In this document: positions 1 to 64,000 of the stretch, piece by piece
Position numbering within the stretch: the stretch's first letter is position 1
How the letters are laid out: each line of letters starts with the position of its first letter
Source: Fusobacterium mortiferum
GTDB taxonomy: Bacteria > Fusobacteriota > Fusobacteriia > Fusobacteriales > Fusobacteriaceae
Length of the DNA: 64,000 nucleotides
Assembly (NCBI RefSeq): GCF_016900045.1
Contig: NZ_JACSNP010000003.1
Location: forward strand, 1-64,000
Direction of reading: 5' to 3'
The notes under the pieces: model-generated
What the model was told of the DNA's origin: nothing
The model's database searches: none
Seen by the model: the letters and a program-made list of their open reading frames with translations, nothing else
Position numbers and translations under genes: made by a program

Positions 1-14
1 TTTGGCAACAAAAA

Positions 15-56
15 AAGACCTTCTTCAAATTTTTTGAAGAAAGTCTTAGTTTTTTA
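15..56 (+). terminator. intrinsic terminator of an upstream gene
   Basis: A stem AAGAC(c)TTCTTCAAA pairs with TTTGAAGAA(a)GTCTT with one internal mismatch and is followed by a run of T on the plus strand. It probably ends a plus-strand transcript that starts before the window. Confidence 0.75.
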
Positions 57-126
57 ATTATAGACCTGAGTAGTTACTCTCTCTTATATGTAATATCGTA
101 TTTTTATTTTTAGGAGGATTTTTATA

Positions 127-633
127 ATGAAAAAATTTATTATTCTTTCACTTTTAGTAGCTTCTTTTGCTGCTTGTAGCAACTCATCAAGCACTACTAA
201 ACCAACTGTTTCAACAACTACTGTAGTGAATACTTTAAACTCTACAACAAATATTTTACAAGGAATAGCTGCTTATAAAAATGGAGATATGACTGGAGCT
301 TATAATGCACTAAAAAATCTATCACCAGCTTCTACTAACTTAGAAACTTATTCAACATATTTAAATGTTCTTCAAAACTTAAATAAAAATCAAGAGCTAT
401 TAACAGCTTTAAAATCAGGAAATGAGTATTTTGGTAACTCTAAAGAGTATGCTTTAAATTATGCAAATATACTTGCTTCAAAGTTTAATGATAAAACTGC
501 TGCTATCAATGTTTTAGAAAACTATATGAAAACAAACGGAAACAATAGTGAAGTTGTAAAATCTTTAGCTGACCTTTATGCAAGTGCTGGAAATGTAGCT
601 AAAGCTGCTTCTTTATTAAAATCATCAAACTAA
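127..633 (+). CDS. TPR-like small lipoprotein
   Basis: Predicted 168-residue exported protein. A hydrophobic N-terminal segment ends in SFAAC, so Cys17 is a plausible lipidated residue, followed by a Ser/Thr/Asn-rich linker typical of a surface lipoprotein. Residues about 45-165 are alpha-helical with repeated Ala/Tyr/Leu spacing (for example AAYKNGDMTGAYNAL), resembling tetratricopeptide repeats that mediate protein contacts. A strong Shine-Dalgarno (AGGAGG) lies 8 bases before the ATG. It stands alone, between an upstream terminator and a convergent terminator. No enzymatic motif is visible; the exact partner is unknown. Confidence 0.75.
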   Translation: MKKFIILSLLVASFAACSNSSSTTKPTVSTTTVVNTLNSTTNILQGIAAYKNGDMTGAYNALKNLSPASTNLETYSTYLNVLQNLNKNQELLTALKSGNEYFGNSKEYALNYANILASKFNDKTAAINVLENYMKTNGNNSEVVKSLADLYASAGNVAKAASLLKSSN

Positions 634-638
634 TAGAT

Positions 639-681
639 AAAAGAGGAACTCCTTATATTGTAAGGTTTTCCTCTTTTTTAC
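639..681. terminator. bidirectional terminator between convergent genes
   Basis: AAAGAGGAA and CCTTA pair with TAAGG and TTTTCCTCTTT around a short loop. The element lies between the stop of the lipoprotein and the stop of the converging ABC ATPase gene. Confidence 0.75.
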
Positions 682-687
682 TAAATT

Positions 688-1605
688 TTATTCCAACTCT
701 AATATTACTCTATCACCAACTTTATATTTCAAAGCTTCTTCTCCAGAGATGATTACATATATATTTTTCTTTAATCTTTCTACTACAAAAAGAGTAGTTG
801 CTCCCATGAATTCTCTACTTAAAATGATCGCTTCCCCGCTTTTATCTTTTTTCATTTTTATCTCTTCTGGTCTTTTATTTCCTGTTTCTAAAAAATTTAT
901 CTTCCCTATAAATTCAGCTACATAGCTATTTTTAGGAGAATAGTATATTTCTTCAGGTTTTCCTATTTGAGCTATCTCTCCATTTGACATCACAACTATT
1001 CTATCAGATATACTCAAAGCTTCCTCTTGATCATGAGTTACAAATATCATACTTATTCCTAATCTCTTTTGTAGCTCCTTTATCTCCTCTCTCATAGCTA
1101 TTTTTAATTTTGCATCGAGATTGCTAAAAGGCTCATCTAAAAGTAAAATTTTAGGTTGTAATACCAAAGCTCTAGCTAAAGCAACTCTCTGTTGTTGTCC
1201 TCCACTTAATTCTCCTACAGAATTTTTTTCATATCCTTCAAGTCCTACTATTTTCAGATACTCCTTAGCTAATTTTATTTGTTCTTCTTTATTATATCCT
1301 TTATATTTTAAGCCATACTTTACATTCTCTATTATATTCATGTGAGGAAAAAGTGCATAATTTTGAAATACTGTAACAATATCTCTCTTCTCTGGAGGAT
1401 GCTCAGTTATATCTTTATTTTCTAGATAAATACTACCACTATCACTTTTTATAAATCCTCCTATTATATTTAAAAGAGTTGTTTTTCCACAACCACTTGG
1501 CCCTAAAAAAGATACCAATTCTCCTTTTTTCAATTGAAAAGAGATATTTTTTATTCCTCTTTCCTTTTCAAATATTTTACTAATATTCTCAACTTTTAAA
1601 TACAT
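688..1605 (-). CDS. ABC transporter ATP-binding protein, AfuC/FbpC/PotA type
   Basis: Cytoplasmic ATPase of a binding-protein-dependent importer. Visible in order: Walker A GPSGCGKTT (residues 35-43), Q-loop Gln81, signature LSGGQ (133-137), Walker B ILLLDEP (153-159) and H-loop His191, then a C-terminal region of about 85 residues that looks like a shortened TOBE regulatory domain. At 305 residues it is a little shorter than typical FbpC (about 350). It is the last gene of the minus-strand cluster; its start codon overlaps the permease stop. Together with the two genes upstream it makes a complete importer. Substrate is not evident: relatives carry ferric iron, polyamines, phosphonates or sugar phosphates. 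Confidence 0.9.
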   Translation of the reverse strand: MYLKVENISKIFEKERGIKNISFQLKKGELVSFLGPSGCGKTTLLNIIGGFIKSDSGSIYLENKDITEHPPEKRDIVTVFQNYALFPHMNIIENVKYGLKYKGYNKEEQIKLAKEYLKIVGLEGYEKNSVGELSGGQQQRVALARALVLQPKILLLDEPFSNLDAKLKIAMREEIKELQKRLGISMIFVTHDQEEALSISDRIVVMSNGEIAQIGKPEEIYYSPKNSYVAEFIGKINFLETGNKRPEEIKMKKDKSGEAIILSREFMGATTLFVVERLKKNIYVIISGEEALKYKVGDRVILELE

Positions 1606-3248
1606 TATTCTTTCTCTCCATTATTTAAAAATTTTACTACCAATATATTTAAAGAAAAAGTAATTAAAGTTATTGCCAAAGCTGTAATAGAAGCAAGTCC
1701 ATACTCTCCTTGTGATACATAATTAAATAATACAACTGTAGCTACATTTGCTCCTGGAGATATTAAAAATATAATTGCTCCTATAGTTGTCATTGTTGCT
1801 ATAAAACAATTGATAAATGCTATTAAAAAAGCTGACTTCAAATTTGGTAAAACTATATCCAACAGAAGATTGAGATTAGTAGCTCCCAAATCTCTTCCAG
1901 CCTTTAACAAATTCAAATCAAATCTTGCCAAAATAGAATCTCCAGCTTTTATACCTATACTAATCTGTCTAAATATACAGTTTAGTACTACTATGGTAGC
2001 TGTTCCTGTCAAAGTTAAAACTCCATCATTAAAAGCTAATATATATCCTAATCCAAAAAATGTTCCTGGTATTATATATGGCAAGCTTGAGAAAAATTCA
2101 ATAACTTTTATTAATATACTATCTCTCTCTTTATTAAAATATGATATCAACACCCCTATTATTGCAGAAAAAAATCCAGCAATTAGAGCATAGATAAGAG
2201 TTCTTGCAAAGACATCTAATGTAGAAAGTTTAAATCTTTCAAGATATTCCAGTGTAAAAGCTATCCCCTTTGTTGTATAGTTATAGAAACCAGAAAAGAA
2301 AATAGCTCCATACTGTAATAGCATAATTCCAAAGAAACTCCAAGCCACAACTCCTAAAACTAATTTTAAATATATAGGAAAAGAAAACTCCATTCTCCTT
2401 AAAACGTTTCCTTTGTTTTGATTATACTCATTTTTTTTCTTAGATAAAAATAATCTGTATAACATATAGGATAGAAGAGCTGGAAAAATAAGAAGTAAAG
2501 TCATAGCTGAACCCTTTGGCATATTCCCCTCTCCTATCACTGTAAGATATGCTTCGGTAGCTAATGTACTATATCTTCCACCTATGATTATAGCACTTCC
2601 AAAGTCAGCTAAATTTTTTGTAAATAGAATAAAAAATGTCCCCAAAAATGCTGGAGCTGAAATAGGAAGTAATACTCTTTTTATACTCTCCAACATATTT
2701 GCTCCCAATGACCTTGATACAGCTATGAAGTTATAATCTAGACCTTTAAATAGTTCATATAACATAAAAGTAGCAAAAGAAAGTTCTCCTATCAATTGTA
2801 ATAGTATTATTCCCCTTAATCCATAGGGATTTGTGTGTAATCCTAAAAGTCTATAAGTTATAAGCCCTCTTCTTCCAAAAAGAGTTATATAGGAGATACC
2901 AAAAATAAATGGTGGAGATATCATTGTCAACATTAAAATATAGTGAAAAAACTTTCTTACTCTCTCTTTGGAAAATATCATATAAAAAGCTATCATTCCA
3001 CCAAATATAGTAGAAAGCAGTGCCGAAATTATAGAGGTTATCAAAGTATTTTTTAACAAAGGATAGTTATCTCTAAAAATCCCTTCATAATATTTCAATG
3101 TCAATCCACTTTCATCATAGAAACTTACCTCTAGTATCTTATAAATGGGGTAGAAAGAAAAAATTACTACCCCAACTACTAAACAAAATAAAATCCCATA
3201 GTAAATAAGATTATTTTGCTTTATTTCCAAATCTCTTATTCCATTCAT
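1605..3248 (-). CDS. ABC transporter permease, duplicated AfuB/FbpB type
   Basis: Inner-membrane channel of the importer. At 547 residues it holds two BPD_transp_1-like halves, each with about six hydrophobic segments; the EAA-type cytoplasmic loops are recognisable around SRSLGANMLESIKRVLLP in the first half and GRDLGATNLNLLLDIVLP in the second. Fusion of both permease halves in one chain is characteristic of the FbpB/AfuB/PhnU-like families. The gene starts 38 bases inside the end of the solute-binding-protein gene and its stop overlaps the ATPase start, so the three genes are almost certainly co-translated. Confidence 0.9.
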   Translation of the reverse strand: MNGIRDLEIKQNNLIYYGILFCLVVGVVIFSFYPIYKILEVSFYDESGLTLKYYEGIFRDNYPLLKNTLITSIISALLSTIFGGMIAFYMIFSKERVRKFFHYILMLTMISPPFIFGISYITLFGRRGLITYRLLGLHTNPYGLRGIILLQLIGELSFATFMLYELFKGLDYNFIAVSRSLGANMLESIKRVLLPISAPAFLGTFFILFTKNLADFGSAIIIGGRYSTLATEAYLTVIGEGNMPKGSAMTLLLIFPALLSYMLYRLFLSKKKNEYNQNKGNVLRRMEFSFPIYLKLVLGVVAWSFFGIMLLQYGAIFFSGFYNYTTKGIAFTLEYLERFKLSTLDVFARTLIYALIAGFFSAIIGVLISYFNKERDSILIKVIEFFSSLPYIIPGTFFGLGYILAFNDGVLTLTGTATIVVLNCIFRQISIGIKAGDSILARFDLNLLKAGRDLGATNLNLLLDIVLPNLKSAFLIAFINCFIATMTTIGAIIFLISPGANVATVVLFNYVSQGEYGLASITALAITLITFSLNILVVKFLNNGEKE

Positions 3249-4197
3249 TTAAAATCTTTTCCCTGTCATTTCCTAATAGATCTATATCTATATTAATAAG
3301 TTTATCTCTATCTATTTTTTTTACTATATCCGGAGTCGCTACACCATTTCTTACCATCGCTCTTGGATCTTCATCTCTTATAACTATTTGTCCTTTTTCA
3401 GATAAAGCCCAGTCAATAAATTTTTTAGCCGAATCTAAATTTTCAGCATTTTTAAATATTGCCATTCCCGCTGGAACCCAAGGAATCATATCTTCTGGAT
3501 AATAAGTAGTTACTGGATATTTTTCTTCTAATAAAATAAATTCTCCTGACATTGGAATTACTGCTACAGCAAACTCTCCAGTAACAACTTTCATAGGTGG
3601 TTCTCCACCTCTTTTAGCTAAAAAAGGAACATTTTCATTTAATTTTTCAAAATATGTCCAAGCTTTCTCTTCTCCCATTTCTTGTATAAGATTACTTACC
3701 ATAGCATAATTAGTTCCAGAAATAGCCGGATTAGCCATAATAACTTCATCTCTATATTCCTCTTTTACTAAATCTGTCCAAGTTTTTGGTGCTTCTAATC
3801 CTTTATCTTCTAAAATTTCATTATTTACCATAAATCCTACTAAAACAAGAGAAACTCCTGACCAATAACCATCTTTATCTCTATATTTTAGTGGTATCTC
3901 TTTCGTTTCTGGAGATATATATTTTTCTAATAGTCCTTTATTTTTTGCACTAATAAAGCTATCTAATCCTCCACCAAACCAGACATCTGCTGACGGTTTC
4001 CCTTTTTCTGCTTGTAATTTAGATAATACCTCTCCTGATGACATATCTATAAAATCTACTTTTATTCCTGTATCTTTAGAAAATTGTTGAAATATTTTTT
4101 CTTTTCCTCCGTATGCTGCTACTACTTTTAACCTTTCTTCTGCAAATGAAGTCAAAGTTATTGCCCCCAGAAGTATTGTTAATAACAATTTTTTCAT
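3211..4197 (-). CDS. periplasmic solute-binding protein, AfuA/FbpA-like
   Basis: A 328-residue exported binding protein with a cleavable signal peptide (residues 1-19, ending SFA) and no lipobox. The segment ADVWFGGGLDSFISAKNKGL is typical of extracellular solute-binding family 1/6 proteins of the Fbp/Afu/PhnS group. I cannot confirm the full set of Fe-ligating tyrosines of true ferric-binding proteins. AfuA of Actinobacillus, in the same broad family, binds sugar phosphates rather than iron, and here the neighbour is a PHP-type phosphoesterase, so a phosphorylated solute is a reasonable alternative to iron. Shine-Dalgarno GGAGGAGA precedes the ATG. Confidence 0.85.
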   Translation of the reverse strand: MKKLLLTILLGAITLTSFAEERLKVVAAYGGKEKIFQQFSKDTGIKVDFIDMSSGEVLSKLQAEKGKPSADVWFGGGLDSFISAKNKGLLEKYISPETKEIPLKYRDKDGYWSGVSLVLVGFMVNNEILEDKGLEAPKTWTDLVKEEYRDEVIMANPAISGTNYAMVSNLIQEMGEEKAWTYFEKLNENVPFLAKRGGEPPMKVVTGEFAVAVIPMSGEFILLEEKYPVTTYYPEDMIPWVPAGMAIFKNAENLDSAKKFIDWALSEKGQIVIRDEDPRAMVRNGVATPDIVKKIDRDKLINIDIDLLGNDREKILNEWNKRFGNKAK

Positions 4198-4216
4198 TTC
4201 TCTCCTCCTAAAATTA

Positions 4217-4840
4217 TTAATATTCGATTATCTCATATTTTCCATCTTTAAAAATTAATGGCTTACACTTATTAGTTTTTAAAGCTTCTATTAACTCTTT
4301 TACATTTTTTACTGAATATGGTAATAAAGTAGCAAATACTCCAACTTTATTTTGTATATGAGCATCACTTGAGCCTATTACTTGTACTCCTATTTTCTTT
4401 CCAATTTGAGCTGCCATATCATTGTGTATATCTTGTGTACTTCCATTATATCCCTCTATTGCTGTAAGCCCTTTAACAATATTTAATTTTTCCTTCAGTC
4501 CTCTATTATTAGTTCTAAATGGATGTGCTGCTGTACAAACTCCCCCACAGTTATTCACATAGTCTATAAATTCTTGAGCTGTTAATTGCTCTTCAGGTAA
4601 TTTATCTACTCCGAAGGCAACTATATCACCATCTTTTGTTAAATATTCAACACCCGGAAAAATTGGAAATTGATACTTTTTAACTAATTCTTCTACTTCT
4701 TTTTTTACTTCGATATTTTCATGATTTGTTAAAGCTATTCCATCGAGTCCTTTCTTCTTTGCTTCTTCAATTATTTCAGCTATTGATACACGACTATCAT
4801 TTGAATACTTGCTATCATGCAAATGTAAATCTACTTTCAC
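4217..4840 (-). CDS. PHP-domain metal-dependent phosphoesterase
   Basis: A 207-residue cytoplasmic protein of the PHP (polymerase and histidinol phosphatase) superfamily. Metal-ligand motifs visible: DLHLH (His6, His8) at the N-terminus, TNHENIEV near residue 40, TAAHPFR around residue 100 and GSSDAHIQ around residue 155. Such proteins hydrolyse phosphomonoesters or nucleotides with two or three bound divalent metals. The gene sits 19 bases from the binding-protein gene downstream and 18 from the family-5 binding protein upstream, inside the transport cluster. Its position suggests it processes the imported compound; the substrate cannot be read from sequence. Confidence 0.85.
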   Translation of the reverse strand: MKVDLHLHDSKYSNDSRVSIAEIIEEAKKKGLDGIALTNHENIEVKKEVEELVKKYQFPIFPGVEYLTKDGDIVAFGVDKLPEEQLTAQEFIDYVNNCGGVCTAAHPFRTNNRGLKEKLNIVKGLTAIEGYNGSTQDIHNDMAAQIGKKIGVQVIGSSDAHIQNKVGVFATLLPYSVKNVKELIEALKTNKCKPLIFKDGKYEIIEY

Positions 4841-4858
4841 TTTTTCTCCTTTCTATTT

Positions 4859-6376
4859 TTACTCTTCTATATAAACAGTTGCAAAATTATAAAGAGTAAC
4901 TGGATGTATTCCTAACCCTTTAATATATTTTTGAGCTCCTACAGTTAAATTTCTGTTATATAGCATAACATCTGGAGCATCATTTACAATTAAAATTTGA
5001 GCTTCTTCATATAATTTTTTTCTTGTTTCAGGATCAATTTCTGTTTTAGCTTTATCTAGTAACTCATCTACCTTCTCATTTTCATAGAAATCTCTATTTC
5101 CGGCTCCACCTTTAGCTGAAGAGTGATACATAGCATACAATCCATAGTCAGCATCCCCTGTTACAACTCCCCATGAACCTAAGAATAAATTATGAACTCC
5201 TCTTTCAGTCATATCCCAGTAAGCACTTACTTCTACTATTTCAATTTTTAAATCTATTCCAATCTCTTTTAAATACGCTTGAACAATCTCAGCAGTTTGA
5301 GTATTTGCTTCTCCAGAGAACACTAAAATACTTGTTGTAAATCCATTCTCATATCCAGCCTCTTTCATTAATTCTTTAGCTTTCTCTACATTGTACTCAT
5401 AATTTTTTGTTTTATCTGTAAATCCAAAAACCCCTGGAGCTATTGGAGAAGTAGCAATTTTTCCATTTCCATTTAAAATAACATCTATTATAGCTTGTTT
5501 ATCAATAGCATAGTTTATTGCTTTTCTGACTCTTATATCATTTAATGGAGCCTTTGTCATATTCATCCCTATGTATGAATAAGAGATTGATGGCTTAGTT
5601 AAAAGTTGTAATTTTGGATTATTTTTTATATTTTCCTCGTCAACCGAACTTATAGGAGTAGCTATATCTATCTCTCCTGTTTCTAAACCTATAGCTCTAT
5701 TTGAAGCTTCTACAACATTTTTAAATATTATATATTTTAATCCTCTTTCATTTTTATCATAGAAATCCTCATTTTTTTCTAAAACTAACTTATCTCCATA
5801 TATCCATTCTTTAAATTTGTAACTTCCAGTTCCAATTGGTTTCTCTTTTAAAGCTTCTGGATTTTCAGTTAAAAGTTTTTTGCTAACCATTCCTAAAGCC
5901 GGATGTGATAGATGAGCTAATAATGGTCCAAATGGTGTTTTTGTTACGATATTAACTGTGTAATCATCTACTATATCAATTCTTTCAATTGGTGGTAATA
6001 CAAAGGCTATTCTTGGAGAATTCATCATTCTTTCAAATGAAAATTTTACATCTTCAGCTGTAAAATCATCTCCGTTATGAAATTTTATACCTTTTCTTAA
6101 TTTGAATTGCATAGTTTTATCATCTAACTGCTGCCATGATTCTGCAAGCCCTGGATGAATTTGCATATTCTCATCAGCCTCAACTAATCTTGAATAAATA
6201 AGTCTATTTGCTCTTAATGAAAAGCTATCATTTCCTTGATGAATATCTAATGATTTTGACTCTCCGTCTTGGGCAATTATCAATTCCTCTTTTACTTTTT
6301 TAGCCCCATTTTTTTCTCCACATCCAGTGAACAATAATATCATACTTGCCAACACTACTAATATTTTTTTTAACAT
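4859..6376 (-). CDS. ABC transporter substrate-binding lipoprotein, family 5 (peptide/nickel/opine type)
   Basis: A 505-residue lipoprotein: signal segment ending LLFTGC with the lipid Cys at residue 19. The body matches the DppA/OppA/NikA family (SBP_bac_5), with LAESWQQLDDKTMQFKLRKG and FHNGDDFTAEDVKFSFERM near residues 80-120 as the usual family signature. These proteins bind peptides, opines, nickel chelates or other small solutes in the periplasm. No matching DppB/C/D/F permease or ATPase genes are adjacent; the neighbours are an ECF transporter upstream and a PHP enzyme plus an unrelated importer downstream, so it must share a permease encoded elsewhere or work in an unusual combination. 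Confidence 0.9.
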   Translation of the reverse strand: MLKKILVVLASMILLFTGCGEKNGAKKVKEELIIAQDGESKSLDIHQGNDSFSLRANRLIYSRLVEADENMQIHPGLAESWQQLDDKTMQFKLRKGIKFHNGDDFTAEDVKFSFERMMNSPRIAFVLPPIERIDIVDDYTVNIVTKTPFGPLLAHLSHPALGMVSKKLLTENPEALKEKPIGTGSYKFKEWIYGDKLVLEKNEDFYDKNERGLKYIIFKNVVEASNRAIGLETGEIDIATPISSVDEENIKNNPKLQLLTKPSISYSYIGMNMTKAPLNDIRVRKAINYAIDKQAIIDVILNGNGKIATSPIAPGVFGFTDKTKNYEYNVEKAKELMKEAGYENGFTTSILVFSGEANTQTAEIVQAYLKEIGIDLKIEIVEVSAYWDMTERGVHNLFLGSWGVVTGDADYGLYAMYHSSAKGGAGNRDFYENEKVDELLDKAKTEIDPETRKKLYEEAQILIVNDAPDVMLYNRNLTVGAQKYIKGLGIHPVTLYNFATVYIEE

Positions 6377-6400
6377 TTTCCCCCCTATTTTTTATAAATC

Positions 6401-7102
6401 CTAAACTAATAAACATCTCATAATTAACACCAATATAATAAATCCTGTATAGATATAATCTCTTTTCGAAAGACTATACTCTTTTAATCTTGTTCTTGCC
6501 ATTCCATTTCCGTATCCTCTTACTTCCATAGCTCTAGCTATATGAAAAGCTTTTTGAAGCCCTGAAATAACTACTGGAAAAAAAAGATTTATTATACTTT
6601 TTATTTTTTCAATTATATTCATCAACTCAAAATCTAAACCTCTTGCTTTTTGAGCTTTATATATTCTTTCACCTTCTTCTTGAAGTAACGGAATAAATTT
6701 TAGCCCAAGAGCCGTTATTACTGCAATTGAATCTACTTGAACTTTAAAAAATTTTAAAGGAGATAAAAAGCTTTCTATAACAAATCCTATATCATCTATA
6801 TCTATAGAAGATACTAAAGTTACAGCTATAAATATTATCCCTAAAAATCTAAAAACTCCTACAACTATATATTCTAACTCTCTTCCTATTAAAAAATAAT
6901 TTACAAATACAATTGATAAAAATAATGTTATTGAATATTTTAAAACTTTTCTTAAATTTTCTAACTTAATTGAGAAAATTAATATATGACCTAGTAAAAA
7001 TGGAAGTATAAATAAAACTCCTAAATATGTTTTTGTTATAGCTAATAAAATTATATACATAATTGTTGTAAAAAACAGTGTTCTAGGATCATATTTATTC
7101 AC
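6401..7102 (-). CDS. ecfT: ECF transporter transmembrane component EcfT
   Basis: A 233-residue polytopic membrane protein of the CbiQ/EcfT family that couples the S component to the two ATPases. The two coupling-helix motifs are visible: AQKARGLDFE (about residue 150) and ARAMEVRGYG (about residue 190). Four to five hydrophobic segments precede and follow them. The start overlaps the EcfA2 gene by 8 bases. In ECF importers this protein does not itself recognise the substrate; specificity comes from the S component encoded four genes upstream in this same cluster. Confidence 0.92.
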   Translation of the reverse strand: MNKYDPRTLFFTTIMYIILLAITKTYLGVLFILPFLLGHILIFSIKLENLRKVLKYSITLFLSIVFVNYFLIGRELEYIVVGVFRFLGIIFIAVTLVSSIDIDDIGFVIESFLSPLKFFKVQVDSIAVITALGLKFIPLLQEEGERIYKAQKARGLDFELMNIIEKIKSIINLFFPVVISGLQKAFHIARAMEVRGYGNGMARTRLKEYSLSKRDYIYTGFIILVLIMRCLLV

Positions 7103-7880
7103 CTAACATCACCTCGCATAGTTGCTCGATAGAATATATTTTTGATAAATCAATACCTTTTTGTGATAATTTTCTAAAAATATCTATACTTTCACTTTTT
7201 TCTTCCAATAAAATATCTTTTGGATTTCCATTCTTTACAATCCTTCCATTTTCAAGTTTTATCACTCTTTTTCCATATTTTAATACATCTTCTAATGTAT
7301 GTGAACTTTGAATTATCATTATACCTGAACTATTTAACTTCTCTAAAACATTATAAAAAACTCTTTTATTTTCTATATCTAGCCCAGCAGTAGGTTCATC
7401 TAATATTAATATCTTTGGTTCGTTTATTAATATTGAAGCTAAAGCTGTAAATCTTTTCTGACCACCACTTATTTCGAAAGGTGAGTTTTTTAAAATTTCT
7501 TTTGGAAAATTTAAAAGTTCTATTATCTCTTCTAATCTCTTTTCTATTTCAATACCTGAAACTTTTTTTCTTCTTAATGTATAAGTTATTTCTTCCTTTA
7601 CACTATTACAAAAAAATTGTTTCTCTGTATATTGAAACATCACTCCGATTTTATCTCTAAATTCTTTTAAACTTTCTTTATTTCCTAACTCTTTTCCGTT
7701 AAAATAATATTTTCCTTGAAATATTTTTGTTAAATAAGCTATAGTTTGAAGAAGAGTAGATTTTCCGCTTCCTGTCTCTCCAATGAAGAAAATCCAATCA
7801 TTACTTGAAAAAGATATATCTATATCTTTTAGATACTCACTGCTATATCCAGAAATTATTTTTTCAAGCTTAATTTCCAT
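7095..7880 (-). CDS. ecfA2: ECF transporter ATPase EcfA2
   Basis: A 261-residue ATPase. Walker A GETGSGKST (residues 34-42), Q-loop in FQYTEKQFF, signature ISGGQKR and Walker B ILILDEPTAGLD are all present, and the His switch lies in QSSHTLEDV. It pairs with EcfA1 as the energising heterodimer. The start lies 25 bases inside the EcfA1 gene, indicating tight translational coupling. The second-copy EcfA2 call rests on gene order (after EcfA1, before EcfT) and the canonical DEPTAGLD. Confidence 0.92.
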   Translation of the reverse strand: MEIKLEKIISGYSSEYLKDIDISFSSNDWIFFIGETGSGKSTLLQTIAYLTKIFQGKYYFNGKELGNKESLKEFRDKIGVMFQYTEKQFFCNSVKEEITYTLRRKKVSGIEIEKRLEEIIELLNFPKEILKNSPFEISGGQKRFTALASILINEPKILILDEPTAGLDIENKRVFYNVLEKLNSSGIMIIQSSHTLEDVLKYGKRVIKLENGRIVKNGNPKDILLEEKSESIDIFRKLSQKGIDLSKIYSIEQLCEVMLGE

Positions 7881-8674
7881 AAATACTCAGCCACCTCCTC
7901 ATTATTAAAAAGATCAGCCGTTATATCTACTCCCTTTTTTCTAAATATCTCTCTGGCTATATAAAAATTTGGTGGAAGTTCTAATGTTTCTCCTAAATTT
8001 CCTTCAATAATTTCCTTTAAAAAACTATCTCTTTCTCCTTGCCAAATACCCTTCTCTTTCAAATAAATCACTTCATCTACATATTTTAATTCATTTAAAT
8101 GATGACTTATTAAAATTATTGTTGTTCCACTATTTTTTAAGCTTTCTAACAATAGCATTATCCTATCCCTATTTCTTTCATCTAGCATAGCTGTACCTTC
8201 ATCTAAAATTAAAACCTTTGGCTTCAATACTAAAGCTGAGCCTATACATAATCTTTGCTTCTCTCCTCCCGAGAGCTGAGATATTCTAAATTTTCTTTTT
8301 TCAAGAAGGTTTATAGCTTTTAAAACTTCATCTATTCTTTTTCTCATCTCTTCAGAAGAATAACCATAATTCTCCATTGCAAAAGCTAATTCCTCATCTA
8401 TTCTTTCAGAAACTATTTGTTCATCAGGATTTTGAAAAACCATTCCTATCTCTTTTCTTACCTCATAGAGATTATCTAGTAAACTTTTCCCATCTAGCAG
8501 TATCTCACCTTTTTGAATCTTCTCTATACCAAGTAGAAGTTTTACTAATGTAGATTTACCTGTACCATTTTTTCCTATTAGAATATAAAATTTTCCCTTT
8601 TCTAACTTTAAAGAAAAATTCTTAAATACTTCTCTCTCATAATATGAAAAATCAATATTTTTAATCTCTATCAA
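7856..8674 (-). CDS. ecfA1: ECF transporter ATPase EcfA1
   Basis: ATPase of 272 residues from the preferred TTG start at 8674, which has GGAGGG six bases upstream; an ATG-led reading from 8701 would add nine residues lacking a good ribosome site. Walker A GKNGTGKST (34-42), Q-loop in FQNPDEQI, signature LSGGEKQR and Walker B VLILDEGTAMLD are visible. DEGT replaces the usual DEPT after the catalytic Glu, a common EcfA1 variation. The start overlaps the desulfidase-like gene by 14 bases, and the product forms a heterodimer with EcfA2. Confidence 0.9.
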   Translation of the reverse strand: MIEIKNIDFSYYEREVFKNFSLKLEKGKFYILIGKNGTGKSTLVKLLLGIEKIQKGEILLDGKSLLDNLYEVRKEIGMVFQNPDEQIVSERIDEELAFAMENYGYSSEEMRKRIDEVLKAINLLEKRKFRISQLSGGEKQRLCIGSALVLKPKVLILDEGTAMLDERNRDRIMLLLESLKNSGTTIILISHHLNELKYVDEVIYLKEKGIWQGERDSFLKEIIEGNLGETLELPPNFYIAREIFRKKGVDITADLFNNEEVAEYLWKLSLKK

Positions 8675-9191
8675 TATTTTCCCTCCAGTTATCAAAATCA
8701 AAGAAATTTATATTTATTCCTCTATCTTTTACTAATTCTTGGAAAATTTCCATTAATATTCCCTTTTCTTCTACCATCTTGACCTTAGCTGTTGCATCTT
8801 CTATATTTTTATATGTACTTACTTCTCCTTGCCAACCTCCTACACAAGTTAGTGTAACTCCACATGTAGGACTCCCTTTTATTCCACAAACTCCTAAAAC
8901 TTTATAATCATTTGCTAAATAATCTTCTAATTCTTCTACTATAGGAATTAATAATTTTTTACATAAATTTCTATAACCAGTGTAATCTAATTGTGTTTTT
9001 AAATGTCCCCATCTTTTTAAACCTAACTGTTTAAACTCTGGACATGGAAGTTGAATTAAACCTATATTATTTTCCAAACAATAATTTATTAATTTTTGAA
9101 AATCCAACATTTTTCTTCCATAAGGTAAAACAACAGAGTTTTGATTCAAGATACAATGAGAAAGAACTAAAATTTTTCTTCCTCTATTCAT
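8661..9191 (-). CDS. TudS-related putative desulfidase (DUF523-like, CD3072 type)
   Basis: A 176-residue protein resembling the DUF523/TudS group, of which thiouracil desulfidase TudS uses a [4Fe-4S] cluster to strip sulfur from thiolated nucleobases. Cys13 (SHCILNQ), Cys50 (LPCPE) and Cys110 (SPTCGV) sit where cluster ligands are expected; Cys38, Cys77, Cys102 and Cys116 are additional. I recognise the pairing with the next-upstream S component as like the Clostridioides CD3072-CD3073 pair. ATGAATAG couples its start to the S-component stop. The desulfidase role is inferred from family; the real substrate is unknown and may be what the ECF transporter brings in. Confidence 0.75.
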   Translation of the reverse strand: MNRGRKILVLSHCILNQNSVVLPYGRKMLDFQKLINYCLENNIGLIQLPCPEFKQLGLKRWGHLKTQLDYTGYRNLCKKLLIPIVEELEDYLANDYKVLGVCGIKGSPTCGVTLTCVGGWQGEVSTYKNIEDATAKVKMVEEKGILMEIFQELVKDRGININFFDFDNWRENIDRD

Positions 9192-9744
9192 TTGTATTCA
9201 ACTCTCTTTTTATATTTTGAGGCAATTTTTGAATTATTAAGGCAACTATAACACACGAAACACTTTTATCTATAACATTTGACAATACCCTTGGAATAAA
9301 AGCTGCTGTAAATATTTTTTGCCCACTTTTAGCTAACCAACCTACAAATATATCTAAAGTTCCACCTGCTAATCCACCAAATAAATATACAGTAATAGGA
9401 GTTCCTATAAGTGGAGCTAATACTGATAAAATAAGTCCTGTTATGATCGCAGTTTTTACATTAAAAACATATTTTCTAGCTATATAACCTACAAATATTC
9501 CTATTACCATATTCACTATAGCATAAGGTAATTCAACAGGATTATTCACAATAGATGTTAATACATTTGTTATAAGCCCTGTAATCCCACCAAAAAATGG
9601 TCCTAAAAGTACTCCAGCTAAAATTGTTCCAATAGTATCAAAAAATAAAAATGGAATTGCAAAAGTTTTAGCTAAAACTGCTAATACTATATTTAATCCT
9701 ATTCCCATTGCTGATATTGTTATAGATAATGTTTTTTTATTCAT
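9184..9744 (-). CDS. ECF transporter S component (CD3073-like)
   Basis: Substrate-capturing membrane subunit, 186 residues from the ATG at 9744. That start is preferred because GGATGGT lies upstream of it, whereas the ATG at 9756 overlaps that ribosome site. About six hydrophobic segments; residues 25-60 (FDTIGTILAGVLLGPFFGGI) carry the small-residue helix typical of S components that dock on EcfT. First structural gene of the cluster, followed with overlap by the TudS-like gene. The dedicated ecfA1-ecfA2-ecfT set in the same operon makes this a group I-like ECF importer. Ligand unknown. Confidence 0.85.
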   Translation of the reverse strand: MNKKTLSITISAMGIGLNIVLAVLAKTFAIPFLFFDTIGTILAGVLLGPFFGGITGLITNVLTSIVNNPVELPYAIVNMVIGIFVGYIARKYVFNVKTAIITGLILSVLAPLIGTPITVYLFGGLAGGTLDIFVGWLAKSGQKIFTAAFIPRVLSNVIDKSVSCVIVALIIQKLPQNIKRELNTNE

Positions 9745-9766
9745 ATTTTCTACCATCCTTTTTACT

Positions 9767-9835
9767 TCATTTCTCTTTTTTTAATTTATTTCCTCCTCTC
9801 AAAAACTTCTCATTACGCTGCCGAAACATTCTCAT
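9767..9835 (-). CDS. 22-residue leader peptide ORF upstream of the ECF cluster
   Basis: Short ORF with a strong Shine-Dalgarno (TAGGAGGG, 9842-9849) six bases before its ATG. The product begins MRMFRQRNEKFL and is rich in Arg/Lys. It ends 22 bases before the S-component start. Placement between a promoter-like sequence and the operon suggests a translated leader. The DNA of the ORF carries a 9-bp direct repeat, TAATGAGAA, at 9829-9837 and 9807-9815 (22 bp apart). Coding is likely from the ribosome site alone; function is inference. Confidence 0.5.
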   Translation of the reverse strand: MRMFRQRNEKFLRGGNKLKKEK

Positions 9836-9898
9836 TATAAATCCCTCCTAAATACTTTTTATCTTTTAAAAACTAAAAACACTTTAGTCTCGTCAAAT

Positions 9899-9904
9899 AT
9901 TATA
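9899..9904 (-). promoter_or_regulatory. -10 element of the ECF/TudS cluster promoter
   Basis: A perfect TATAAT on the minus strand, about 65 bases before the leader ORF, with only a weak T-rich -35 region upstream. Nothing else between the purD terminator and the cluster looks like a promoter. Confidence 0.45.
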
Positions 9905-9961
9905 TCACATTTTTTTAATTTAATAAAACAAAACTGACTAATAACTAGACTTTTTTAATAC

Positions 9962-10003
9962 AAAAAGGAGTTAAGTAGATTATTTCTACACAACTCCTTT
10001 TAA
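9962..10003 (-). terminator. terminator of the purine operon
   Basis: AAAAGGAGTT and AACTCCTTTT form a 10-bp stem with a nested GTAGA/TCTAC helix. It lies just after the purD stop on the minus strand and is followed there by a T-rich stretch. Confidence 0.8.
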
Positions 10004-10015
10004 TTAAAATATTTT

Positions 10016-11269
10016 TTATCTATATAATACTCCGATATCTTTTCTGAAATATTTCTTTTCAAAATTTACTTGTTCAGCATCATAATAAGCTTTAGCTCTA
10101 GCTTCTTCGAGAGTATCTCCTAGTGCTACCACATTGATTACCCTTCCTCCATTTGTAAGAAGTTTTCCGTTTTCAATTTTAGCTCCCGCTACAAACACCA
10201 TATTTTCTACCTTATCCATTCCAGTTATCTCATAGCCTTTATTGTATTTTTCAGGGTATCCCCCAGATGCAAGCACCACACAACAAGCTGATTTATTACT
10301 CCACTTTACCTCAATAGTAGAAAGTTTCTTATCTATTCCATTCTCTAATAAAGTTATGAAATCTGATTCTAACAGTGGTAAGACAACTTGTGTTTCTGGA
10401 TCTCCCAATCTCATATTGTATTCAAGTAGATAAACTCCCTTTGAAGTTATCATAAGTCCAAAGAAGATAAATCCAGCAAAATCCATTCCTTCAGCTTTTA
10501 TTCCTTCAAGAGTAGGATTCATTATCTCAGTTATAAATTTATCATAAACCTCTTTGGTTACATAAGGATTTGGAGCAATTGTTCCCATTCCACCAGTGTT
10601 AAGTCCTGTTTCCTTTTCCCCTATCTTCTTATGGTCCTTAGCTGAAATAAAAGGAAGTATAGTATTAGAATCTGTTACTGATAAGATAGAAGCTTCCACT
10701 CCATCTAAGAACTCTTCAACTACTATTTGCTCTCCAGCACTATTAAAAACTTTATCAATCATTATCTCATCTACAGCTTTTAATGCCTCTTCAAGATTTT
10801 GACAAATAAGAACTCCCTTTCCAGCAGCAAGTCCACTAGCTTTTACTACCAATGGAAAATCACAATTTTTTATATACTCTTTAGCTTTATCAGCTTCATT
10901 GAACACTTCATAAGTTGCTGTTTTTACTCCATATTTTTTCATAAAATCTTTGGCAAAAGCTTTTGATCCTTCAAGTAATGCAGCTTTTCTATCTGGTCCA
11001 AAAATTCTTAACCCTTCAGCTTGAAATTTATCAACTATACCATCTACTAAAAGCTCTTCACTTCCAACAATAGTTAAATCTATATTTTTTTCTTTAGCAA
11101 AATTAAGAATTTCATCTACACCATTTAGATTTACATTCTCTCCCTTTTCAAGTAGTTCTGTTCCTCCATTTCCAGGAGCACAATAAACTTTTTCTACCTT
11201 CTCATTTTGACTTACTTTCCAACAGATAGTATGCTCTCTTCCACCGCTTCCAACTACTAATATTTTCAT
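10016..11269 (-). CDS. purD: phosphoribosylamine-glycine ligase
   Basis: GAR synthetase, 417 residues, the usual PurD length. It joins glycine to 5-phosphoribosylamine with ATP, the second step of purine synthesis. The N-terminal MKILVVGSGGREHTI, the ATP-grasp segment VKASGLAAGKGV, the GGMGTIAP motif and the metal-binding RLGDPETQ are all present. It is the last gene of the operon, 95 bases after purH and followed by the operon terminator. Confidence 0.97.
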   Translation of the reverse strand: MKILVVGSGGREHTICWKVSQNEKVEKVYCAPGNGGTELLEKGENVNLNGVDEILNFAKEKNIDLTIVGSEELLVDGIVDKFQAEGLRIFGPDRKAALLEGSKAFAKDFMKKYGVKTATYEVFNEADKAKEYIKNCDFPLVVKASGLAAGKGVLICQNLEEALKAVDEIMIDKVFNSAGEQIVVEEFLDGVEASILSVTDSNTILPFISAKDHKKIGEKETGLNTGGMGTIAPNPYVTKEVYDKFITEIMNPTLEGIKAEGMDFAGFIFFGLMITSKGVYLLEYNMRLGDPETQVVLPLLESDFITLLENGIDKKLSTIEVKWSNKSACCVVLASGGYPEKYNKGYEITGMDKVENMVFVAGAKIENGKLLTNGGRVINVVALGDTLEEARAKAYYDAEQVNFEKKYFRKDIGVLYR

Positions 11270-11364
11270 TCTCTCTTCTCCTTATAGATTGATCAACTAC
11301 AAAATTTAACTAAGAAAACTCAAAGAATTTTAATTTCTTTTTAATTTTTTAATAATTTTGCAAA

Positions 11365-12867
11365 TTAGTGTTTGAAATGTCTCATTCCACTGAATATCAT
11401 AGCTATTCCATGCTCATTACAAGCCTCTATAGATTCTTTATCTCTAATAGAACCTCCAGGTTGAATTATAGCTTTAATTCCATGTTTTGCACAAGTATCC
11501 ACTACATCTCTAAATGGGAAGAAAGCATCAGAAGCAAGTATCGCTCCCTCTATTCTATCTCCAGCTCTCTCTATTGCCTGTTCAGTAGGCCAAATTCTAT
11601 TTGTTTCTCCATTTCCTATTCCGATAGCCATCTTATCCTTAGCCACCACAATAGCATTCGATTTAACATGTTTTACTATTCTCATTCCAAAATCTAGATC
11701 ACTCATTTCAGCTTCAGTTGGTGATTTCTCTGTAACAGTTTCATAATTAGTCGAAAAACTTAAATCTTCATCTTGAACTAAAATTCCACCATCTACTTTC
11801 ACAAGATTTACTCTATCCATTGGCTTATGATTACATTTGATTACTCTTAAATTTTTCTTAGTTCTTAATACTTCTAAAGCTTCTTCAGTAAAACTTGGAG
11901 CTATAACTATTTCTAAGAATATTTTTACTAGCTCTTCAGCTGTTGCTCTATCAACCTCTTTATTAAGTGCTACTATTCCACCAAAAATAGATACAGGATC
12001 ACACTCATAAGCTTTTACATAAGCTTCGTGAATATTTTTCCCAATTGCTGCTCCACATGGAGTAGAGTGTTTTACTCCACAACAAGCTGGTTCTTCAAAT
12101 TCACAAACAACTTTCCAAGCTACATCCATATCTCTTATATTATTAAATGATAGCTCTTTTCCATTTAATTGTTCAAAATCTTTCATAGCCCCATTATCAG
12201 TAGTAGAAACATAATAAGCTGCTTTTTGATGTGGATTCTCTCCATATCTTAAATCCATTACTTTTTCGTAAGAAGCATTTAAATAGTGTGGCATCTCATC
12301 TCCTAGTAAAAAATTAGATATAGCTGCATCATAAGCTGATGTTAAGTTAAAAACTTTTCCAGCAAGTCTTTTTCTAGTTTCAAAACTTACCTCTCCAGCT
12401 TCCATCTCTTTCATAACCGTTTCATAATCAACCGTGTCACTTATTACTACTACATCTTTAAAAGATTTAGCTGCTGATCTTAACATTGTAGGTCCACCAA
12501 TATCTATAAATTCAACTTTTTCTTCAAAAGTTAAATCCTCGTTTACCTTCTTAAAAAATGGATATAGATTTACAACTACCATATCAATAGTTTCTATTCC
12601 TCTCTCTTTTATAGTAGCCATATGTTCTTCATTATCTCTTATAGCTAAAATTCCCCCATGTATTACTGGATGTAAAGTTTTTACTCTTCCATCTAACATC
12701 TCTGGAGCTTTTGTAAGCTCAGCTACCTCTATTACAGGAACATTATTTTCTTTTAAATATCTATAAGTTCCTCCTGTTGATATTATTTCAATACCTTTTT
12801 TTACTAAGAATTGTGCAAATTCTAATATTCCATTTTTATCGAAAACTGATATTAATGCTCTTTTCAT
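11365..12867 (-). CDS. purH: bifunctional AICAR formyltransferase / IMP cyclohydrolase
   Basis: The 500-residue PurH catalyses the last two steps to IMP. The N-terminal methylglyoxal-synthase-like cyclohydrolase domain ([31 protein letters not shown]) is followed by the transformylase domain with the LRYGENPHQ motif near residue 207 and the KHSTPCGAA motif near residue 265. The C-terminus ends in MRHFKH, the usual IMP synthase ending. It uses 10-formyl-tetrahydrofolate, which the fhs product at the head of this same operon makes. Confidence 0.97.
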
Positions 12868-12882
12868 TGTATATAGACTCCT

Positions 12883-13461
12883 TTATTTTCTCTTTAAAAT
12901 GATCTTTGCAATAGATTCTGGTAATAGTTTATGTTCCTCTACTAAAACTCTTTTTTGTAATACTTCTGGAGTATCTCCTTCTAAAACTGCTACCTTTTTT
13001 TGAGCAATTATCTCTCCACTATCTACTCCAGTATCTACATAATGAACTGTACAACCACTCTCTTTTTCACCAGCATTTAACACTGCCTCATGTACCTTTA
13101 TTCCATACATTCCAGGTCCTCCAAATTTTGGAAGAAGAGATGGATGAATATTGATTATTTTTTCCTTCCATTTATTGACAAACTCTTCATCAATAATAGA
13201 CAAAAATCCAGCTAAAACTATTAAATCAACATCCTTCTCTGTCACTATTTTATCTATTGCTCTACACAGCTCTTTTTTTAGAACCTTTCTATCTAAGATA
13301 TATCCATCTATTCCAGCTTTTTTAGCTCTCTCTACTCCATAACACTCTCTATCTCCAATTACAACTTCAACTTTACATTGTAACTCTCCACTTTGAGATT
13401 TATCAATTATTGATTGTAGATTGCTTCCTCCACCAGATACTAAAACTCCTATCTTAAACAT
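12883..13461 (-). CDS. purN: phosphoribosylglycinamide formyltransferase
   Basis: Folate-dependent GAR transformylase of 192 residues. The GAR phosphate-binding SGGGSNLQ segment near the N-terminus, the catalytic INIHPSLLP (Asn, His) and the downstream Asp in VDTGVDSGEII are visible. Its ATG lies inside the end of purM (13-base overlap), and it stops 15 bases before purH. Formate-dependent PurT is not in the operon, consistent with reliance on fhs-made formyl-folate. Confidence 0.96.
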   Translation of the reverse strand: MFKIGVLVSGGGSNLQSIIDKSQSGELQCKVEVVIGDRECYGVERAKKAGIDGYILDRKVLKKELCRAIDKIVTEKDVDLIVLAGFLSIIDEEFVNKWKEKIINIHPSLLPKFGGPGMYGIKVHEAVLNAGEKESGCTVHYVDTGVDSGEIIAQKKVAVLEGDTPEVLQKRVLVEEHKLLPESIAKIILKRK

Positions 13462-14450
13462 AGTCCCTTATCTCCCTTTTGAACATATCCTATTTCAAAA
13501 GCTTCTTCTCCATGTTTTGCAAGCTCTTCTATCACTCCATCTTTATCTTTAGGATCTACTACTAATACAAATCCTACTCCCATATTAAAGGTTCCATACA
13601 TCTCCTCTTCAGAGATATCTCCCTCTTTTTGGATATATTTGAAAATATCTAATACTCTTAATTTCTCTTTTAATACTACTGGTTGATATCCTTCACTTAT
13701 TGTTCTTGGTAGATTTTCTGGTAATCCCCCTCCAGTTATATGTGCCATACCTTTTACATTGTATTTCTCTAATACTGCAAGAACTGGTTTTACATATATT
13801 TTTGTAGGAGTAAGAAGTGTCTCACTTATTGGTTTTCCATTATATTCTTTAGAATAATCAGTTATTACTTTTCTCACTAACGAAAATCCATTACTATGTA
13901 TCCCAGAAGATGGAATAGCTATTAAAACATCTCCTTCTGATGTTGTACTTCCATTTACAATTTCGGATTTTTCAACAACCCCAACACAGAACCCAGCTAT
14001 ATCATAATCTCCAACTTTATAAAAACCAGGCATTTCAGCTGTTTCTCCCCCTATAAGTGCAGCTCCAGCTTGATAACACCCCTCGGCTACTCCAGAAACT
14101 AATTCAGCAGCTACTTCTGCATCTAACTTTCCACAAGCTAAGTAATCTAAAAAGAATATTGGCTTTGCCCCATGACATAGCACATCATTTACACACATAG
14201 CTACTGCATCTATCCCAACAGTACCATATTTTTTAGTAGTAAGAGCTACTTCTAACTTTGTTCCTACTCCATCAGTTCCAGAAACCAATACAGGATTTTC
14301 ATACTTTCCTAACTCATACATAGCTCCAAAGCTTCCTAATCCATTTAGTACATTATTATTCATTGTCTTAGCAACTGCTTTTTTCATAAGCTCTACTGCT
14401 CTGTATCCTTCCTCTTTATCTACTCCTGCTTCTTTATATGAAATTGCCAT
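13449..14450 (-). CDS. purM: phosphoribosylformylglycinamidine cyclo-ligase
   Basis: AIR synthetase, 333 residues from the ATG at 14450, preferred because TTTTGGAGGAAAA precedes it; a longer reading from 14462 would start on the ribosome site itself. PurM signatures visible: the SGTDGVGTK loop near residue 60, CVNDVLCHGAKP near residue 90 and GGGLPENLPR near residue 245. It closes the imidazole ring of FGAM with ATP. It is placed after purF and overlaps purN. Confidence 0.96.
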   Translation of the reverse strand: MAISYKEAGVDKEEGYRAVELMKKAVAKTMNNNVLNGLGSFGAMYELGKYENPVLVSGTDGVGTKLEVALTTKKYGTVGIDAVAMCVNDVLCHGAKPIFFLDYLACGKLDAEVAAELVSGVAEGCYQAGAALIGGETAEMPGFYKVGDYDIAGFCVGVVEKSEIVNGSTTSEGDVLIAIPSSGIHSNGFSLVRKVITDYSKEYNGKPISETLLTPTKIYVKPVLAVLEKYNVKGMAHITGGGLPENLPRTISEGYQPVVLKEKLRVLDIFKYIQKEGDISEEEMYGTFNMGVGFVLVVDPKDKDGVIEELAKHGEEAFEIGYVQKGDKGLCLR

Positions 14451-14489
14451 TTTTTCCTCCAAAATTGAAATTATTTTTTAATAACTTTT

Positions 14490-15890
14490 TTACTCTTCTG
14501 TTGGTGTATCTACTGGATACTCACCATTAAAACATCCTACACAATAATTGCAACCCTTTAAGGATTTTAACATATTTTCCATTGTTAAATAATCAAGTGT
14601 ATCTGCATTTATCTCTTTTCTTATCTCTTCTACTGATAATCTAGAAGCTATTAATTCCTCTCTATGAGCTGTATCTATTCCAAAATAACAAGAGTGTTTA
14701 ACAGCTGGAGAAGCTGAACGAAAATGTACTTCCTTAGCTCCTGCCTTTCTAATTATCTCTATTAAAATCTTACTCGTTGTTCCTCTTACTAGAGAGTCAT
14801 CAATAATTACTACTCTTTTTCCCTCTAAGTTTACCTTTAATGGATTTAATTTTACCATTACAGCTTGCTCTCTAAGAGCTTGGGTAGGCTTTATAAATGT
14901 CCTTCCTATATACTTATTTTTTACAAGTCCTATTGCATAGGGTATTCCACTTGCTTCAGCAAATCCAATAGCTGCTGGAACTCCGGAGTCTGGAACTCCT
15001 ATTACAACATCTGCCTCCACCTTCATTTGTTTAGCTAATAATCTTCCAGCCTCTACTCTAGATTCATACACATTTAATCCATCTATTATACTATCAGGTC
15101 TAGCAAAGTATATATGTTCAAAAGAGCATGGGGCTTTTTTATTGTTCTCAGAGTATTTTATAGATTTTACTCCATTTTCATCTATTATTACCATTTCTCC
15201 AGGAAGTATATCTCTAATTAAAGTTCCACCTACAGCATCTATAGCACATGATTCTGAAGCTAATATGTAGTCTCCATTTTCATTTATTCCCAAGCAAAGA
15301 GGTCTTATTCCATATGGATCTCTAACTCCAACTAATTTATTTCCTGCTAATATCACCAGAGCATAAGCTCCTTTAATAGCTCCTACTGTACTTCTTATAG
15401 CATCTTCTACATTTCCATTTGCCTTTCTAGCTATCATTTTTATAATAACTTCTGAGTCTATAGTAGTATTAAATGTTGATCCTCCATCTTCTAATAACTC
15501 TCTTATTATCTTGGCATTTGTTAAATTTCCATTATGAGCTACTGCTATTTGCCCCAATTTGTATCTACTCTCAAGAGGTTGAGCATTCTCTAATTTACTT
15601 GCTCCAGTTGTAGAGTATCTAACATGTCCTATAGCAGCATTTCCCACAAGATTTTCCAATGTTTTTGAAGTAAAAACATCAGCAGTAAGTCCCATTCCCT
15701 TATATGTAACTATCTCACCAAAGTTGGAAACAGATATTCCTGCACTCTCTTGACCTCTATGTTGAAGAGCATATAATCCATAGTAAGTTATCTGTGCTAC
15801 TTCACTTCTATCCTTTGAATATATTCCAAATACTCCACACTCCTCTTCCATTTTATCTCTAGCCATTAGAATTTCTGTGCAGTTCATCAT
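14490..15890 (-). CDS. purF: amidophosphoribosyltransferase
   Basis: First committed enzyme of purine synthesis, 466 residues. An N-terminal propeptide of about 18 residues precedes the nucleophile in EECGVFGI. The PRPP-binding motif VVIIDDSLVRGTT is near residue 355. The C-terminal GCNYCVGCFNGEYP, together with Cys residues in KAPCSFEH and KHSCYFG, matches the oxygen-sensitive [4Fe-4S] type of PurF known from Bacillus rather than the cluster-free enterobacterial type. The ATG shares a base with the purC stop (TAATG). Confidence 0.96.
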   Translation of the reverse strand: MMNCTEILMARDKMEEECGVFGIYSKDRSEVAQITYYGLYALQHRGQESAGISVSNFGEIVTYKGMGLTADVFTSKTLENLVGNAAIGHVRYSTTGASKLENAQPLESRYKLGQIAVAHNGNLTNAKIIRELLEDGGSTFNTTIDSEVIIKMIARKANGNVEDAIRSTVGAIKGAYALVILAGNKLVGVRDPYGIRPLCLGINENGDYILASESCAIDAVGGTLIRDILPGEMVIIDENGVKSIKYSENNKKAPCSFEHIYFARPDSIIDGLNVYESRVEAGRLLAKQMKVEADVVIGVPDSGVPAAIGFAEASGIPYAIGLVKNKYIGRTFIKPTQALREQAVMVKLNPLKVNLEGKRVVIIDDSLVRGTTSKILIEIIRKAGAKEVHFRSASPAVKHSCYFGIDTAHREELIASRLSVEEIRKEINADTLDYLTMENMLKSLKGCNYCVGCFNGEYPVDTPTEE

Positions 15891-16603
15891 TAAGCCCCCA
15901 ATCTCTTTAATACTTCTATATAAGCCTCTTCTATTCCTCCAAGATCTCTTCTAAATCTATCTTTATCTAGCTTTTTACCAGTTTCCTTATCCCATAATCT
16001 ACATGTATCAGGAGTTATTTCATCAGCTAACAATATCTCTCCTTTTGAATTTTTTCCAAACTCTATTTTGAAATCTACTAGAGTTATTCCAATTTTATCA
16101 AAAGCATCTTTTAATAGGTTATTAATTTGTCCAGTTATTCTATAAATTTCAGCTAATTCCTCATAAGTACAAAGTCCTAAGGCCACTGCGTGGTGATCAT
16201 TAATTAACGGATCTCCATAGGCATCATTTTTATAACATATTTCAAATATTGTATTTGATGGTTTAGTTCCTTCTGGAATCCCTACTCTTGCTGCCATAGA
16301 TCCAGCTATTACATTTCTTACTATTACTTCTAATGGGAATATTTTTACTTTTTGACAAAGTTGATCTCTATCATTTAAAACATCAACTAAGTGAGTCTTT
16401 ATTCCATTCTTTTCTAACATTTTAAATAGCATCGCAGTTATCTTATTATTTAAGATTCCTTTATTTTCTATTGTACCTTTTTTAGCTCCATTTCCTGCAG
16501 TAGCATCATCTTTATAGTGGATTATTACTAAATTTTCATCTGTTGTTGAATATACTTGTTTAGCTTTACCTTCATAAATAAAATCTTTTCTTTCTACTGA
16601 CAT
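15890..16603 (-). CDS. purC: SAICAR synthetase
   Basis: A 237-residue phosphoribosylaminoimidazole-succinocarboxamide synthase. Motifs: [11 protein letters not shown] at the N-terminus, the conserved [11 protein letters not shown] near residue 93, LVDFKIEFG near residue 178 and [13 protein letters not shown] near residue 195. It condenses CAIR with aspartate. It sits between purE (69-base gap) and purF (one-base overlap). Confidence 0.97.
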
Positions 16604-16672
16604 CTTAACTCCTCCTGAGATACTTTTAATATTTTTTATAACTTATTTTTACTATTTTTATTAAACTTAATT

Positions 16673-17152
16673 TTATAGCTCTACTCCACCTTCGTTATCT
16701 GCTATAAATTTGGCTTTCATCTCTTTTCTATACTCTCTTAATTTCTCTTTTAATTCCGGTGATTTTAGTGCTAACATCTGAACAGCTAACATACCTGCAT
16801 TATATGAGTTATTTACCCCTACAGTTGCTACTGGTATTGATTTAGGCATCTGTACTATTGATAATAATGCATCCATTCCATCAAAAGCCGCTTCAATAGG
16901 TACTCCTATAACTGGTAGTGTAGTTTTTGAAGCAATAACCCCAGGGAGATGAGCCGCAAGCCCAGCTCCTGCTATTATTACCTCATATCCCTCTATCTCC
17001 AATAACTCTAGTGTCTCCTCTAATTTTTCAGGTACTCTATGAGCTGAAAGTATATGAGCTGAATACTCTATCCCAAATTCCTTTAAACAGTTTGCAGCAC
17101 CTCTCATCTTCTCTGTATCTGATTTACTTCCGAAAATAATAGCTACTTTCAT
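16673..17152 (-). CDS. purE: N5-carboxyaminoimidazole ribonucleotide mutase
   Basis: A 159-residue PurE. The N-terminal FGSKSDTEKM, SAHRVPE and AGLAAHLPGV motifs look like class I, which normally uses N5-CAIR made by PurK. No purK is present in this otherwise near-complete operon, so either purK lies elsewhere or high CO2 substitutes for it. It lies 8 bases after the purL stop. Confidence 0.95.
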   Translation of the reverse strand: MKVAIIFGSKSDTEKMRGAANCLKEFGIEYSAHILSAHRVPEKLEETLELLEIEGYEVIIAGAGLAAHLPGVIASKTTLPVIGVPIEAAFDGMDALLSIVQMPKSIPVATVGVNNSYNAGMLAVQMLALKSPELKEKLREYRKEMKAKFIADNEGGVEL

Positions 17153-17160
17153 AATTCCTC

Positions 17161-20100
17161 CTATTTAAAATATTTTACTCCATTTTCAAATATTTTTTGC
17201 TCCTTATTCCCAATTATATTTTTATATACATTATTACCGATTCTCTCTGTATGTCCCATTTTACCAAATACTCTTCCATCTGGTGATGTTATTCCTTCTA
17301 TAGCAAAGCTTGATCCATTTGGATTAAATCTAAATTCATTTGTTGGCTCTCCCTCAAAGTTTACATATTGAGTTGCTACCTGTCCATTCTCAAACAGCTT
17401 TTTAATTACTTCATCACTTGCAAAGAATCTTCCTTCCCCATGTGATACAGCTATTTCAAACTCTGATCCTACATCTATTCCTGCAAGCCAAGGTGATTTA
17501 TTTGAAGTAACTTTTGTTTTTACCATTTGAGAGATATGTCTTCCTATTTTATTGAATGTAAGAGTTGGAGAATTCTCAGTTATTTTACCAATTTCTCCAT
17601 ATGGTAATAATCCTGATTTTATTAAAGCTTGGAATCCATTACATATTCCTAAGATAAGTCCATCTCTCTCTAAAAATTTATGAATTGCTTCTGCTACCTT
17701 TGGATTTGTAAGTACCGTTGCTATAAATTTACCAGAACCATCTGGTTCATCTCCAGCACTAAATCCACCTGGAAACATAAGAATTTGTGAGTTATTGATC
17801 TCTTTTACCATTTTTTCAATAGAGTCATTTATATACTCTTGAGTTAAGTTTCTAAATACCAGTATATTTGATTCCGCTCCAGCTTTTTCAAATACCTTAG
17901 CTGAATCATATTCACAGTTTGTTCCTGGAAAAGCTGGTACTAAAACTCTTGGTTTAGCTACTTTATTTTTACAAACTACAATCTCTTTCTTTTCATATGG
18001 TGTCCAAATATATTTTTCTACCTTTTCCACTGTTTTATGTGGGAATACTGGGAATAACTTATCTAACCATACCCTTTCACCAGTACTCATATCTATCTCT
18101 ACTTCTCCAACAATAATCTTATATTCAGATATTGTCTCCCCTATTAATTCAATATTATTACCAGTAAGTTCAACTGAAGATTCAATTATAAAGCTACCAT
18201 ATCCTAATTTAAATAGTTCGTTTCCAAGATCTTTTATTTTAGCTCCTACTCTATTTCCTAATGTCATCTTACTTACAGCTTCAGCTATTCCTCCATGTTT
18301 TAATGTCATAGCTGATAATATATTTCCTTTAATTATATTTTCATGTAAATATTCAAAATTCATTTTCAATTCATCTACATTAGGCATATAGTTCTCTAGC
18401 ATATGATGTTTTAATAAATAGATTTTATTTCCTGATTTTTTAAATTCAGGTGATATAACTACACTAGCTTTTACTGGTGCTACAGCAAATGAGATCAATG
18501 TAGGTGGTACGTGTATATCATTAAATGTTCCACTCATCGAATCTTTTCCACCTATGGCTGGAATTTCAAAAGCTCTTTGCATCTCTATTGTTCCTAATAA
18601 AGCTGAGAAAGGTTTTCCCCAATTTATAGGATTTTGTCCTAATTTTTGGAAGTACTCTTGGAATGACAATCTTATTTTTTTATAATCAACTCCAACACTC
18701 ACTAACTTTGCTAAGGATTCAACCACTGCATAAGCTCCTCCGTGAAATTGAGACCATGATGATAAAACCGGATTATATCCCCATGTGATTGCAGATGCTG
18801 TGTCTGTCTCTCCATTGATCAATGGAATTTTTTGTACACTTACATCTGTTGGAGTCATTTGATATTTTCCTCCAAATGGCATAAGTACAGTTGTTGCTCC
18901 TATTGTAGAGTCAAACATCTCCATAAGTCCTTTTTGTGAGGCTACATTTAGTGAAGATAGCATGTTATACCATCTTTCTTCTAAAGTTTTTCCATCATAT
19001 TCTATATTTACAAGTGGACTTTCTTCATAATTTATATTTTCTACTTCTACCTCACTCTCTTGAGTAACTCCATTAGTATCTAAAAACTCCCTTGAGATAT
19101 CAACTATCTTTTTACCTTTCCAATTTAATACTAATCTATTTGTATCAGTAACTACTGCCACCACAGTTGCTTCTAAGTTCTCTCTATTTGCTAAATCTAT
19201 AAACTTATCTCTATCTTTTGCTTCTATCACCACTGCCATTCTCTCTTGCGATTCAGAGATAGCAAGTTCTGTTCCACTCAATCCTAGATATTTTGTTGGA
19301 ACTACATCTAGATTTATATCTAGCCCTGGAGCTAATTCTCCTATTGCTACTGATACACCCCCAGCTCCAAAATCATTACATTTTTTTATAAGTTTTGTAA
19401 CCTCTGGATTTCTAAATAGCCTTTGTATTTTTCTTTCCTCTGGTGCATTTCCCTTTTGAACCTCTGCTCCACAAAGTCTTAAAGAATCATCAGTATGCTC
19501 CTTTGATGAACCAGTTGCTCCACCACAACCATCTCTTCCCGTTTTTCCACCTAAAAGTACAACTATATCTCCTGTTGAAGCACTTTCTCTTCTTACCCAA
19601 TCAGCAGGTACTGCTCCTACAACAGCTCCTACCTCCATTCTTTTTGCTTTATATCCATCATGGTATATCTCAGCTACATGCCCAGTAGTAAGACCTATCT
19701 GATTTCCATATGCAGAGTATCCAGCCGCTGCTCCAGTAGTTATTTTCTTTTGTGGTAGTTTTCCTTGAAGAGTATCTTCTAACTTCTCTAATGGATTTCC
19801 AGATCCTGTCACTCTAATAGCTTGGTAAACATATGCTCTTCCAGATAGTGGATCTCTTATTGCTCCCCCTAAACATGTTGAAGCACCACCAAAAGGTTCT
19901 ATCTCTGTCGGATGATTATGAGTTTCATTTTTAAACATCAATAACCATTTTTCAATTTTCCCATCTACATCTACATCTATGTACACTGAACAAGCATTTA
20001 TCTCATCTGATACTTCTAAATCATTTAATTTTCCTGTTTTTCTCATCTCTTTACCACAGATTGTCGCCATATCCATTAAAGAGATATATTTTTTTTCTAC

Positions 20101-20889
20101 TTTTTCTTGATGAACAAATTTTCTAGCTTCTAAATAATTCTCAAAAGCTTTTTGTAAAGTATCTCCAAATTCTGATTTTGGAAAAATTATATTTTTTATT
20201 TTAGTTTCAAAAGTTGTATGTCTACAATGGTCAGACCAATATGTATCTAAAACTTTTATCTCTGTTTCAGTTGGATCTCTTCTTTCCGTATTTTTAAAAT
20301 ACTCTTGAACAAAGGCTATATCTGCAAATGTCATTGCAAGCCCTAACTCTTTTCTAAAATTTTCCAATTCTGCAGCTTTATATCCTATAAACCCATTATA
20401 TACTGGTACCTCTTGAGCTTGTTCTCCACTCTCTATTTCTAATTTTTCAAGAGATTTTTCTCTCATCTCAACTGGGTTAATGTAGTATTTTTTTACTCTT
20501 TCTAAATCTTCTGTAGAGATATTTCCTTCAAGAATTATAACTCTTCCACTTGTTACTACAGTTTCTTGATTTTTATCAGATATTAAATTTAAACATTGCA
20601 TAGCTGAATCAGCTCTTTGATCAAATTGACCTGGTAAAAACTCTATAGCAAAGTATTTTGCTCCTTTATTATCTAATTTTTCAGTTACTATATCTGTTAC
20701 TACTTCAGAAAATATCAATTTCTTAGCTTTTTCTAGCTCTAAACTATCTATTTTAAAGATATCATAACAATTTAGTAATCTTACTTTTTCAAGTCCCTTT
20801 AATTGAAGGCTCTCTTTTAATTCATTTTCAAGTCTTTTGGCTTCTAAGTCAAATCCTGGTCTCTTCTCTACAAAAATACGGTAATTCAT
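17161..20889 (-). CDS. purL: phosphoribosylformylglycinamidine synthase, large single-chain form
   Basis: At 1242 residues this is the fused FGAM synthase that combines PurS-like, PurL synthetase and PurQ glutaminase functions. The synthetase part shows the HNHPTEIEPFGGAST segment and GGKDSMSGTF; the C-terminal amidotransferase domain begins near residue 980 (VLVPAFPGTNCEYD) with the nucleophile in LGICNGFQAL and the His/Glu of AVSHGEGRF. It uses glutamine and ATP. Second gene of the operon, 37 bases after fhs. Confidence 0.97.
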   Translation of the reverse strand: MNYRIFVEKRPGFDLEAKRLENELKESLQLKGLEKVRLLNCYDIFKIDSLELEKAKKLIFSEVVTDIVTEKLDNKGAKYFAIEFLPGQFDQRADSAMQCLNLISDKNQETVVTSGRVIILEGNISTEDLERVKKYYINPVEMREKSLEKLEIESGEQAQEVPVYNGFIGYKAAELENFRKELGLAMTFADIAFVQEYFKNTERRDPTETEIKVLDTYWSDHCRHTTFETKIKNIIFPKSEFGDTLQKAFENYLEARKFVHQEKVEKKYISLMDMATICGKEMRKTGKLNDLEVSDEINACSVYIDVDVDGKIEKWLLMFKNETHNHPTEIEPFGGASTCLGGAIRDPLSGRAYVYQAIRVTGSGNPLEKLEDTLQGKLPQKKITTGAAAGYSAYGNQIGLTTGHVAEIYHDGYKAKRMEVGAVVGAVPADWVRRESASTGDIVVLLGGKTGRDGCGGATGSSKEHTDDSLRLCGAEVQKGNAPEERKIQRLFRNPEVTKLIKKCNDFGAGGVSVAIGELAPGLDINLDVVPTKYLGLSGTELAISESQERMAVVIEAKDRDKFIDLANRENLEATVVAVVTDTNRLVLNWKGKKIVDISREFLDTNGVTQESEVEVENINYEESPLVNIEYDGKTLEERWYNMLSSLNVASQKGLMEMFDSTIGATTVLMPFGGKYQMTPTDVSVQKIPLINGETDTASAITWGYNPVLSSWSQFHGGAYAVVESLAKLVSVGVDYKKIRLSFQEYFQKLGQNPINWGKPFSALLGTIEMQRAFEIPAIGGKDSMSGTFNDIHVPPTLISFAVAPVKASVVISPEFKKSGNKIYLLKHHMLENYMPNVDELKMNFEYLHENIIKGNILSAMTLKHGGIAEAVSKMTLGNRVGAKIKDLGNELFKLGYGSFIIESSVELTGNNIELIGETISEYKIIVGEVEIDMSTGERVWLDKLFPVFPHKTVEKVEKYIWTPYEKKEIVVCKNKVAKPRVLVPAFPGTNCEYDSAKVFEKAGAESNILVFRNLTQEYINDSIEKMVKEINNSQILMFPGGFSAGDEPDGSGKFIATVLTNPKVAEAIHKFLERDGLILGICNGFQALIKSGLLPYGEIGKITENSPTLTFNKIGRHISQMVKTKVTSNKSPWLAGIDVGSEFEIAVSHGEGRFFASDEVIKKLFENGQVATQYVNFEGEPTNEFRFNPNGSSFAIEGITSPDGRVFGKMGHTERIGNNVYKNIIGNKEQKIFENGVKYFK

Positions 20890-20926
20890 TTCTCCTCCTG
20901 AAAAACTTAATATAGAATTTTTTATA

Positions 20927-22591
20927 CTAGAATAATCCCTCTATTTTTCCATTTTCATCTATATCTATCAATTCTGCAGCTGGCTTTTTAGGTAATCCTG
21001 GCATATCTATTATATCTCCTGCCATTGCCACTATAAATCCTGCTCCTGCTGATATTCTCAACTCATTAATTGTTACTGTGAATCCTGTAGGTCTTCCTAT
21101 TAATGCAGCATTGTCTGAAAGAGATTTTTGAGTTTTAGACATACAAACTGGTAAATCTCCATAACCTAGCTCATCTATTGTTTTTAACATTTTTTTAGCT
21201 CCAGTGCTAAATTCCACTCCATCAGCACCGTAGATCTCTTTTGCTATTATCTCTATTTTATCTTTTATACTTAATTCTAATGGATAAAGTGGTTTATAAT
21301 CATCTATTTCTCTTTCTAACTGAGTAATTACTTCCTTAGCAAGAGAAATTCCACCTTCTCCTCCCTTTGCCCATACCTCACATAATGCTACTGGTACATC
21401 TAATTTTTTACAATGTTTTTCTATAAATTCAAGTTCTTTCTCTGTATCACTTACAAACCTATTAATTGCTACTACAACTGGTAAATTATACTTCTTCATA
21501 TTTTCTATATGCTTATCTAAATTTGCTATTCCTTTTTCTAAAGCTTCTACATTCTCTTCTGAAAGCTCCTTTGCTCCTCCGTGATGTTTCAAAGCTCTTA
21601 CTGTAGCTACTATTACCACACAGTTAGGTTTTAGATTTCCTTTTCTACACTTTATATCTAAAAATTTCTCTGCTCCTAGATCAGCGGCAAATCCAGCTTC
21701 TGTAATAGCGTAATCTGAAAGTTTTAAAGCTAATTTTGTAGCTAATATTGAGTTACAACCGTGAGCTATATTAGCAAATGGTCCTCCATGAATAAATACA
21801 GGAGTATTTTCTAAAGTTTGAACAAGGTTTGGTTTTAATGCTTCTTTCAACAGTGCTGTTACAGCTCCCTCTATTTTTAACTCCCCAACTGTTAAAGCTT
21901 TTCCATCTTTCGAATACCCAAATACCATATTTCTAATCTTATCTTTTAAATCCATCAATGAATTAGCTAAACATAGAACAGCCATTATCTCAGAAGCTAC
22001 TGTTATTTGGAAAGATGATTCTCTTGGAACACCATTTACCTTTCCACCAAGCCCTATAACAACCTCTCTTAAGGCTCTATCATTCATATCCACTACTCTT
22101 TTCCAAGATATCTTTGTAATATCTATATCTAAAGCATTTCCTGAGTTGATATGATTATCTATACAAGCAGCAATTAAATTATGTGCTACCCCTATAGCAT
22201 GTAAATCTCCAGTAAAATGTAAATTGATATCTTCCATTGGAATTACTTGAGCATATCCTCCACCAGTAGCTCCTCCTTTCATTCCAAATACAGGTCCAAG
22301 TGAAGGCTCTCTCAAAGCAGCTATAGAGGATTTTCCTAATTTATTTAGTGCTTGAGTAAGTCCTACTGTTACTGTAGATTTCCCTTCTCCTGCTGGAGTT
22401 GGAGTAATTGCAGTTACTAATACTAATTTCCCATCTTTTCTATTTTCAAGTTTTTTTAATACATCTAAATTAACCTTTGCCTTATACTTACCATACTGCT
22501 CTATATCATCTTCAGTAAGTCCTACTTTTTTTGCTATCTCTATAATATTTTCTATTTTTGCCTCTTGAGCTATTTGAATATCAGTTTTCAC
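20927..22591 (-). CDS. fhs: formate-tetrahydrofolate ligase
   Basis: A 554-residue 10-formyl-THF synthetase. The ATP-binding loop [16 protein letters not shown] is near residue 65, and the family segments [14 protein letters not shown] and [15 protein letters not shown] are intact. The enzyme makes 10-formyl-tetrahydrofolate from formate, the one-carbon donor of PurN and PurH encoded downstream, which explains its place at the head of the purine operon. GTG/ATG context: AGGAGG lies just upstream of the ATG. Confidence 0.97.
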
Positions 22592-22615
22592 ATTTTCCTC
22601 CTCAAAGTTTCTATT

Positions 22616-22669
22616 AAAACAAAAGGTCTAAACATATACTGATGCTCTGCATTAGTATACACTTAGACC
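22616..22669 (-). terminator. intrinsic terminator/attenuator before fhs
   Basis: On the minus strand GGTCTAA and an 11-base helix pair with their partners around a 3-base loop with one 3x3 internal loop, ending TTAGACC followed by TTTTGTTTT. It lies between the leader ORF and fhs. The last six codons of that ORF form the 5' arm of the stem, so ribosome occupancy and terminator formation exclude each other. Confidence 0.85.
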
Positions 22670-22768
22670 ATTTCTTATACATATTTTTAAGTTTACAACT
22701 ATGCCTTTGTTAGAAATTGATTTTAAACTATTTTTCAGTTTTTTTCTCTTTTCATTAACAAATAACAT
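22652..22768 (-). CDS. 38-residue leader peptide ORF in the purine operon leader
   Basis: Starts with ATG six bases after a near-perfect Shine-Dalgarno (GGGAGG, 22775-22780) and encodes MLFVNEKRKKLKNS followed by a moderately hydrophobic tail ending NGLSVY. No homology is recognised. The stop codon TAA lies at the tip of the downstream terminator stem. Upstream, TTTTCCTC (22803-22810) can pair with GAGGAAGA over its Shine-Dalgarno, so its translation could depend on the folding state of the aptamer just before it. Coding status is inferred from the ribosome site and layout. Confidence 0.55.
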   Translation of the reverse strand: MLFVNEKRKKLKNSLKSISNKGIVVNLKICIRNGLSVY

Positions 22769-22838
22769 ACTCTTCCTCCCTAACAATATCATACATACCA
22801 AAGAGGAAAATAATAGTCATACAACTATTATCTTTAAA

Positions 22839-22903
22839 CTCATAGCGGTTTTTTACAGTGGTAAACCCTAGAAACTCCTCACCATATTTGAGGTATATAT
22901 GAG
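22839..22903 (-). ncRNA. purine-riboswitch-like aptamer (guanine-type variant) upstream of fhs-pur
   Basis: P1 is CTCATA/TATGAG. P2 is CCTCA/TGAGG with loop AATATGG, close to the canonical L2. J2/3 reads GTTTCTAG, matching the purine riboswitch core except that the last base is G rather than C. P3 is GGTTT/AAACC with a loop containing CC for the L2-L3 contact, longer than usual. J3/1 reads GCT, keeping the pyrimidine (C) that specifies guanine-type ligands but with G for the usual A before it. Its location at the start of the purine operon supports the call; the deviations may alter the ligand. Confidence 0.8.
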
Positions 22904-22925
22904 ATATTTTTTCTTTCATATGTTA

Positions 22926-22954
22926 AGAATATCATATTTTTTGTTTTTTGTCAA
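22926..22954 (-). promoter_or_regulatory. promoter of the fhs-pur operon
   Basis: Consensus -35 TTGACA (22949-22954) and -10 TATTCT (22926-22931) with 17-bp spacing on the minus strand. The expected transcription start is about 15 bases before the aptamer. Confidence 0.8.
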
Positions 22955-23024
22955 AATAAAAACTTTTTTCTTTTAAAATTTTATTTTTTATTTTTATTTC
23001 AGTACTCTATCAGTATTTTAAGAA

Positions 23025-23462
23025 CTATTTGTTTATTATTTTATTATATAAAAATTCTATTGCTAAGATATATCCATCACTACCAAGACCACATATTTGA
23101 CCTATACAAGCTGCTGCAGTAAACGATTTATGCCTAAAATCCTCTCTTTTATGAATGTTTGAAATATGTACTTCTATAGTTGGAATACTTACACTTTTTA
23201 TTGCATCATATAGTGCTATTGATGTATGAGTATAGGCTCCCGGATTAATAACAATCCCATCAAATTTATCAAAATATGCTTTTTGAATTAAGTTTATTAA
23301 TTCTCCTTCTATATTACTTTGATATATTTCTAATTCTATCTCTTTTTTTATATTTTTTTTAATATATTGACACATTTCTTCATAGTTTTGTGAACCATAT
23401 ACTTCTTTTTCCCTTATACCTAAAAAATTTATATTTGGTCCATTTAACACCATAATTTTCAT
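23025..23462 (-). CDS. aroQ: type II 3-dehydroquinate dehydratase
   Basis: A 145-residue AroQ, the small dodecameric type II enzyme converting 3-dehydroquinate to 3-dehydroshikimate. MVLNGPNINFLG with the following Tyr (EVYGSQNY), the NPGAYTHTSIALYDAI block and EVHISNIHKREDFR with the catalytic His are all visible. Last gene of an aroC-aroE-aroQ set, 12 bases after aroE. No clear terminator is seen behind it. Confidence 0.95.
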   Translation of the reverse strand: MKIMVLNGPNINFLGIREKEVYGSQNYEEMCQYIKKNIKKEIELEIYQSNIEGELINLIQKAYFDKFDGIVINPGAYTHTSIALYDAIKSVSIPTIEVHISNIHKREDFRHKSFTAAACIGQICGLGSDGYILAIEFLYNKIINK

Positions 23463-23474
23463 ACTCTATTCACC

Positions 23475-24284
23475 TCATTTTAATCTTTCTAAAAGTATTT
23501 TTTCTATTCTATCTTCTATACTATTATCTATTTTTATCCCCTCCCATAGCTCATCACTTTTTATAGCTTGAGCTATTAACATAGTTATTCCATCTACACA
23601 TTTTAATCCAATCTCATCTGCTTCCTTTAAAAACTTTGTAATCTTTGGATTGTAAACTATATCAACTGCTACACTAAAATTTTTAAATATATCTTTATTT
23701 ACAGGTGTACTATCTATATTAGGATACATTCCTAAAGGAGTAGTATTTATTATGATATCACCCATACCAATCTCATCGTATGATACAACTTTTATATCCT
23801 TAAATTTATTTTTTAACTCCTCTTTTTTCTTTTCTACATCTCTAGTTACTACTATTATCTCCTTAGCCTCTAGGTCACTTAAAGCCACTATAACAGATTT
23901 AGATGCTCCTCCACTTCCTAAAACATAACATAGCTTATTTTTTACTTGAACCTCACTTTTTTTTAACATCTCAATTACACCAAAGTAATCACTATTATAT
24001 CCATAACTTTTTCCCTTTTCTATTTTTACGAGATTTACTGCTCCTATTTTTTTAGCTTCTTCAGATATATAATCCAAATGTTCTATTATACTTTCTTTAT
24101 AAGGAATTGTAACATTAAATCCTTTTATACCTTTTTTTAACATTATCTCTAATATATTTTTACTATCTTCCATCTCATATAGTGAATACTCTCCATCTAT
24201 TTTCAAACTTTTAAAAACATAGTTATGTATTATAGGTGAAAGAGAGTGTCCCAATTTTTTTCCCACAAGTCCGTACTTATTCAT
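23475..24284 (-). CDS. aroE: shikimate dehydrogenase
   Basis: NADP-dependent AroE of about 269 residues. LGHSLSPIIHN near the N-terminus binds shikimate, FNVTIPYKE holds the catalytic Lys, and LGSGGASKSV is the nucleotide-binding loop. I take the ATG at 24284 (MNKYGLVG) since the homologous N-terminus starts there; an ATG at 24302 would add six residues. The start overlaps the aroC stop (ATGAATAA). Confidence 0.93.
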   Translation of the reverse strand: MNKYGLVGKKLGHSLSPIIHNYVFKSLKIDGEYSLYEMEDSKNILEIMLKKGIKGFNVTIPYKESIIEHLDYISEEAKKIGAVNLVKIEKGKSYGYNSDYFGVIEMLKKSEVQVKNKLCYVLGSGGASKSVIVALSDLEAKEIIVVTRDVEKKKEELKNKFKDIKVVSYDEIGMGDIIINTTPLGMYPNIDSTPVNKDIFKNFSVAVDIVYNPKITKFLKEADEIGLKCVDGITMLIAQAIKSDELWEGIKIDNSIEDRIEKILLERLK

Positions 24285-25371
24285 ATTTACCACCAGCCTC
24301 ATATATTTTATCTAATAATGCTATTGCCATAACTGATTCAATTACTACAACAGCTCTTGGAACTATACAAGGATCGTGTCTTCCCTCTATCACCAGCTCA
24401 CAATTTTCCTTTGTTTTTATATTTACAGTATTTTGAATTTTTGAAATTGAAGGTGTTGGTTTTATTGCAACTCTGAAACTAATAGGCATACCAGTTGAGA
24501 GTCCACCTAATATTCCACCATTATTATTCCTTTTCGTTTTTATTTTTTCCCCTTCATAATAATACTCATCTTTTATTTCACTACCATAATATCTTGTTAT
24601 ATCAAATCCCTTTCCAAACTCTATCCCTTTTACAGCTGGAATAGAGAAAGCTAAATGAGATATACTACTTTCTAAAGAATCAAAAAATGGTTCCCCTAAG
24701 CCTGCAGGTACACCTATTGCGAAACATTCTATAGTTCCTCCTACAGAATCTTGATTTATTCTTGCTTTTTCAATCTCTTCCTTTACCTCTAATATTTTTT
24801 TATCACTTAAAATAGCCATCTCCTTATAAGCTAATTTATCAAAAGCATCAAGTGTTAACTCCTCCATTTTTAAACTTTCAACCTCGATATTTTTTATGCT
24901 TTTTATTGAAGCTCCAACATATATCCCCTTTTTAGCTAAAATTGTTTTGGCTATACTTCCAGCAAATACTATAGGAGCAGTTATTCTCCCTGAAAAATGA
25001 CCTCCTCCTCTTACATCATTATTTCCTCTATACTTTATGAAAGCTGGATAATCACTGTGATTTGGTCTCATTACCTCCTTTAATTTAGAGTAATCTTTTG
25101 ATTTTTTATCTTCATTTCTTATTATTGCACAAAGCGGTGCCCCTGTTGTTTTTCCCTCATATATGCCACTTAAAATTTCAAAGGAATCACTTTCCTTTCT
25201 TTGAGTCGAAAATTTATTTCTACCAGGAGCTCGTCTCTCCATATTTTTTTCTATACTTTCAAAATCTAATTCTATCCCACTTGCTAAACCATCTATATTT
25301 ATTCCTATAGCTTTACCATGAGATTCTCCAAATATCGAAAGTCTCAAACTGTGTCCCCAATTCGCTCCCAT
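24277..25371 (-). CDS. aroC: chorismate synthase
   Basis: AroC of 364 residues from the ATG at 25371, which has AAAGGAGA upstream and gives the canonical start [12 protein letters not shown]; an upstream ATG would add an unlikely Lys-rich extension. Signatures: [19 protein letters not shown] and [12 protein letters not shown]. It converts EPSP to chorismate with reduced FMN. First gene of the shikimate set, divergent from the repeat protein at 25493. Confidence 0.95.
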
Positions 25372-25454
25372 ATTATCTCCTTTCATATCTTTTTTCTTAC
25401 AATTATACCACATATTTTTCTGTATTAACTATACTATTTTTGATAAAAATATGC

Positions 25455-25460
25455 TATAAT
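25455..25460 (+). promoter_or_regulatory. extended -10 promoter of the repeat-rich exported protein
   Basis: TGCTATAAT, an extended -10 with no good -35, about 32 bases before the ATG at 25493. Confidence 0.6.
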
Positions 25461-25492
25461 AAAAACCGAATTTTGTTTATGGAGGAATTTAT

Positions 25493-26071
25493 ATGAAATT
25501 AAAATCATTATTAGCTGGAATAGCTTTACTATCTTCAGTTTCTTTTGGAGCTACTCAAGGAGCTCAATTTTCTATCCTACCTGGTGTTCAAATAGGAGCT
25601 ACTAAAACTGATTCAATAGATGGTTTCAGTTTTAACCTACTTGGAGCAGAAAACCAAAATGTTTCAGGACTAGATTTATCACTTATTGGTTACAGAAAAG
25701 TAAATGGTAACTTTAGTGGACTTCACCTTTCTTTATTCTTTGAGGCTTTTAGAGTAGATGGAAATATGAAAGGAATCTCATTAGCACTTTGGAATGATGT
25801 TAAAGGGGATGTAAATGGAGGAAATCTAGGACTTGTAAATACTGTTGGTGGAAATGCTACTTTCCAACTAGGAGGGCTTAATATGGTTAATCAAGAAGCT
25901 TTAGTACAGCTTGGATTTATTAACTATGCTCAACAAGTAGGAGGATTACAACTTGGTTTTATCAATGCTACTAAAAAATTAGAGGGATTACAAGTAGGGC
26001 TTATTAACTATGCTGAAAATGGAGTTTTTCCAGTTTTACCAATCGTTAACTTTAGAAAAACACTATTTTAA
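25493..26071 (+). CDS. exported repeat protein, LA_2272-like surface repeat family
   Basis: A 192-residue protein with a clear signal peptide (residues 1-19, ending SFG-A). The mature part is made of degenerate 12-16 residue units of the form GLQLGFINxx (for example VGGLQLGFINATKKLEGLQV), seen about nine times, predicting a small beta-solenoid or beta-barrel. This repeat type occurs in LA_2272-family surface proteins of spirochaetes and other diderms. It is a single-gene unit with its own promoter and a strong convergent terminator. An outer-membrane or surface location is likely; function unknown. Confidence 0.75.
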   Translation: MKLKSLLAGIALLSSVSFGATQGAQFSILPGVQIGATKTDSIDGFSFNLLGAENQNVSGLDLSLIGYRKVNGNFSGLHLSLFFEAFRVDGNMKGISLALWNDVKGDVNGGNLGLVNTVGGNATFQLGGLNMVNQEALVQLGFINYAQQVGGLQLGFINATKKLEGLQVGLINYAENGVFPVLPIVNFRKTLF

Positions 26072-26072
26072 T

Positions 26073-26125
26073 TAAAAAAAGCGTTCTATCAAAGATTAAT
26101 TTCATTGATAAAACGCTTTTTTTAT
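26073..26125. terminator. bidirectional terminator
   Basis: AAAAAGCGTT and CTATCAA pair with TTGATAA and AACGCTTTTT around a 12-base loop, flanked by A-run and T-run, so it works for both converging genes. Confidence 0.85.
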
Positions 26126-27348
26126 CTGTTCTTATTTATATTAATTATAATTCCTAAAGCAGAAAAAACAGTTACAATAGAACTTCCTCCCGAACTAAAA
26201 AATGGCATTGGTATTCCAAACACTGGTAATATTCCTAATGCAACTGATAAATTTATTATCATTTGAATTATTATATAACCACCAATTCCCATCGCTAAAT
26301 ACTTCCCAAAATAATCCTTCGTTTCCATAGCTGTTCTTTGAGTTATATTAAATAGTAATAAAAAAATTATTAATAGTAATAACATTCCAATAAATCCTAA
26401 CTCTTCTCCATAAGAAGCTAAGATAAAATCCGTTTCAATCTCTGGTAAGTACTTATATTTTTGTACTCCATTTCCATATCCTTTTCCTATTAAACCTCCA
26501 CTTCCAAAAGCAATAAGAGATTGTCCAACTTGATATCCTATACCATAATCATACTCGTTTTTTAAAAGTCCATTTAAAAAACTAGCAACCCTTTTTATCT
26601 TATAACTTTTATCTCCCAACTCACTTAAAGTATTTACATAATAAAATAATCCTCCAATTAATGTAAATACTACTGTACTAACTGTTACTATGTATTTCAT
26701 ATTGATTCTACTCATAAATAACATAAAACAAAAAATTCCCATATAGTGTATTGAGGTTCCCATATCTTTTTGTAAATTTATTAGTAACATATATATGAAA
26801 AATACAGGACATAATGTCATCAGTATTCTTTTATCATCATATCTTTCCTCTTCACACTTTTCCAATATGTGTGCTATAACTATTATAAATGGTAATTTCA
26901 TAAGTTCAGAAGGTTGTATACTAATTGGTCCTATTCTTATCCAACCAATACCTCCATTTACCTCTGGAATTATTCTATGAAGAGCTGGTATCTTACTTCC
27001 TATTATAACTGATATAAAAATCAAAATAGAAGATAGAAATAACAGACCAGATGTTCTATTTTTATTATAAGATTTATAGTTTATTTGAGAGGTTATAACA
27101 AAGCATACAAGCCCCGCTAAAATATATACAAAATGTTTCCATACAACTGATATTCCATTTGAATATATACTATAAAATCTTGTACTAATCATATTTAAAC
27201 AACTCATTATTACAATGACTATTATTAAAATAATTATTCCTCTATTTCTAGCTTTTTTTCTCTTTTCCTTATCTAATTTTTTCAATACTTTATCTATCTG
27301 ATTTCTTTTATAGTAAGGATTTTCTGTTTCCAATTTTACTTTTTCCAT
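26122..27348 (-). CDS. FtsW/RodA/SpoVE family peptidoglycan polymerase
   Basis: SEDS-family glycosyltransferase that polymerises lipid II in cell elongation or division. About 408 residues from the ATG at 27348, chosen because TGGAGGAGAT precedes it. A charged 40-residue cytoplasmic N-terminus is followed by about ten membrane segments. GPISIQPSELMKLP, the extracellular loop with LQKDMGTSI, and PFFSSGGSS near the C-terminus are family motifs. The sequence does not decide between FtsW and RodA. It lies 37 bases after the HAD gene. Confidence 0.88.
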   Translation of the reverse strand: MEKVKLETENPYYKRNQIDKVLKKLDKEKRKKARNRGIIILIIVIVIMSCLNMISTRFYSIYSNGISVVWKHFVYILAGLVCFVITSQINYKSYNKNRTSGLLFLSSILIFISVIIGSKIPALHRIIPEVNGGIGWIRIGPISIQPSELMKLPFIIVIAHILEKCEEERYDDKRILMTLCPVFFIYMLLINLQKDMGTSIHYMGIFCFMLFMSRINMKYIVTVSTVVFTLIGGLFYYVNTLSELGDKSYKIKRVASFLNGLLKNEYDYGIGYQVGQSLIAFGSGGLIGKGYGNGVQKYKYLPEIETDFILASYGEELGFIGMLLLLIIFLLLFNITQRTAMETKDYFGKYLAMGIGGYIIIQMIINLSVALGILPVFGIPMPFFSSGGSSIVTVFSALGIIININKNR

Positions 27349-27385
27349 CAATCTCCTCCAAATCACTCATCTTAGAGTAATTTTC

Positions 27386-28183
27386 CTATAAAAAAATTTC
27401 TTTTAAATACTTAGCTACTCCATTTTCAGTATTTTTTCCTATCACTTCATTATTTGGAAGTTTCTCTCTAAGTCTTTCAGCACAATTTCCCATAAGAAGC
27501 CCTTTTCCTACTTCACTAAGCATTTCATAATCATTCAGTCCATCTCCAAAGGCCATAGTATTTTCAAGTGAGATATTTAATTTCTCCATTATATTCTTTA
27601 CAGCCTCTCCCTTTGTTACATTTTTCGCCATTAACTCTAAACATTCTGGTCCTGATAATGTAATTGAAACTTTTTCTCCCAGCTCTTTTTCAAAATATTT
27701 TTCTAACTTTAAAAGTTCCTCTTGATTTGTACTAATAAAAAATATTTTTATAAATTTTTCTCCAGTTATTTTTGAAAAATCTTTTACTTCATATAAAAAT
27801 CCACTTGCTTGATGAGATATTCTATACTCCTCTTTTTCATCCTCTACATACCATTTTTCATCGGTATAAATATGTCTTGAAATATCTGAACTACACTTGG
27901 TATCTAAAATAAAGTTTACTATATCTAAATCTAAATTTCTTTCATAAATTTCTTTATTATTTTCATCATGGATTCTAGCACCATTTGAACTTATTAGATA
28001 AGAATCTAACCCTAATTGTTTTTTAATCTCCATTGCATCTTTATGATGTCTTCCAGTTGCTATAAAAATTTTCTTACCTGTATCCTTTACCTTTTTTATA
28101 ACCTCTTTTGTTTCTTCTGCTAATCTATGATCAGCATTTAAAAGTGTTCCATCTAAATCGCATACTATAGCTTCATATTTCAT
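27386..28183 (-). CDS. Cof-type HAD hydrolase
   Basis: A 265-residue HAD phosphatase, class IIB. Motif I DLDGTLL has the nucleophilic Asp near residue 9; motif II is IATGRHH, with Thr; the cap domain lies between residues 85 and 185; motif IV is FGDGLNDYEML. Cof-like enzymes dephosphorylate sugar phosphates or cofactor precursors such as PLP and FMN; the substrate here cannot be told. It is cotranscribed with the FtsW-like gene. Confidence 0.88.
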   Translation of the reverse strand: MKYEAIVCDLDGTLLNADHRLAEETKEVIKKVKDTGKKIFIATGRHHKDAMEIKKQLGLDSYLISSNGARIHDENNKEIYERNLDLDIVNFILDTKCSSDISRHIYTDEKWYVEDEKEEYRISHQASGFLYEVKDFSKITGEKFIKIFFISTNQEELLKLEKYFEKELGEKVSITLSGPECLELMAKNVTKGEAVKNIMEKLNISLENTMAFGDGLNDYEMLSEVGKGLLMGNCAERLREKLPNNEVIGKNTENGVAKYLKEIFL

Positions 28184-28264
28184 AAATTTAACTCCTTTTT
28201 AATTTTATTTTCTACATTAGATATAATACCATTATTTTTTTTTTTTGAAAAGTTATTTTTTTTA

Positions 28265-28293
28265 TTGACAAAATTTTTAAAGTATGATATTAT
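28265..28293 (+). promoter_or_regulatory. promoter of the tRNA-Pro/tRNA-Gln unit
   Basis: TTGACA (28265-28270) and TATTAT (28288-28293) with a 17-bp spacer, about 16 bases before the tRNA. Confidence 0.8.
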
Positions 28294-28309
28294 AATATTG
28301 TTGATGAGA

Positions 28310-28386
28310 CGGAATATAGCGCAGTCCGGTAGCGTATCTGCCTTGGGAGCAGGGGGCCGCAAGTTCGAATCTTGCTATTCCGACCA
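28310..28386 (+). tRNA. tRNA-Pro (UGG)
   Basis: A 77-base cloverleaf: acceptor CGGAATA/TATTCCG, anticodon loop CTTGGGA giving UGG, T arm with GTTCGAATC, and an encoded CCA end. Confidence 0.95.
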
Positions 28387-28394
28387 TCTAAAAT

Positions 28395-28469
28395 TGGGGT
28401 GTCGCCAAGCGGTAAGGCAACGGACTTTGACTCCGTCATGCGTTGGTTCGAATCCAGCCACCCCAGCCA
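28395..28469 (+). tRNA. tRNA-Gln (UUG)
   Basis: A 75-base cloverleaf: acceptor TGGGGTG/CACCCCA, anticodon loop CTTTGAC giving UUG, T arm with GTTCGAATC, discriminator G and encoded CCA. It follows tRNA-Pro by eight bases, so both form one transcript. Confidence 0.95.
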
Positions 28470-28480
28470 CTTGCAAATTC

Positions 28481-28509
28481 ACCACTCATTGTAATGAGTG
28501 GTTTTTTTT
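28481..28509 (+). terminator. terminator of the tRNA unit
   Basis: ACCACTCATT and AATGAGTGGT form a 10-bp stem followed by a run of seven T. Confidence 0.9.
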
Positions 28510-28530
28510 ATTTTATTTTTTAAGCTTCTA

Positions 28531-28539
28531 TGCTATAAT
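28531..28539 (+). promoter_or_regulatory. extended -10 promoter of the aminopeptidase-coaX pair
   Basis: TGCTATAAT, the same extended -10 as before the gene at 25493, about 28 bases before the ATG at 28567; the -35 region is only T-rich. Confidence 0.6.
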
Positions 28540-28566
28540 TAAAAAAAATATTATGAGGTGAATGCT

Positions 28567-29682
28567 ATGGATAGCAGAATATTAAAATTAGCAAAAAATT
28601 TAGTCTCTCACTCTTGTAGAGTACAAAAAGGTGAAAAAGTTTTAATTGAGGTTTTTGGAGATGCACCTAGAAATCTAGCAAAAGCTCTAGTTAAAGAGAT
28701 ACATCAAGTTGGTGCTCTACCTTTCGTAACTTTAAAAGATCACTCTGTTATTAGAGAACTTATTAAGGATTCTACTGAAGAACAACTTGAATTGATGGCA
28801 AAATATGAATTAGATAGAATGAAAGATATGGATTGTTATATAGGTATAAGAGGTAGTGACAATACAGCTGAATTATCTGATATATCAGATGAAAAAATGA
28901 GAATGTATTCTGATATATTTATGAAACCTGTACACTTAAAAGAGAGAGTTAATAATACGAAGTGGGTAGTGCTTAGATATCCTAATAACTCTATGGCTCA
29001 ACTTGCAAATACTTCTTTAGAAAATTTTGAAGATTTTTATTTTGATGTATGCTGTTTAGATTATTCTAAAATGGAAAAAGCTATGGATAGCTTAAGCTCA
29101 CTTTTAAATAAATCTGATAAAGTTAGAATAGTTGGACCTGGAACTGATATATCTTTCTCTATCAAAGGAATACCTAATGTTAAATGTTATGGACTTAGAA
29201 ATATTCCAGATGGGGAGCTTTATACTGCACCAGTTAGAGAAAGTGTTAATGGTATAATTTCATATAATACTCCATCTATTTATGAGGGATTTACTTTTGA
29301 AAATGTAGTTTTTGAATTTAAAAATGGAAAAATTATTAATGCAACAGCTAATAATACTAAAAAATTAAACGAAATTTTAGATTCTGATGAAGGTGCTAGA
29401 TATATTGGAGAGTTTGCTTTTGGTGTAAACCCTTATATATTAAAACCTATGAAAGATACTCTTTTTGACGAAAAAATATCTGGAAGTATTCATTTTACTC
29501 CTGGACAAGCTTATAAACTAGCTGATAATGGTAATAAATCAGGAATTCACTGGGATTTAGTTCTTATACAAAGACCTGAATTTGGTGGAGGAGAGATCTG
29601 GATAGATGATATCCTAGTGAGAAAAGATGGTATCTTTGTTTTAGATGAATTAAAAGCTTTAAATCCTGAAAATTTAAAGTAA
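28567..29682 (+). CDS. M29 family aminopeptidase
   Basis: Metal-dependent aminopeptidase of the AmpS/thermophilic M29 family, 371 residues from the ATG at 28567, which has GAGGTG six bases upstream; a GTG at 28558 is in frame but lies on that ribosome site. The N-terminal QKGEKVLIEVFGDA, the mid-region NIPDGELYTAPV and the C-terminal SGIHWDLVLIQ with metal-binding His/Asp are family motifs. It releases N-terminal residues from peptides in the cytoplasm. It is followed 16 bases later by coaX, probably in one operon. Confidence 0.9.
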   Translation: MDSRILKLAKNLVSHSCRVQKGEKVLIEVFGDAPRNLAKALVKEIHQVGALPFVTLKDHSVIRELIKDSTEEQLELMAKYELDRMKDMDCYIGIRGSDNTAELSDISDEKMRMYSDIFMKPVHLKERVNNTKWVVLRYPNNSMAQLANTSLENFEDFYFDVCCLDYSKMEKAMDSLSSLLNKSDKVRIVGPGTDISFSIKGIPNVKCYGLRNIPDGELYTAPVRESVNGIISYNTPSIYEGFTFENVVFEFKNGKIINATANNTKKLNEILDSDEGARYIGEFAFGVNPYILKPMKDTLFDEKISGSIHFTPGQAYKLADNGNKSGIHWDLVLIQRPEFGGGEIWIDDILVRKDGIFVLDELKALNPENLK

Positions 29683-29698
29683 TTAAGGTGGTGAATTA

Positions 29699-30469
29699 AT
29701 GCTTATAACAGTTGATATTGGAAATACTCATATTGTTACTGGATTATTTGATGAGAGTGGAAAAATACTACTTACTTTTAGAATTTCAACTAACGATAAA
29801 TTAACAGAAGATGAGTATTTTTCATATTTTAGAAGTATCTCTATCTTTAATGGCATAGAGATTGAGAGAGTTAGTGGAATTGTAGTTTCATCAGTTGTCC
29901 CAAATTTAATAACTATTTTCCAATTTTTTGGAAGAAAATATTTCAATATTGAACCTATGATTGTAGATTTAGAAAAGAAGCTTCCGTTTACTTTCGCTAA
30001 AAATATGAATCCCACTGGTTTTGGAGCTGATAGAATAATAGATATTGTTCAAGCTCTTAAGGATTATCCAAATAAAAATCTAATAATTATCGATTTAGGA
30101 ACTGCTACAACATTTGATGTTCTAAAGAAAGATGTATATATCGGAGGGGCTATCTTACCGGGAATAGAGATGAGTATAAACGCACTTTGTGGAAATACTG
30201 CTAAACTTCCAAAAGTAAAATTTACAACTCCTGATTGTGCCTTAGGCTCTGATACTATTTCACAAATTCAATCTGGAATATTCTATGGTTATGCTGGTCA
30301 AATTAAACATATTATTAGAAAAATAAAAGAAGAAGTAGGAGAGGAGTGTTTTGTTGTAGCCACTGGTGGTTTAGGAAAACTTCTTTCTGCTGAGATAGAT
30401 GAGATTGATGTTTATCATGCTGATTTAAGTATAAAAGGTCTTTATACTCTTTATAAAAATAACATATAA
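29699..30469 (+). CDS. coaX: type III pantothenate kinase
   Basis: A 256-residue CoaX, which phosphorylates pantothenate in the first step of CoA synthesis. N-terminal DIGNTHIV (phosphate 1 loop), NPTGFGADRI (pantothenate side), IIDLGTATTFD (phosphate 2) and ATGGLG near the C-terminus are all visible. Type III kinases use monovalent cations and are not feedback-inhibited by CoA. Shine-Dalgarno AAGGTGG precedes the ATG. Confidence 0.95.
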   Translation: MLITVDIGNTHIVTGLFDESGKILLTFRISTNDKLTEDEYFSYFRSISIFNGIEIERVSGIVVSSVVPNLITIFQFFGRKYFNIEPMIVDLEKKLPFTFAKNMNPTGFGADRIIDIVQALKDYPNKNLIIIDLGTATTFDVLKKDVYIGGAILPGIEMSINALCGNTAKLPKVKFTTPDCALGSDTISQIQSGIFYGYAGQIKHIIRKIKEEVGEECFVVATGGLGKLLSAEIDEIDVYHADLSIKGLYTLYKNNI

Positions 30470-30484
30470 TCACTTTTAATTTTT

Positions 30485-30566
30485 AAGAGGTTGATTAACT
30501 ATAATACTGGATTTAAAATATAAATTTTAATTTCTAATTTTATTAAGTTAATCAACTTCTTTTTTA
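30485..30566. terminator. long-loop bidirectional terminator
   Basis: AAGAGGTTGATTAACT pairs with AGTTAATCAACTTCTT across a loop of about 45 AT-rich bases, with T-run after it. It separates the convergent coaX and sfsA genes. Confidence 0.7.
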
Positions 30567-31268
30567 AATAATCTCTATATTCTTTTCAATATAGTATATA
30601 TTCCCTTCAATTAATTTAAATTGTAATGGATATATCTCTACTCCCTTAGATTTAGCTTCATAAAATAATTTTGAAAACTCTTCATCTGTTTCATATTTTG
30701 GTCTAAATTTATCTGAGTCTCTAAAAATTAATAATATAACTGCACATCTATCTCCATTTTCCTTTAATTTTATTAACTCTTTTAAATGTTTACAAGCTCT
30801 TGTACTCGGAGCATCTGGAAATTTTGCAACTCTTCCTTCAGATAAGGAAACCCCTTTTACTTCAATCCAAATTTTTTCATTTCCATTAGTTAATAGGTAA
30901 TCCAGTCTACTATCTCCTATCTTTACTTCCGCCTTTATATTTTCTACTTTTCCAAATGGAGAAATTTCAAAATCTTTTAATACGTTTTCAGAAATATATC
31001 TATGATAAGCTGAATTAATCAAAATCATTTCATCTTTTTCTGACGTCAATGCACAGATGACATCATAAGCTGTTTTTCTTTTTTCTAAATTTCCAGCTTT
31101 TTTTATTCCTATTTCATTTCCCAAAAACAATAACTCTTTTATTCTCCCAGAATCATGTACATGACACCTTTCTGTTTTTCCATTAATCTCTATATCTGCT
31201 ATAAATCTATTTATTCTTTCAATAAATTTTCCTTTTTCAATATTTCCTATCTCATATATTTTTTTCAT
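30564..31268 (-). CDS. sfsA: SfsA family DNA-binding/nuclease-like protein
   Basis: A 234-residue SfsA. The N-terminal OB-like part with CHVHDSGRIKELL and the C-terminal PD-(D/E)XK-like core (DYLLTNG, IWIEVKGVSL, RVAKFPDAPSTRACKHL) are characteristic. Originally named for sugar fermentation stimulation in E. coli; the nuclease-like fold suggests a nucleic-acid role, not settled. It lies alone between two terminators. Confidence 0.93.
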   Translation of the reverse strand: MKKIYEIGNIEKGKFIERINRFIADIEINGKTERCHVHDSGRIKELLFLGNEIGIKKAGNLEKRKTAYDVICALTSEKDEMILINSAYHRYISENVLKDFEISPFGKVENIKAEVKIGDSRLDYLLTNGNEKIWIEVKGVSLSEGRVAKFPDAPSTRACKHLKELIKLKENGDRCAVILLIFRDSDKFRPKYETDEEFSKLFYEAKSKGVEIYPLQFKLIEGNIYYIEKNIEII

Positions 31269-31283
31269 CTTTTCTCCTATAAT

Positions 31284-31316
31284 AAAAAGTTGCTACAATT
31301 TTAATGTAGCAACTTA
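31284..31316 (-). terminator. terminator of the Rrf2 gene
   Basis: AAGTTGCTACA and TGTAGCAACTT form an 11-bp stem followed by TTTTTATT on the minus strand, just behind the regulator's stop. Confidence 0.85.
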
Positions 31317-31330
31317 GTTAATCTCTATTA

Positions 31331-31759
31331 TTATCTACAAGTACCTTCAGAATAAGTTTCTTCAGCCAATTCTTTAAAATTACGTGATTCCAATTTCTTT
31401 ATAAACTCTCTTTGGATATCTCCAAAAGCTCTATGTAAAGCACAATTTCCTCTTCTTAAATTACATGATCCAGGATCATTAACACAATCTTTTATACAAA
31501 TTATTGGCTCTATTGTCTCAACAGCATCTCTTAAAGTTATCTCTTCACTAGGTTTAGTTAGTTGATATCCACCTTTAGCTCCTTTAAAAATCTTTACAAG
31601 TCCTGCTTTTTCTAATTTTTTTAAAATTCTTAAGCTGAATAAGTGTGGAATATCTTCTGCTTCTGATATCTCATTTGATGGAACTATTCTATTCTCGCCA
31701 TATTTTGTTAAATATAATAAAATTCTCATTACATACTCTATTTCATTTTTAATTCTCAT
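31331..31759 (-). CDS. Rrf2 family transcriptional regulator
   Basis: A 142-residue winged-helix regulator from the ATG at 31759, chosen because GGGAGA lies before it and Rrf2 proteins begin with this MRIKNEIEYVMRI-type helix; an ATG at 31846 lies upstream of the promoter. The recognition region FSLRILKKLEKAGLVK and wing KGAKGGYQL are clear. Five Cys at residues about 95-120 (PIICIKDC, GSC, GNC) resemble the Fe-S ligands of IscR/CymR-like members, so it may sense iron-sulfur status or cysteine. Target genes are not evident; a palindrome in its own promoter suggests autoregulation. Confidence 0.9.
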   Translation of the reverse strand: MRIKNEIEYVMRILLYLTKYGENRIVPSNEISEAEDIPHLFSLRILKKLEKAGLVKIFKGAKGGYQLTKPSEEITLRDAVETIEPIICIKDCVNDPGSCNLRRGNCALHRAFGDIQREFIKKLESRNFKELAEETYSEGTCR

Positions 31760-31790
31760 AACAATCTCCCTGATTCCTGATATATGAGTC

Positions 31791-31824
31791 ATTATAGCAT
31801 AGTATACTAAAAGTTGCAACTTTT
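31791..31824 (-). promoter_or_regulatory. promoter and palindromic operator of the Rrf2 gene
   Basis: TTGCAA (31814-31819) and TATAAT (31791-31796) are spaced 17 bp; the -10 is extended (TGCTATAAT). The -35 lies in the centre of a perfect 16-bp palindrome AAAAGTTGCAACTTTT (31809-31824), a plausible operator. Confidence 0.65.
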
Positions 31825-31891
31825 TTATATTAATCTTATATAACATGTTTCAACTTAATATTTTTTTATTTTATTTTAGTTTGTGAAATAT

Positions 31892-32800
31892 TTATCTATT
31901 TATTTCTCTTGCGTTTTCAATTTTTTCACCTAAAGCAGCTTTTATTGCTACTATAGCAACCTCTAATTGTTCTAAATCAGGTTCTCTCGTTGTTATTTTT
32001 TGTAAAGAAAGTCCTGGAAAAGCTAAAAATTTTATACAAAAATTATCTAAATGTTTTGAACTATATCTTTGAATCTCATAAGATATTCCAGCTATTAATG
32101 GCATCAAAATTACTCTTAATCCTATTTTCATACCTATTCTTCCAATCATTGTAGTAGGTGTAGGAAAAATAAAATCTATTGTCGAAAAAACAACTATTGC
32201 TATCAACATAACAATTAATAAAAAACTTGTTCCACATCTAGGATGTAAAGTTGTAAATTTTTTGGCATTTTCAGGTGTTAACTCCATTCCATTTTCATAA
32301 GCATAAATAGACTTATGCTCAGCACCATGATATTCATAGACTCTTCTTACATCCTTTGAAAAAGATATCAGCCATATGTATAGTATAAAAAACACTAGTC
32401 TTAAAGCAGCCTCTAAAAGATTTGAATACATCTTATTATTTAAAAATATAAAACTTCCTATCAAAGAGGGTAAAACTATAAATAACCCTATTCCTAACCC
32501 TAAAGATAAAATTGTGGTTAAAATTGCTTCCTTTTGGGTAATTTGTTCCTCTTCTTTCTCTTCAGCTTCGTTAGCTGAAAAAGTTAACTCTTTTACTCCC
32601 ATTACTAAAGCATCAAAAAGCATCACTGCTCCTCTTATAAAAGGAATCTCTGCTAATCTTCCTTTTTTATTAGATATCATTGTTTTTTTATAAACTATCT
32701 CTCTAGAAGGTTTTCTCACAGCTGTAGCTATACAACTTGGACTTCTCATCATAACCCCTTCTATTACAGCTTGTCCACCTATACTAACTTTTTCTTTCAT
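31892..32800 (-). CDS. DUF1385 family membrane protein (YqhQ-like)
   Basis: A 302-residue protein matching DUF1385. The N-terminal GGQAVIEGVMMRSPSCIATA and the central EYHGAEHKSIYAYENG and LHPRCGTSFLLIV blocks are the family's hallmark, with about four membrane segments between and after. The function is not established; the conserved His/Glu cluster suggests metal binding. It is the last gene of the rapZ-uvrC operon, 14 bases after the PP2C gene. Confidence 0.92.
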   Translation of the reverse strand: MKEKVSIGGQAVIEGVMMRSPSCIATAVRKPSREIVYKKTMISNKKGRLAEIPFIRGAVMLFDALVMGVKELTFSANEAEEKEEEQITQKEAILTTILSLGLGIGLFIVLPSLIGSFIFLNNKMYSNLLEAALRLVFFILYIWLISFSKDVRRVYEYHGAEHKSIYAYENGMELTPENAKKFTTLHPRCGTSFLLIVMLIAIVVFSTIDFIFPTPTTMIGRIGMKIGLRVILMPLIAGISYEIQRYSSKHLDNFCIKFLAFPGLSLQKITTREPDLEQLEVAIVAIKAALGEKIENAREINR

Positions 32801-32814
32801 ACATCTCCTTTCTA

Positions 32815-34326
32815 CTAAACATTGCTTTTCAATATCACAAATGTTAAGTCATCTGTTTGTTCATAATCTTTTCTAAATCTGTTTATAGCTTCCAATATCT
32901 CTTCTCTTAACTCTTTAGGAGATTTATCTTTATTTTGATAGATTACCTCTTTTAATCTATCGATTCCAAACATCTCTTTATCCTTATTTTCAGCCTCTGT
33001 AATTCCATCTGTATAGAATATAACAATATCACCTTTATCTAACTGAATCTCACCTTGCTTATATCTATATTCATCTAAGAAACCTATTGCTACTCCCTTT
33101 ACAGTATGAAGTTCTACTGTATCTTCTTTTGCTCTATAAACTACTAATGGATTATGTCCTGCATTAGAATAGTAAAGAGTTTTATTCTCTCTATTATACT
33201 TGCTATGTATCATCGTAATGAACATATCCTCAGTTATATCTGAATAGATTATCTTGTTTAGTTCATTTAAGTTTTCATTTGGAGCAAAATCTCCTGTTAA
33301 GGTAAGTGTTTTTAACACTGATCTCCCCAGTGCCATTAGAAAAGCTGCCGGCACTCCTTTACCACTTACATCAGCTATAGTAATTGAGAAAACATTGTCA
33401 TCTAAAATAGTATAATCGTAATAGTCTCCTCCTATCTCCTTAGCTGGTTCAAAATATTGTGCTATCTCAAGTCCAAATATTTCATCCATATCTGCTGGTA
33501 ATATTTTCTTTTGGATTCTTGAAGCAACATCCAACTCATTGGACATTCTCTCTTTTATCAAAAGTTCTGAATAAATTTTAGCATTATTTATAGCTATTGA
33601 AACTTGAATAACTAAAGCAGATATTGTTTCTTCATCTAAATCTATCAATTTATTCTTATCTTCTACTACATAAATTACCCCAAGTTGTTTTTCCTTTACA
33701 ACCAATGGTGATATTACAATTATCTCATTATCAGCTAATGTAAATTTTTTAGATAGCTTTTCATAAGTCTCTTGATAATCCTTCTTAGAAAACTCTCTCA
33801 TTTCCTCTTCTGAAAACAATAAATTTTCTTTAAAATTACACTCACCTTTTGTTTTCTTATTTATTAAACCTTCGCTTTCCCAAAGATATAAAGAGATTCT
33901 CTTAGCTCCAGTTAAAACAAAATAAGCATCTAATATGATATTAATAATATTATCTAAATCCAATACAGAAAGAACAGCTCTAGAAAGAGAATTTAAATTA
34001 GATAGATTTTCTACTCTTCTCTCCAGTATCTGATTACTATATTCCAACTGCATAGACTTTTGTACAAGTGAATTGTATGTTTCCTCCAATTCCTTCCTAT
34101 ATTCCCTTAATTCTCCAATTGAATTTTCTAACTCTAAATCTTGTTTTATTACATTTTTTATTGTATCTTCATATTCTTCTTTTAAAATTTCTGGAACATC
34201 TTCTAATTTCTTTTTATTCCTAATACTTGTAAGAATTGTCATCATTCCCTCTGTCATCTCTTCTTCTCTTTTTTTAGAATAGTATAGCATCAATCCAATA
34301 ACAAGTATAAAAATAAAGTATATCAT
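32815..34326 (-). CDS. GAF-containing SpoIIE/RsbU-type PP2C phosphatase
   Basis: Membrane-anchored Ser/Thr phosphatase of 503 residues from the ATG at 34326, which has GGAGG upstream; the GTG at 34341 is on that site. One N-terminal membrane helix (about residues 1-17), a coiled coil to about residue 110, a GAF-like sensor at 115-255, and a C-terminal PPM domain with GGDYYDY, DVSGKGVPAAFLMA and YTDGITEA metal ligands and the QTDDLTFV ending. Such enzymes usually act on anti-sigma antagonist proteins; none is encoded nearby. The start overlaps the lipoprotein stop (TAATG). Confidence 0.9.
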   Translation of the reverse strand: MIYFIFILVIGLMLYYSKKREEEMTEGMMTILTSIRNKKKLEDVPEILKEEYEDTIKNVIKQDLELENSIGELREYRKELEETYNSLVQKSMQLEYSNQILERRVENLSNLNSLSRAVLSVLDLDNIINIILDAYFVLTGAKRISLYLWESEGLINKKTKGECNFKENLLFSEEEMREFSKKDYQETYEKLSKKFTLADNEIIVISPLVVKEKQLGVIYVVEDKNKLIDLDEETISALVIQVSIAINNAKIYSELLIKERMSNELDVASRIQKKILPADMDEIFGLEIAQYFEPAKEIGGDYYDYTILDDNVFSITIADVSGKGVPAAFLMALGRSVLKTLTLTGDFAPNENLNELNKIIYSDITEDMFITMIHSKYNRENKTLYYSNAGHNPLVVYRAKEDTVELHTVKGVAIGFLDEYRYKQGEIQLDKGDIVIFYTDGITEAENKDKEMFGIDRLKEVIYQNKDKSPKELREEILEAINRFRKDYEQTDDLTFVILKSNV

Positions 34327-35324
34327 TACTCTATCCTCCACTTACTCTCTGTTTTATCGAATTCTATTGTTTGTCTTTTTCTCTCTGGAGTTTTTACACT
34401 CGCTTTTTTCAATACACTATTAGGTACATGCTTGATATCAAACTTTTGAATATCTTTTAATTTTAATCCTTGATACTCCTCTATCACTGGAATAAGATTT
34501 AGTGGATTATCTATATCTATGATATTTGTTGAAATTTCATAATCTTTTACATTTTCAACCTTTAAATTATTTATTAAAGTTATTTTTTCAGGAATAACTG
34601 TATCTTCTAACTTTCCATTTAAAACGATTATTTTAGAATCTACTCCTTCTAATTTTTCCATAGGAATACTATCTGTCGCTAAGTAAAGAGGATAAGGTAT
34701 ATCCTTTACCTCCTCTAGTTCATTTTCAGTAACCTCAATAACTAAATCATCAACTACTGCAAAAACAGTATTTGAAAAGAATTTTCTATTTTCAAATACT
34801 TCATCTACTACTCTATCCTTATCTAACTCAGTATAATATCTAGTACCATCATACTTTTCTGGCTTTTTTAAATAATCATACCAATAAGCTACCTGTTTAT
34901 TAAGATATTTTTGTATCTCTCCAGCATCATTTGGTGTACTTACATTTATCTTACTATCAATAAATTTTTTCTCTTCTTCAGTTAAAGAGTATGCTTGTTT
35001 ATAGTAGATCTTTTCTCCCTCTCTTACTTCTCTTTTTTGAAGGTTTAGCAGATCTTTATATAGTTCTAATGGGATGATCATATTTATATCTTTTCCATAG
35101 GCCACCATCTTAGAAGTTAAAATATCAAATTGCTCATAAAATTTATCTTTATCATGAGGATTTTCAGGATAAATTATTTTATAGAAAGTTATATCATATC
35201 TATCAGCAACTATTTTACTATTTTCAAATTTTACTATTTGACTTTTATCCTTTCTAGCCACGATACTCCCACAACTTGTAGTTAAAAGTACCAAAGCTAA
35301 TAGGCACAAGGCTCTCTTTTTCAT
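34326..35324 (-). CDS. uncharacterised lipoprotein upstream of the PP2C phosphatase
   Basis: A 332-residue protein from the ATG at 35324 (GGAGGAAAC upstream). The signal segment ends LLTTSC with Cys at about 18, so it is probably lipidated. The body is charged, mixed alpha/beta, without a recognised domain. Residues about 155-205 form a YTELDKDRVVDEVFE-type segment followed by beta strands, and the C-terminus is basic. Its stop codon overlaps the PP2C start, so the pair is likely functionally linked; a periplasmic or outer-membrane partner of the phosphatase is one possibility. Confidence 0.75.
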   Translation of the reverse strand: MKKRALCLLALVLLTTSCGSIVARKDKSQIVKFENSKIVADRYDITFYKIIYPENPHDKDKFYEQFDILTSKMVAYGKDINMIIPLELYKDLLNLQKREVREGEKIYYKQAYSLTEEEKKFIDSKINVSTPNDAGEIQKYLNKQVAYWYDYLKKPEKYDGTRYYTELDKDRVVDEVFENRKFFSNTVFAVVDDLVIEVTENELEEVKDIPYPLYLATDSIPMEKLEGVDSKIIVLNGKLEDTVIPEKITLINNLKVENVKDYEISTNIIDIDNPLNLIPVIEEYQGLKLKDIQKFDIKHVPNSVLKKASVKTPERKRQTIEFDKTESKWRIE

Positions 35325-35348
35325 AGTTTCCTCCATTTTATAACCTTA

Positions 35349-37139
35349 TTATTTTTTCTCTTTTAATGTATTCAATATATTTTCTGCTACTTTTTTCGGA
35401 ACAAATCTAGCTAACGACTCTACATCTTCAGCTAAAATCTTCCTAACCGAACCAAATTCTTTTAATAACATCTCTTTTCTCTTTACCCCAACTCCTTCAA
35501 CTTTATCAAGTTCAGAAGATATTACTCTCTTACTTCTTAATTTTCTATGATAAGTTATTCCAAATCTATGAGCTTCATCTCTTACTCTTTGAAATATCTT
35601 TAAAGCTTCCCATTCCTTTGGAAATGAATAAGGTCTTGCTTCTCCATATTTATATATCTCTTCATCTCTCTTTGCTAAACTCAATAATTCTGCTATTCCA
35701 TCTTTACCTATCTCTTTAAAAACTTCTCCAGCAGCATTTATCTGCCCAAGTCCCCCATCTATTAAAACTATATCTGGAAATTCGTGTTCTGGAAGCTTAC
35801 TATATCTTCTAGTTATTACTTCTCTCATCATAGCAAAGTCATCTGGTGTATCCTTACAAGTTATTTTAAATTTTCTATAATCTTTTTTAGAGGCTCTTCC
35901 TTCTACTGAAACACTCATAGATGCAACAGCATCCTTTCCTTGGATATTTGATATATCAAAGCATTCTATCTTTCTTGGATATCTTTTTAATTTCAACTTT
36001 GTATATATTTTATAAAGTCCCTCTTCTATTACATTTTTCTTTTTAAAATAACTTTCAATATCTCTACTTAAATTTAACTCCCCCATTTCAAGTAACTCTT
36101 TTCTTCTACTTTTTATCTTTGGAAAGTAAAACTCTACCCTTTGTCCTCTCTGTATTTCTAAACTCTCTTTTACTAGATTTAAACTTTCAGATAACTCCTC
36201 TTGAAAAACTATACTTTTAGGTATTGGATGTTTAGAATAAAATGCCATAACTATATCTTCAGCTAAATTTCCATCTATCTTACCTTTTAAATCAATATTT
36301 GTAGATGTCTTTCCTAAAATTTTACCATCTCTCACATTTAAAACACAGATAAATACTCTATCTCCCTCTTTTTTTAGTGAAAATATATCCTCATCTAAAT
36401 CTTTTCCATACTCTGTCACTTGATTAACAACAGCATTTTCTATCTCTTTTATCTGTTCTCTTAGATTTATAGCCTCTTCAAACCTCATATCTTCAGCTGC
36501 TATCTCCATATCCTTTTTTAATCCATCTATTACCTCTTTGCTCTTTCCTTTTAGAAGATTTTTAGCTTTCTCTATCTGTCCATTATACTCTAAAAAAATA
36601 TCTTTATATGTACACGGCCCTGGACACATTTTCATAAAATATTTTAAACATGGACGTGAATATATTTTATTCATATCTCTTTCACAATCTCTTATTTTAA
36701 AAATTTTAACTAAAACTTTTTTTAAATTCCAAGCTCCAAATGGATATGGTCCAAAATATACTCCAGATTTTGTATCTAGAGCTTTTGTCGTTCTTATTAT
36801 TTTTATATTTGGAAAATTTTCTTTGCTTATTTTTATATAAGGATAAGTTTTTTCGTCTTTTAAGAGAATATTGTATTTAGGAGTATATTTTTTTATTAAA
36901 TTATTTTCTAAAATAAGAGCATCGAGTTCACTATTGCAAATTATAAACTCTATATCCTCTATATTTTTTACCAACTCTTTTGTCTTTTCACTCTCATGTT
37001 CTCTATTAAAGTATGAGGAAACTCTATTTTTTAAATTTTTAGCTTTTCCTACATAGATAACTTTTTCATTTTTTTTCATTAAGTATACTCCAGGATTCTC
37101 TGGAATATCTACCTTTTTTATATCAAAAACCTTTACCAA
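35349..37139 (-). CDS. uvrC: excinuclease ABC subunit C
   Basis: A 596-residue UvrC making both incisions in nucleotide-excision repair. The N-terminal GIY-YIG domain (NPGVYLM, VIYVGKAKNLKNRV), the UVR motif MRFEEAINLREQIKEIE near residue 218, the RNase H-like C-terminal nuclease (ECFDISNIQGKDAVASM, VLIDGGLGQ) and a terminal helix-hairpin-helix pair are visible. It starts with TTG at 37139 inside the end of rapZ, supported by GAGAGGAAA just upstream. Confidence 0.95.
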   Translation of the reverse strand: MVKVFDIKKVDIPENPGVYLMKKNEKVIYVGKAKNLKNRVSSYFNREHESEKTKELVKNIEDIEFIICNSELDALILENNLIKKYTPKYNILLKDEKTYPYIKISKENFPNIKIIRTTKALDTKSGVYFGPYPFGAWNLKKVLVKIFKIRDCERDMNKIYSRPCLKYFMKMCPGPCTYKDIFLEYNGQIEKAKNLLKGKSKEVIDGLKKDMEIAAEDMRFEEAINLREQIKEIENAVVNQVTEYGKDLDEDIFSLKKEGDRVFICVLNVRDGKILGKTSTNIDLKGKIDGNLAEDIVMAFYSKHPIPKSIVFQEELSESLNLVKESLEIQRGQRVEFYFPKIKSRRKELLEMGELNLSRDIESYFKKKNVIEEGLYKIYTKLKLKRYPRKIECFDISNIQGKDAVASMSVSVEGRASKKDYRKFKITCKDTPDDFAMMREVITRRYSKLPEHEFPDIVLIDGGLGQINAAGEVFKEIGKDGIAELLSLAKRDEEIYKYGEARPYSFPKEWEALKIFQRVRDEAHRFGITYHRKLRSKRVISSELDKVEGVGVKRKEMLLKEFGSVRKILAEDVESLARFVPKKVAENILNTLKEKK

Positions 37140-37990
37140 TTTCCTCTCTCTTTCTCTCTATGATTTACATAGACATTAAGATTCTCTATCTCTGATAACT
37201 CTTTATACAACAACTCTGCAAAAGTAACTGAACGATGTTTTCCTCCGCTACAACCAATTCCTATTGTCAGGTGCTTTTTTCCTTCTTTTATATAATTGGG
37301 AATTAAAAAATCCAACATATCCATTAATTTTGCATAAAATTCTTGAGATATATCAAAACTCATCACATAATCTGAAACTTCCCTATCCAATCCACTTTTT
37401 GGTCTTAACTCATCTAAGTAATATGGATTTGGTAAAAATCTCACATCAAAAACTAAATCTACATCAATAGGAATTCCATACTTAAATCCAAAAGATTGTA
37501 TATGAATATTGATATCTTTTATATCAACATCTAACCCCAATACTATTTTTAATTTTTCTATTAGCTCCTTTGGTTTATCACAACTTGTATCTATTATTCC
37601 AGTAGATAACTCCTTTACTCCTGCCATTATCTCTCTCTCTTTTCTAATACTTTGAAGTAAAGTACTCTCTTCTACTGGATGTTTTCTTCTAGTGAGATTA
37701 TATCTATTTAAAATTACCTCTTTAGATGCTTGTAAAAATATAATTGAACATATTATCTCTGAATTATTTCTTAATTTTTTTAAAAAATCTATAAATTCAT
37801 CAACTTTTTTAAAAGAACGAATGTCCATTCCAAGAGCAATTTTCTCTATTGATGAATCTATAAAGTGAGTTCCTATTTCACAAGGTAAATTATCCACTGT
37901 ATAATATCCCATATCTTCAAGTACATTTAAAGCTGTTGTTTTTCCGCTTCCACTTAACCCTGTTACAATTACTATTTTTTTCTTACTCAT
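37133..37990 (-). CDS. rapZ: RapZ/YvcJ family P-loop protein
   Basis: A 285-residue RapZ. The P-loop TGLSGSGKTTALNVLEDMG is at residues 8-27, and the C-terminal GIGCSGGKHRSV motif with RNA-binding residues near 250 is intact. In E. coli RapZ guides RNase E to the sRNA GlmZ to control glucosamine synthesis; in Bacillus YvcJ binds nucleotides and influences competence. Whether any GlmZ-like RNA exists here is unknown. Start of the operon that goes on to uvrC with a 7-base overlap. Confidence 0.94.
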   Translation of the reverse strand: MSKKKIVIVTGLSGSGKTTALNVLEDMGYYTVDNLPCEIGTHFIDSSIEKIALGMDIRSFKKVDEFIDFLKKLRNNSEIICSIIFLQASKEVILNRYNLTRRKHPVEESTLLQSIRKEREIMAGVKELSTGIIDTSCDKPKELIEKLKIVLGLDVDIKDINIHIQSFGFKYGIPIDVDLVFDVRFLPNPYYLDELRPKSGLDREVSDYVMSFDISQEFYAKLMDMLDFLIPNYIKEGKKHLTIGIGCSGGKHRSVTFAELLYKELSEIENLNVYVNHREKERGNW

Positions 37991-38125
37991 CTCTTCACCT
38001 ATCTTTTTTAATCTTTCCTTTCCATATATTATATCATATTTACAATATTTTTTGCCAATTACTTTTTTATATCTTTATTCTAAAATCTAGCTATAAAACA
38101 ACAATTTTTAACTTACTATTACTAG

Positions 38126-38161
38126 TTCAATTTTTTTATAAATAGAAAAATTGAGCTTTTT
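38126..38161 (+). terminator. terminator-like hairpin in the leader of the DUF6485 gene
   Basis: TTCAATTTTT and AAAAATTGAG pair over ten positions (one wobble) followed by CTTTTTT on the plus strand. It lies 27 bases before the DUF6485 start, with no plus-strand gene upstream for more than 7 kb, so it may be a leader attenuator. Confidence 0.5.
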
Positions 38162-38187
38162 TAATATCTTTTAAGGAGTGATTTTTT

Positions 38188-38400
38188 ATGACAGTAAAAG
38201 AATTTTGTACTTGTACTGACCACAAATGCCCACTTAATCCTATTAATCACGATAGAGGATGTGAACTATGTATAAAAAAATGTTTACAGCTTAATGAAAT
38301 ACCTTCGTGCTTTTTTAAAAAAATATCTTTGGAAAAACCAGAGAATAATATCTACACTTTCCAAAGCTTTGCAGATTTTGTAAATAAATATTCTAAATAA
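38188..38400 (+). CDS. small Cys-rich DUF6485 protein
   Basis: A 70-residue protein of the DUF6485 type. The N-terminal CTCTDHKCPLNP, then GCELCIKKC and EIPSCFF give eight Cys plus His, which suggests binding of zinc or an Fe-S cluster. AAGGAG precedes the ATG. The gene lies alone on the plus strand, with a terminator-like hairpin before it and a strong convergent terminator after it. Function unknown. Confidence 0.85.
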   Translation: MTVKEFCTCTDHKCPLNPINHDRGCELCIKKCLQLNEIPSCFFKKISLEKPENNIYTFQSFADFVNKYSK

Positions 38401-38407
38401 TAAAAAT

Positions 38408-38449
38408 AAAGGAGAAATTATACTTTAATCAAGATAACTTTCTCCTTTA
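38408..38449. terminator. bidirectional terminator
   Basis: AAAGGAGAAA and TTTCTCCTTT form a 10-bp stem between the convergent DUF6485 and zupT genes. Confidence 0.8.
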
Positions 38450-38455
38450 ATCATT

Positions 38456-39229
38456 TTATAATATATGAGTAAGTGGCATTAAAATTATTCCAATAAAAGT
38501 AGAAATAAGAGCTGTCCTAATATATCCATACTGTCTTGAACTTGGAATAAGCTCTTCTATTGCAATATATAACATTATTCCTGAAATAACTGAAAAAATT
38601 GCCCCAAGTGAAAAATCATTTATATAAGGTTTTAAAATTAAAAAAGCTAAAAGAGCTCCTATAGGTTCAGCTATTCCAGATAAAAAAGTATATTTAAAAG
38701 CTTTTCCTATACTTCCAGTAGAAAAATAGATTGGCATAGCCACAGAAATTCCTTCAGGTATATTGTGCATAGCTATAGCTAAAGTAATAGATAGTCCCAA
38801 TGCTAAGTTATCATAACCAGCCATAAATGTAGCTATCCCTTCTGGAAAATTATGTAACCCTATAGCTAAAGTTGACACAAATCCTACTCTAAATAGATTT
38901 TGATGCTTATAATCTTCCCCTTGCTGCTCCTCAATATGAGGTACAAACCTATCAAGTCCTCCAGCTATAACTACTCCAAGTAACAAAAATATTGTACTTA
39001 AAATTATCCCTATTTTTTCTCCTGAATAACTTTGCAAAAGCTCATTAGCGTTGGGCAATAAATCAGTAAAAGATACACTTATCATCACTCCACCAGCAAA
39101 CCCTAATGATGCACTAACTAATTTTTCACTTCTCTGTTTCACAATAAAAACAACTAATGTCCCTATTAAAGTTGACATTCCTGCTATAAAAGATAGAATC
39201 AAAGCCCTTACACTATTATCATCAAACAT
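38456..39229 (-). CDS. zupT: ZIP family metal transporter
   Basis: A 257-residue ZIP importer for zinc, iron or manganese. About eight membrane helices; the metal-site helices GLHNFPEGIATF and AMHNIPEGISVAMP (helices IV and V) are canonical of the ZupT group, with a His/Glu-containing loop VPHIEEQQGED before them. It lies downstream of a pyridoxamine kinase gene with a 10-base gap, so the two share a transcript. The metal specificity is inferred from family. Confidence 0.9.
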   Translation of the reverse strand: MFDDNSVRALILSFIAGMSTLIGTLVVFIVKQRSEKLVSASLGFAGGVMISVSFTDLLPNANELLQSYSGEKIGIILSTIFLLLGVVIAGGLDRFVPHIEEQQGEDYKHQNLFRVGFVSTLAIGLHNFPEGIATFMAGYDNLALGLSITLAIAMHNIPEGISVAMPIYFSTGSIGKAFKYTFLSGIAEPIGALLAFLILKPYINDFSLGAIFSVISGIMLYIAIEELIPSSRQYGYIRTALISTFIGIILMPLTHIL

Positions 39230-39239
39230 AGATTTCCTC

Positions 39240-40124
39240 CTATTCTAACATCTCATAATTTGTGGCTATCATCGGCATTTTTAAAACATCTAACATTTTT
39301 TCCAAAAGTACCCCTTCTTTTTTAGGATATTTAAATCCATAACTAGCCATTATACATTGAGTTATAAATTGTACTCCTCTCTCTATTGCTATAGGTAAAC
39401 TATCACCTTGAAGTAAGCTTCCTATTACAACACTTGTATATGCATCTCCAGTTCCCGGATATGAAGCTGGGATATATCTACAACTAACTCTCCAAAATAC
39501 ATCATTTTCTCTATCATAAGCTACTACACTTGTTTTTCTATCTAATTTATTACTTTCTTCATCTGGTACACTTGTTGCTATAACAATTTTAGGCCCCATA
39601 TTTGCTAATTCTTTTAAATATTCCTTTGCCTCATCTAAAGTAATATTTTCTTTATATTCTTTCCCCAAAAGGTAGATTACCTCAGTAAAATTAGGTGTTA
39701 TAATATCAGCATTTTTTATAAGTTTTCTCATTCCAACTACCATTTCGTTACCCATAGTACTGTACAGTTTCCCATTATCCCCCATAACTGGATCTACAAC
39801 TGTAAATTTAGCTTTTTTACCAAAAAAATCTATAAAATCTGCTACAATCTCTATCTGCTTTGGTGAACCTAAAAAACCAGAATATATACAATCAAATTCT
39901 AGTTCTAATTTTTTCCAATGATTTATATGCTCTTGCATATAATCTGTTAAATCTATAAAGCTATATCCTTCAAAGCCACCAGTATGCGTTGATAGTATTG
40001 CTGTTGGAACAGGACAAACCTGTACTTTCATATTTGATAAAATTGGAATAATAGTAGTTAATGATGCTCTTCCATATCCTGATAAATCATGTATTGCTGC
40101 TACTTTTTTTACTAAGCTTTCCAT
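39240..40124 (-). CDS. pyridoxamine/pyridoxal kinase
   Basis: A 294-residue PfkB/ribokinase-fold enzyme from the ATG at 40124 (GTGGAGGG upstream). Visible motifs: the N-terminal IHDLSGYGRASLT, TVVDPVMGDNGKLY near residue 113, ITPNFTEVIYLLG near 145 and the anion hole/catalytic YPGTGDAYTS near 225. It phosphorylates vitamin B6 vitamers to PLP or PMP for salvage. Family assignment is firm; PdxY against PdxK is not settled. Confidence 0.9.
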   Translation of the reverse strand: MESLVKKVAAIHDLSGYGRASLTTIIPILSNMKVQVCPVPTAILSTHTGGFEGYSFIDLTDYMQEHINHWKKLELEFDCIYSGFLGSPKQIEIVADFIDFFGKKAKFTVVDPVMGDNGKLYSTMGNEMVVGMRKLIKNADIITPNFTEVIYLLGKEYKENITLDEAKEYLKELANMGPKIVIATSVPDEESNKLDRKTSVVAYDRENDVFWRVSCRYIPASYPGTGDAYTSVVIGSLLQGDSLPIAIERGVQFITQCIMASYGFKYPKKEGVLLEKMLDVLKMPMIATNYEMLE

Positions 40125-40229
40125 TTTTCCCTCCACAAAATTTATTATTCAAGAATACTTTAGCATATTTATAAACTTTAAGCAACTTTATATTTAATTA
40201 CTTTTATTTCTCATAAAAGCTATTTATTA

Positions 40230-40307
40230 AATAAAAAGTAGAGAAAATACTTTTTAAATTAGCTCCACACTTTTATATAATACTAATTTCCTAAAGTTTT
40301 CTCTACT
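40230..40307 (-). terminator. long-loop terminator of the YwqK-like gene
   Basis: AGTAGAGAAAA pairs with TTTTCTCTACT over 11 bases around a loop of about 50, followed on the minus strand by TTTTATTT. It lies right behind the MORN-variant gene. Confidence 0.6.
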
Positions 40308-40320
40308 CACTTATATTTTT

Positions 40321-40881
40321 TTAAATATTTTTATTTTTTTGTTCCATTCCCTCTATATAGGTACAATCCTTTAATAATTTACCTGTTGTATCGAACTCTC
40401 TATATCTTCCATGGAGTTTCCCATGATCTATATAATGACACTCTAAATGAAGAATTCCATTTGAATAATACTCTTTATAAGGACCAAACATAGCCCCATT
40501 TTTTAAATTTACACTCATTTTTAATTGACCATTAGGATAATACTTTATATTTCTACTGGTAGTAGATGTTGTCTCATAAAAAGCTGTTCTTTTCAATTTT
40601 CCATTTGGATAATACTCTTCACATAATCCCTTAACTTCACCATCAACTAAATGACGTATAGAACTTACTTTTCCATCTACATAATAGGTTTCATATACTC
40701 CATCTATATTTCCATTTTTATAAAACTTTCTCGTTTCTACTTGTCCATTCATATAGTAAGATTTATACTCTCCCTCTCTAACACCATTAACATAGTTCTT
40801 CTCTTCTTGAATAACACCATTATCATAGGTTTTAATCCATAGTCCCTCTTTTTTACCATCTTTATTATATTGATTAACCAT
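40321..40881 (-). CDS. YwqK-like MORN-variant repeat protein
   Basis: A 186-residue protein of repeated 22-24 residue units: xxYYxNGxL/V, seen about seven times (for example SYYMNGQVETRKFYKNGN). This is the MORN_2 variant found in YwqK-type antitoxins, and in Fusobacterium it is present in many copies. No signal peptide is seen. It is encoded alone. The antitoxin role is inherited from the family name only; no toxin gene lies next to it. Confidence 0.8.
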   Translation of the reverse strand: MVNQYNKDGKKEGLWIKTYDNGVIQEEKNYVNGVREGEYKSYYMNGQVETRKFYKNGNIDGVYETYYVDGKVSSIRHLVDGEVKGLCEEYYPNGKLKRTAFYETTSTTSRNIKYYPNGQLKMSVNLKNGAMFGPYKEYYSNGILHLECHYIDHGKLHGRYREFDTTGKLLKDCTYIEGMEQKNKNI

Positions 40882-40967
40882 TTTAATTCCCCCTTATTAA
40901 TGATATTAAATTAACCTTCTTACTCTAATACAAGTATACTCTATAACGGGAAATAAATAAAGGCTTT

Positions 40968-42143
40968 TTATCTATTTCTTAAACTCTCCACTGCTATCTT
41001 TATTCCCAAAAGTCCTTGTTTAACCTTTTCTCTAGAACATCCAACATTAAATCTTAAAAACATTTTTCCTTCTTCTCCATATGTAGCTCCTGGCATTATA
41101 GCAACCTTTCCTATATCTATTAAAGCCTTTTGAAACTCTTCGCTACTTACAGCTAATTTTGAAAAATCTATCCAAGCAAAATAACATCCATCTGGTATAT
41201 CACAATTTAATTCCGGTATATTTTTTTCTAAATATTTCTTTACATACTCTATATTTTTTTTCGTATACTTTAATAACTCATCTACCCAGTATCCACATTT
41301 ATTATAGGCAGTAATTGTTGCTATTATTCCTAAAATACTTGGTGAAGAGAGTGCCTCTTTATTTTTTAATATTCTCAAATACTCATCTCTATCTTTTAAA
41401 TCGGTACATAAAATATATGCTCCTCCTAATGATGGAGTATTAAAAGTCTTAGAGGCTGCTGTACATATTACCATATTTTTTATATACTCTTTTTCTAATT
41501 TTAATATAGGTATATGTTTTCCACCATATACAATATCCATATGTATCTCATCAGATATAATGAAAACATTGTATTTTTTACATATAGATATTATTTTTTC
41601 TAGCTCCTCTCTACTCCATACTTTTCCAATTGGATTGTGAGGACTACACATTAAAAATATTTTAGAAATTTTACATTTATTTTCAAAATCTTTAAAATCT
41701 ATTTCATAATTATTATTTTTTTTAATTAAAGACGAAGATATAATTTTTCTATCATTATCTGCTATTACTTTAAAAAATCCATCATATGCAGGATTTAATA
41801 TAAGTATGCCATCACCTTTTTGAGATTTCATCTCAATAAACTTTGCTACTGAATAGATTACACTTGGTGCATATAATATCCACTCTTTATCTATTTGATA
41901 ATCAAATCTATCCTTATACCATCTCTCTATTGAATTTTTAAAATCCTCATTATTCCATCTACTATACCCAAATACCCCATGTTTAATTCGCTCTATTAGA
42001 GCTTTTGTTATCTCTTCTGGAACTTGAAAATCCATATCTGAAATTGTAAATGGAAGCAACTCTTCTTTTCCAAATCTATCTTTTATATAGTCCCATTGTG
42101 TACAATAAGTACCTCTTCTATCAATGACAGTATCAAAATTCAT
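40968..42143 (-). CDS. MalY/PatB family PLP-dependent C-S lyase/aminotransferase
   Basis: A 391-residue fold type I PLP enzyme. N-terminal FDTVIDRRGTYCTQWD, SPHNPIGKVW, ISDEIHMDIVY and the PLP Lys in TAASKTFNTPSL are the MalY/PatB signature. The family cleaves cystathionine or cysteine to homocysteine or H2S. It follows the PTS IICB gene by 13 bases, the same gene pair as E. coli malX-malY, where MalY also acts as a repressor partner of MalT. H2S-forming lyase activity is common in this phylum. Confidence 0.88.
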   Translation of the reverse strand: MNFDTVIDRRGTYCTQWDYIKDRFGKEELLPFTISDMDFQVPEEITKALIERIKHGVFGYSRWNNEDFKNSIERWYKDRFDYQIDKEWILYAPSVIYSVAKFIEMKSQKGDGILILNPAYDGFFKVIADNDRKIISSSLIKKNNNYEIDFKDFENKCKISKIFLMCSPHNPIGKVWSREELEKIISICKKYNVFIISDEIHMDIVYGGKHIPILKLEKEYIKNMVICTAASKTFNTPSLGGAYILCTDLKDRDEYLRILKNKEALSSPSILGIIATITAYNKCGYWVDELLKYTKKNIEYVKKYLEKNIPELNCDIPDGCYFAWIDFSKLAVSSEEFQKALIDIGKVAIMPGATYGEEGKMFLRFNVGCSREKVKQGLLGIKIAVESLRNR

Positions 42144-42156
42144 CTTATCACCTACA

Positions 42157-43689
42157 TTATTTAATAAGTTTATCTAATTTATTTTTTACAACATGCACTT
42201 GTGGTCCAATTACAACTTGTAAATTATATTCATCTAATTTTACTATTGCAATAGCTCCAGTTGCTTTTATTTCCTCCTCGTTTATAAGTCCCATATCATT
42301 AACTACTAATCTCAATCTTGTAATACAGTTATCTAATGATACTATATTTTCTTTACCACCTAAAGCTTTTAGCAGTCTTTCAGCATCAAATCCACCTAAT
42401 TTTATCTCAGAATTATCTGTTACTTTCTCTCTTCCTGGTGTTTTTAAGTCAAATTTTAAAATAACATATTTAAATACAAAATAATATATTATAAACCAAA
42501 TTACTCCCACTGGTATTACTAGATACCACTTTGTTCTAAATCCTTGTAAAACTCCAAAAACAATAAAATCTATTAGATTTCCATCTGTATTTCCTATTGC
42601 AACTTTTAAAATCCCCATTGTCATAAAACCTAATCCTACCATTATACAATGGAAAAGATATAGTAGTGGAGATATAAATAAGAATATAAACTCTAATGGT
42701 TCTGTTATACCTCCTATTACACAAGCTACAATACCTGAAACTAAAAGTCCTTTTATTCTTTTTTTATTCTCTGGTCTAGCTGTGTGATAAATAGCTAATG
42801 CTACTGCTGGTAATCCAAACATATATGAAGGCATTTTTCCTTGAGATAAAAACCTAGTCACATTTGGATCTAATATTCCATTAGCAAACTCTCTATAGAA
42901 AATATTTAACGCTCCATAAACTGGTTCTCCATTTATAATAGCCTCTCCTCCAGCTGAAGTAAATCTTATCATAGCAACTAATATATGATGTAATCCGAAA
43001 GGTCTTAAAACTCCCTCTCCAGCTCCAAATAAAAATGGACCAAAAATACCAGCTTTACTTATTAAATCTCCTATTTTTATAATTATACCGTTGAAGAAAG
43101 GCCAAATAAGTGGAATTGCCAGCCCAACAACTCCAACAATCACAGCTGTGGCAATTGGTACAAATCTCGCTCCTCCAAAGAAAGCTAGAGCATCTGGAAG
43201 TTTAATTTCACAAAATTTATCGTGTATTTTGTATACTATAACTCCTATGATTACTCCACCAAGTACTCCTATATCTATACTTTGAATTCCAAAAACCATA
43301 GCTTGACCCGCAGCTTTCATATTTTCTGGAGTTGCCAAAGTACCTGTCACTTTTAAAAAGAAATTTGCTGTCATACTTGACATTACAAATCCTACATACC
43401 CTGAAAAAGCTGCAACTCCTTTATCTTGTCTTGCAAGCCCTAAAGGTATTGCCATTGCAAACATTATTGGTAAATTTGAAAAAGCAAATGAACCAACAGT
43501 AGACATAAATTCAAAAAATAATTTTATTGCTGGAATTTTTAAAAATGGAAGTATTTCAGCCGTAACTGAACTAGCAAATGAACTTCCTATCCCCAACATA
43601 ATTCCACATGCAGCCAATAATGATACTGGTAACATAAATGTTTTTCCCAATCCTTGAAAAAACTCCCAAAACCCAACTTTTTTACTCAT
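42157..43689 (-). CDS. PTS transporter subunit IICB, MalX/PtsG-like
   Basis: A 510-residue sugar permease of the glucose/maltose superfamily. Residues 1-400 form the EIIC membrane domain of about ten helices, including FLFGAGEGVLRPFGLHHI and GGITEPLEFIFLF, the substrate-site signature of this family. The C-terminal EIIB domain (from about residue 425) has the phosphorylated Cys in LDNCITRLRL. No EIIA is encoded nearby. The gene order with MalY/PatB suggests maltose or glucose; no 6-phospho-glucosidase gene is adjacent, so the sugar is not settled. Confidence 0.9.
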   Translation of the reverse strand: MSKKVGFWEFFQGLGKTFMLPVSLLAACGIMLGIGSSFASSVTAEILPFLKIPAIKLFFEFMSTVGSFAFSNLPIMFAMAIPLGLARQDKGVAAFSGYVGFVMSSMTANFFLKVTGTLATPENMKAAGQAMVFGIQSIDIGVLGGVIIGVIVYKIHDKFCEIKLPDALAFFGGARFVPIATAVIVGVVGLAIPLIWPFFNGIIIKIGDLISKAGIFGPFLFGAGEGVLRPFGLHHILVAMIRFTSAGGEAIINGEPVYGALNIFYREFANGILDPNVTRFLSQGKMPSYMFGLPAVALAIYHTARPENKKRIKGLLVSGIVACVIGGITEPLEFIFLFISPLLYLFHCIMVGLGFMTMGILKVAIGNTDGNLIDFIVFGVLQGFRTKWYLVIPVGVIWFIIYYFVFKYVILKFDLKTPGREKVTDNSEIKLGGFDAERLLKALGGKENIVSLDNCITRLRLVVNDMGLINEEEIKATGAIAIVKLDEYNLQVVIGPQVHVVKNKLDKLIK

Positions 43690-43812
43690 ATTTGAGAACC
43701 TCCTATATTATATTAATACATTTATTATATATTTAAGATACTTTTTTGTTAATATCAAATAACTTTCACTTTTTTTTGAAATAAAATTTAAGGTAAATTC
43801 TCAAAAATAAAT

Positions 43813-45126
43813 TTATTCAAACTCTATCTTATCTTTAAATACTTTTATTATCTCTTCTTTCAGCTTTTTTTCATCTAAATCTAGACTACACTTTTTTATA
43901 ATTTCCAATAATTTTTTAAATGAAATTTTTTTATCTTGCTCTATCTCTATATACTTTTCTATTTTATTAGTAAGAAAATATATTTCATCCTCTCTAAATG
44001 GTTCTTTTAAAATATGATTACAATCTAAAACCACACTCTTTACAATAGTATATATATCTTTATCCACATTAGGTTTCTCATCCTTTTTTAATAAGAAAAA
44101 ATTGTTTTTTATCCTGTAAACTGCTGGCAATAAATATTTCAAAACTTCTTCTCTAAAATCTTGAGAATTAAAAAATTCAAACTCTAATTCTTTTTTTATT
44201 TTTCCACAAAATGCATCTATAAAACTCTCAACCAAATAAATGTTCTCTGAAAAATCATGAGAGTAATAACCACTTATAAAATACTCTGTAAGATGTAAAA
44301 ATTCAAATTCCAACTCTTCTGGAATAATATTTTTCAAAATATTTTTAATAATTTTATAGTCTGTTAATTGACTTAAAAACTTACTATTATCTTTTTTAGT
44401 TATAATAAAATTTTTATCAATTCTCTCTATTGTTGAAATTAAATATATACACATCAATTTTTTAAATTTAGTATCAAATTCAACTTTTAATTCTCTTTCT
44501 ATTTGTAAAATAATATTATAATATTTAGGTATATCAAATTTTTCTAAATACCTTTTTACTATCTCTAACTCTTTTTTTTCAGTAAGATATATTTTTTCTA
44601 AATACTCAACTTTTCCATTCTTTATATCTAAATATTCTAAAAGTTTTAATAATTTTAAATGTCTTAACTTTTTCTCCTTACCAACTATAAAAATTCTATG
44701 CTCTTCTCTTAAAAATTCTAATTCAAATTCTTTTAAATAACTATTTAAAGAAATCAAATCTTTTTTTATAGTGGGTCTACTTATTTTCAAATATCTTTCT
44801 ATATCAGTTATCTTAGTCCTATCTGAAAAAAGATAACTAATTAAAATATAGTTCTCTCTTTCTTCCTTTGAAAAAATATAATTTTCTATATCAATACTTT
44901 CTATAAAATTTTTTAAATTTTCTTGCTCTATACTCCAATATACCTCACCTTTTTTTATTTTTATTTCTGCTAATGAAAACTTTAGAAGATAATAGTTTAA
45001 ATTTTCTATACTATATCTTATGTTTCTTTCACTAACATTATACTTTTCAGCAAAATAGGTAAGAGAAATTTTAATACTTTTATTTAACTCTTCTAAAATA
45101 CTTAACTCTTTTCTATTTAAACTCAT
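43813..45126 (-). CDS. HTH/PRD-type transcriptional regulator (BglG/Mga-like)
   Basis: A 437-residue regulator. The N-terminal winged helix (residues 1-60, FAEKYNVSERNIRYSIENL), a second Mga-type helix-turn-helix (about 85-135, IERYLKISRPTIKKDLISLN) and two PRD-like all-helical regions follow; no C-terminal EIIA/EIIB domain is seen. Proteins of this kind sense PTS phosphorylation. It lies just upstream of the PTS gene on the same strand, so it probably regulates it. Extremely AT-rich (Lys/Ile/Leu-rich). Confidence 0.8.
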   Translation of the reverse strand: MSLNRKELSILEELNKSIKISLTYFAEKYNVSERNIRYSIENLNYYLLKFSLAEIKIKKGEVYWSIEQENLKNFIESIDIENYIFSKEERENYILISYLFSDRTKITDIERYLKISRPTIKKDLISLNSYLKEFELEFLREEHRIFIVGKEKKLRHLKLLKLLEYLDIKNGKVEYLEKIYLTEKKELEIVKRYLEKFDIPKYYNIILQIERELKVEFDTKFKKLMCIYLISTIERIDKNFIITKKDNSKFLSQLTDYKIIKNILKNIIPEELEFEFLHLTEYFISGYYSHDFSENIYLVESFIDAFCGKIKKELEFEFFNSQDFREEVLKYLLPAVYRIKNNFFLLKKDEKPNVDKDIYTIVKSVVLDCNHILKEPFREDEIYFLTNKIEKYIEIEQDKKISFKKLLEIIKKCSLDLDEKKLKEEIIKVFKDKIEFE

Positions 45127-45178
45127 TTTTACCTCCTATATCATTAAAACATTTTTTCTAAAGATAATCAAGTATTCA

Positions 45179-45207
45179 TTGACATCAAAAAATACCTATG
45201 ATAGAAT
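45179..45207 (+). promoter_or_regulatory. promoter of the homocysteine methyltransferase gene
   Basis: TTGACA (45179-45184) and TAGAAT (45202-45207) with a 17-bp spacer, 36 bases before the ATG. Confidence 0.75.
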
Positions 45208-45243
45208 TAATGAAATTATATTTAATATTAAATGAGGTAATAT

Positions 45244-46194
45244 ATGACATTCTTAGAAGATTTAAAAAAAAGGATACTAATAATGGATGGAGCTATGGCT
45301 ACTACTATTAAAAGCTATCACATACCATCAAAATATTTTCTTCTAAAGGGGAATTATTATGAAGCTTTAAATTTATCTTATCCAGAGCTCATTAAAAATA
45401 TTCACCAAAAATACATTGAAGCTGGTGCTGATATTTTAAAAACTAATACCTTTAACTGCTCTAATATAGCTCTCCAAAATCCTAAATTTATTGATATGGT
45501 TTATACTTTATCTAAGGAGGGAGCAAAGATAGCTCGAGAAAGTGCTGATATCTCTATGAAAAAAATCTATGTAGCTGGTTCTATTGGGCCTACCAATACA
45601 TCCCTTTCTAAATATAAAAATTTATCTGAAATTGAAAAAAATTTTAATATTTTAAAATCAACCTACTATAAACATATCAATGGTTTAATTGATGGGGGTG
45701 TTGATATTCTTCTAATTGAAACAATTTATGACTATCTAAATGCTCAATGTATTATCTCTGTCATAGAGGATATTTTTCATAAAAGAAATATATTTCTTCC
45801 TGTTATGTTATCTTTTACTATTAATAAAAATGGAAAAATTTTTACTGGACAAGATATAAAATATCTTGTCTGTAACTTAGACAGAAAATTTGTTGTCTCT
45901 TTTGGTTTTAATTGCTCTTTCGGCTCTAAAGGAATAAAAATTTTTATCAAGCTTCTTGAAAGTTTAACTACAAAGCCTATATCTTTACATCCAAATGCTG
46001 GTTTTCCTGATATAAATGAATATTATCCTGAAACTCCTGAAATAATGTTAGAAAATTTAAAAAGTTTAATTGAAAATAGTGAGCTTAATCTTATTGGGGG
46101 ATGTTGTGGTACATCCTTTGAGCATATTCGTAAACTTTCAATTTATTCTAAAAATAAAACACCTCGAAACTTTACCTTTTGCTTTGATATTTAA
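45244..46194 (+). CDS. stand-alone homocysteine S-methyltransferase domain
   Basis: A 316-residue protein that matches only the N-terminal (BHMT/MetH Hcy-binding) domain. ILIMDGAMATTI at the N-terminus, GADILKTNTFN, GSIGPTN, the zinc-ligand Cys in FGFNCSFG and the paired Cys in GGCCGTS near the end are all present, so the zinc site is intact. It ends just after the GGCCGT block where cobalamin-dependent MetH would go on to its folate domain. It may be a MmuM-like enzyme, or the first part of a split methionine synthase. Confidence 0.88.
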   Translation: MTFLEDLKKRILIMDGAMATTIKSYHIPSKYFLLKGNYYEALNLSYPELIKNIHQKYIEAGADILKTNTFNCSNIALQNPKFIDMVYTLSKEGAKIARESADISMKKIYVAGSIGPTNTSLSKYKNLSEIEKNFNILKSTYYKHINGLIDGGVDILLIETIYDYLNAQCIISVIEDIFHKRNIFLPVMLSFTINKNGKIFTGQDIKYLVCNLDRKFVVSFGFNCSFGSKGIKIFIKLLESLTTKPISLHPNAGFPDINEYYPETPEIMLENLKSLIENSELNLIGGCCGTSFEHIRKLSIYSKNKTPRNFTFCFDI

Positions 46195-46227
46195 CAATTA
46201 TTTAAATTACCTATATTTGTAACACTT

Positions 46228-46332
46228 TTGACATTAACTAGTGGTATACTTAATACATACTAAATCTTTCCCCAAAATATTTTATATAGATATAACTAAA
46301 TAAAAAGGACTTGAAGATCAAGTCCTTTTTAT
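46228..46332 (+). ncRNA. candidate small transcript behind the methyltransferase gene
   Basis: A -35 TTGACA (46228-46233) with a weak -10 TAATAC 17 bp on, then about 70 bases without an ORF ending in a strong hairpin terminator. It could equally be a read-through terminator with an accidental promoter; the weak -10 keeps this tentative. Confidence 0.25.
46300..46332. terminator. bidirectional terminator
   Basis: AAAAAGGACTTGA and TCAAGTCCTTTTT form a long stem with a tiny loop between the converging methyltransferase and ClC genes. Confidence 0.9.
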
Positions 46333-46333
46333 T

Positions 46334-47902
46334 TTAATTTCCACCTTGCTTGTATAACATTTCTTTCATATTATAAACTTTATTTTCTGGTAAAAGAAGT
46401 GTCAACACATCTCCACTTTCTATCTCAGTATTTCCTTTAGGAATTATCTCATGATCATTCCTTGTAATAGCAACTACCAAAACATCTTCAGCCCATTTTA
46501 TTTCTGATATTTTTTTCCCATCTAATTCAGATTCAGCCATTATAGGTATAGAGATTACTGTCTTTTTCTCATTTTTCTCCTCGATCATTGGAGTATCTTT
46601 TGGCATACGTTTAAACAGTATCTCATATATAGGTTCTAAACCTAAAAGATCAGTTACATAGTAAGCTATAACCGATACAGTAACTAATGCTAATAAATGA
46701 TCAAAATTCCCAGTCATCTCTAAAATAAGTACTGCTCCAGTTATTGGAGCTCTTACAACAGCTACAAAGTAACCAGCCATTCCTAAAACCATAAAATGTG
46801 GAACATATTCTATTCCTATTCCAAGATATTTCATCAAAGTTAATCCATATATTTTTCCAATAATAGCTCCCAATACCAACATTGGTAAAAATATTCCACC
46901 TGCAAATCCTGTTGCATAGCTTAATGCTGTAAAAAAAAGTTTTATTAAAAATATTATTATTAATAACTTTATTGTCCTAGTTCCACCAGCCATTCCCTCT
47001 ACTAGTTCATGACCTCCTCCAGTAACTTCTGGAAGTAAATAGCATAATAGTAAAGAAGTTGACATTACAAAGCTAATCTTTAGCCATCTTGAAAGCTTTA
47101 ACTCCTTGAAATGATCTTGTACTTTTATTAATGTAGTTGTAAATAATTTTCCAAAAAAAGCTATAATAATCCCTAGGATAATATATAGTGCAAACTGATA
47201 ATATGGATTAATATTTTTAGGATAACTAGCTATTAAATTAAATGATGGATTCATTCCAAATATTCTTCTTCCAACAAAATCAGAAGCTATACTAGCTAAA
47301 AATGTACATATCAATAGTTTAGCAGAAATATACTTATGTAATTCCTCTAAAGCAAAAATTACTCCTGAAAGAGGAGCTCCGAAAGCACCAGCTAATCCTG
47401 CACTTGAACCACTTGTAATTAAATATTTTTTCTCTATACTATCTCTTTTAAATATTTTAGTAATTCCAAAACCAATATATGAACCTAATTGTACTGATGG
47501 CCCCTCTCTTCCCAATGAAAGACCAGCTCCAATTCCCATAAGTCCAGTTATAAATTTAGCTATAAGCTCTTGGAACCACTTTGTATAATCTAACTTTCTT
47601 AATAATATTCCCTTTACTTGTGGTATACCACTTCCGGAAATCTTAGGATATTTTTTAGATATATAATCTACTAAAAGTCCTATTAAAATAAAAGATAACC
47701 AAATAATAAATATAGTGTGTGTTCCTTCTATCAAAGAGTTCTTTATCATTAGCTCTCTAAAATGATTAATATAATTTAAAGCTAATCTATAGAGTGATAC
47801 TGTAACCCCTGTCAAAGTTCCCACAACTATACATAACAGATATAATTTTCCACTTCCTTTTTGTAAAAGTTTCAAATTATCTGCCACTGTTTCTGTTTTC
47901 AT
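46334..47902 (-). CDS. ClC family chloride transporter with TrkA-C domain
   Basis: A 522-residue protein. The ClC core shows GSGIPQVKG (selectivity Ser), GREGPSVQLG with the gating Glu, GAFGAPLSGVIFALEE with a second Glu in the position of the proton-path residue, and GGIFLPMLVLGA. Both Glu residues indicate a Cl-/H+ antiporter rather than a channel. A C-terminal RCK/TrkA-C-like domain (residues 445-520) probably binds a regulatory ligand. Single-gene unit; GGAGGGG precedes the ATG. Confidence 0.9.
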   Translation of the reverse strand: MKTETVADNLKLLQKGSGKLYLLCIVVGTLTGVTVSLYRLALNYINHFRELMIKNSLIEGTHTIFIIWLSFILIGLLVDYISKKYPKISGSGIPQVKGILLRKLDYTKWFQELIAKFITGLMGIGAGLSLGREGPSVQLGSYIGFGITKIFKRDSIEKKYLITSGSSAGLAGAFGAPLSGVIFALEELHKYISAKLLICTFLASIASDFVGRRIFGMNPSFNLIASYPKNINPYYQFALYIILGIIIAFFGKLFTTTLIKVQDHFKELKLSRWLKISFVMSTSLLLCYLLPEVTGGGHELVEGMAGGTRTIKLLIIIFLIKLFFTALSYATGFAGGIFLPMLVLGAIIGKIYGLTLMKYLGIGIEYVPHFMVLGMAGYFVAVVRAPITGAVLILEMTGNFDHLLALVTVSVIAYYVTDLLGLEPIYEILFKRMPKDTPMIEEKNEKKTVISIPIMAESELDGKKISEIKWAEDVLVVAITRNDHEIIPKGNTEIESGDVLTLLLPENKVYNMKEMLYKQGGN

Positions 47903-48149
47903 GAAACCCCTCCAGATTTTTATTATTGAACTCCTTTATTTTAATACTTTTTATGTTTTTATTCAATATATTTTTTATATTTTTACACTTTTTTGGCAGG
48001 CTTGTAAAAATTTTTTCTAAAATTATTTTAGCAATTTTTTTACCTGTATACTATCTATCAATTTTATTTTTTTATCATTCATATTTTTATTATTTTTCCT
48101 TTTAAAAATTAATATTTCTTTATTTTTTTTGTTCATAATAATAGAATTC
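47903..48149. other. AT-rich intergenic stretch without recognised gene
   Basis: About 250 bases of poly-A/T-rich DNA, between the ClC gene start and the ldcA terminator. It holds an imperfect palindrome CTAAAATTATTTTAG near 48017-48031 and presumably the ClC promoter, but I see no ORF with a ribosome site and no convincing -35/-10 pair. Confidence 0.6.
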
Positions 48150-48194
48150 AATTAAAAAATGAGGTATTTTGAATTAAACTCACAATACCTCATC
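48150..48194 (-). terminator. terminator of the spmA-spmB-dacB-ldcA operon
   Basis: ATGAGGTATT and AATACCTCAT pair over ten bases and are followed by TTTTTTAATT on the minus strand, just behind the ldcA stop. Confidence 0.85.
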
Positions 48195-48200
48195 TCTACT

Positions 48201-49124
48201 TTATTCACTAACTACTCTCTCCAATACTTTTAGCTCTTTATTATAAGTATCTATTTCACATATAGCCCCTAATGGAAGAGTCAACATTGGTTCTGAATGC
48301 CCACTTTCAAAATTATATATTACAGGCTTTTTTAACTCCTTAAAATAATTCTGAAAAACCTCTAAAAGTGTCATATCTTTTTCTGAATCTTGAGTACAGT
48401 TTTTAAAATCTCCTAGAACTAAACCCTCTATTTTTTCAAAAACTCCATGCTTTTTTAATTGATTTAGAAATCTATCTATTTTATAAGTTTTTTCTCCAAT
48501 ATCCTCTAAAAATAGTATCTTTCCATTATAATCTAAATCATATTCAGTTCCAAGTGTTGCTATAAGAGTAGCTAAATTTCCACCTACAAGCTTTCCCTTT
48601 GCTCTTCCTTCATTTAAAACTTCCAACTCTTTTGTAATATTTTTTATACTTTGTTCATCTTTTGAGTTAGAAAGTATCTCTATGAAATTTTCATATGTAT
48701 CTCTGTTATAATTACCAGTAAAATTACTCACTGCCATTGGTCCATGAAATGTTATTAAATTAGCTTTTTCATTTAATGCTATATGTAGTGTTGTTATATC
48801 ACTGTAACCTACAAATATCTTTGGATTTCTCTTTATAACTTCAAAATCTAAAAGCTCTATTAATCTATTACATCCATACCCACCACGCATACAAATTATA
48901 GCATCAATACTTTTATCAGCAAAAAAACTATTTATCTCTTCTGCTCTTTCTTCGTCTGTTCCAGCATATGAATACCACTGTTTTTTAGTACACTCTCCCA
49001 AAATTACCTGATATCCCATGTCTTCTATGTTTTTCTTTGCCTCTAAAACTTTCTCATAAGTTGTACAACTAGCTGGTGCTATAATTCCTATTGTATCACC
49101 TTTTTTTAGTTTTTTTCCTAACAT
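48201..49124 (-). CDS. ldcA: LD-carboxypeptidase (S66 family)
   Basis: A 307-residue S66 peptidase that removes the terminal D-Ala from tetrapeptide wall stems, cutting after the L-Lys/DAP-type residue. The nucleophile lies in VGYSDITTLH near residue 105, the Glu in FLEDIGEKTYKIDR near 205 and the His in ESGHSEPMLTLPLG near 275, forming the Ser-Glu-His triad. It has no signal peptide and is thus cytoplasmic, a peptidoglycan-recycling position. Last gene of the lysine-riboswitch operon, 9 bases after the PBP4-like gene. MccF-type immunity is the other known role of the family. Confidence 0.9.
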   Translation of the reverse strand: MLGKKLKKGDTIGIIAPASCTTYEKVLEAKKNIEDMGYQVILGECTKKQWYSYAGTDEERAEEINSFFADKSIDAIICMRGGYGCNRLIELLDFEVIKRNPKIFVGYSDITTLHIALNEKANLITFHGPMAVSNFTGNYNRDTYENFIEILSNSKDEQSIKNITKELEVLNEGRAKGKLVGGNLATLIATLGTEYDLDYNGKILFLEDIGEKTYKIDRFLNQLKKHGVFEKIEGLVLGDFKNCTQDSEKDMTLLEVFQNYFKELKKPVIYNFESGHSEPMLTLPLGAICEIDTYNKELKVLERVVSE

Positions 49125-49133
49125 TTTATACCT

Positions 49134-50801
49134 CTAAAATAAATCATTAATTAACGTTTCCATATTATCTTTTAATTTATTTCTACTTCCATTCCAATGA
49201 TTAACAATTATTGTAAATGCAAGCTCACGTCCATCTTTCTCTACATATCCAGTATAAGACTGAATTCCACTCATACTTCCACTTTTTACTCTTACATCTC
49301 CAGAGAATACACTTGGTTCTAAGAAATCTGAAACAGTTCCCTCATAACCCCCTCTTGGTAAAAGCTTATCAAACCCAGAATAGTTTTTATTCATATATAC
49401 TAATATATTTGTTAAAATATCTGCTGATACATAATCTCCACGAGAAAGTCCACTTCCATCATTCATCACGAGGGCTTTTGTATCAACTCCTTTTGCTTTC
49501 CAAAACTCTTCAATATCTACATCTTTTAGTTTTATAAGTTGATATAGATGCTCTGTATAGTGATTATCACTTCTTTTTAGAAGTACTCTTACCATCTCTT
49601 CTATTGTAGCTGATTTTGTAATAGCTAAAGTATTTGGGTTTTTAGGTCTTTTATTTGTATTTCTACTTGTTTTTACCTCTCCATTTACAGCAATTCCAAC
49701 AGTTTTTAAACTATTTTTAAAGTATTGCCCTAAAAATAAACCTGGATTTGGAATATCACTTTTTGTAACTATTTTCTCTTGATTTGCTGGTACTTCTCCG
49801 TTTAAGATTCTCTTATTTTCAAAAGCTAATCCTCTTACTGAAAAACTCTTTCTGCCCTTTTCAGATACCTTTAATCTATTTTCAAATTTTAATCCTTCTA
49901 TTTCTGGCTTAGTTCCAACAATTTTTACATTTTTAACATCTGATTTTAAATATAAAGTATAGAGATTATCAAATATACTAATTCCATATGTTCCCTGTCC
50001 ATAGCTAGTTCCAAAATCTTCCCATAGCCATTTCTCCTCTACTCCTACATAACCAAATAGATTATCTATTACAATTATATCTCCATCTATTTTTTTAATC
50101 TGAGCAGCTTCTATTTTACTTATCCAATCTTCCATGAATGCACTTTGTTTAACCTTTATTCCATCAGATCCTAATGTTGGATCTCCACCACCTACTATAT
50201 ATACATCACCTTTTAATATACCCTCATTATCTATTTTTCCATCATATAAAAGTTTAGTTTCCAATCTAGTATTAGCTCCTAAAACTTCTAAAGCTGTAGC
50301 TGATGTTATAACTTTAAAAACTGAAGCCGGATTCATTGCTGCCTCTTTATGATAACTTCCTATGGTTTCTCCAGTTTTTAAATCTACAATACTGATACCT
50401 ATATTACTATATTTGAGTGTTTCTAAATTTACAAATTTATCTATAGCTTTTTGAGTTTTTTCCTTAACTATATTTTTTTTACTTTTAGAAATCTGTTTTT
50501 CATTTTTTTTCTCTTTAATATCGTTAAGTATAGTCTCTTTTTTAGTTGAATCTACTTCATCTATACTTTTAATACTATTTTCTAAACTCTCTTTTTTGAT
50601 ATCTATTCTAGCTTCCTTTGTTTCTTGAAGACTCTCGTTAGTGTTTTGAAGATTTTTTAAAATATCACTTGGTGAATCTATTTGGGTTTGCTCTGAAACT
50701 TCAAGATTTTGAGCAAGATTCTGATTTTCATTTTCCACTTTTGTATTAGTACATCCAGTTAATAAAATTATAGCTACTAATAATAATTTAATTTTTTTCA
50801 T
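49134..50801 (-). CDS. dacB: PBP4-type D-Ala-D-Ala carboxypeptidase/endopeptidase lipoprotein
   Basis: A 555-residue S13 peptidase. The signal segment ends ILLTGC (lipid Cys near residue 17), then a 100-residue Lys/Glu/Asn-rich linker tethers the enzyme. The catalytic SxxK is in NPASVFKV near residue 165, SxN in RSDNHYTEH near 410, KSG in RVKSGSMSG near 505. It trims or cleaves cross-linked wall peptides in the periplasm. It lies between spmB (21-base gap) and ldcA, echoing the dacB-spmA-spmB order of Bacillus, although that DacB is of the unrelated S11 type. Confidence 0.9.
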   Translation of the reverse strand: MKKIKLLLVAIILLTGCTNTKVENENQNLAQNLEVSEQTQIDSPSDILKNLQNTNESLQETKEARIDIKKESLENSIKSIDEVDSTKKETILNDIKEKKNEKQISKSKKNIVKEKTQKAIDKFVNLETLKYSNIGISIVDLKTGETIGSYHKEAAMNPASVFKVITSATALEVLGANTRLETKLLYDGKIDNEGILKGDVYIVGGGDPTLGSDGIKVKQSAFMEDWISKIEAAQIKKIDGDIIVIDNLFGYVGVEEKWLWEDFGTSYGQGTYGISIFDNLYTLYLKSDVKNVKIVGTKPEIEGLKFENRLKVSEKGRKSFSVRGLAFENKRILNGEVPANQEKIVTKSDIPNPGLFLGQYFKNSLKTVGIAVNGEVKTSRNTNKRPKNPNTLAITKSATIEEMVRVLLKRSDNHYTEHLYQLIKLKDVDIEEFWKAKGVDTKALVMNDGSGLSRGDYVSADILTNILVYMNKNYSGFDKLLPRGGYEGTVSDFLEPSVFSGDVRVKSGSMSGIQSYTGYVEKDGRELAFTIIVNHWNGSRNKLKDNMETLINDLF

Positions 50802-50822
50802 TTTCTACTCCAAATTATATTT

Positions 50823-51362
50823 TTATGCAAACATAATTCTACAAATCCATACTGCAGTTAGTAATCCAGCTAGGTCGGCTAGTAATCCAACTGCAACAGC
50901 ATGCCTCGTTTTTCTTATGCTTACTGCTCCAAAATATACAGCAAGAACATAGAAAGTAGTTTCTGTAGATCCCATCATTGTTGAAGCTATTCTTCCTATT
51001 AAAGAGTCTGGTCCATATGTTAACATTAAATCATTCATTACCCCAGTTGCTCCACCACCTGATAATGGTCTTAATATTGCCATTGGTAATACCTCTCCAG
51101 GCATTCCTATCAATCCAAATACAGGATCTAATATCTTCATCATTATATCGATACATCCAGAAGCTCTAAATATCCCTATTGCAACTAACATTGCTACTAA
51201 AAATGGTATAATTCTTATTGATGTATTAAATCCTTCCTTTGCTCCTTCACAAAATACCTCATATACTTTTATTTTTTTTACAAAATAAGCATATCCTACT
51301 ATTATTAAAATTATTAATGGTATTGCATAAAGTGAGATACTCTCCATTATTCTTACAAACAT
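50823..51362 (-). CDS. spmB: SpmB-like membrane protein (nucleoside-recognition/gate domain)
   Basis: A 179-residue polytopic protein with five or six helices. The gate-domain signature is seen in GFNTSIRIIPFLVAMLVAIG, and MAILRPLSGGGATGVMNDL is a typical SpmB block. In Bacillus SpmA and SpmB are needed for normal spore cortex and dehydration; their biochemical role is unknown but gate-domain proteins are transporters. Here it follows spmA by 45 bases in an operon controlled by a lysine riboswitch, which suggests lysine or dibasic amino-acid transport. Confidence 0.9.
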   Translation of the reverse strand: MFVRIMESISLYAIPLIILIIVGYAYFVKKIKVYEVFCEGAKEGFNTSIRIIPFLVAMLVAIGIFRASGCIDIMMKILDPVFGLIGMPGEVLPMAILRPLSGGGATGVMNDLMLTYGPDSLIGRIASTMMGSTETTFYVLAVYFGAVSIRKTRHAVAVGLLADLAGLLTAVWICRIMFA

Positions 51363-51407
51363 ATTCTTCCTCCTAAATTTTACTAAATATTCAAAATTAT
51401 TTCAATA

Positions 51408-52004
51408 TTATATTTTTTCTCTTCTATACTTTGGTAATTTTTCTAAAAATTTGCACGAAATTATAGCTACTGCTGTAGACGCTATTGTTGCTACTATAGT
51501 AGGAGCTATTATCTCTGTTGCATTAGCTGAACCTGCAGCTACTCTATAAGCTATTGTACTTGATGATATAAGAGTTATTGATGAAGTATTTATAGCTAAA
51601 AACATTACCATTGAATTTGAAGCTTCATCTTTATTGTCATTTAATAATTGTAACTCTTGCATAGCCTTTATTCCTAAAGGAGTTGCTGCATTTCCTAATC
51701 CAAAAAAGTTTGCTGCCATATTGGCTACCATACTTCCCATTGCTGGATGATCAGCAGGTACTTCTGGAAATAATCTTACTAAGATTGGTTTCATTAAATT
51801 TCCAATAGCCTTTACCATTCCAGCTTCCTCTGCTATTTTCATTAACCCAAGCCAAAGTGCCATAACACCTATCATCTCTATAGATAAAGTTACTGCTGTT
51901 CCTGCTGATTTAATTGCTGAGTCTGTAACAGCTTGTACATTCCCTGTAAATATTCCTACTAAAATTCCTATAACTATAAGTCCACACCAAATTGCATTAA
52001 TCAT
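51408..52004 (-). CDS. spmA: SpmA-like membrane protein (nucleoside-recognition/gate domain)
   Basis: A 198-residue membrane protein from the ATG at 52004 (AGGAGG upstream); an in-frame TTG at 52022 coincides with the ribosome site. Visible: MINAIWCGLIVIGI at the N-terminus and the highly conserved GSMVANMAANFFGLGNAATPLGIKAM type block near residue 85-110 (given here only in part: ANFFGLGNAATPLGIKAM). SpmA and SpmB probably form a complex. First structural gene behind the lysine riboswitch, with the riboswitch terminator ending about 30 bases before its start. Confidence 0.92.
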   Translation of the reverse strand: MINAIWCGLIVIGILVGIFTGNVQAVTDSAIKSAGTAVTLSIEMIGVMALWLGLMKIAEEAGMVKAIGNLMKPILVRLFPEVPADHPAMGSMVANMAANFFGLGNAATPLGIKAMQELQLLNDNKDEASNSMVMFLAINTSSITLISSSTIAYRVAAGSANATEIIAPTIVATIASTAVAIISCKFLEKLPKYRREKI

Positions 52005-52034
52005 TAATATATACCTCCTCAAATTTTTAGCAAA

Positions 52035-52066
52035 ATAAAAAAATCACAGCTGACTAAACTGTGATA
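52035..52066 (-). terminator. riboswitch-controlled terminator before spmA
   Basis: ATCACAG and CTGTGAT form a 7-bp stem followed by a run of seven T then ATTTT on the minus strand. It sits between the lysine aptamer and the spmA ribosome site, the usual expression platform for an OFF switch. Confidence 0.85.
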
Positions 52067-52103
52067 AATTACAAAAAAGATAAAATAATCCCTCTCTTAT
52101 TCT

Positions 52104-52276
52104 CACAGATAGCTCTCCACTGAAAAAATTCAATGACAACAATGTAGATATTATCCACATTGCCAACAAAAGAGTTTAGCCCTCTCTTCCATTTCGGCAA
52201 ATTCCCCTTTCAAAATATCATAACGCCTGCCAAGCTATATATTTTTACTCCTGTCATTTGCTCCTCTACCTTGCTT
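52104..52276 (-). ncRNA. lysine riboswitch (L box)
   Basis: On the minus strand the conserved elements appear in order: P1 strand AAGGTAG with GAGGAGC, the AGGAGTA turn, GGC followed by GAAAGGGGAATTTGCCGAA (the most diagnostic block), TTGGCAATG, then CAGTGGAGAGCTATCT, which closes P1. The length of about 170 bases matches the five-helix lysine aptamer. A promoter lies just upstream and an intrinsic terminator just downstream, so high lysine should stop transcription of spmA-spmB-dacB-ldcA. Confidence 0.93.
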
Positions 52277-52284
52277 TTATTATT

Positions 52285-52314
52285 AGTATACATTAGTTTA
52301 TCTCTATTGTACAA
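52285..52314 (-). promoter_or_regulatory. promoter of the lysine-riboswitch operon
   Basis: TTGTAC (52309-52314) and TATACT (52285-52290) are spaced 18 bp on the minus strand; transcription would start about 6-8 bases later, right before the aptamer. Confidence 0.7.
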
Positions 52315-52389
52315 TATATTTTTTATATCATTAAAATATATTTAATCTCATATATTTATAAAAAAATAATTAGTTTTTCAAAATATTTA

Positions 52390-52417
52390 TTGACAATAAC
52401 AAAATATATGTTATAAT
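52390..52417 (+). promoter_or_regulatory. strong promoter of a candidate small RNA
   Basis: Consensus TTGACA (52390-52395) and TATAAT (52412-52417) with a 16-bp spacer on the plus strand. No plus-strand gene starts for the next 1.1 kb. Confidence 0.8.
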
Positions 52418-52423
52418 AATATT

Positions 52424-52507
52424 GTCATAAGACATTTCCTTAAATTACATTTTAATTTCTACGTATAAAGAAGTCCTGAGGCCGAAGGGACTTCTTTATC
52501 GTTTTTT
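52424..52507 (+). ncRNA. candidate intergenic small RNA
   Basis: About 84 bases between a near-consensus promoter and an intrinsic terminator (ATAAAGAAGTCC / GGACTTCTTTAT with a CGTTTTTT tail, 52465-52507). It lacks an ATG. The unpaired 5' half has CATTTCCTTAAATTAC, whose TTTCCT is complementary to Shine-Dalgarno-type sequence, as expected of a base-pairing sRNA seed. The tail lies on the plus strand only, so the hairpin belongs to this RNA rather than to the convergent EamA gene. Confidence 0.55.
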
Positions 52508-52521
52508 GTAAAATCCATATC

Positions 52522-53406
52522 TTATTTATAAAAAAATAAAACTATTCCTAAAACTGATATACATGCTCCAATAATCTCTTTTAGTGCTATTTTTTCTTTA
52601 AAAAATAAATATGAAATAGGAATAATTAATATAGGACTCGTTGAGGCAATTGTTGATATAACTCCTGCATTTCCTAGATTCAATGCTGCAACCAAAAATG
52701 TTATTCCTGCTGTTGCAGTAATAGTTCCAGCTGTAATTAAAAGTAAATTTCTAAAATCTCCAGCTACTTTAAATACTTTTCTCCATAACTTTTTTATAGT
52801 TATAAAAATAATGAAAACTAATAAAGCACATATCATTCTAATCTGAGTAGATGAACTAGGATTATATCCAATCGAACCCATTTTTGTAAAAATAGTTCCT
52901 ATAGCTTCAAAAATAGTAGCTATACATATATACATTATCCCTTTTGAAGATATTTTTTTATTTTGCTCCCCATCTTTAGATTTTAAAACAACTATTAATA
53001 CTCCACTACATGTTATTATCATAGCTAATAATTGAGTTAAAGTTAAAACTTCTCCTAAAAATACATATCCAAAAACTCCAACTATAAGAGGTGTTAATGT
53101 CATAAACAACATACATAATCTAGCACCTATTAAAACATAAGATTCATATAGAAATATATCCCCTAAAAATAACCCTATTATCCCAGAAACTCCTAGTATC
53201 TTCCAATTATAACTAGTAGAATCAGTTGGTAAAAATACTCCTCTTTCTACGAAGGTAAATACCCCTAAAAATATTATTCCTATTACTAATCTTATTACAT
53301 TTACTGAAATACTATCAGCTCTTTTTGATGCTTTTTCAAAAAATAAAGAACTCAAAGCCCAACCTAAAGCTGTTATCAATGCAAAACTCTCTCCTAAATA
53401 CTTCAT
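52522..53406 (-). CDS. EamA/DMT family transporter
   Basis: A 294-residue ten-helix membrane protein with two EamA repeats. GWALSSLFFEKASKRADSI in the first and the DMT-typical AIGTIFTKMGSIGYNPSS in the second, with SPILIIPISYLFFKEKI near the C-terminus, are family features. DMT proteins export or import amino acids, metabolites or drugs; the substrate is unknown. Single-gene unit, with the candidate sRNA converging on its 3' end. Confidence 0.9.
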   Translation of the reverse strand: MKYLGESFALITALGWALSSLFFEKASKRADSISVNVIRLVIGIIFLGVFTFVERGVFLPTDSTSYNWKILGVSGIIGLFLGDIFLYESYVLIGARLCMLFMTLTPLIVGVFGYVFLGEVLTLTQLLAMIITCSGVLIVVLKSKDGEQNKKISSKGIMYICIATIFEAIGTIFTKMGSIGYNPSSSTQIRMICALLVFIIFITIKKLWRKVFKVAGDFRNLLLITAGTITATAGITFLVAALNLGNAGVISTIASTSPILIIPISYLFFKEKIALKEIIGACISVLGIVLFFYK

Positions 53407-53484
53407 TAAATCCTCCTTCTATACCTTTCTTAACTATGATTATATTATATATATTAAAAAATCAAAAGAAAATATTTATTTTAT

Positions 53485-53513
53485 TTGACTATCTTTTATA
53501 ATATTGATATCAT
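53485..53513 (+). promoter_or_regulatory. promoter of sppA
   Basis: TTGACT (53485-53490) and TATCAT (53508-53513) with a 17-bp spacer, 36 bases before the ATG. Confidence 0.6.
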
Positions 53514-53549
53514 TTAAAATATAAATCAATATAGGAGAAGATAGTTGTT

Positions 53550-55274
53550 ATGAAACTCTTTAAATTTTTAAAAAATTTGATATTTGGAACTGTTATTTTT
53601 ATTATAAAGGAGATATTTTCATTCTTTATAAAATTAGTTTTAATGTCAATACTATTACTTATAATAATTGGAGTATTTAATAAATATTCATCACAAAAAG
53701 AAAAAAATAATTTAAAAATTGAAAAAGGAAGTTATATTGTTATTGACTTAGGAAATAAATATAGTGAGAAATCTGAAACTATTCCTAATTTTCTCAAAGA
53801 TGGAGAGATCAATTTTTTCTCACTGTTAAAAAAATTAGATTCTATCAATTCTAATCCCAATGTTGAAGGTATTTTCCTTAAACTTGATAACATAACATTA
53901 GATAGAGCTCAAATTGAGGAACTTGGATCAAAATTAAATATTTTAAAAGAGAATAATAAGAAAATTCTCTCTTTTGCTCTTAACTTAAATAATAGAAACT
54001 ATTCACTTGCACTTAACTCTAATGAGATAATTATGCCACCTACTATGAGTGCTAATGTTAATCTCACTGGTTATTATAGTGAATTAGCATACTATAAGGG
54101 ATTAGCAGATAAATTTGGAGTAAAATTTAATGTTATCCACGTTGGAGATTATAAGTCTTATGGTGAAAATTTTACTAAAAAAGAGATGTCTAATGAGTAT
54201 AGAGAGAATATTAAAAGACTTCATGATAAAATATATGATAACTTCTTAAATAAAATTATTATAGAAAGAAAAATTAATAAAGAACTTATTAATGATAGAA
54301 TTTTAAATGGTGATTTTGTTTTTTCTGAACCACATCAAATGGAAAAATTTCATCTTATTGATAAACTTGCTTATGAAGAGGATATATTTAATACAATAGG
54401 AAAGAAAAAATTAATTCCTATTGAAAAATATCAAGAAACTAAAATCAACTCCCCAGAGAAAATTGCTATCATCTATGGTGAAGGAAGTATACTTCTTAGC
54501 AGTGAAAAAGGTAGTATCGGTAACTCTATAACTCCTGATAAAATATCAAATGAAATTGATAAAGCTTTGGAAAATCCAGAGATAAAAGGAATTGTTTTAA
54601 GACTTAATTCCCCTGGTGGTTCTGCACTTGCTTCTAATATCATTCATCATAAATTAAAAGAAGCTAGTAAGCAGAAACCTATCTACATATCTGTAGGTGG
54701 AGTTGCTGCTTCTGGAGGATACTATATTGCTGTTTCTGGAGACAAGATTTTTGCTGATAAAGAAAGTATTACTGGCTCTATTGGAGTTGTTTCCCTTATT
54801 CCAAACTTCAACGGTCTTATGAAAAAATTAGATATTAATATTGAAACTGTTAAAAAAGGTAAATATTCTGATCTATTCTCTTTGACTAAAGATTTTACTG
54901 AGGAAGATGAAGAAAAAATTTATGCTTCTAGCTTTAAGGTATATAGTGAGTTTTTAGATATTGTAGCACAAGGAAGAGAGTTAGATAGAGATTATGTACA
55001 CTCTATTGCTCAAGGAAAAGTTTGGTTGGGAGAAGAGGCAAAAAATCTTAAACTTATAGATGAAATTGGTGGCTTAGAGCTGACTATAAATACTCTGGCT
55101 AAAGATTTAAAATTAAGTAATTATGAAGTTATTGAAATTGTTGAAAGTGATAGTTTTGAAACTATTCTTAAACAATATCTACCTTTTAAAACTTTAATTC
55201 AAAATTTTTCATCTCTAGATGAAAATAATGAATTATTCTTCAAACCTAGCTATTTTTTCCCATATAATCTATAA
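53550..55274 (+). CDS. sppA: signal peptide peptidase SppA (67K type)
   Basis: A 574-residue membrane-bound S49 protease degrading cleaved signal peptides. One N-terminal membrane helix (residues 23-42) is followed by two tandem protease domains, the fusion type of diderms. The catalytic Lys lies in HVGDYKSYGENF near residue 195 of the first domain, and the Ser in GGVAASGGYYIAV near residue 390 of the second, as in the E. coli dyad. AGGAGAA precedes the ATG. Confidence 0.94.
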   Translation: MKLFKFLKNLIFGTVIFIIKEIFSFFIKLVLMSILLLIIIGVFNKYSSQKEKNNLKIEKGSYIVIDLGNKYSEKSETIPNFLKDGEINFFSLLKKLDSINSNPNVEGIFLKLDNITLDRAQIEELGSKLNILKENNKKILSFALNLNNRNYSLALNSNEIIMPPTMSANVNLTGYYSELAYYKGLADKFGVKFNVIHVGDYKSYGENFTKKEMSNEYRENIKRLHDKIYDNFLNKIIIERKINKELINDRILNGDFVFSEPHQMEKFHLIDKLAYEEDIFNTIGKKKLIPIEKYQETKINSPEKIAIIYGEGSILLSSEKGSIGNSITPDKISNEIDKALENPEIKGIVLRLNSPGGSALASNIIHHKLKEASKQKPIYISVGGVAASGGYYIAVSGDKIFADKESITGSIGVVSLIPNFNGLMKKLDINIETVKKGKYSDLFSLTKDFTEEDEEKIYASSFKVYSEFLDIVAQGRELDRDYVHSIAQGKVWLGEEAKNLKLIDEIGGLELTINTLAKDLKLSNYEVIEIVESDSFETILKQYLPFKTLIQNFSSLDENNELFFKPSYFFPYNL

Positions 55275-55282
55275 GAAAACTA

Positions 55283-55312
55283 TTGAAACTTTATATAGTT
55301 ATATGATATAAT
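55283..55312 (+). promoter_or_regulatory. promoter of the ybaB gene
   Basis: TTGAAA (55283-55288) and TATAAT (55307-55312) spaced 18 bp; the -10 is extended (TGATATAAT). Confidence 0.65.
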
Positions 55313-55349
55313 CACTGTTAGTGAGAAAAATATCAGGAGGAGAATTATA

Positions 55350-55706
55350 ATGGTAAGAAAATTAAAAGGTGGAAAAACATCTCAAGGTGCAGGAAGCCAA
55401 ATGAATATATTAAAACAAGCTCAAGCTATGCAACAACAAATGTTATTAGTTCAAGAAGGACTTAAAGAAAAAGAGTTAACTTCTTCTGTTGGTGGAGGAG
55501 CTGTAACTGTAAAAGTTAATGGGCAAAAAGAACTATTAGAAGTTAAATTAACTGATGAAATAGTTAAAGAAGCTGCACAAGATAAAGAGATGTTAGAAGA
55601 TTTAGTTCTTTCTGCAGTAAAAGAAGCTATGAGACAAGCTGATGAATTAGCTGAAGCTGAAATGGGAAAAATAACTGGTGGTATCAATATCCCTGGACTT
55701 TTCTAA
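55350..55706 (+). CDS. YbaB/EbfC family nucleoid-associated protein
   Basis: A 118-residue DNA-binding dimer. An N-terminal Gly/Lys/Ser-rich tail of about 20 residues precedes the family core: a Met/Gln-rich helix (LKQAQAMQQQMLLVQEGLKE), the beta hairpin VGGGAVTVKVNGQKELLEV, and a terminal helix ending GKITGGINIPGLF. EbfC/YbaB proteins coat DNA and influence expression. They usually follow dnaX or recR; here it stands alone with its own promoter and terminator. Confidence 0.93.
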   Translation: MVRKLKGGKTSQGAGSQMNILKQAQAMQQQMLLVQEGLKEKELTSSVGGGAVTVKVNGQKELLEVKLTDEIVKEAAQDKEMLEDLVLSAVKEAMRQADELAEAEMGKITGGINIPGLF

Positions 55707-55723
55707 TCTATAGAAAGAAATTT

Positions 55724-55752
55724 AAGAGAAGATGTTTTTCTTCTCTTTTTTT
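55724..55752 (+). terminator. terminator of the ybaB gene
   Basis: AAGAGAAGA and TCTTCTCTT form a 9-bp stem followed by a T-run. Confidence 0.85.
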
Positions 55753-55753
55753 A

Positions 55754-55781
55754 TTGCTCTACAGTTTTTATATGGTATAAT
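55754..55781 (+). promoter_or_regulatory. promoter of the choloylglycine hydrolase gene
   Basis: TTGCTC (55754-55759) and TATAAT (55776-55781) with a 16-bp spacer; the -10 is extended (TGGTATAAT). Confidence 0.6.
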
Positions 55782-55811
55782 GTATTATCAAATAATTTTA
55801 GGAGGGTTTTC

Positions 55812-56912
55812 ATGAAAAAAATTTTTAAATTGTCACTTAGTTTATTTTTAATTTTCTCTAGTGTTGCTCTTGCATGTACTGGTATTACTATTAGAACAAT
55901 AGATAACCAAATGATTCAAGGTAGAACGATAGAGTATGGTGAAAGTAATCTGAATAGTAAATTAGTGGTATCTCCAAGAGGAAAAGAGTATCAATCTTTA
56001 ACTCCTGATGGAAAGATGGAGGGGCACAAATGGAAAGCTAAGTATGGTTATGTTGGAGCCTCTGTCATAAATGATTTATTCATCGGAGAAGGGATCAATG
56101 AAGCTGGGCTTAATGCTGGTCTTTTTTATTTCCCTCATTATGGTAGTCTTACAAAATATACTCCAAAAATATCAAAAAAATCTGTTGTTGATATGCAATT
56201 TGTGAGTTGGATCTTATCTAACTTCTCAACTGTCGAAGAGGTAAAAGAAGGAATTAAAAATATTAAAGTTGTCAATGTTGGTTATGATAAAAATGGAAAC
56301 CCTCTTCCTACAGCTCACTGGAGAGTTGCAGATGCAAAGGGTGGAAATATAGTTATTGAAATTATTAATAATGGTGAAGTTAAAATCTATGATAACAAAG
56401 TAGGAGTTCTAACTAATGCTCCAGATTTTGATTGGCACGTAAAAAATCTTAATAACTATATAAATCTTTATTCTGGAAATGCTAAAAACTATAACGTAAA
56501 TGGTGAAGAGATATTCTCTTTTGGAGTAGGAACAGGAGCTTTAGGATTACCTGGAGATATCACTCCTCCATCGAGATTTATCAGAGCTTTTTATCTTCTT
56601 ACAACTATGAAACCTGCTGCTACTACTAAAGAAGCTGTAGATGAAGCTATTCATATTCTTAATAATTTTGATTTACCTATAGGTGTTGAATATCCTGCTG
56701 ATCAACAAGCATATATTCCAAAAGATTTACCTAGTGCTACTCAATGGACAGCTATAAGTAATTTAAGTGATAGAGAGTTTTATTACAAAACTATGTATAA
56801 TAGTCAAATAAGAAAAGTTGATTTAAAGAAGATAAATTTTTCAACTGTTAAATTTACATCTATTCCTTTAGATGAAAAACCTCAAGAAAATATACAAGAA
56901 TTAACATTTTAA
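55812..56912 (+). CDS. exported choloylglycine hydrolase / penicillin V acylase-type enzyme
   Basis: A 366-residue Ntn hydrolase of the C59 family, of which bile salt hydrolase and penicillin V acylase are members. The signal peptide ends LA and the next residue is Cys22, so signal removal exposes the catalytic N-terminal Cys. Further active-site residues: Arg in QGRTIEYG, Asn in LTNAPDFDWH near 195 and Arg in PPSRFIRA near 255. Gram-negative members are often periplasmic and can act on acyl-homoserine lactones; bile salts are the other candidate in a gut organism. Substrate not decided. Confidence 0.9.
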   Translation: MKKIFKLSLSLFLIFSSVALACTGITIRTIDNQMIQGRTIEYGESNLNSKLVVSPRGKEYQSLTPDGKMEGHKWKAKYGYVGASVINDLFIGEGINEAGLNAGLFYFPHYGSLTKYTPKISKKSVVDMQFVSWILSNFSTVEEVKEGIKNIKVVNVGYDKNGNPLPTAHWRVADAKGGNIVIEIINNGEVKIYDNKVGVLTNAPDFDWHVKNLNNYINLYSGNAKNYNVNGEEIFSFGVGTGALGLPGDITPPSRFIRAFYLLTTMKPAATTKEAVDEAIHILNNFDLPIGVEYPADQQAYIPKDLPSATQWTAISNLSDREFYYKTMYNSQIRKVDLKKINFSTVKFTSIPLDEKPQENIQELTF

Positions 56913-56949
56913 ATTGATGTTCCAATAACTATTCAACTATATTTTAGTA

Positions 56950-56989
56950 AAAAAACTCAAGAGTTAACTTTTTTCTCTTGAGTTTTTTA
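56950..56989. terminator. bidirectional terminator
   Basis: AAAACTCAAGAG and CTCTTGAGTTTT form a 12-bp stem between the convergent hydrolase and corA genes. Confidence 0.9.
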
Positions 56990-57031
56990 TTCCCATTTTT
57001 TATAATACTTTAATATTTATACAGAGTTTTC

Positions 57032-58099
57032 TTAAATCCACTTCTTCTTCTTAAAATATGCAATCATAGCTAGTACAAGTACAAACATTATTCCTAATAT
57101 TACAAAATATCCATATCTGCTCTGTAACTCTGGCATATATTCAAAGTTCATTCCATACAAGCTTGCTAAGAAACTAAGTGGCATAAATATTGTAGAGATT
57201 ATTGCTAATATTTGCATAACCTCGTTCATTCCATTACTAATTGTAGAATGATATAGTTGAATTAATTCCGTTACTCTACTATTTAATATATCTAGAGTAT
57301 CATGTACTATAATTCCATGATCTGATAAGTCTGTCAGATAAATTTTAATATCATCATTCAAATATTCTGCTACACTATTCGTCTGTAGTCTACTGATTAA
57401 CTCTCTAATAGGTCCTATCGTTCTTTTTAATGTAGTAACTTTTTGTTTTAATGTAATAATAGTTTGTAAATCCTCTCTTTCAGGATTATTAATAACTTTA
57501 GATTCTAATCTATCTATCTCTATCTCTACTTCATCTAGTATCATAAAATAGTTATCTACTATACTATCTAATATTACATAAGTTAAATAACCTACACTCT
57601 TCTTTCTCATTCTTGAATTTGGAGCTTCTATTCTAGCTCTAATTGAATCAAAAGCATCCCCTGGAGTTTCTTGAAATGTAATAAGATAATCCTCTTTTAC
57701 AATAAAGGAAACTTGCTCATAAGCTATATCCTTGGATATAAGATTTAAATTTAGCATCTTCATAACTATGAATAGATAATCTTCCCGTTCTTCTACTTTA
57801 GCTCTTTGAGTACTATTAACTAAATCCTCCATTACTAGATTATCAAGATTAAAAAGCTCTCCTATCCTTTTTATCAGTGGAATATTGTGTATTCCATCTA
57901 TATTTATCCAAGTAATCCCTTTAAAGTCTTTTTTTATCTCACTCAAATCACTATTTTCATCAAAAAGTTCTCTTTTAGTTATACTATCATTGTAAGCAAG
58001 TATATCTATATGTATCTTATGTTGTGGATTTTCACCAGTATATATTATACTTCCTGGGGGAAGTCCAACTTTTTTTACTCTATTTGATGAATCATTCAT
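57032..58099 (-). CDS. corA: CorA family magnesium/cobalt transporter
   Basis: A 355-residue CorA. A large cytoplasmic funnel domain with a long coiled-coil (residues 180-290) is followed by two C-terminal membrane helices; the selectivity motif YGMNFEYMPEL is in the loop between them, and the basic KKKKW tail is typical. It takes up Mg2+ (or Co2+/Ni2+). It follows the methyltransferase by 10 bases and ends the whiA-corA gene run. Confidence 0.95.
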   Translation of the reverse strand: MNDSSNRVKKVGLPPGSIIYTGENPQHKIHIDILAYNDSITKRELFDENSDLSEIKKDFKGITWINIDGIHNIPLIKRIGELFNLDNLVMEDLVNSTQRAKVEEREDYLFIVMKMLNLNLISKDIAYEQVSFIVKEDYLITFQETPGDAFDSIRARIEAPNSRMRKKSVGYLTYVILDSIVDNYFMILDEVEIEIDRLESKVINNPEREDLQTIITLKQKVTTLKRTIGPIRELISRLQTNSVAEYLNDDIKIYLTDLSDHGIIVHDTLDILNSRVTELIQLYHSTISNGMNEVMQILAIISTIFMPLSFLASLYGMNFEYMPELQSRYGYFVILGIMFVLVLAMIAYFKKKKWI

Positions 58100-58109
58100 C
58101 TAATTCACC

Positions 58110-59636
58110 TCACTTACTAAAAATTTTTTCAAAATAATTATCAATCTCTCTCTGAATCTCTAAATCATATTTATCTATCTGCTTCTTTACAAGAGAAGAT
58201 ATATACTCTATATCTTCTTTAACTTTTGGATAATATATTGGTGTTTCTTTTAATGGTGTAGAATAAAATTCATAATTTTTTCCTTTTGATTTTCCATTAT
58301 ACTTAAACCATTCTAAAAATGAAGTAGAATTCATATATCCTAAAATATAAAAAATATCTATCTCATTACTCTTAGTTGTTATAAAGTAAATATCAGCACT
58401 TCCATAAAATTCACTTTCATCGTAAGAGAATTGATTTGTCTTACATCTTTGTCTTACAAGAATCTTAGGTTTGCAAAATATCTCTCTATCTCTAGCCCAT
58501 TGAAGTTGCCACCATTTTATCTGACCAGTCAATACCTCTCTTCTTTTTGAAAGCTCTTCATAATAATTTTTTAAATATAGCTCTAACTCCTCATCTAATT
58601 CAGTTTCTCTATCTAAATAAAGTATCCAAAACTGATTCTTACTATTAGTATATTTTCCTATATCCTTATTTTTATAAAAAGGTTTTAAATACTTTGAAAA
58701 CTCCTCTTGAAAACTATTGAAAATAAAAGCTTTATCATAACCAGAAACTATTCCTTGATTTATATTTACCAAATCTCCCAATTTATAATTTGAGATACTA
58801 ATCACTCTTCTATTATACTCTCTACTCTCTTCATCTGCCAAGATTATTTTATCATTTTCATCATATAATAAAGAATTTTCTATCTTAAAACTTTTTTCTG
58901 GTAGCTCTATATTTATACTTTTTTTCTCTTTAATTGATTTCGTCCAACTAAAAATAATATTATGCTGACCTTTTGCCTTTGAAAAAAGTGAGTTATCATA
59001 GAATATAATTTCAGAAAACAAGCCATTTTCTTTTAAGGTGTTTCTTAATTTCTTTCCACTATCTGCCTTAAGCCAATAGTTTGTAGTTAGATAAACAAGG
59101 ATACCATTTTCATCTAATATCTCAATAGCTTTCTCAATAAAAAAGTAAAAATAATCCATTCTCGCTTCATAATACTTTTTTCCAAAATTCGTATTTTTTA
59201 CCTGTTGAAATATCTCTTTATTATTTTTTTCACCAAGATATGGTGGATTTCCTAAAATGATATTATATCCACTCTCTTCTAAAAGCAATCCATCACTATT
59301 TTCAATATTTAGTATTCCATCTAAAGAGTAGCTTGTTAATAGCTCTCTTCCCTTCTCCTTAGTTAGCTTTACTGCCTCATTATCAATATCATAACCCTTT
59401 ATCCAATTAGAATTATAATAATACTCTCCTGTAATCTCTTTTGAAATTATAATAAGAGCTTCTAAAAATGGAAGTAATAGATTTCCACTTCCACAAGAAA
59501 GATCACAAACTCTTATTTTATCTAATTTCTCTTTACTCATTTCACCATTAAAATAATTGTCAATTGCAATTTTAGTAATTTTATCAGCAATCTTATTTGG
59601 AGTATAAATCTTATAATTATATACCTTCTCTTCCAT
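58110..59636 (-). CDS. orphan N6-adenine DNA methyltransferase (TaqI-like)
   Basis: A 508-residue class I SAM methyltransferase. SAM-binding motif I CDLSCGSGNLLLPF is near residue 45, GYDIDNEAV near 85, and the N6-adenine catalytic motif ILGNPPYLG near residue 130. The C-terminal half (from about 285, LGDLVNINQGIVSGYDKA) resembles the TaqI-type target-recognition domain. No endonuclease gene is adjacent: its ATG overlaps the murJ stop (TAATG) and it precedes corA, so it is embedded among core genes. It may methylate for gene regulation, like CamA of Clostridioides, or be half of a type IIG system; the short length argues against a fused nuclease. Confidence 0.88.
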   Translation of the reverse strand: MEEKVYNYKIYTPNKIADKITKIAIDNYFNGEMSKEKLDKIRVCDLSCGSGNLLLPFLEALIIISKEITGEYYYNSNWIKGYDIDNEAVKLTKEKGRELLTSYSLDGILNIENSDGLLLEESGYNIILGNPPYLGEKNNKEIFQQVKNTNFGKKYYEARMDYFYFFIEKAIEILDENGILVYLTTNYWLKADSGKKLRNTLKENGLFSEIIFYDNSLFSKAKGQHNIIFSWTKSIKEKKSINIELPEKSFKIENSLLYDENDKIILADEESREYNRRVISISNYKLGDLVNINQGIVSGYDKAFIFNSFQEEFSKYLKPFYKNKDIGKYTNSKNQFWILYLDRETELDEELELYLKNYYEELSKRREVLTGQIKWWQLQWARDREIFCKPKILVRQRCKTNQFSYDESEFYGSADIYFITTKSNEIDIFYILGYMNSTSFLEWFKYNGKSKGKNYEFYSTPLKETPIYYPKVKEDIEYISSLVKKQIDKYDLEIQREIDNYFEKIFSK

Positions 59637-61096
59637 TAGAATACTTCCATTTTATTTTTTATTAAGCTTCTTGTCCAAAATAACATATATACAGCAGAAA
59701 AAACTATCAGTTTTAAAATTGTATTTTCTACTTTAAAACTTGCTAATAGAGCAAAACTTGTAACTATTAGTGTTTTAGCAAAGAAAATATAACTTTTTTT
59801 CAAACTAAAATTAATATATTTTTTTCTGAAAACTATTAAAAGTAAAATAAAGTTAACTGCGGCAGCTACTGAAGTAGACAGTGCAATTCCTCTATACTCT
59901 AATTTTTCTATCAGTAGAAAATTTAAAACTATATTAACTACTATAGATACTATAGAAAACTTTACTGGATGTCTACTATCTTTTACACTATAAAAAGCTC
60001 TTGTCATTAAGTATATAGCTGTATAAAAATATAACCCTAAAGAGTAATATAGTAAAGCTTGAGCTGTTACTCTTACTGCTTCCTCATCAAATTTTCCATA
60101 AGATAGTGTTAATCTAATAACTTCTGGAGCATAAAAAGTCAGTACAGCAGTTGATGGAATTATTAAAAATAGTAGTATGTTTAATCCTTTTACTATATTA
60201 TCCGTTGCCTCTTTATAATTATTTTTTGACATCGCCTTTGATAATCCTGGAAATATTACTGTAGATATTGATACTCCAAAAACTCCTACTGGTAATAAAT
60301 ATAACCTTGTAGCATTTTCAAGGGCTGATACCCCTCCAGCGGCTAAATATGAAGCAAACATCTGATCTACAATGGTGTTTACCTGTCTAGCTACTATCCC
60401 TATAAGCATTGGACATATCATTATAAATATTCTTTTTAAATAAGGATCCTTCCAATCTATTTTGAAAGAATATCCCTTTACTATTTTAAAAAACGCTGGT
60501 AAAACTACTAAAAATTGAAGAACTCCTCCAATTACAACTCCATAAGCTAAGGCATCTATTCCATAGCTTTTTCCAAAATACATAGAGGCTAAAATTATTG
60601 CTAAATTAAAAAATATTGATGTAGAAGCTGGAACAGCAAATTGTTTAAAATTATTTAAAATAGCACATATCATTCCTGATAAACTTATAAAGATAAAATA
60701 TACTGACATTATCTTTAATAGTCTTGAAGCTAGTAATTTAGTTTCTACCGAAAATCCACTTACTATTCCATCTATTATTCCCTGTGAAAATATTATCATC
60801 AATATTGTAATTATCGTACTAAAAACAAAGAGTAAATTTAGTATTGAATATATAAACTCCTTACTTCTCTCTTCTCCCTCTATTTCTACTCTTTCATTAT
60901 AAAGTGGGATAAATGAGCTACCTAAAGCTCCCTCTCCTAAAAGTTGCCTAAAAAAATTACTTATTTTAAAAGCACTGAAAAAAGCATCTGTCATAGCAGA
61001 TGCTCCAAAGTAATAAGCTATTATTCCAGCTCTTACTAAGCCTAATACTCTGCTTATCATTGTTATTATCATTACTAGAAGTCCACTTCTAAACAT
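59636..61096 (-). CDS. murJ: lipid II flippase MurJ
   Basis: A 486-residue MviN/MurJ protein with about 14 membrane helices of the MOP superfamily. The N-terminal MITMISRVLGLVRAGIIAYY, the GASAMTDAFFSAFKISNFFR loop (the substrate-cavity Arg residues) and LLGEGALGSSFIPLY are diagnostic. It flips lipid II for wall synthesis. It lies between scpA (9-base gap) and the DNA methyltransferase. Confidence 0.95.
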   Translation of the reverse strand: MFRSGLLVMIITMISRVLGLVRAGIIAYYFGASAMTDAFFSAFKISNFFRQLLGEGALGSSFIPLYNERVEIEGEERSKEFIYSILNLLFVFSTIITILMIIFSQGIIDGIVSGFSVETKLLASRLLKIMSVYFIFISLSGMICAILNNFKQFAVPASTSIFFNLAIILASMYFGKSYGIDALAYGVVIGGVLQFLVVLPAFFKIVKGYSFKIDWKDPYLKRIFIMICPMLIGIVARQVNTIVDQMFASYLAAGGVSALENATRLYLLPVGVFGVSISTVIFPGLSKAMSKNNYKEATDNIVKGLNILLFLIIPSTAVLTFYAPEVIRLTLSYGKFDEEAVRVTAQALLYYSLGLYFYTAIYLMTRAFYSVKDSRHPVKFSIVSIVVNIVLNFLLIEKLEYRGIALSTSVAAAVNFILLLIVFRKKYINFSLKKSYIFFAKTLIVTSFALLASFKVENTILKLIVFSAVYMLFWTRSLIKNKMEVF

Positions 61097-61105
61097 AAAA
61101 ACTCC

Positions 61106-61783
61106 TTATCTATTTATTCTTGATACTGTATCTTCTTCTATCTCTATAAGTCCCTCTTTATAGAGTTCTAAGATAGCTAAAAATATATATACTAGATGCA
61201 TTCTTCCTTCAGCTTCACTAAATATTGAATCAAAAGTCCTTCTTTGAGAGTATAATTTTATATATAATTTATCCATCTCATCTTTTAAAGTGTATTTTTT
61301 TCCTAGCTCTAATTCTAAATACTCTTTTTCACTCTTTCCAATATATTTTTTATAAGCTAAATATAGATCACTAGCTTTTAACTTTGAAATATCATACTCT
61401 TTAGCTGCCTTTTTTATAATCTTTCTTCCTTCACCACGTGTATAGGAGATGTTGTACTCTTTTTCCATCTCACCTATCTTTAATGCTACCTCTTTAAAGA
61501 TTTTATAGTCTTCTAATCTTCTTTTTAACTCTTTTTCTTTATTCTCTTCCTCATTGATAGCTAAAAGCGTTGAAGCTTTTATTTCCAATAATTCTGAGGC
61601 TGTAACTAAAAATTCTACTTTGATATGTAAATTTTCCTCTTGAGCTTCCTTTAAAACACCTAGATATTCATCTATTATTTGTGAAATTTTTATCTCTGAA
61701 ATTTTTAATTTTTTCTTTTCTATTAAATGAAGAAGTAAATCAAGTGGTCCTTCAAAATTATCTATCTTTAGTACTATATCCAT
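61106..61783 (-). CDS. scpA: segregation and condensation protein A
   Basis: A 225-residue kleisin subunit of the SMC complex. The N-terminal DNFEGPLDLLLHLIEKKK is the conserved SMC-neck-binding helix region, and the C-terminal winged helix ends in HLVYIFLAILELYKEGLI. It bridges Smc heads in chromosome condensation. scpB is not adjacent. Its start lies 26 bases inside the ribF gene. Confidence 0.94.
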   Translation of the reverse strand: MDIVLKIDNFEGPLDLLLHLIEKKKLKISEIKISQIIDEYLGVLKEAQEENLHIKVEFLVTASELLEIKASTLLAINEEENKEKELKRRLEDYKIFKEVALKIGEMEKEYNISYTRGEGRKIIKKAAKEYDISKLKASDLYLAYKKYIGKSEKEYLELELGKKYTLKDEMDKLYIKLYSQRRTFDSIFSEAEGRMHLVYIFLAILELYKEGLIEIEEDTVSRINR

Positions 61784-62714
61784 TTTTTCTCTCTTCTACT
61801 ACCCTTCTCCAAGTTTCTATATCATTTCCAATCACTCTTTTTAGTTCATCTATTGATGAGAATTTTTTCTCTTCTCTTAAATACTCTTCCAATTCAATAA
61901 CTACAGTTTTTCCATATATAAACTCATTAAAATTTAGTATATTTACTTCAACTGTTTTTTCTCCGGGTTTTAAAGTTGGATTAACTCCTATATTAACAAC
62001 TCCATAACGATAGAAATCCTCTCCTTCTATCTTTACTTTAGCTCCATATATTCCATTTTTAGGATATAATCTTGTAGACATTTTTATATTTGCAGTTGGA
62101 AATCCTAACTCTCTTGCTATTTTTTTCCCATGTACAACTTCACCCATAATAACAAAATTATGCCCTAAATATCTATTTATTGTTTCTATATCTTTATGTA
62201 ATACTTTATCTCTTAAAAGTGTTGAACTTACTAGTTTTCCTTCTAAATATATTGGAAAAAGTTCATTAACAACTATTCCTCTAACCTCTCCTAATCTAAC
62301 CAGATCCTTGGCAGTAGATTTTCCTCCCACTCCAAAAGAGAAATTAAATCCTACAAATAACTCCTTACTTCCCAATTTCTTTTCTAAAATATCTACAAAC
62401 TCCTCTGCAGTTAAATTGGCAAACTCTTGGGAAAACTCTTGTACAATAACACAATCTACTCCTAATTGTTCTAACAAATAAAGTTTTTCTTCTATAGTAT
62501 TTATAACTTTTGGAGCTGCCTCTCCCTTTATTAATTCCATTGGATGATTTGAAAATGTAAAAACAACTGAATAACCACTATTTTTTTTTGCTGCTTCTAT
62601 AGCCTGTTTTATAAGCTTTTGATGTCCATAATGAACTCCATCAAACGTTCCTATTGCTACATAACTATTACTTAGACACTCATTAAAATTCAAGATATCT
62701 TTTATTATTCTCAT
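61758..62714 (-). CDS. ribF: bifunctional riboflavin kinase / FAD synthetase
   Basis: A 318-residue RibF. The N-terminal adenylyltransferase domain has GTFDGVHYGHQKLI and SSTLLRDKV near residue 165; the C-terminal kinase domain has KKIARELGFPTANI, PKNGIYGAKV and VNIGVNPTL. It makes FMN and then FAD. It lies 3 bases after whiA and overlaps scpA. Confidence 0.95.
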   Translation of the reverse strand: MRIIKDILNFNECLSNSYVAIGTFDGVHYGHQKLIKQAIEAAKKNSGYSVVFTFSNHPMELIKGEAAPKVINTIEEKLYLLEQLGVDCVIVQEFSQEFANLTAEEFVDILEKKLGSKELFVGFNFSFGVGGKSTAKDLVRLGEVRGIVVNELFPIYLEGKLVSSTLLRDKVLHKDIETINRYLGHNFVIMGEVVHGKKIARELGFPTANIKMSTRLYPKNGIYGAKVKIEGEDFYRYGVVNIGVNPTLKPGEKTVEVNILNFNEFIYGKTVVIELEEYLREEKKFSSIDELKRVIGNDIETWRRVVEERKNGYSTKDR

Positions 62715-62717
62715 ACT

Positions 62718-63620
62718 TTATTCCTCTATCTCATCTTTTATTAGATTATTATAAATCTCTTCTATTCTTCTAAACCTATTTCTAACTCCAGACTTTGAAA
62801 TTCCAATCATCTCTGCTATCTCTTGAAGTGTACTCTCAGGATTATTAAGTCTCATATGAGCTATCTCTTCAAGGACTGGACTTAATGAATTAAGTCCAAT
62901 CTCTCTATCTATATGATTTATCATTTTAATTTGATTATTACCTGTATTCAAAGTCTTAGTTTCATTAGCTACTTCCCAGTTCATCTCTCTAATTGTTTTA
63001 TTTTTCAAATCTTTTATCATTGTAGTTTCTTCATATTTAAAGAAAGATTGAATTGATCCTATCAGAACAATTATATCCATAATATTTTCTGAATTTCTAA
63101 GATAAACTAATGGTTTATTTCTTTTTAAAGTTTTAAAAACTTTCTTTCCTTTAGATAAAAGCAGGGTATACAATTTATCTGCCGCCTCTTCATTATCCAT
63201 GAAAAAATCAAGGGCATACTCTTTTTCTGGATCCTTTATATACCCACAAGAAAGAAATATTCCTCTAATAAATCCTTTTAAAATTTCTTCACTTGTAAGT
63301 ATCAAATCTACATTTAAACTCTTCATCTTTTCAATAAAGTCTCTATATCCCTTTTGCTTGGGAATAACAATTATGTATACATTATGCTCTCCCAACCTTT
63401 TAGATATTGAATACTTTATCTCTATTTTTAAATCTGTTGTATCTTTTATAAATTTATATACTCTTTTAGCTAAAGGTAAATTTTCTAATCTAAGTTCAAT
63501 TCTATCATTATAAAAAGCATTTTTACTCAGAAATATAGCAGATAATTCAGCAGTTTTTTCAATTGCTGTTACCATATCATTACTTAGTATCTCCTCTTTA
63601 ACACTATATGTATAAGACAT
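62718..63620 (-). CDS. whiA: DNA-binding protein WhiA
   Basis: A 300-residue WhiA: an N-terminal LAGLIDADG homing-endonuclease-like fold without catalytic activity (GFIRGIFLSCGYIKDPEKEY block at residues 110-130) and a C-terminal helix-turn-helix (TLQEIAEMIGISKSGVRNRF). WhiA is best known from Actinobacteria and Firmicutes, where it governs sporulation septation or chromosome segregation and division. Here it lies between polA (39-base gap) and ribF, not in the usual rapZ-yvcK neighbourhood, which is 26 kb away in this window. Confidence 0.93.
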   Translation of the reverse strand: MSYTYSVKEEILSNDMVTAIEKTAELSAIFLSKNAFYNDRIELRLENLPLAKRVYKFIKDTTDLKIEIKYSISKRLGEHNVYIIVIPKQKGYRDFIEKMKSLNVDLILTSEEILKGFIRGIFLSCGYIKDPEKEYALDFFMDNEEAADKLYTLLLSKGKKVFKTLKRNKPLVYLRNSENIMDIIVLIGSIQSFFKYEETTMIKDLKNKTIREMNWEVANETKTLNTGNNQIKMINHIDREIGLNSLSPVLEEIAHMRLNNPESTLQEIAEMIGISKSGVRNRFRRIEEIYNNLIKDEIEE

Positions 63621-63659
63621 CTTACCTCCTATTAAAACATATTACCTTTTCTACCTCTT

Positions 63660-64000
63660 CTATTTTGTTTCAGCCCAGTTAACTCCTATATTAGTATTAA
63701 TTTCAAGTGGTACACTATCAAATTTTACACACTCTTTCATTATTTTTTCTATATTCTCTCTATATTCCTCTAATCTATCCAGAGATATTTCAAAAATAAG
63801 CTCATCATGTACTTGAAGTAATAATGATATTCCAGCTTTATCCTTAATATATCTATATATCTCTATCATAACTTGCTTTAAAACTTCAGCTGCTGTTCCT
63901 TGAATAACACTGTTCACAGCCATTCTTTCTGCCTGACTTTTTATATTTTTATTTTTAGAATTTATTCCCTCTATAATTCTTCTTCTTCCAAATAAAGTCT
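63660..64000 (-). CDS. polA: DNA polymerase I, C-terminal part (runs past window edge)
   Basis: The minus-strand frame is open from the stop at 63660 to the window edge, giving TLFGRRRIIEGI at the edge, then AERMAVNSVIQGTAAEV and the motif C QVHDELIFEIS, ending in GVNWAETK. These are the palm and fingers end of a family A polymerase. An internal ATG at 63923 is not a start; the 5' part of the gene lies beyond 64000. Confidence 0.95.
   Translation of the reverse strand, partial: TLFGRRRIIEGINSKNKNIKSQAERMAVNSVIQGTAAEVLKQVMIEIYRYIKDKAGISLLLQVHDELIFEISLDRLEEYRENIEKIMKECVKFDSVPLEINTNIGVNWAETK

Follow-up and report, generated by a model that had tools for sequence, protein, structure and literature searches.

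A guanine-type riboswitch leader in Fusobacteriota whose signal may reach the terminator through translation of a short open reading frame

The leader of the fhs-pur operon of Fusobacterium mortiferum places a short open reading frame (ORF) between a purine aptamer and an intrinsic terminator, which raises the question of how a signal from the aptamer could reach that terminator. The window analyzed here is the whole stretch of 64,000 nucleotides that holds the leader and its operon (Table 1). The answer that we consider likely is a two-step relay controlling the fhs-pur operon, in which the riboswitch would gate translation of the leader ORF and the translating ribosome would in turn gate the terminator. 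The evidence for it comes entirely from sequence comparison and computation.

Anatomy of the leader

The presumed operon opens with fhs and continues with purL and seven further purine genes; fhs and purL were named from NCBIfam model matches, and purE to purD from reading of their translations. Upstream of fhs, an earlier note on this DNA had described a consensus promoter, a purine-riboswitch-like fold, a short ORF with a strong ribosome site, an anti-Shine-Dalgarno (anti-SD) able to mask that site, and a terminator whose 5' arm consists of the last codons of the ORF, and all of these elements were borne out. The promoter (TTGACA-17-TATTCT, with a TG before the -10) has 10/12 matches to the pattern and lies in the same place in relatives; the number of pattern matches is at chance level (4 found vs 4.2 expected), and the scan for promoter and terminator patterns by count was set aside as uninformative. 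The leader Shine-Dalgarno (SD), GGAGG, lies 6 nt before the ATG of the ORF, which runs from 22768 to 22652, and the last six codons (GGT CTA AGT GTA TAC TAA) sit inside the 5' arm of the terminator. A simple terminator scan, built on a narrow consensus, missed this stem despite a fold far better than that of shuffled sequences (0/200 as low as -19.9 kcal/mol).

The aptamer scores above the cut-off of the purine riboswitch family RF00167 (46.9 against 37 bits), as a low-scoring copy beside the 53-67 bits of its relatives; its L3 is longer, and a G replaces the C at the base of P3. In the cmscan alignment, read by eye, J2/3 retains GUUUCUA and J3/1 retains its C-U, and because this core is intact the window aptamer reads as guanine type, with guanine as the predicted ligand. 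The ligand contacts in purine riboswitches are U22, U51 and C74, and the xanthine-II and guanine-II types differ at U51 or have nucleotides inserted in J2/3 or J3/1 (PMC9295807). The window aptamer carries neither their U51 change nor such insertions, and an altered ligand class of these types was rejected.

Other riboswitches are present as well. The window holds a lysine riboswitch, and elsewhere in the same genome there is one ZTP riboswitch (L251) and a second purine riboswitch (L001, C239:126166-126265), which stands before an apparent purine permease gene without the ORF-stem unit.

Table 1. Positions in the window of the leader elements, the operon genes and a second riboswitch.
Feature	Position	Strand	Basis or detail
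purE, purC, purF, purM, purN, purH, purD, in this order; rest of the presumed operon	10016..17152	-	
purL, phosphoribosylformylglycinamidine synthase	17161..20889	-	TIGR01857, 1971 bits
fhs, formate-tetrahydrofolate ligase, first operon gene	20927..22591	-	NCBIfam NF010030, 913 bits
Terminator T-tract TTTTGTTTT	22616..22624	-	sequence
Intrinsic terminator stem-loop	22625..22669	-	-19.9 kcal/mol, z -6.1; 5' arm 22649-22669
Leader ORF, 38 codons, MLFVNEKRKKLKNSLKSISNKGIVVNLKICIRNGLSVY	22652..22768	-	stop TAA 22652-22654
Leader ORF Shine-Dalgarno GGAGG	22775..22779	-	sequence; SD in 12/12 genus genomes
Segment pairing with the P1 3' strand region (proposed ON) or, via the anti-SD, with the leader SD (proposed OFF)	22790..22816	-	energy model
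Anti-Shine-Dalgarno UUUUCCUC	22803..22810	-	sequence; hairpin with SD z -3.2
Purine (guanine-type) riboswitch aptamer, RF00167	22823..22922	-	46.9 bits, cut-off 37
P1 3' strand UAUGAG	22839..22844	-	pairs with CUCAUA 22898-22903 in the aptamer fold
Promoter -10 TATTCT, TG upstream	22926..22931	-	pattern scan; relatives
Promoter -35 TTGACA	22949..22954	-	pattern scan; same position in genus relatives
Lysine riboswitch	52102-52276	-	117 bits

Conservation of the ORF and of the terminator stem

A DNA search found the leader in 12/12 genomes of the genus with aptamer, SD, ORF and terminator all kept, and in each of them an SD and a short ORF lie between the aptamer and fhs, the stop falling within either the 5' arm or the loop of the terminator. 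The earlier note had made its reading depend on conservation of the ORF frame and its ribosome site; these 12 genomes all retain the SD, the start codon and an open frame ending in the terminator. The note had also pointed to a comparison of the leader in related genomes, which now extends the ORF-terminator arrangement to other genera and to a second family. This wider survey covered the regions upstream of fhs in the other genera of the family and employed a covariance model of the stem. The arrangement precedes fhs in another five genera (g8, g9, g12, g13, g14); in the other family it is found with a guanine aptamer before fhs in two genomes (L159, L160) and with an aptamer before purL in a third (L164). 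An aptamer recognized by Rfam precedes the unit in L026, L007, L024, L014, L013, L010, L094, L093, L090, L098, L159 and L164.

At 35/40 loci an SD-preceded ORF has its end between -4 and +36 nt relative to the stem mark, where dinucleotide-shuffled upstream regions give an expectation of 0.8; the loci are related rather than independent and, by gene and genus, represent roughly a dozen lineages. Among the five misses, L143 is cut by a contig end, L105 and L163 have an ORF whose SD does not fit the search pattern, and L097 and L099 combine a weak SD with the absence of an aptamer. In L098 and L103 the stop codon lies immediately ahead of the stem. In L098 (G056, related to G053 and G058) the aptamer ends almost directly at the leader SD. 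A different kind of leader is seen in genus g5 of the same family, where the region before fhs resembles, by eye, a ZTP (pfl) riboswitch (L067, L071-L074, L077, L078); this ZTP-like leader would take the place of both the purine switch and the ORF.

The stem itself covaries across genera: 94.9% of cells are paired and 14 cells are changed on both sides, with 0/500 shuffles as high on either measure. Its sequence (YCTAAGTRTAYACTT / AAGTRTATACTTAGR) is also kept across unrelated genes and genera (window 22625-22669, L088, L092-L105, L143-L167), a degree of conservation that exceeds what a terminator needs and that could reflect either recognition by a binding factor or common descent. An ordinary genome repeat was rejected, the only model matches in its own genome being the fhs copy and its reverse complement. 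The loci L161, L162, L165, L166 and L168-L170, which are weak model matches, were set aside by eye; they resemble plain gene-end or mobile-element terminators and are without the SD-ORF. Similar stems end apparent mobile elements in L162 and L165. A search of named genomes by the Fhs protein, which returned mostly Firmicutes, led to an Ilyobacter MAG locus (L172) that carries the stem.

From aptamer to terminator

In the proposed relay, P1 would form when guanine is bound and leave the anti-SD free to pair with the leader SD; with its SD masked, the leader ORF would go untranslated, the terminator would form and transcription would stop before fhs. When guanine is absent, the P1 3' strand would pair with the anti-SD segment and the SD would be free, and a ribosome trailing RNA polymerase to the stop in the 5' arm would block the stem, such that the operon would be transcribed. 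The ribosome footprint is of established size and would cover the terminator 5' arm. The act of translation would be the signal and the peptide would be dispensable; a relay of this kind would account for the conservation of SDs and of the stop position alongside changing peptides and frames.

The predicted OFF hairpin is well supported in the window clade (G000-G005). In the window, the anti-SD TTTTCCTC and the SD form a hairpin of -12.9 kcal/mol (z -3.2), and hairpins of 12-16 pairs with z of -2.0 to -5.1 are found in 6/6 genomes of the clade. Its predicted coupling to P1 in this clade is moderately supported by energy modeling. When P1 is forced, the computed cost of opening the SD rises by 0.3 to 5.1 kcal/mol in 6/6 window-clade genomes, and it also rises in L159 and L160 of the other family. 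The anti-SD segment of G001 can pair with the P1 3' strand (UAUGAGUUGAAGGA with UCCUUUAGUAUAUA) at 13/14 positions by eye; taken by itself, the ON pairing of the window clade, computed on hand-picked segments, is equalled by 6 to 20% of shuffles, and the ON-state calculation leaves out SD pairing partly by construction. Forcing P1 in G006-G011 and in other genera shifts SD access little or the wrong way in the energy model. A different, analogous alternative pairing can be drawn for G006-G011 (GGUGAAGUA with UACUUCAUC), and in 5/6 of these genomes <=1/300 shuffles are as good. The product of the fhs-pur operon is IMP, and repression by guanine is the sign expected from established purine biology. 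From the SD-access energies and this sense of the pathway, we infer that guanine would switch the operon OFF.

A classical transcriptional purine riboswitch would act through a direct antiterminator and the ORF would be incidental, and the sister guaA and guaB purine switches work in this way by sequence: in L149, L151, L152, L153 and L167 the same kind of stem follows right after the purine aptamer without an ORF, at 27-36 nt from P1. Duplex energies were computed for the 5' arm of the terminator against a segment starting at the P1 3' strand. Most of these ORF-less leaders pair strongly, at -18.0, -17.0 and -16.6 kcal/mol in three of them (0/200 shuffles), with p of 0.00 for guaB L149, guaA L152 and L153, 0.03 for L167 and 0.09 for L151. 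In the ORF-type leaders, by contrast, P1 and stem are 158-213 nt apart and the pairing of the aptamer-side segment with the 5' arm is at chance in 16/16 (p 0.12-0.98), with p 0.70 for direct antiterminator complementarity in the window leader. A direct antiterminator was therefore rejected for the ORF-type leaders, in which the aptamer seems to be without a direct hold on the terminator. The overall MFE fold of the leader does contain long-range pairs; pairing of the ORF itself with the terminator arm was not beyond chance except in one case (p 0.02, 16 tests). Against these chance-level pairings, and with an SD-led ORF ending in the stem kept in two families while its peptides change, a classical switch with an incidental ORF is very improbable. 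Since no direct link is visible and the SD and ORF lie in between, leader translation is the most likely path of the signal; this is the route that the earlier note had proposed, and it gains support from the 16/16 leaders without a direct link and from the conservation of ORF and SD.

An ORF that is translated could also matter for what it encodes, or for how its ribosome keeps pace with the polymerase. On the former reading it would be a functional small protein under riboswitch control, its overlap with the terminator being only compact packing. Mycobacterium tuberculosis has a riboswitch-controlled conserved small ORF (PMC12810186), and within clades the frame of the leader ORF is kept with a pooled pN/pS below 1 (0.50 and 0.63 in two subclades), which is a weak constraint, as would be expected if translation and not the peptide matters. 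The peptide of G000-G005 has 30-42 residues, starts with MLF and enters the stem as ..GLSV, whereas that of G006-G011 has 27-29 residues, starts with MLS and ends with GTC-TAA (TAG in one) at the start of the stem, in a different frame. Between subclades and genera the peptides, from 16 to 51 residues long, are unrelated, while their ORFs retain the overlap with the stem; with stops in differing frames and peptides unrelated, it is the position of the stop that appears to be conserved. Two leader peptides tested in a model search had no family match, and a known small protein was rejected for these two. Taken together, these observations leave a small-protein function highly unlikely. Attenuation by an amino acid was ruled out, as no run of one amino acid's codons is common to 22 leader peptides, and this same result favors the latter reading, in which the ORF-terminator mainly senses RNA polymerase speed as set by purine nucleotide supply, in the manner of pyrBI, and the riboswitch is a second input, or none where the aptamer is weak or lost. 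It is in keeping with such a sensor that the unit stands without an aptamer before hpt in three genomes (L154, L155, L163), before a FAD-dependent dehydrogenase gene (L143-L148, L150) and before fhs in G049, G050, G043, G053 and G058; in an Rfam scan, L088, L097, L105, L144, L147, L150, L154 and L163 had no purine aptamer ahead of the unit, and the remaining aptamer-less loci were judged by eye alone. The stretch before the stem, however, shows no consistent purine enrichment over coding sequence (0.47-0.75 vs 0.52-0.59), and we regard polymerase speed as an unlikely main signal.

Because the ORF-terminator unit also stands without an aptamer, it is probably an attenuator of its own, a stand-alone device onto which the riboswitch is coupled. 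In L097 and L099 (G053, G058) the ORF and terminator remain before fhs and the aptamer is absent, and the FAD-dependent dehydrogenase (MKYDIIFVGGGQASVFG...) carries the unit in three genera. More tentatively, Fusobacteriota may possess a modular attenuator, consisting of an SD-led ORF that ends in a sequence-conserved stem, used either alone, ahead of purine and other genes, or under a guanine riboswitch that gates initiation, with the ribosome relaying to the terminator; the stem may also be read by a factor.

Relation to known systems

If the two-step relay is correct, the output of this purine riboswitch would be translation of a leader ORF and its terminator would be worked by the ribosome, placing two textbook mechanisms in series. 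The ORF-less sister leaders, with the same type of stem in the same family, would then provide a natural experiment on how a direct link and a ribosome relay substitute for one another, and the locus would be a test bed for transcription-translation coupling, which has been little studied in this phylum. It would also serve as a warning that short ORFs beside riboswitches can belong to the switch. Both halves are known, namely the purine riboswitch and the ribosome-controlled terminator of pyrBI; in the literature searched, from which most subscription journals were absent, we found neither a riboswitch-gated leader ORF that overlaps an intrinsic terminator nor any previous description of a relay of this kind for purine riboswitches, which is not proof of novelty.

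In the pyrBI attenuator of Escherichia coli, the terminator cannot form when a ribosome follows closely on RNA polymerase, and UTP is sensed via polymerase pausing. The window leader shares with it a leader ORF that runs into an intrinsic terminator ahead of a nucleotide synthesis operon, and the end of the ORF in the 5' arm fits this anatomy; pyrBI, however, is without an aptamer, whereas the start of leader translation here appears to be riboswitch-gated. The amino-acid leader-peptide attenuators of the trp and ilv types also have a leader ORF that overlaps the attenuator, but they stall the ribosome at codons, while the leaders described here share no regulatory codon run and their gate appears to be on initiation. 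With other RF00167 purine riboswitches it has in common the aptamer fold, the guanine-type core and the promoter-proximal site before purine genes; the members known so far regulate either a terminator or the SD that belongs to the structural gene, whereas the SD that would be masked here is that of the leader ORF and the terminator is at the end of that ORF. Riboswitches combined with small upstream ORFs (uORFs) have been described in M. tuberculosis, in the Mg-responsive pe20 Mbox-uORF (PMC12810186) and in B12 riboswitch-uORF leaders (PMC11260477). As proposed here, a riboswitch anti-SD controls the small uORF in these leaders, or the operon depends on uORF translation. They differ in ligand and phylum, and they employ Rho-dependent termination or termination-reinitiation, whereas the fusobacterial leader uses an intrinsic terminator that overlaps the end of its ORF.

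What the first reader, a model, noticed from the sequence alone, without database searches (positions are those of the whole stretch)
48201..52314. Lysine riboswitch controls spmA-spmB plus two peptidoglycan carboxypeptidases in a non-sporulating lineage
Sequence shows: minus-strand promoter, complete L-box core, intrinsic terminator, then spmA, spmB, an S13 D,D-carboxypeptidase lipoprotein and an S66 L,D-carboxypeptidase with short gaps and one terminator at the end. Family knowledge: SpmA/SpmB are gate-domain membrane proteins known only from spore cortex defects; S13 and S66 enzymes successively remove D-Ala residues from wall peptides, leaving the dibasic residue at the end. Inference: the operon is a low-lysine response that harvests or remodels wall peptides and moves lysine or a related diamino acid, which gives SpmAB a transport role independent of sporulation.
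Basis: partly seen in the sequence, partly recalled or inferred. Interest (0 to 1): 0.87.

Follow-up and report, generated by a model that had tools for sequence, protein, structure and literature searches.

The report
Lysine-controlled operon for an SpmAB transporter
In a bacterium related to Cetobacterium that does not seem to make spores, a lysine-sensing RNA switch controls genes best known from a spore defect; in many other bacteria the same genes sit beside enzymes that trim cell-wall peptides, which points to a transport job linked to cell-wall building blocks.

Summary
A full-length lysine riboswitch (RF00168, 117 bits, threshold 30) lies at 52102-52276, minus strand. Behind it are an attenuator whose terminator and antiterminator exclude each other, spmA, spmB, an S13 lipoprotein, an S66 peptidase and a terminator.

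The genome's other three lysine riboswitches precede lysC-asd-dapA-dapB-dapD, lysA-dapF and an amino-acid ABC transporter, so spmAB belongs to a lysine/DAP regulon. A riboswitch precedes spmA in 11 of 12 genomes of this Fusobacteriaceae genus (degenerate in two) and in none of the other loci sampled. In four relatives spmAB-S66 shares a same-strand run with lysA.

"Known only from spores" is wrong: SpmAB homologues occur in many phyla not known for spores, repeatedly beside S66, sometimes S13, and DacB in Bacillus. A natural SpmA-SpmB fusion is predicted to resemble elevator-type transporters.

Best reading: a lysine-repressed transport and trimming module for wall-derived diamino-acid peptides. 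The substrate is unproven, and no Mpl, NlpC/P60 or M14 peptidase was found in the genome. The kind is known; the gene target and the wide SpmAB-S66 linkage were not seen in the papers searched.

The parts
52285..52313 (-). candidate promoter (TGTACA - 17 - TATACT)
   Evidence: weak by score (9 of 12) but the TTGTACA...GTATACT arrangement recurs in the five leaders printed
52102..52276 (-). lysine riboswitch aptamer (RF00168)
   Evidence: cmscan 117 bits, gathering 30, complete model
52103..52108 (-). antiterminator strand CUGUGA, overlapping the 3' strand of P1 by two bases
   Evidence: can pair with UCACAG at 52064-52059; the same pairing is possible in 8 of 10 leaders computed
52036..52065 (-). 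intrinsic terminator of the attenuator (stem 52065-52043 plus T run)
51408..52004 (-). spmA, 198 aa, Gate-domain membrane protein
   Evidence: PF07670, E 3.8e-14
50823..51362 (-). spmB, 179 aa, Gate-domain membrane protein
   Evidence: PF07670, E 1.3e-13
49134..50801 (-). S13 D,D-carboxypeptidase (PBP4-like) with a lipoprotein-type N-terminus; SVFK, SDN and KSG motifs present
   Evidence: PF02113 E 2.6e-66; TIGR00666 above cut-off; motifs (motif roles recalled)
48201..49124 (-). S66 peptidase, no hydrophobic stretch found; the only S66 match in the genome
   Evidence: PF02016 + PF17676; its GYSD, FLED and GH sites align with MccF structures (that these hold the catalytic S, E, H is recalled)
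48154..48194 (-). operon-end terminator
   Evidence: hairpin -16.7 kcal/mol, z -5.4, followed by T run

Best explanation
This is a lysine-repressed operon in the lysine/DAP regulon of a Fusobacteriaceae genus. With lysine bound, P1 of the aptamer forms and the terminator at 52065-52043 folds, so the genes stay off. Without lysine, CUGUGA at the end of P1 pairs with the 5' arm of the terminator and transcription runs on. SpmA and SpmB, homologous half-units that are fused into one protein in several phyla, most likely form one elevator-type secondary transporter. Their steadiest partner here is a cytoplasmic S66 peptidase, and in this lineage also a periplasmic S13 D,D-carboxypeptidase lipoprotein. 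The most likely job is to trim D-Ala from wall peptides outside (S13), bring the wall-derived diamino-acid peptide (or the diamino acid itself) in through SpmAB, and trim the terminal D-Ala inside (S66), when lysine and hence DAP supply is low. Shown by computation: riboswitch, switch geometry, operon layout, regulon, wide SpmAB-carboxypeptidase linkage. Inferred: lysine response, transport, its direction and its substrate.
For: Aptamer 117 bits. In 8 of 10 leaders computed, CUGUGA/CUGUGG of the P1 3' tail can pair with UCACAG of the conserved terminator, the two forced states differing by at most 2.4 kcal/mol. Own genome: four lysine riboswitches; the other three precede lysA-dapF, aspartate kinase-asd-dapA-dapB-DapD_Ac (each over an NCBIfam cut-off) and an amino-acid ABC transporter. 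Riboswitch before spmA in 11 of 12 genomes of the genus. In G025-G028 a same-strand run reads riboswitch-spmA-spmB-S66-ThrE-ThrE_2-lysA-M20, with glutamate racemase, a wall-precursor enzyme, as the next gene upstream of the riboswitch in 4 of 4. Outside Fusobacteria: S66 is 14 of 226 same-strand frames within two of spmAB and 0 of 522 other frames in the same loci; S13 5 and 0; DacB-like S11 28 and 0. S66 confirmed by Pfam in 11 of those 14 loci. lysA directly before spmA in Anaerophilus and three genes before it in Anaerovirgula. NlpC/P60 directly before S66-spmA-spmB in one Neomarinimicrobiota locus (L121). Fusion model pLDDT 88, pTM 0.84; best structural matches CNT transporters, Z 13.6 over 271 residues, then ArsB, NaDC/INDY and TRAP. 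Precedent: lysine riboswitch before oligoendopeptidase F plus a membrane protein in Mycoplasma (PMC5584792, section 12).
Against: No protein over the Mpl cut-off, no NlpC/P60 and no M14 peptidase in the genome, so no known enzyme to use an imported tripeptide. The riboswitch link is confined to one genus: among 100 spmAB loci the model R1 finds it only in 10, all of that genus and all part of its training set. G029 of the genus has none. The second spmAB copy of G025-G028 has neither riboswitch nor S66 beside it. 34 of the 76 usable outside loci show none of S11, S13 or S66 within two frames (28 S11 and 14 S66 loci, the five S13 loci being among the latter). Foldseek alone gives no match at E <= 0.001 (best 1.4e-3, TM 0.42), and Z 13-14 can be reached by helical folds without kinship (note). 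The S66 protein is below the LdcA cut-off and nearest MccF. Two leaders (G022, G023) have a degenerate aptamer without antiterminator.
Confidence: 0.5

Rival explanations
1. SpmAB moves D-alanine, not DAP or lysine. D-Ala is the common product of S11, S13 and S66 carboxypeptidases (recalled), so a D-Ala carrier would explain linkage with all three; the lysine riboswitch then only reports wall-precursor shortage.
For: S11, S13 and S66 neighbours in different lineages; alanine racemase directly before spmA in Romboutsia weinsteinii and Clostridium sp. CCUG 7971 (Pfam for the first).
Against: Does not explain lysine control in the genus nor lysA neighbours in G025-G028, Anaerovirgula and Anaerophilus; alr neighbour in only 2 of 76 usable loci.
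Confidence: 0.2
2. SpmAB imports or exports free lysine or DAP, and the two carboxypeptidases merely share regulation as wall-maintenance enzymes under DAP shortage.
For: Most lysine riboswitches of one survey stand before lysine synthesis or transport genes (PMC5584792, passages and section 12); lysA linkage.
Against: The genome already has a riboswitch-controlled amino-acid ABC transporter; outside Fusobacteria S66 linkage is stronger than lysA linkage (14 against 1 within two frames).
Confidence: 0.15
3. The operon remodels the wall rather than salvaging from it: fewer cross-links when DAP is scarce, with SpmAB as a membrane partner or regulator of the carboxypeptidases and no substrate of its own. 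In spores SpmAB with DacB would do likewise.
For: DacB-like S11 beside spmAB in 28 Bacillus-type loci; spmAB loss is reported to raise spore core water (PMC13188902, two passages); no peptide-using enzymes found in the genome.
Against: Transporter-like model and natural fusions; S66 has no hydrophobic signal stretch and so probably acts inside.
Confidence: 0.12

Closest known systems
Lysine riboswitch (L-box), RF00168
   Same: Complete aptamer, P1-linked terminator and antiterminator, OFF-switch layout
   Different: Controls spmAB with carboxypeptidases; the main text of the lysine-riboswitch survey PMC5584792 has 0 occurrences of spm, spore maturation or carboxypeptidase
dacB-spmA-spmB operon of spore-forming Bacillus
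   Same: SpmA and SpmB next to a D,D-carboxypeptidase (28 of 76 usable loci)
   Different: S11 instead of S13/S66, sporulation setting, no lysine riboswitch found in those loci
Muropeptide-use operons with S66 and NlpC/P60 (ykf-type; recalled, not fetched)
   Same: S66 peptidase beside a transporter; in L121 also NlpC/P60 with spmAB
   Different: Here no NlpC/P60 or M14 found in the genome, and SpmAB in place of an ABC peptide importer
SpoVV/YlbJ, Gate-family protein of sporulation (carrier of dipicolinic acid: start of abstract and recall)
   Same: Gate family PF07670, remote similarity to concentrative nucleoside transporters (PMC5629000, start of abstract, two passages)
   Different: One protein, spore-specific; SpmAB is two proteins and found far outside spore-formers

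Membership tests
Lysine riboswitch RF00168 | covariance score above the curated threshold over the full model | tested here: met
   117 bits against 30, positions 1-182
Lysine riboswitch RF00168 | expression platform coupled to P1 | tested here: met
   antiterminator CUGUGA/UCACAG excludes the terminator; window and 7 more of 10 leaders computed; by computation only
Lysine riboswitch RF00168 | binds lysine and lowers expression | not testable with these tools
   needs in-line probing or a reporter
SpmA/SpmB | paired adjacent Gate-domain membrane proteins | tested here: met
   PF07670 in both; homologues beside DacB-like S11 in Bacillus
SpmA/SpmB | role in sporulation | tested here: not met
   no Spo0A_C in the genome, B. 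subtilis control positive. A SpoIVA search gave one partial hit, 21.2 bits (27.2 with neighbours, cut-off 26.6), positions 166-231 of 237 in a 414-aa frame; the control Thermotoga also rings, so I read it as a GTPase-like cross-hit
S66 muramoyltetrapeptide carboxypeptidase (LdcA) | both S66 domains | tested here: met
S66 muramoyltetrapeptide carboxypeptidase (LdcA) | LdcA equivalog score | tested here: not met
   NF008424 184.7 bits, cut-off 378; MccF structures score higher (163 bits) than murein tetrapeptide carboxypeptidases (133 and below)
S13 D,D-carboxypeptidase (PBP4) | PBP4 equivalog score and SxxK, SxN, K(T/S)G motifs | tested here: met
   TIGR00666 178.8 bits, cut-off 107.8; SVFK, SDN, KSG
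Elevator-type transporters (CNT and relatives) | fold of the SpmA-SpmB unit | tested here: inconclusive
   Z 13.6 to CNT, 271 residues, rmsd 4.2; Foldseek none at E <= 0.001; CNT proteins share the Gate family (PMC5629000)

The most novel reading that the evidence does not exclude
SpmAB is, in all bacteria including spore-formers, an elevator-type transporter for carboxypeptidase-trimmed wall peptides or their diamino acid; the spore-core dehydration defect of spmAB mutants is then a wall-peptide transport defect, and the lysine riboswitch of this genus reveals the substrate class.
Probability: 0.25. Interest if true: 0.85.

Novelty: new variant of a known kind. Interest (0 to 1): 0.62.

Why it matters
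SpmA and SpmB are listed among the genes of all spore-forming bacilli and clostridia, with no data on any activity as of 2012 (PMC3533761, passages). A lysine riboswitch, and repeated linkage to S66, S13, DacB, and in single cases LysA, NlpC/P60 and alanine racemase, give a concrete, testable substrate class (wall-derived diamino-acid peptide, DAP, or D-Ala) in organisms where the genes can be studied without sporulation.

Tried and rejected
Considered and rejected: that the aptamer is a chance or partial match (117 bits, complete). That the S13 enzyme is a defining part (not beside spmAB in G025-G028 nor in the five g2 and Cetobacterium stretches fetched). That the riboswitch-spmAB link is general: 20 of 50 genomes searched hold a lysine riboswitch, but the model R1, which re-finds it in 10 of 10 control loci from other lineages, finds it in only 10 of 100 spmAB loci; those 10 are of this genus and were in its training set. 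Rfam itself found none in 12 outside loci. That the sister copy of spmAB is also controlled (L065, L068, L070, L072: no riboswitch).

Led nowhere: no PDB chain resembles SpmA by sequence; a first, automatic antiterminator search chose A/U-rich pairs and was replaced by the named pairing. Paper searches: lysine riboswitch with SpmA (0 papers); lysine riboswitch with Fusobacterium (10 listed, one looked into); muropeptide, SpmA, spore maturation protein, any two (13 listed, none read for this); spore maturation protein with riboswitch (1 listed, not read); spmA with LD-carboxypeptidase (2 listed, not read); lysine riboswitch with carboxypeptidase (1; its passages show no link); SpmA SpmB transporter substrate (11 listed; only PMC3533761 among them had passages read). 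None showed this association. Only open-licence PMC papers were searched; regulon databases were not. PMC11602996 (passages) had nothing on the wall type of this genus.

L094 is the same contig as L077. Neighbour labels are BLAST hits. One search leaves out L094; 3 of the 79 loci (L107, L144, L145) kept no spm frame in my frame picker and were left out, and L075 likewise. In one search, 50 of 79 loci were given. S66 was checked by Pfam in 11 of 14 loci, S13 in 1 of 5, alanine racemase in 1 of 2. One search used stricter filters and a capped list. In one search I took a 334-aa Anaerovirgula protein for a possible DapF; NCBIfam makes it a D-cysteine desulfhydrase-family enzyme. DapF in L071 rests on reading 172 residues at the end of the fetched stretch. 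In G027 the lysA frame is broken in two (L069:9647-10102 and 10099-10950), a mutation or a sequencing error.

Full report
WHAT IS THERE. The minus strand from about 52313 to 48154 carries a compact operon. Rfam places a lysine aptamer at 52276-52102 with 117 bits against a gathering score of 30. After it come a terminator (52065-52043 plus six T), spmA, spmB, an S13 protein and an S66 protein with gaps of 45, 21 and 9 bases, and an end terminator. spmA most likely starts at the ATG at 52004, behind a GAGGAGG site; the frame tool's TTG at 52022 is less likely. The S13 protein starts like a lipoprotein (LLTGC); the S66 protein shows no hydrophobic stretch. The promoter is the weakest part by score and rests on conservation among leaders.

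HOW THE SWITCH WORKS. The 3' strand of P1 is CUAUCU; the bases CUGUGA, which begin with its last two, are complementary to UCACAG, the 5' arm of the terminator. In 8 of 10 leaders folded, this six-pair antiterminator is available (CUGUGA in four, CUGUGG in four), and forced terminator and antiterminator states differ by at most 2.4 kcal/mol, the antiterminator being the lower in two. The G024 leader, read by eye from the same output, has it too. So lysine binding, which would stabilise P1, should favour the terminator: an OFF switch. That lysine binds is inferred from the family. The other two leaders (G022, G023) keep the terminator but lack the antiterminator and part of the aptamer core, with Rfam scores of 60.8 and 78.4.

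THE REGULON. The genome has four lysine riboswitches. The other three precede lysA-dapF and a DctA-like symporter (its family score is under the cut-off); aspartate kinase-asd-dapA-dapB-DapD_Ac-aminotransferase; and an amino-acid ABC transporter whose binding protein matches the lysine/arginine/ornithine group, under the cut-off. The organism therefore has genes for DAP by the acetyl route, under lysine riboswitches; spmAB is the fourth member. Spo0A was not found, with the B. subtilis control positive; a SpoIVA search gave one partial hit that I read as a cross-hit (see Membership tests).

HOW OLD AND HOW WIDE IS THE LINK. In the phylum, 92 of 98 genomes have a lysine riboswitch and 23 of 98 an SpmA homologue at E <= 0.001, in three genera. 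I fetched 20 spmA stretches: 15 from the window's genus g1, 1 from g2, 4 from g3. g3 is Cetobacterium: L094, a record titled Cetobacterium, is the same DNA as the G014 stretch. Cetobacterium is in Fusobacteriaceae, and g1 is given as the same family; the genus itself was not named by any search. A riboswitch precedes spmA in 11 of 12 genomes of g1 (window, ten loci); G029 has none. The g2 and g3 stretches have none; for the six Cetobacterium genomes not fetched, the positions listed (stricter filters) do not lie beside the spmA. S66 follows spmAB in 10 of the 10 g1 genomes where the contig lets it be seen, and in 5 of 5 g2 and g3 stretches; S13 is in the operon in six genomes (G000, G019-G023). 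In G025-G028 a same-strand run reads riboswitch-spmA-spmB-S66-ThrE-ThrE_2-lysA-M20, then a DcuC-type carrier in G025-G027 and a DapF-like frame in G028 (families; the others by similarity). In G027 lysA is split in two frames. The M20 gene lies about 180-190 bases after lysA in G025, G026 and G028 and could have its own promoter. Glutamate racemase is the next gene upstream of the riboswitch in these four, and lies within a few genes of spmAB in 4 of the 5 g2 and g3 stretches (L080 was not given). Those four genomes also hold a second spmAB, without riboswitch and without S66, next to dpp-type ABC genes (the type is recalled).

OUTSIDE FUSOBACTERIA. The search kept 80 loci (one of them, L094, fusobacterial). 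They lie in Bacillus and Clostridia-type spore-formers and also in records titled Marinimicrobia, KSB1, Calditrichaeota, cyanobacterium, Proteobacteria, Verrucomicrobiales, Acidobacteria, Myxococcota and others; that those phyla do not sporulate is general knowledge, not a call. In the 76 usable of 79 loci, S66 is found in 14 of 226 same-strand frames within two of spmAB and in 0 of 522 other frames; S13 in 5 and 0; DacB-like S11 in 28 and 0; alanine racemase in 2 and 0; NlpC/P60 in 4 and 1; M20 in 3 and 1; lysA in 1 and 8 (labels by BLAST). Orders differ: spmA-spmB-S66 in Clostridia, S66-spmA-spmB in a Kangiella record, S13-S66-spmA-spmB in five loci (three titled Marinimicrobia or Neomarinimicrobiota, two unclassified), NlpC/P60-S66-spmA-spmB in L121. 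Shared content in different orders argues for a functional tie rather than inheritance of one block. lysA stands directly before spmA in Anaerophilus and three genes before it in Anaerovirgula. The lysine riboswitch is not found in any of the 80, while the same model re-finds it in 10 of 10 control loci.

WHAT SPMAB IS. SpmA and SpmB both belong to the Gate family and are one protein in five loci. A model of one natural fusion (L134, 414 aa, 53% and 56% identical to the window's SpmA and SpmB) has pLDDT 88 and pTM 0.84. Its best structural partners are concentrative nucleoside transporters (Z 13.6, 271 residues, rmsd 4.2), with ArsB, NaDC/INDY and TRAP transporters below, all membrane carriers. 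Foldseek alone found nothing at E <= 0.001, and the tool warns that such Z can arise among helical folds; with the shared Pfam family I take it as moderate support for an elevator-type carrier. SpoVV, another Gate-family protein, is tied to dipicolinate transport (PMC5629000, start of abstract, passages).

WHAT IT DOES. The repeated partners are enzymes that take D-Ala off wall peptides (recalled for the families), outside (S11, S13) or inside (S66). Together with lysine control and lysA neighbours, the simplest reading is a carrier for a wall-derived peptide ending in the diamino acid, or for that diamino acid. Against full salvage: no Mpl above its cut-off, no NlpC/P60, no M14 peptidase in the genome. 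A D-Ala carrier explains the carboxypeptidases equally well but not lysine. I give the main reading 0.5, of which the riboswitch and regulon are near certain and the substrate is perhaps one in three.

NOVELTY. The riboswitch class and the protein families are known. The searches did not show a lysine riboswitch before spmAB or the spmAB-S66 linkage in print, as far as listings and passages go. The lysine-riboswitch survey PMC5584792 reports for F. nucleatum a site before kal and for other Fusobacteria lysine-synthesis operons and an ABC transporter (passages and section 12), with no mention of spm or carboxypeptidase in its main text. It does report a riboswitch before a peptidase and membrane protein in Mycoplasma, a fair precedent. 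Hence: new variant of a known kind.

Noticed in passing
L073:5921-6090 and L064:6690-6861: Lysine aptamers before spmA in G022 and G023 are degenerate (60.8 and 78.4 bits): the AGAGG near the start is broken and the antiterminator is gone while the terminator stays. Decay or changed ligand.
   Followed up: partly
L066:3102-4325: A ThrE / ThrE_2 exporter pair lies inside the lysine-riboswitch run of G025-G028; an exporter that would be on at low lysine is odd.
   Followed up: no
L065, L068, L070, L072: Second spmAB copy without riboswitch and without S66, next to ABC transporter genes that look dpp-type, in G025-G028.
   Followed up: partly
L066:7077-7868 and L067, L069, L071; L076-L079: Glutamate racemase is the next gene upstream of the spmAB riboswitch in G025-G028 and lies near spmAB in g2 and Cetobacterium stretches.
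   Followed up: partly
L069:9647-10950: lysA of G027 is split into two overlapping frames.
   Followed up: no
window 22823-22922 (-): Purine riboswitch (RF00167, 46.9 bits) before a 554-aa frame and a run of frames that look like purine-synthesis genes (recalled, not searched).
   Followed up: no
L134:6001-7245, L143:59-1363, L129:6001-7374, L162:5980-7260, L158:1909-3807: Natural SpmA-SpmB fusions in records titled KSB1, Verrucomicrobiales, Spartobacteria, Sumerlaeota and Myxococcota.
   Followed up: yes
L106:3281-5617: A D-cysteine desulfhydrase-family PLP enzyme and a symporter 71% identical to the one in the window genome's lysA operon stand between lysA and spmAB in Anaerovirgula.
   Followed up: partly
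window 46334-47902 (-): A ClC-type channel gene with a TrkA_C domain follows S66 in the six genomes that have S13 in the operon; in the window it lies beyond the terminator.
   Followed up: no
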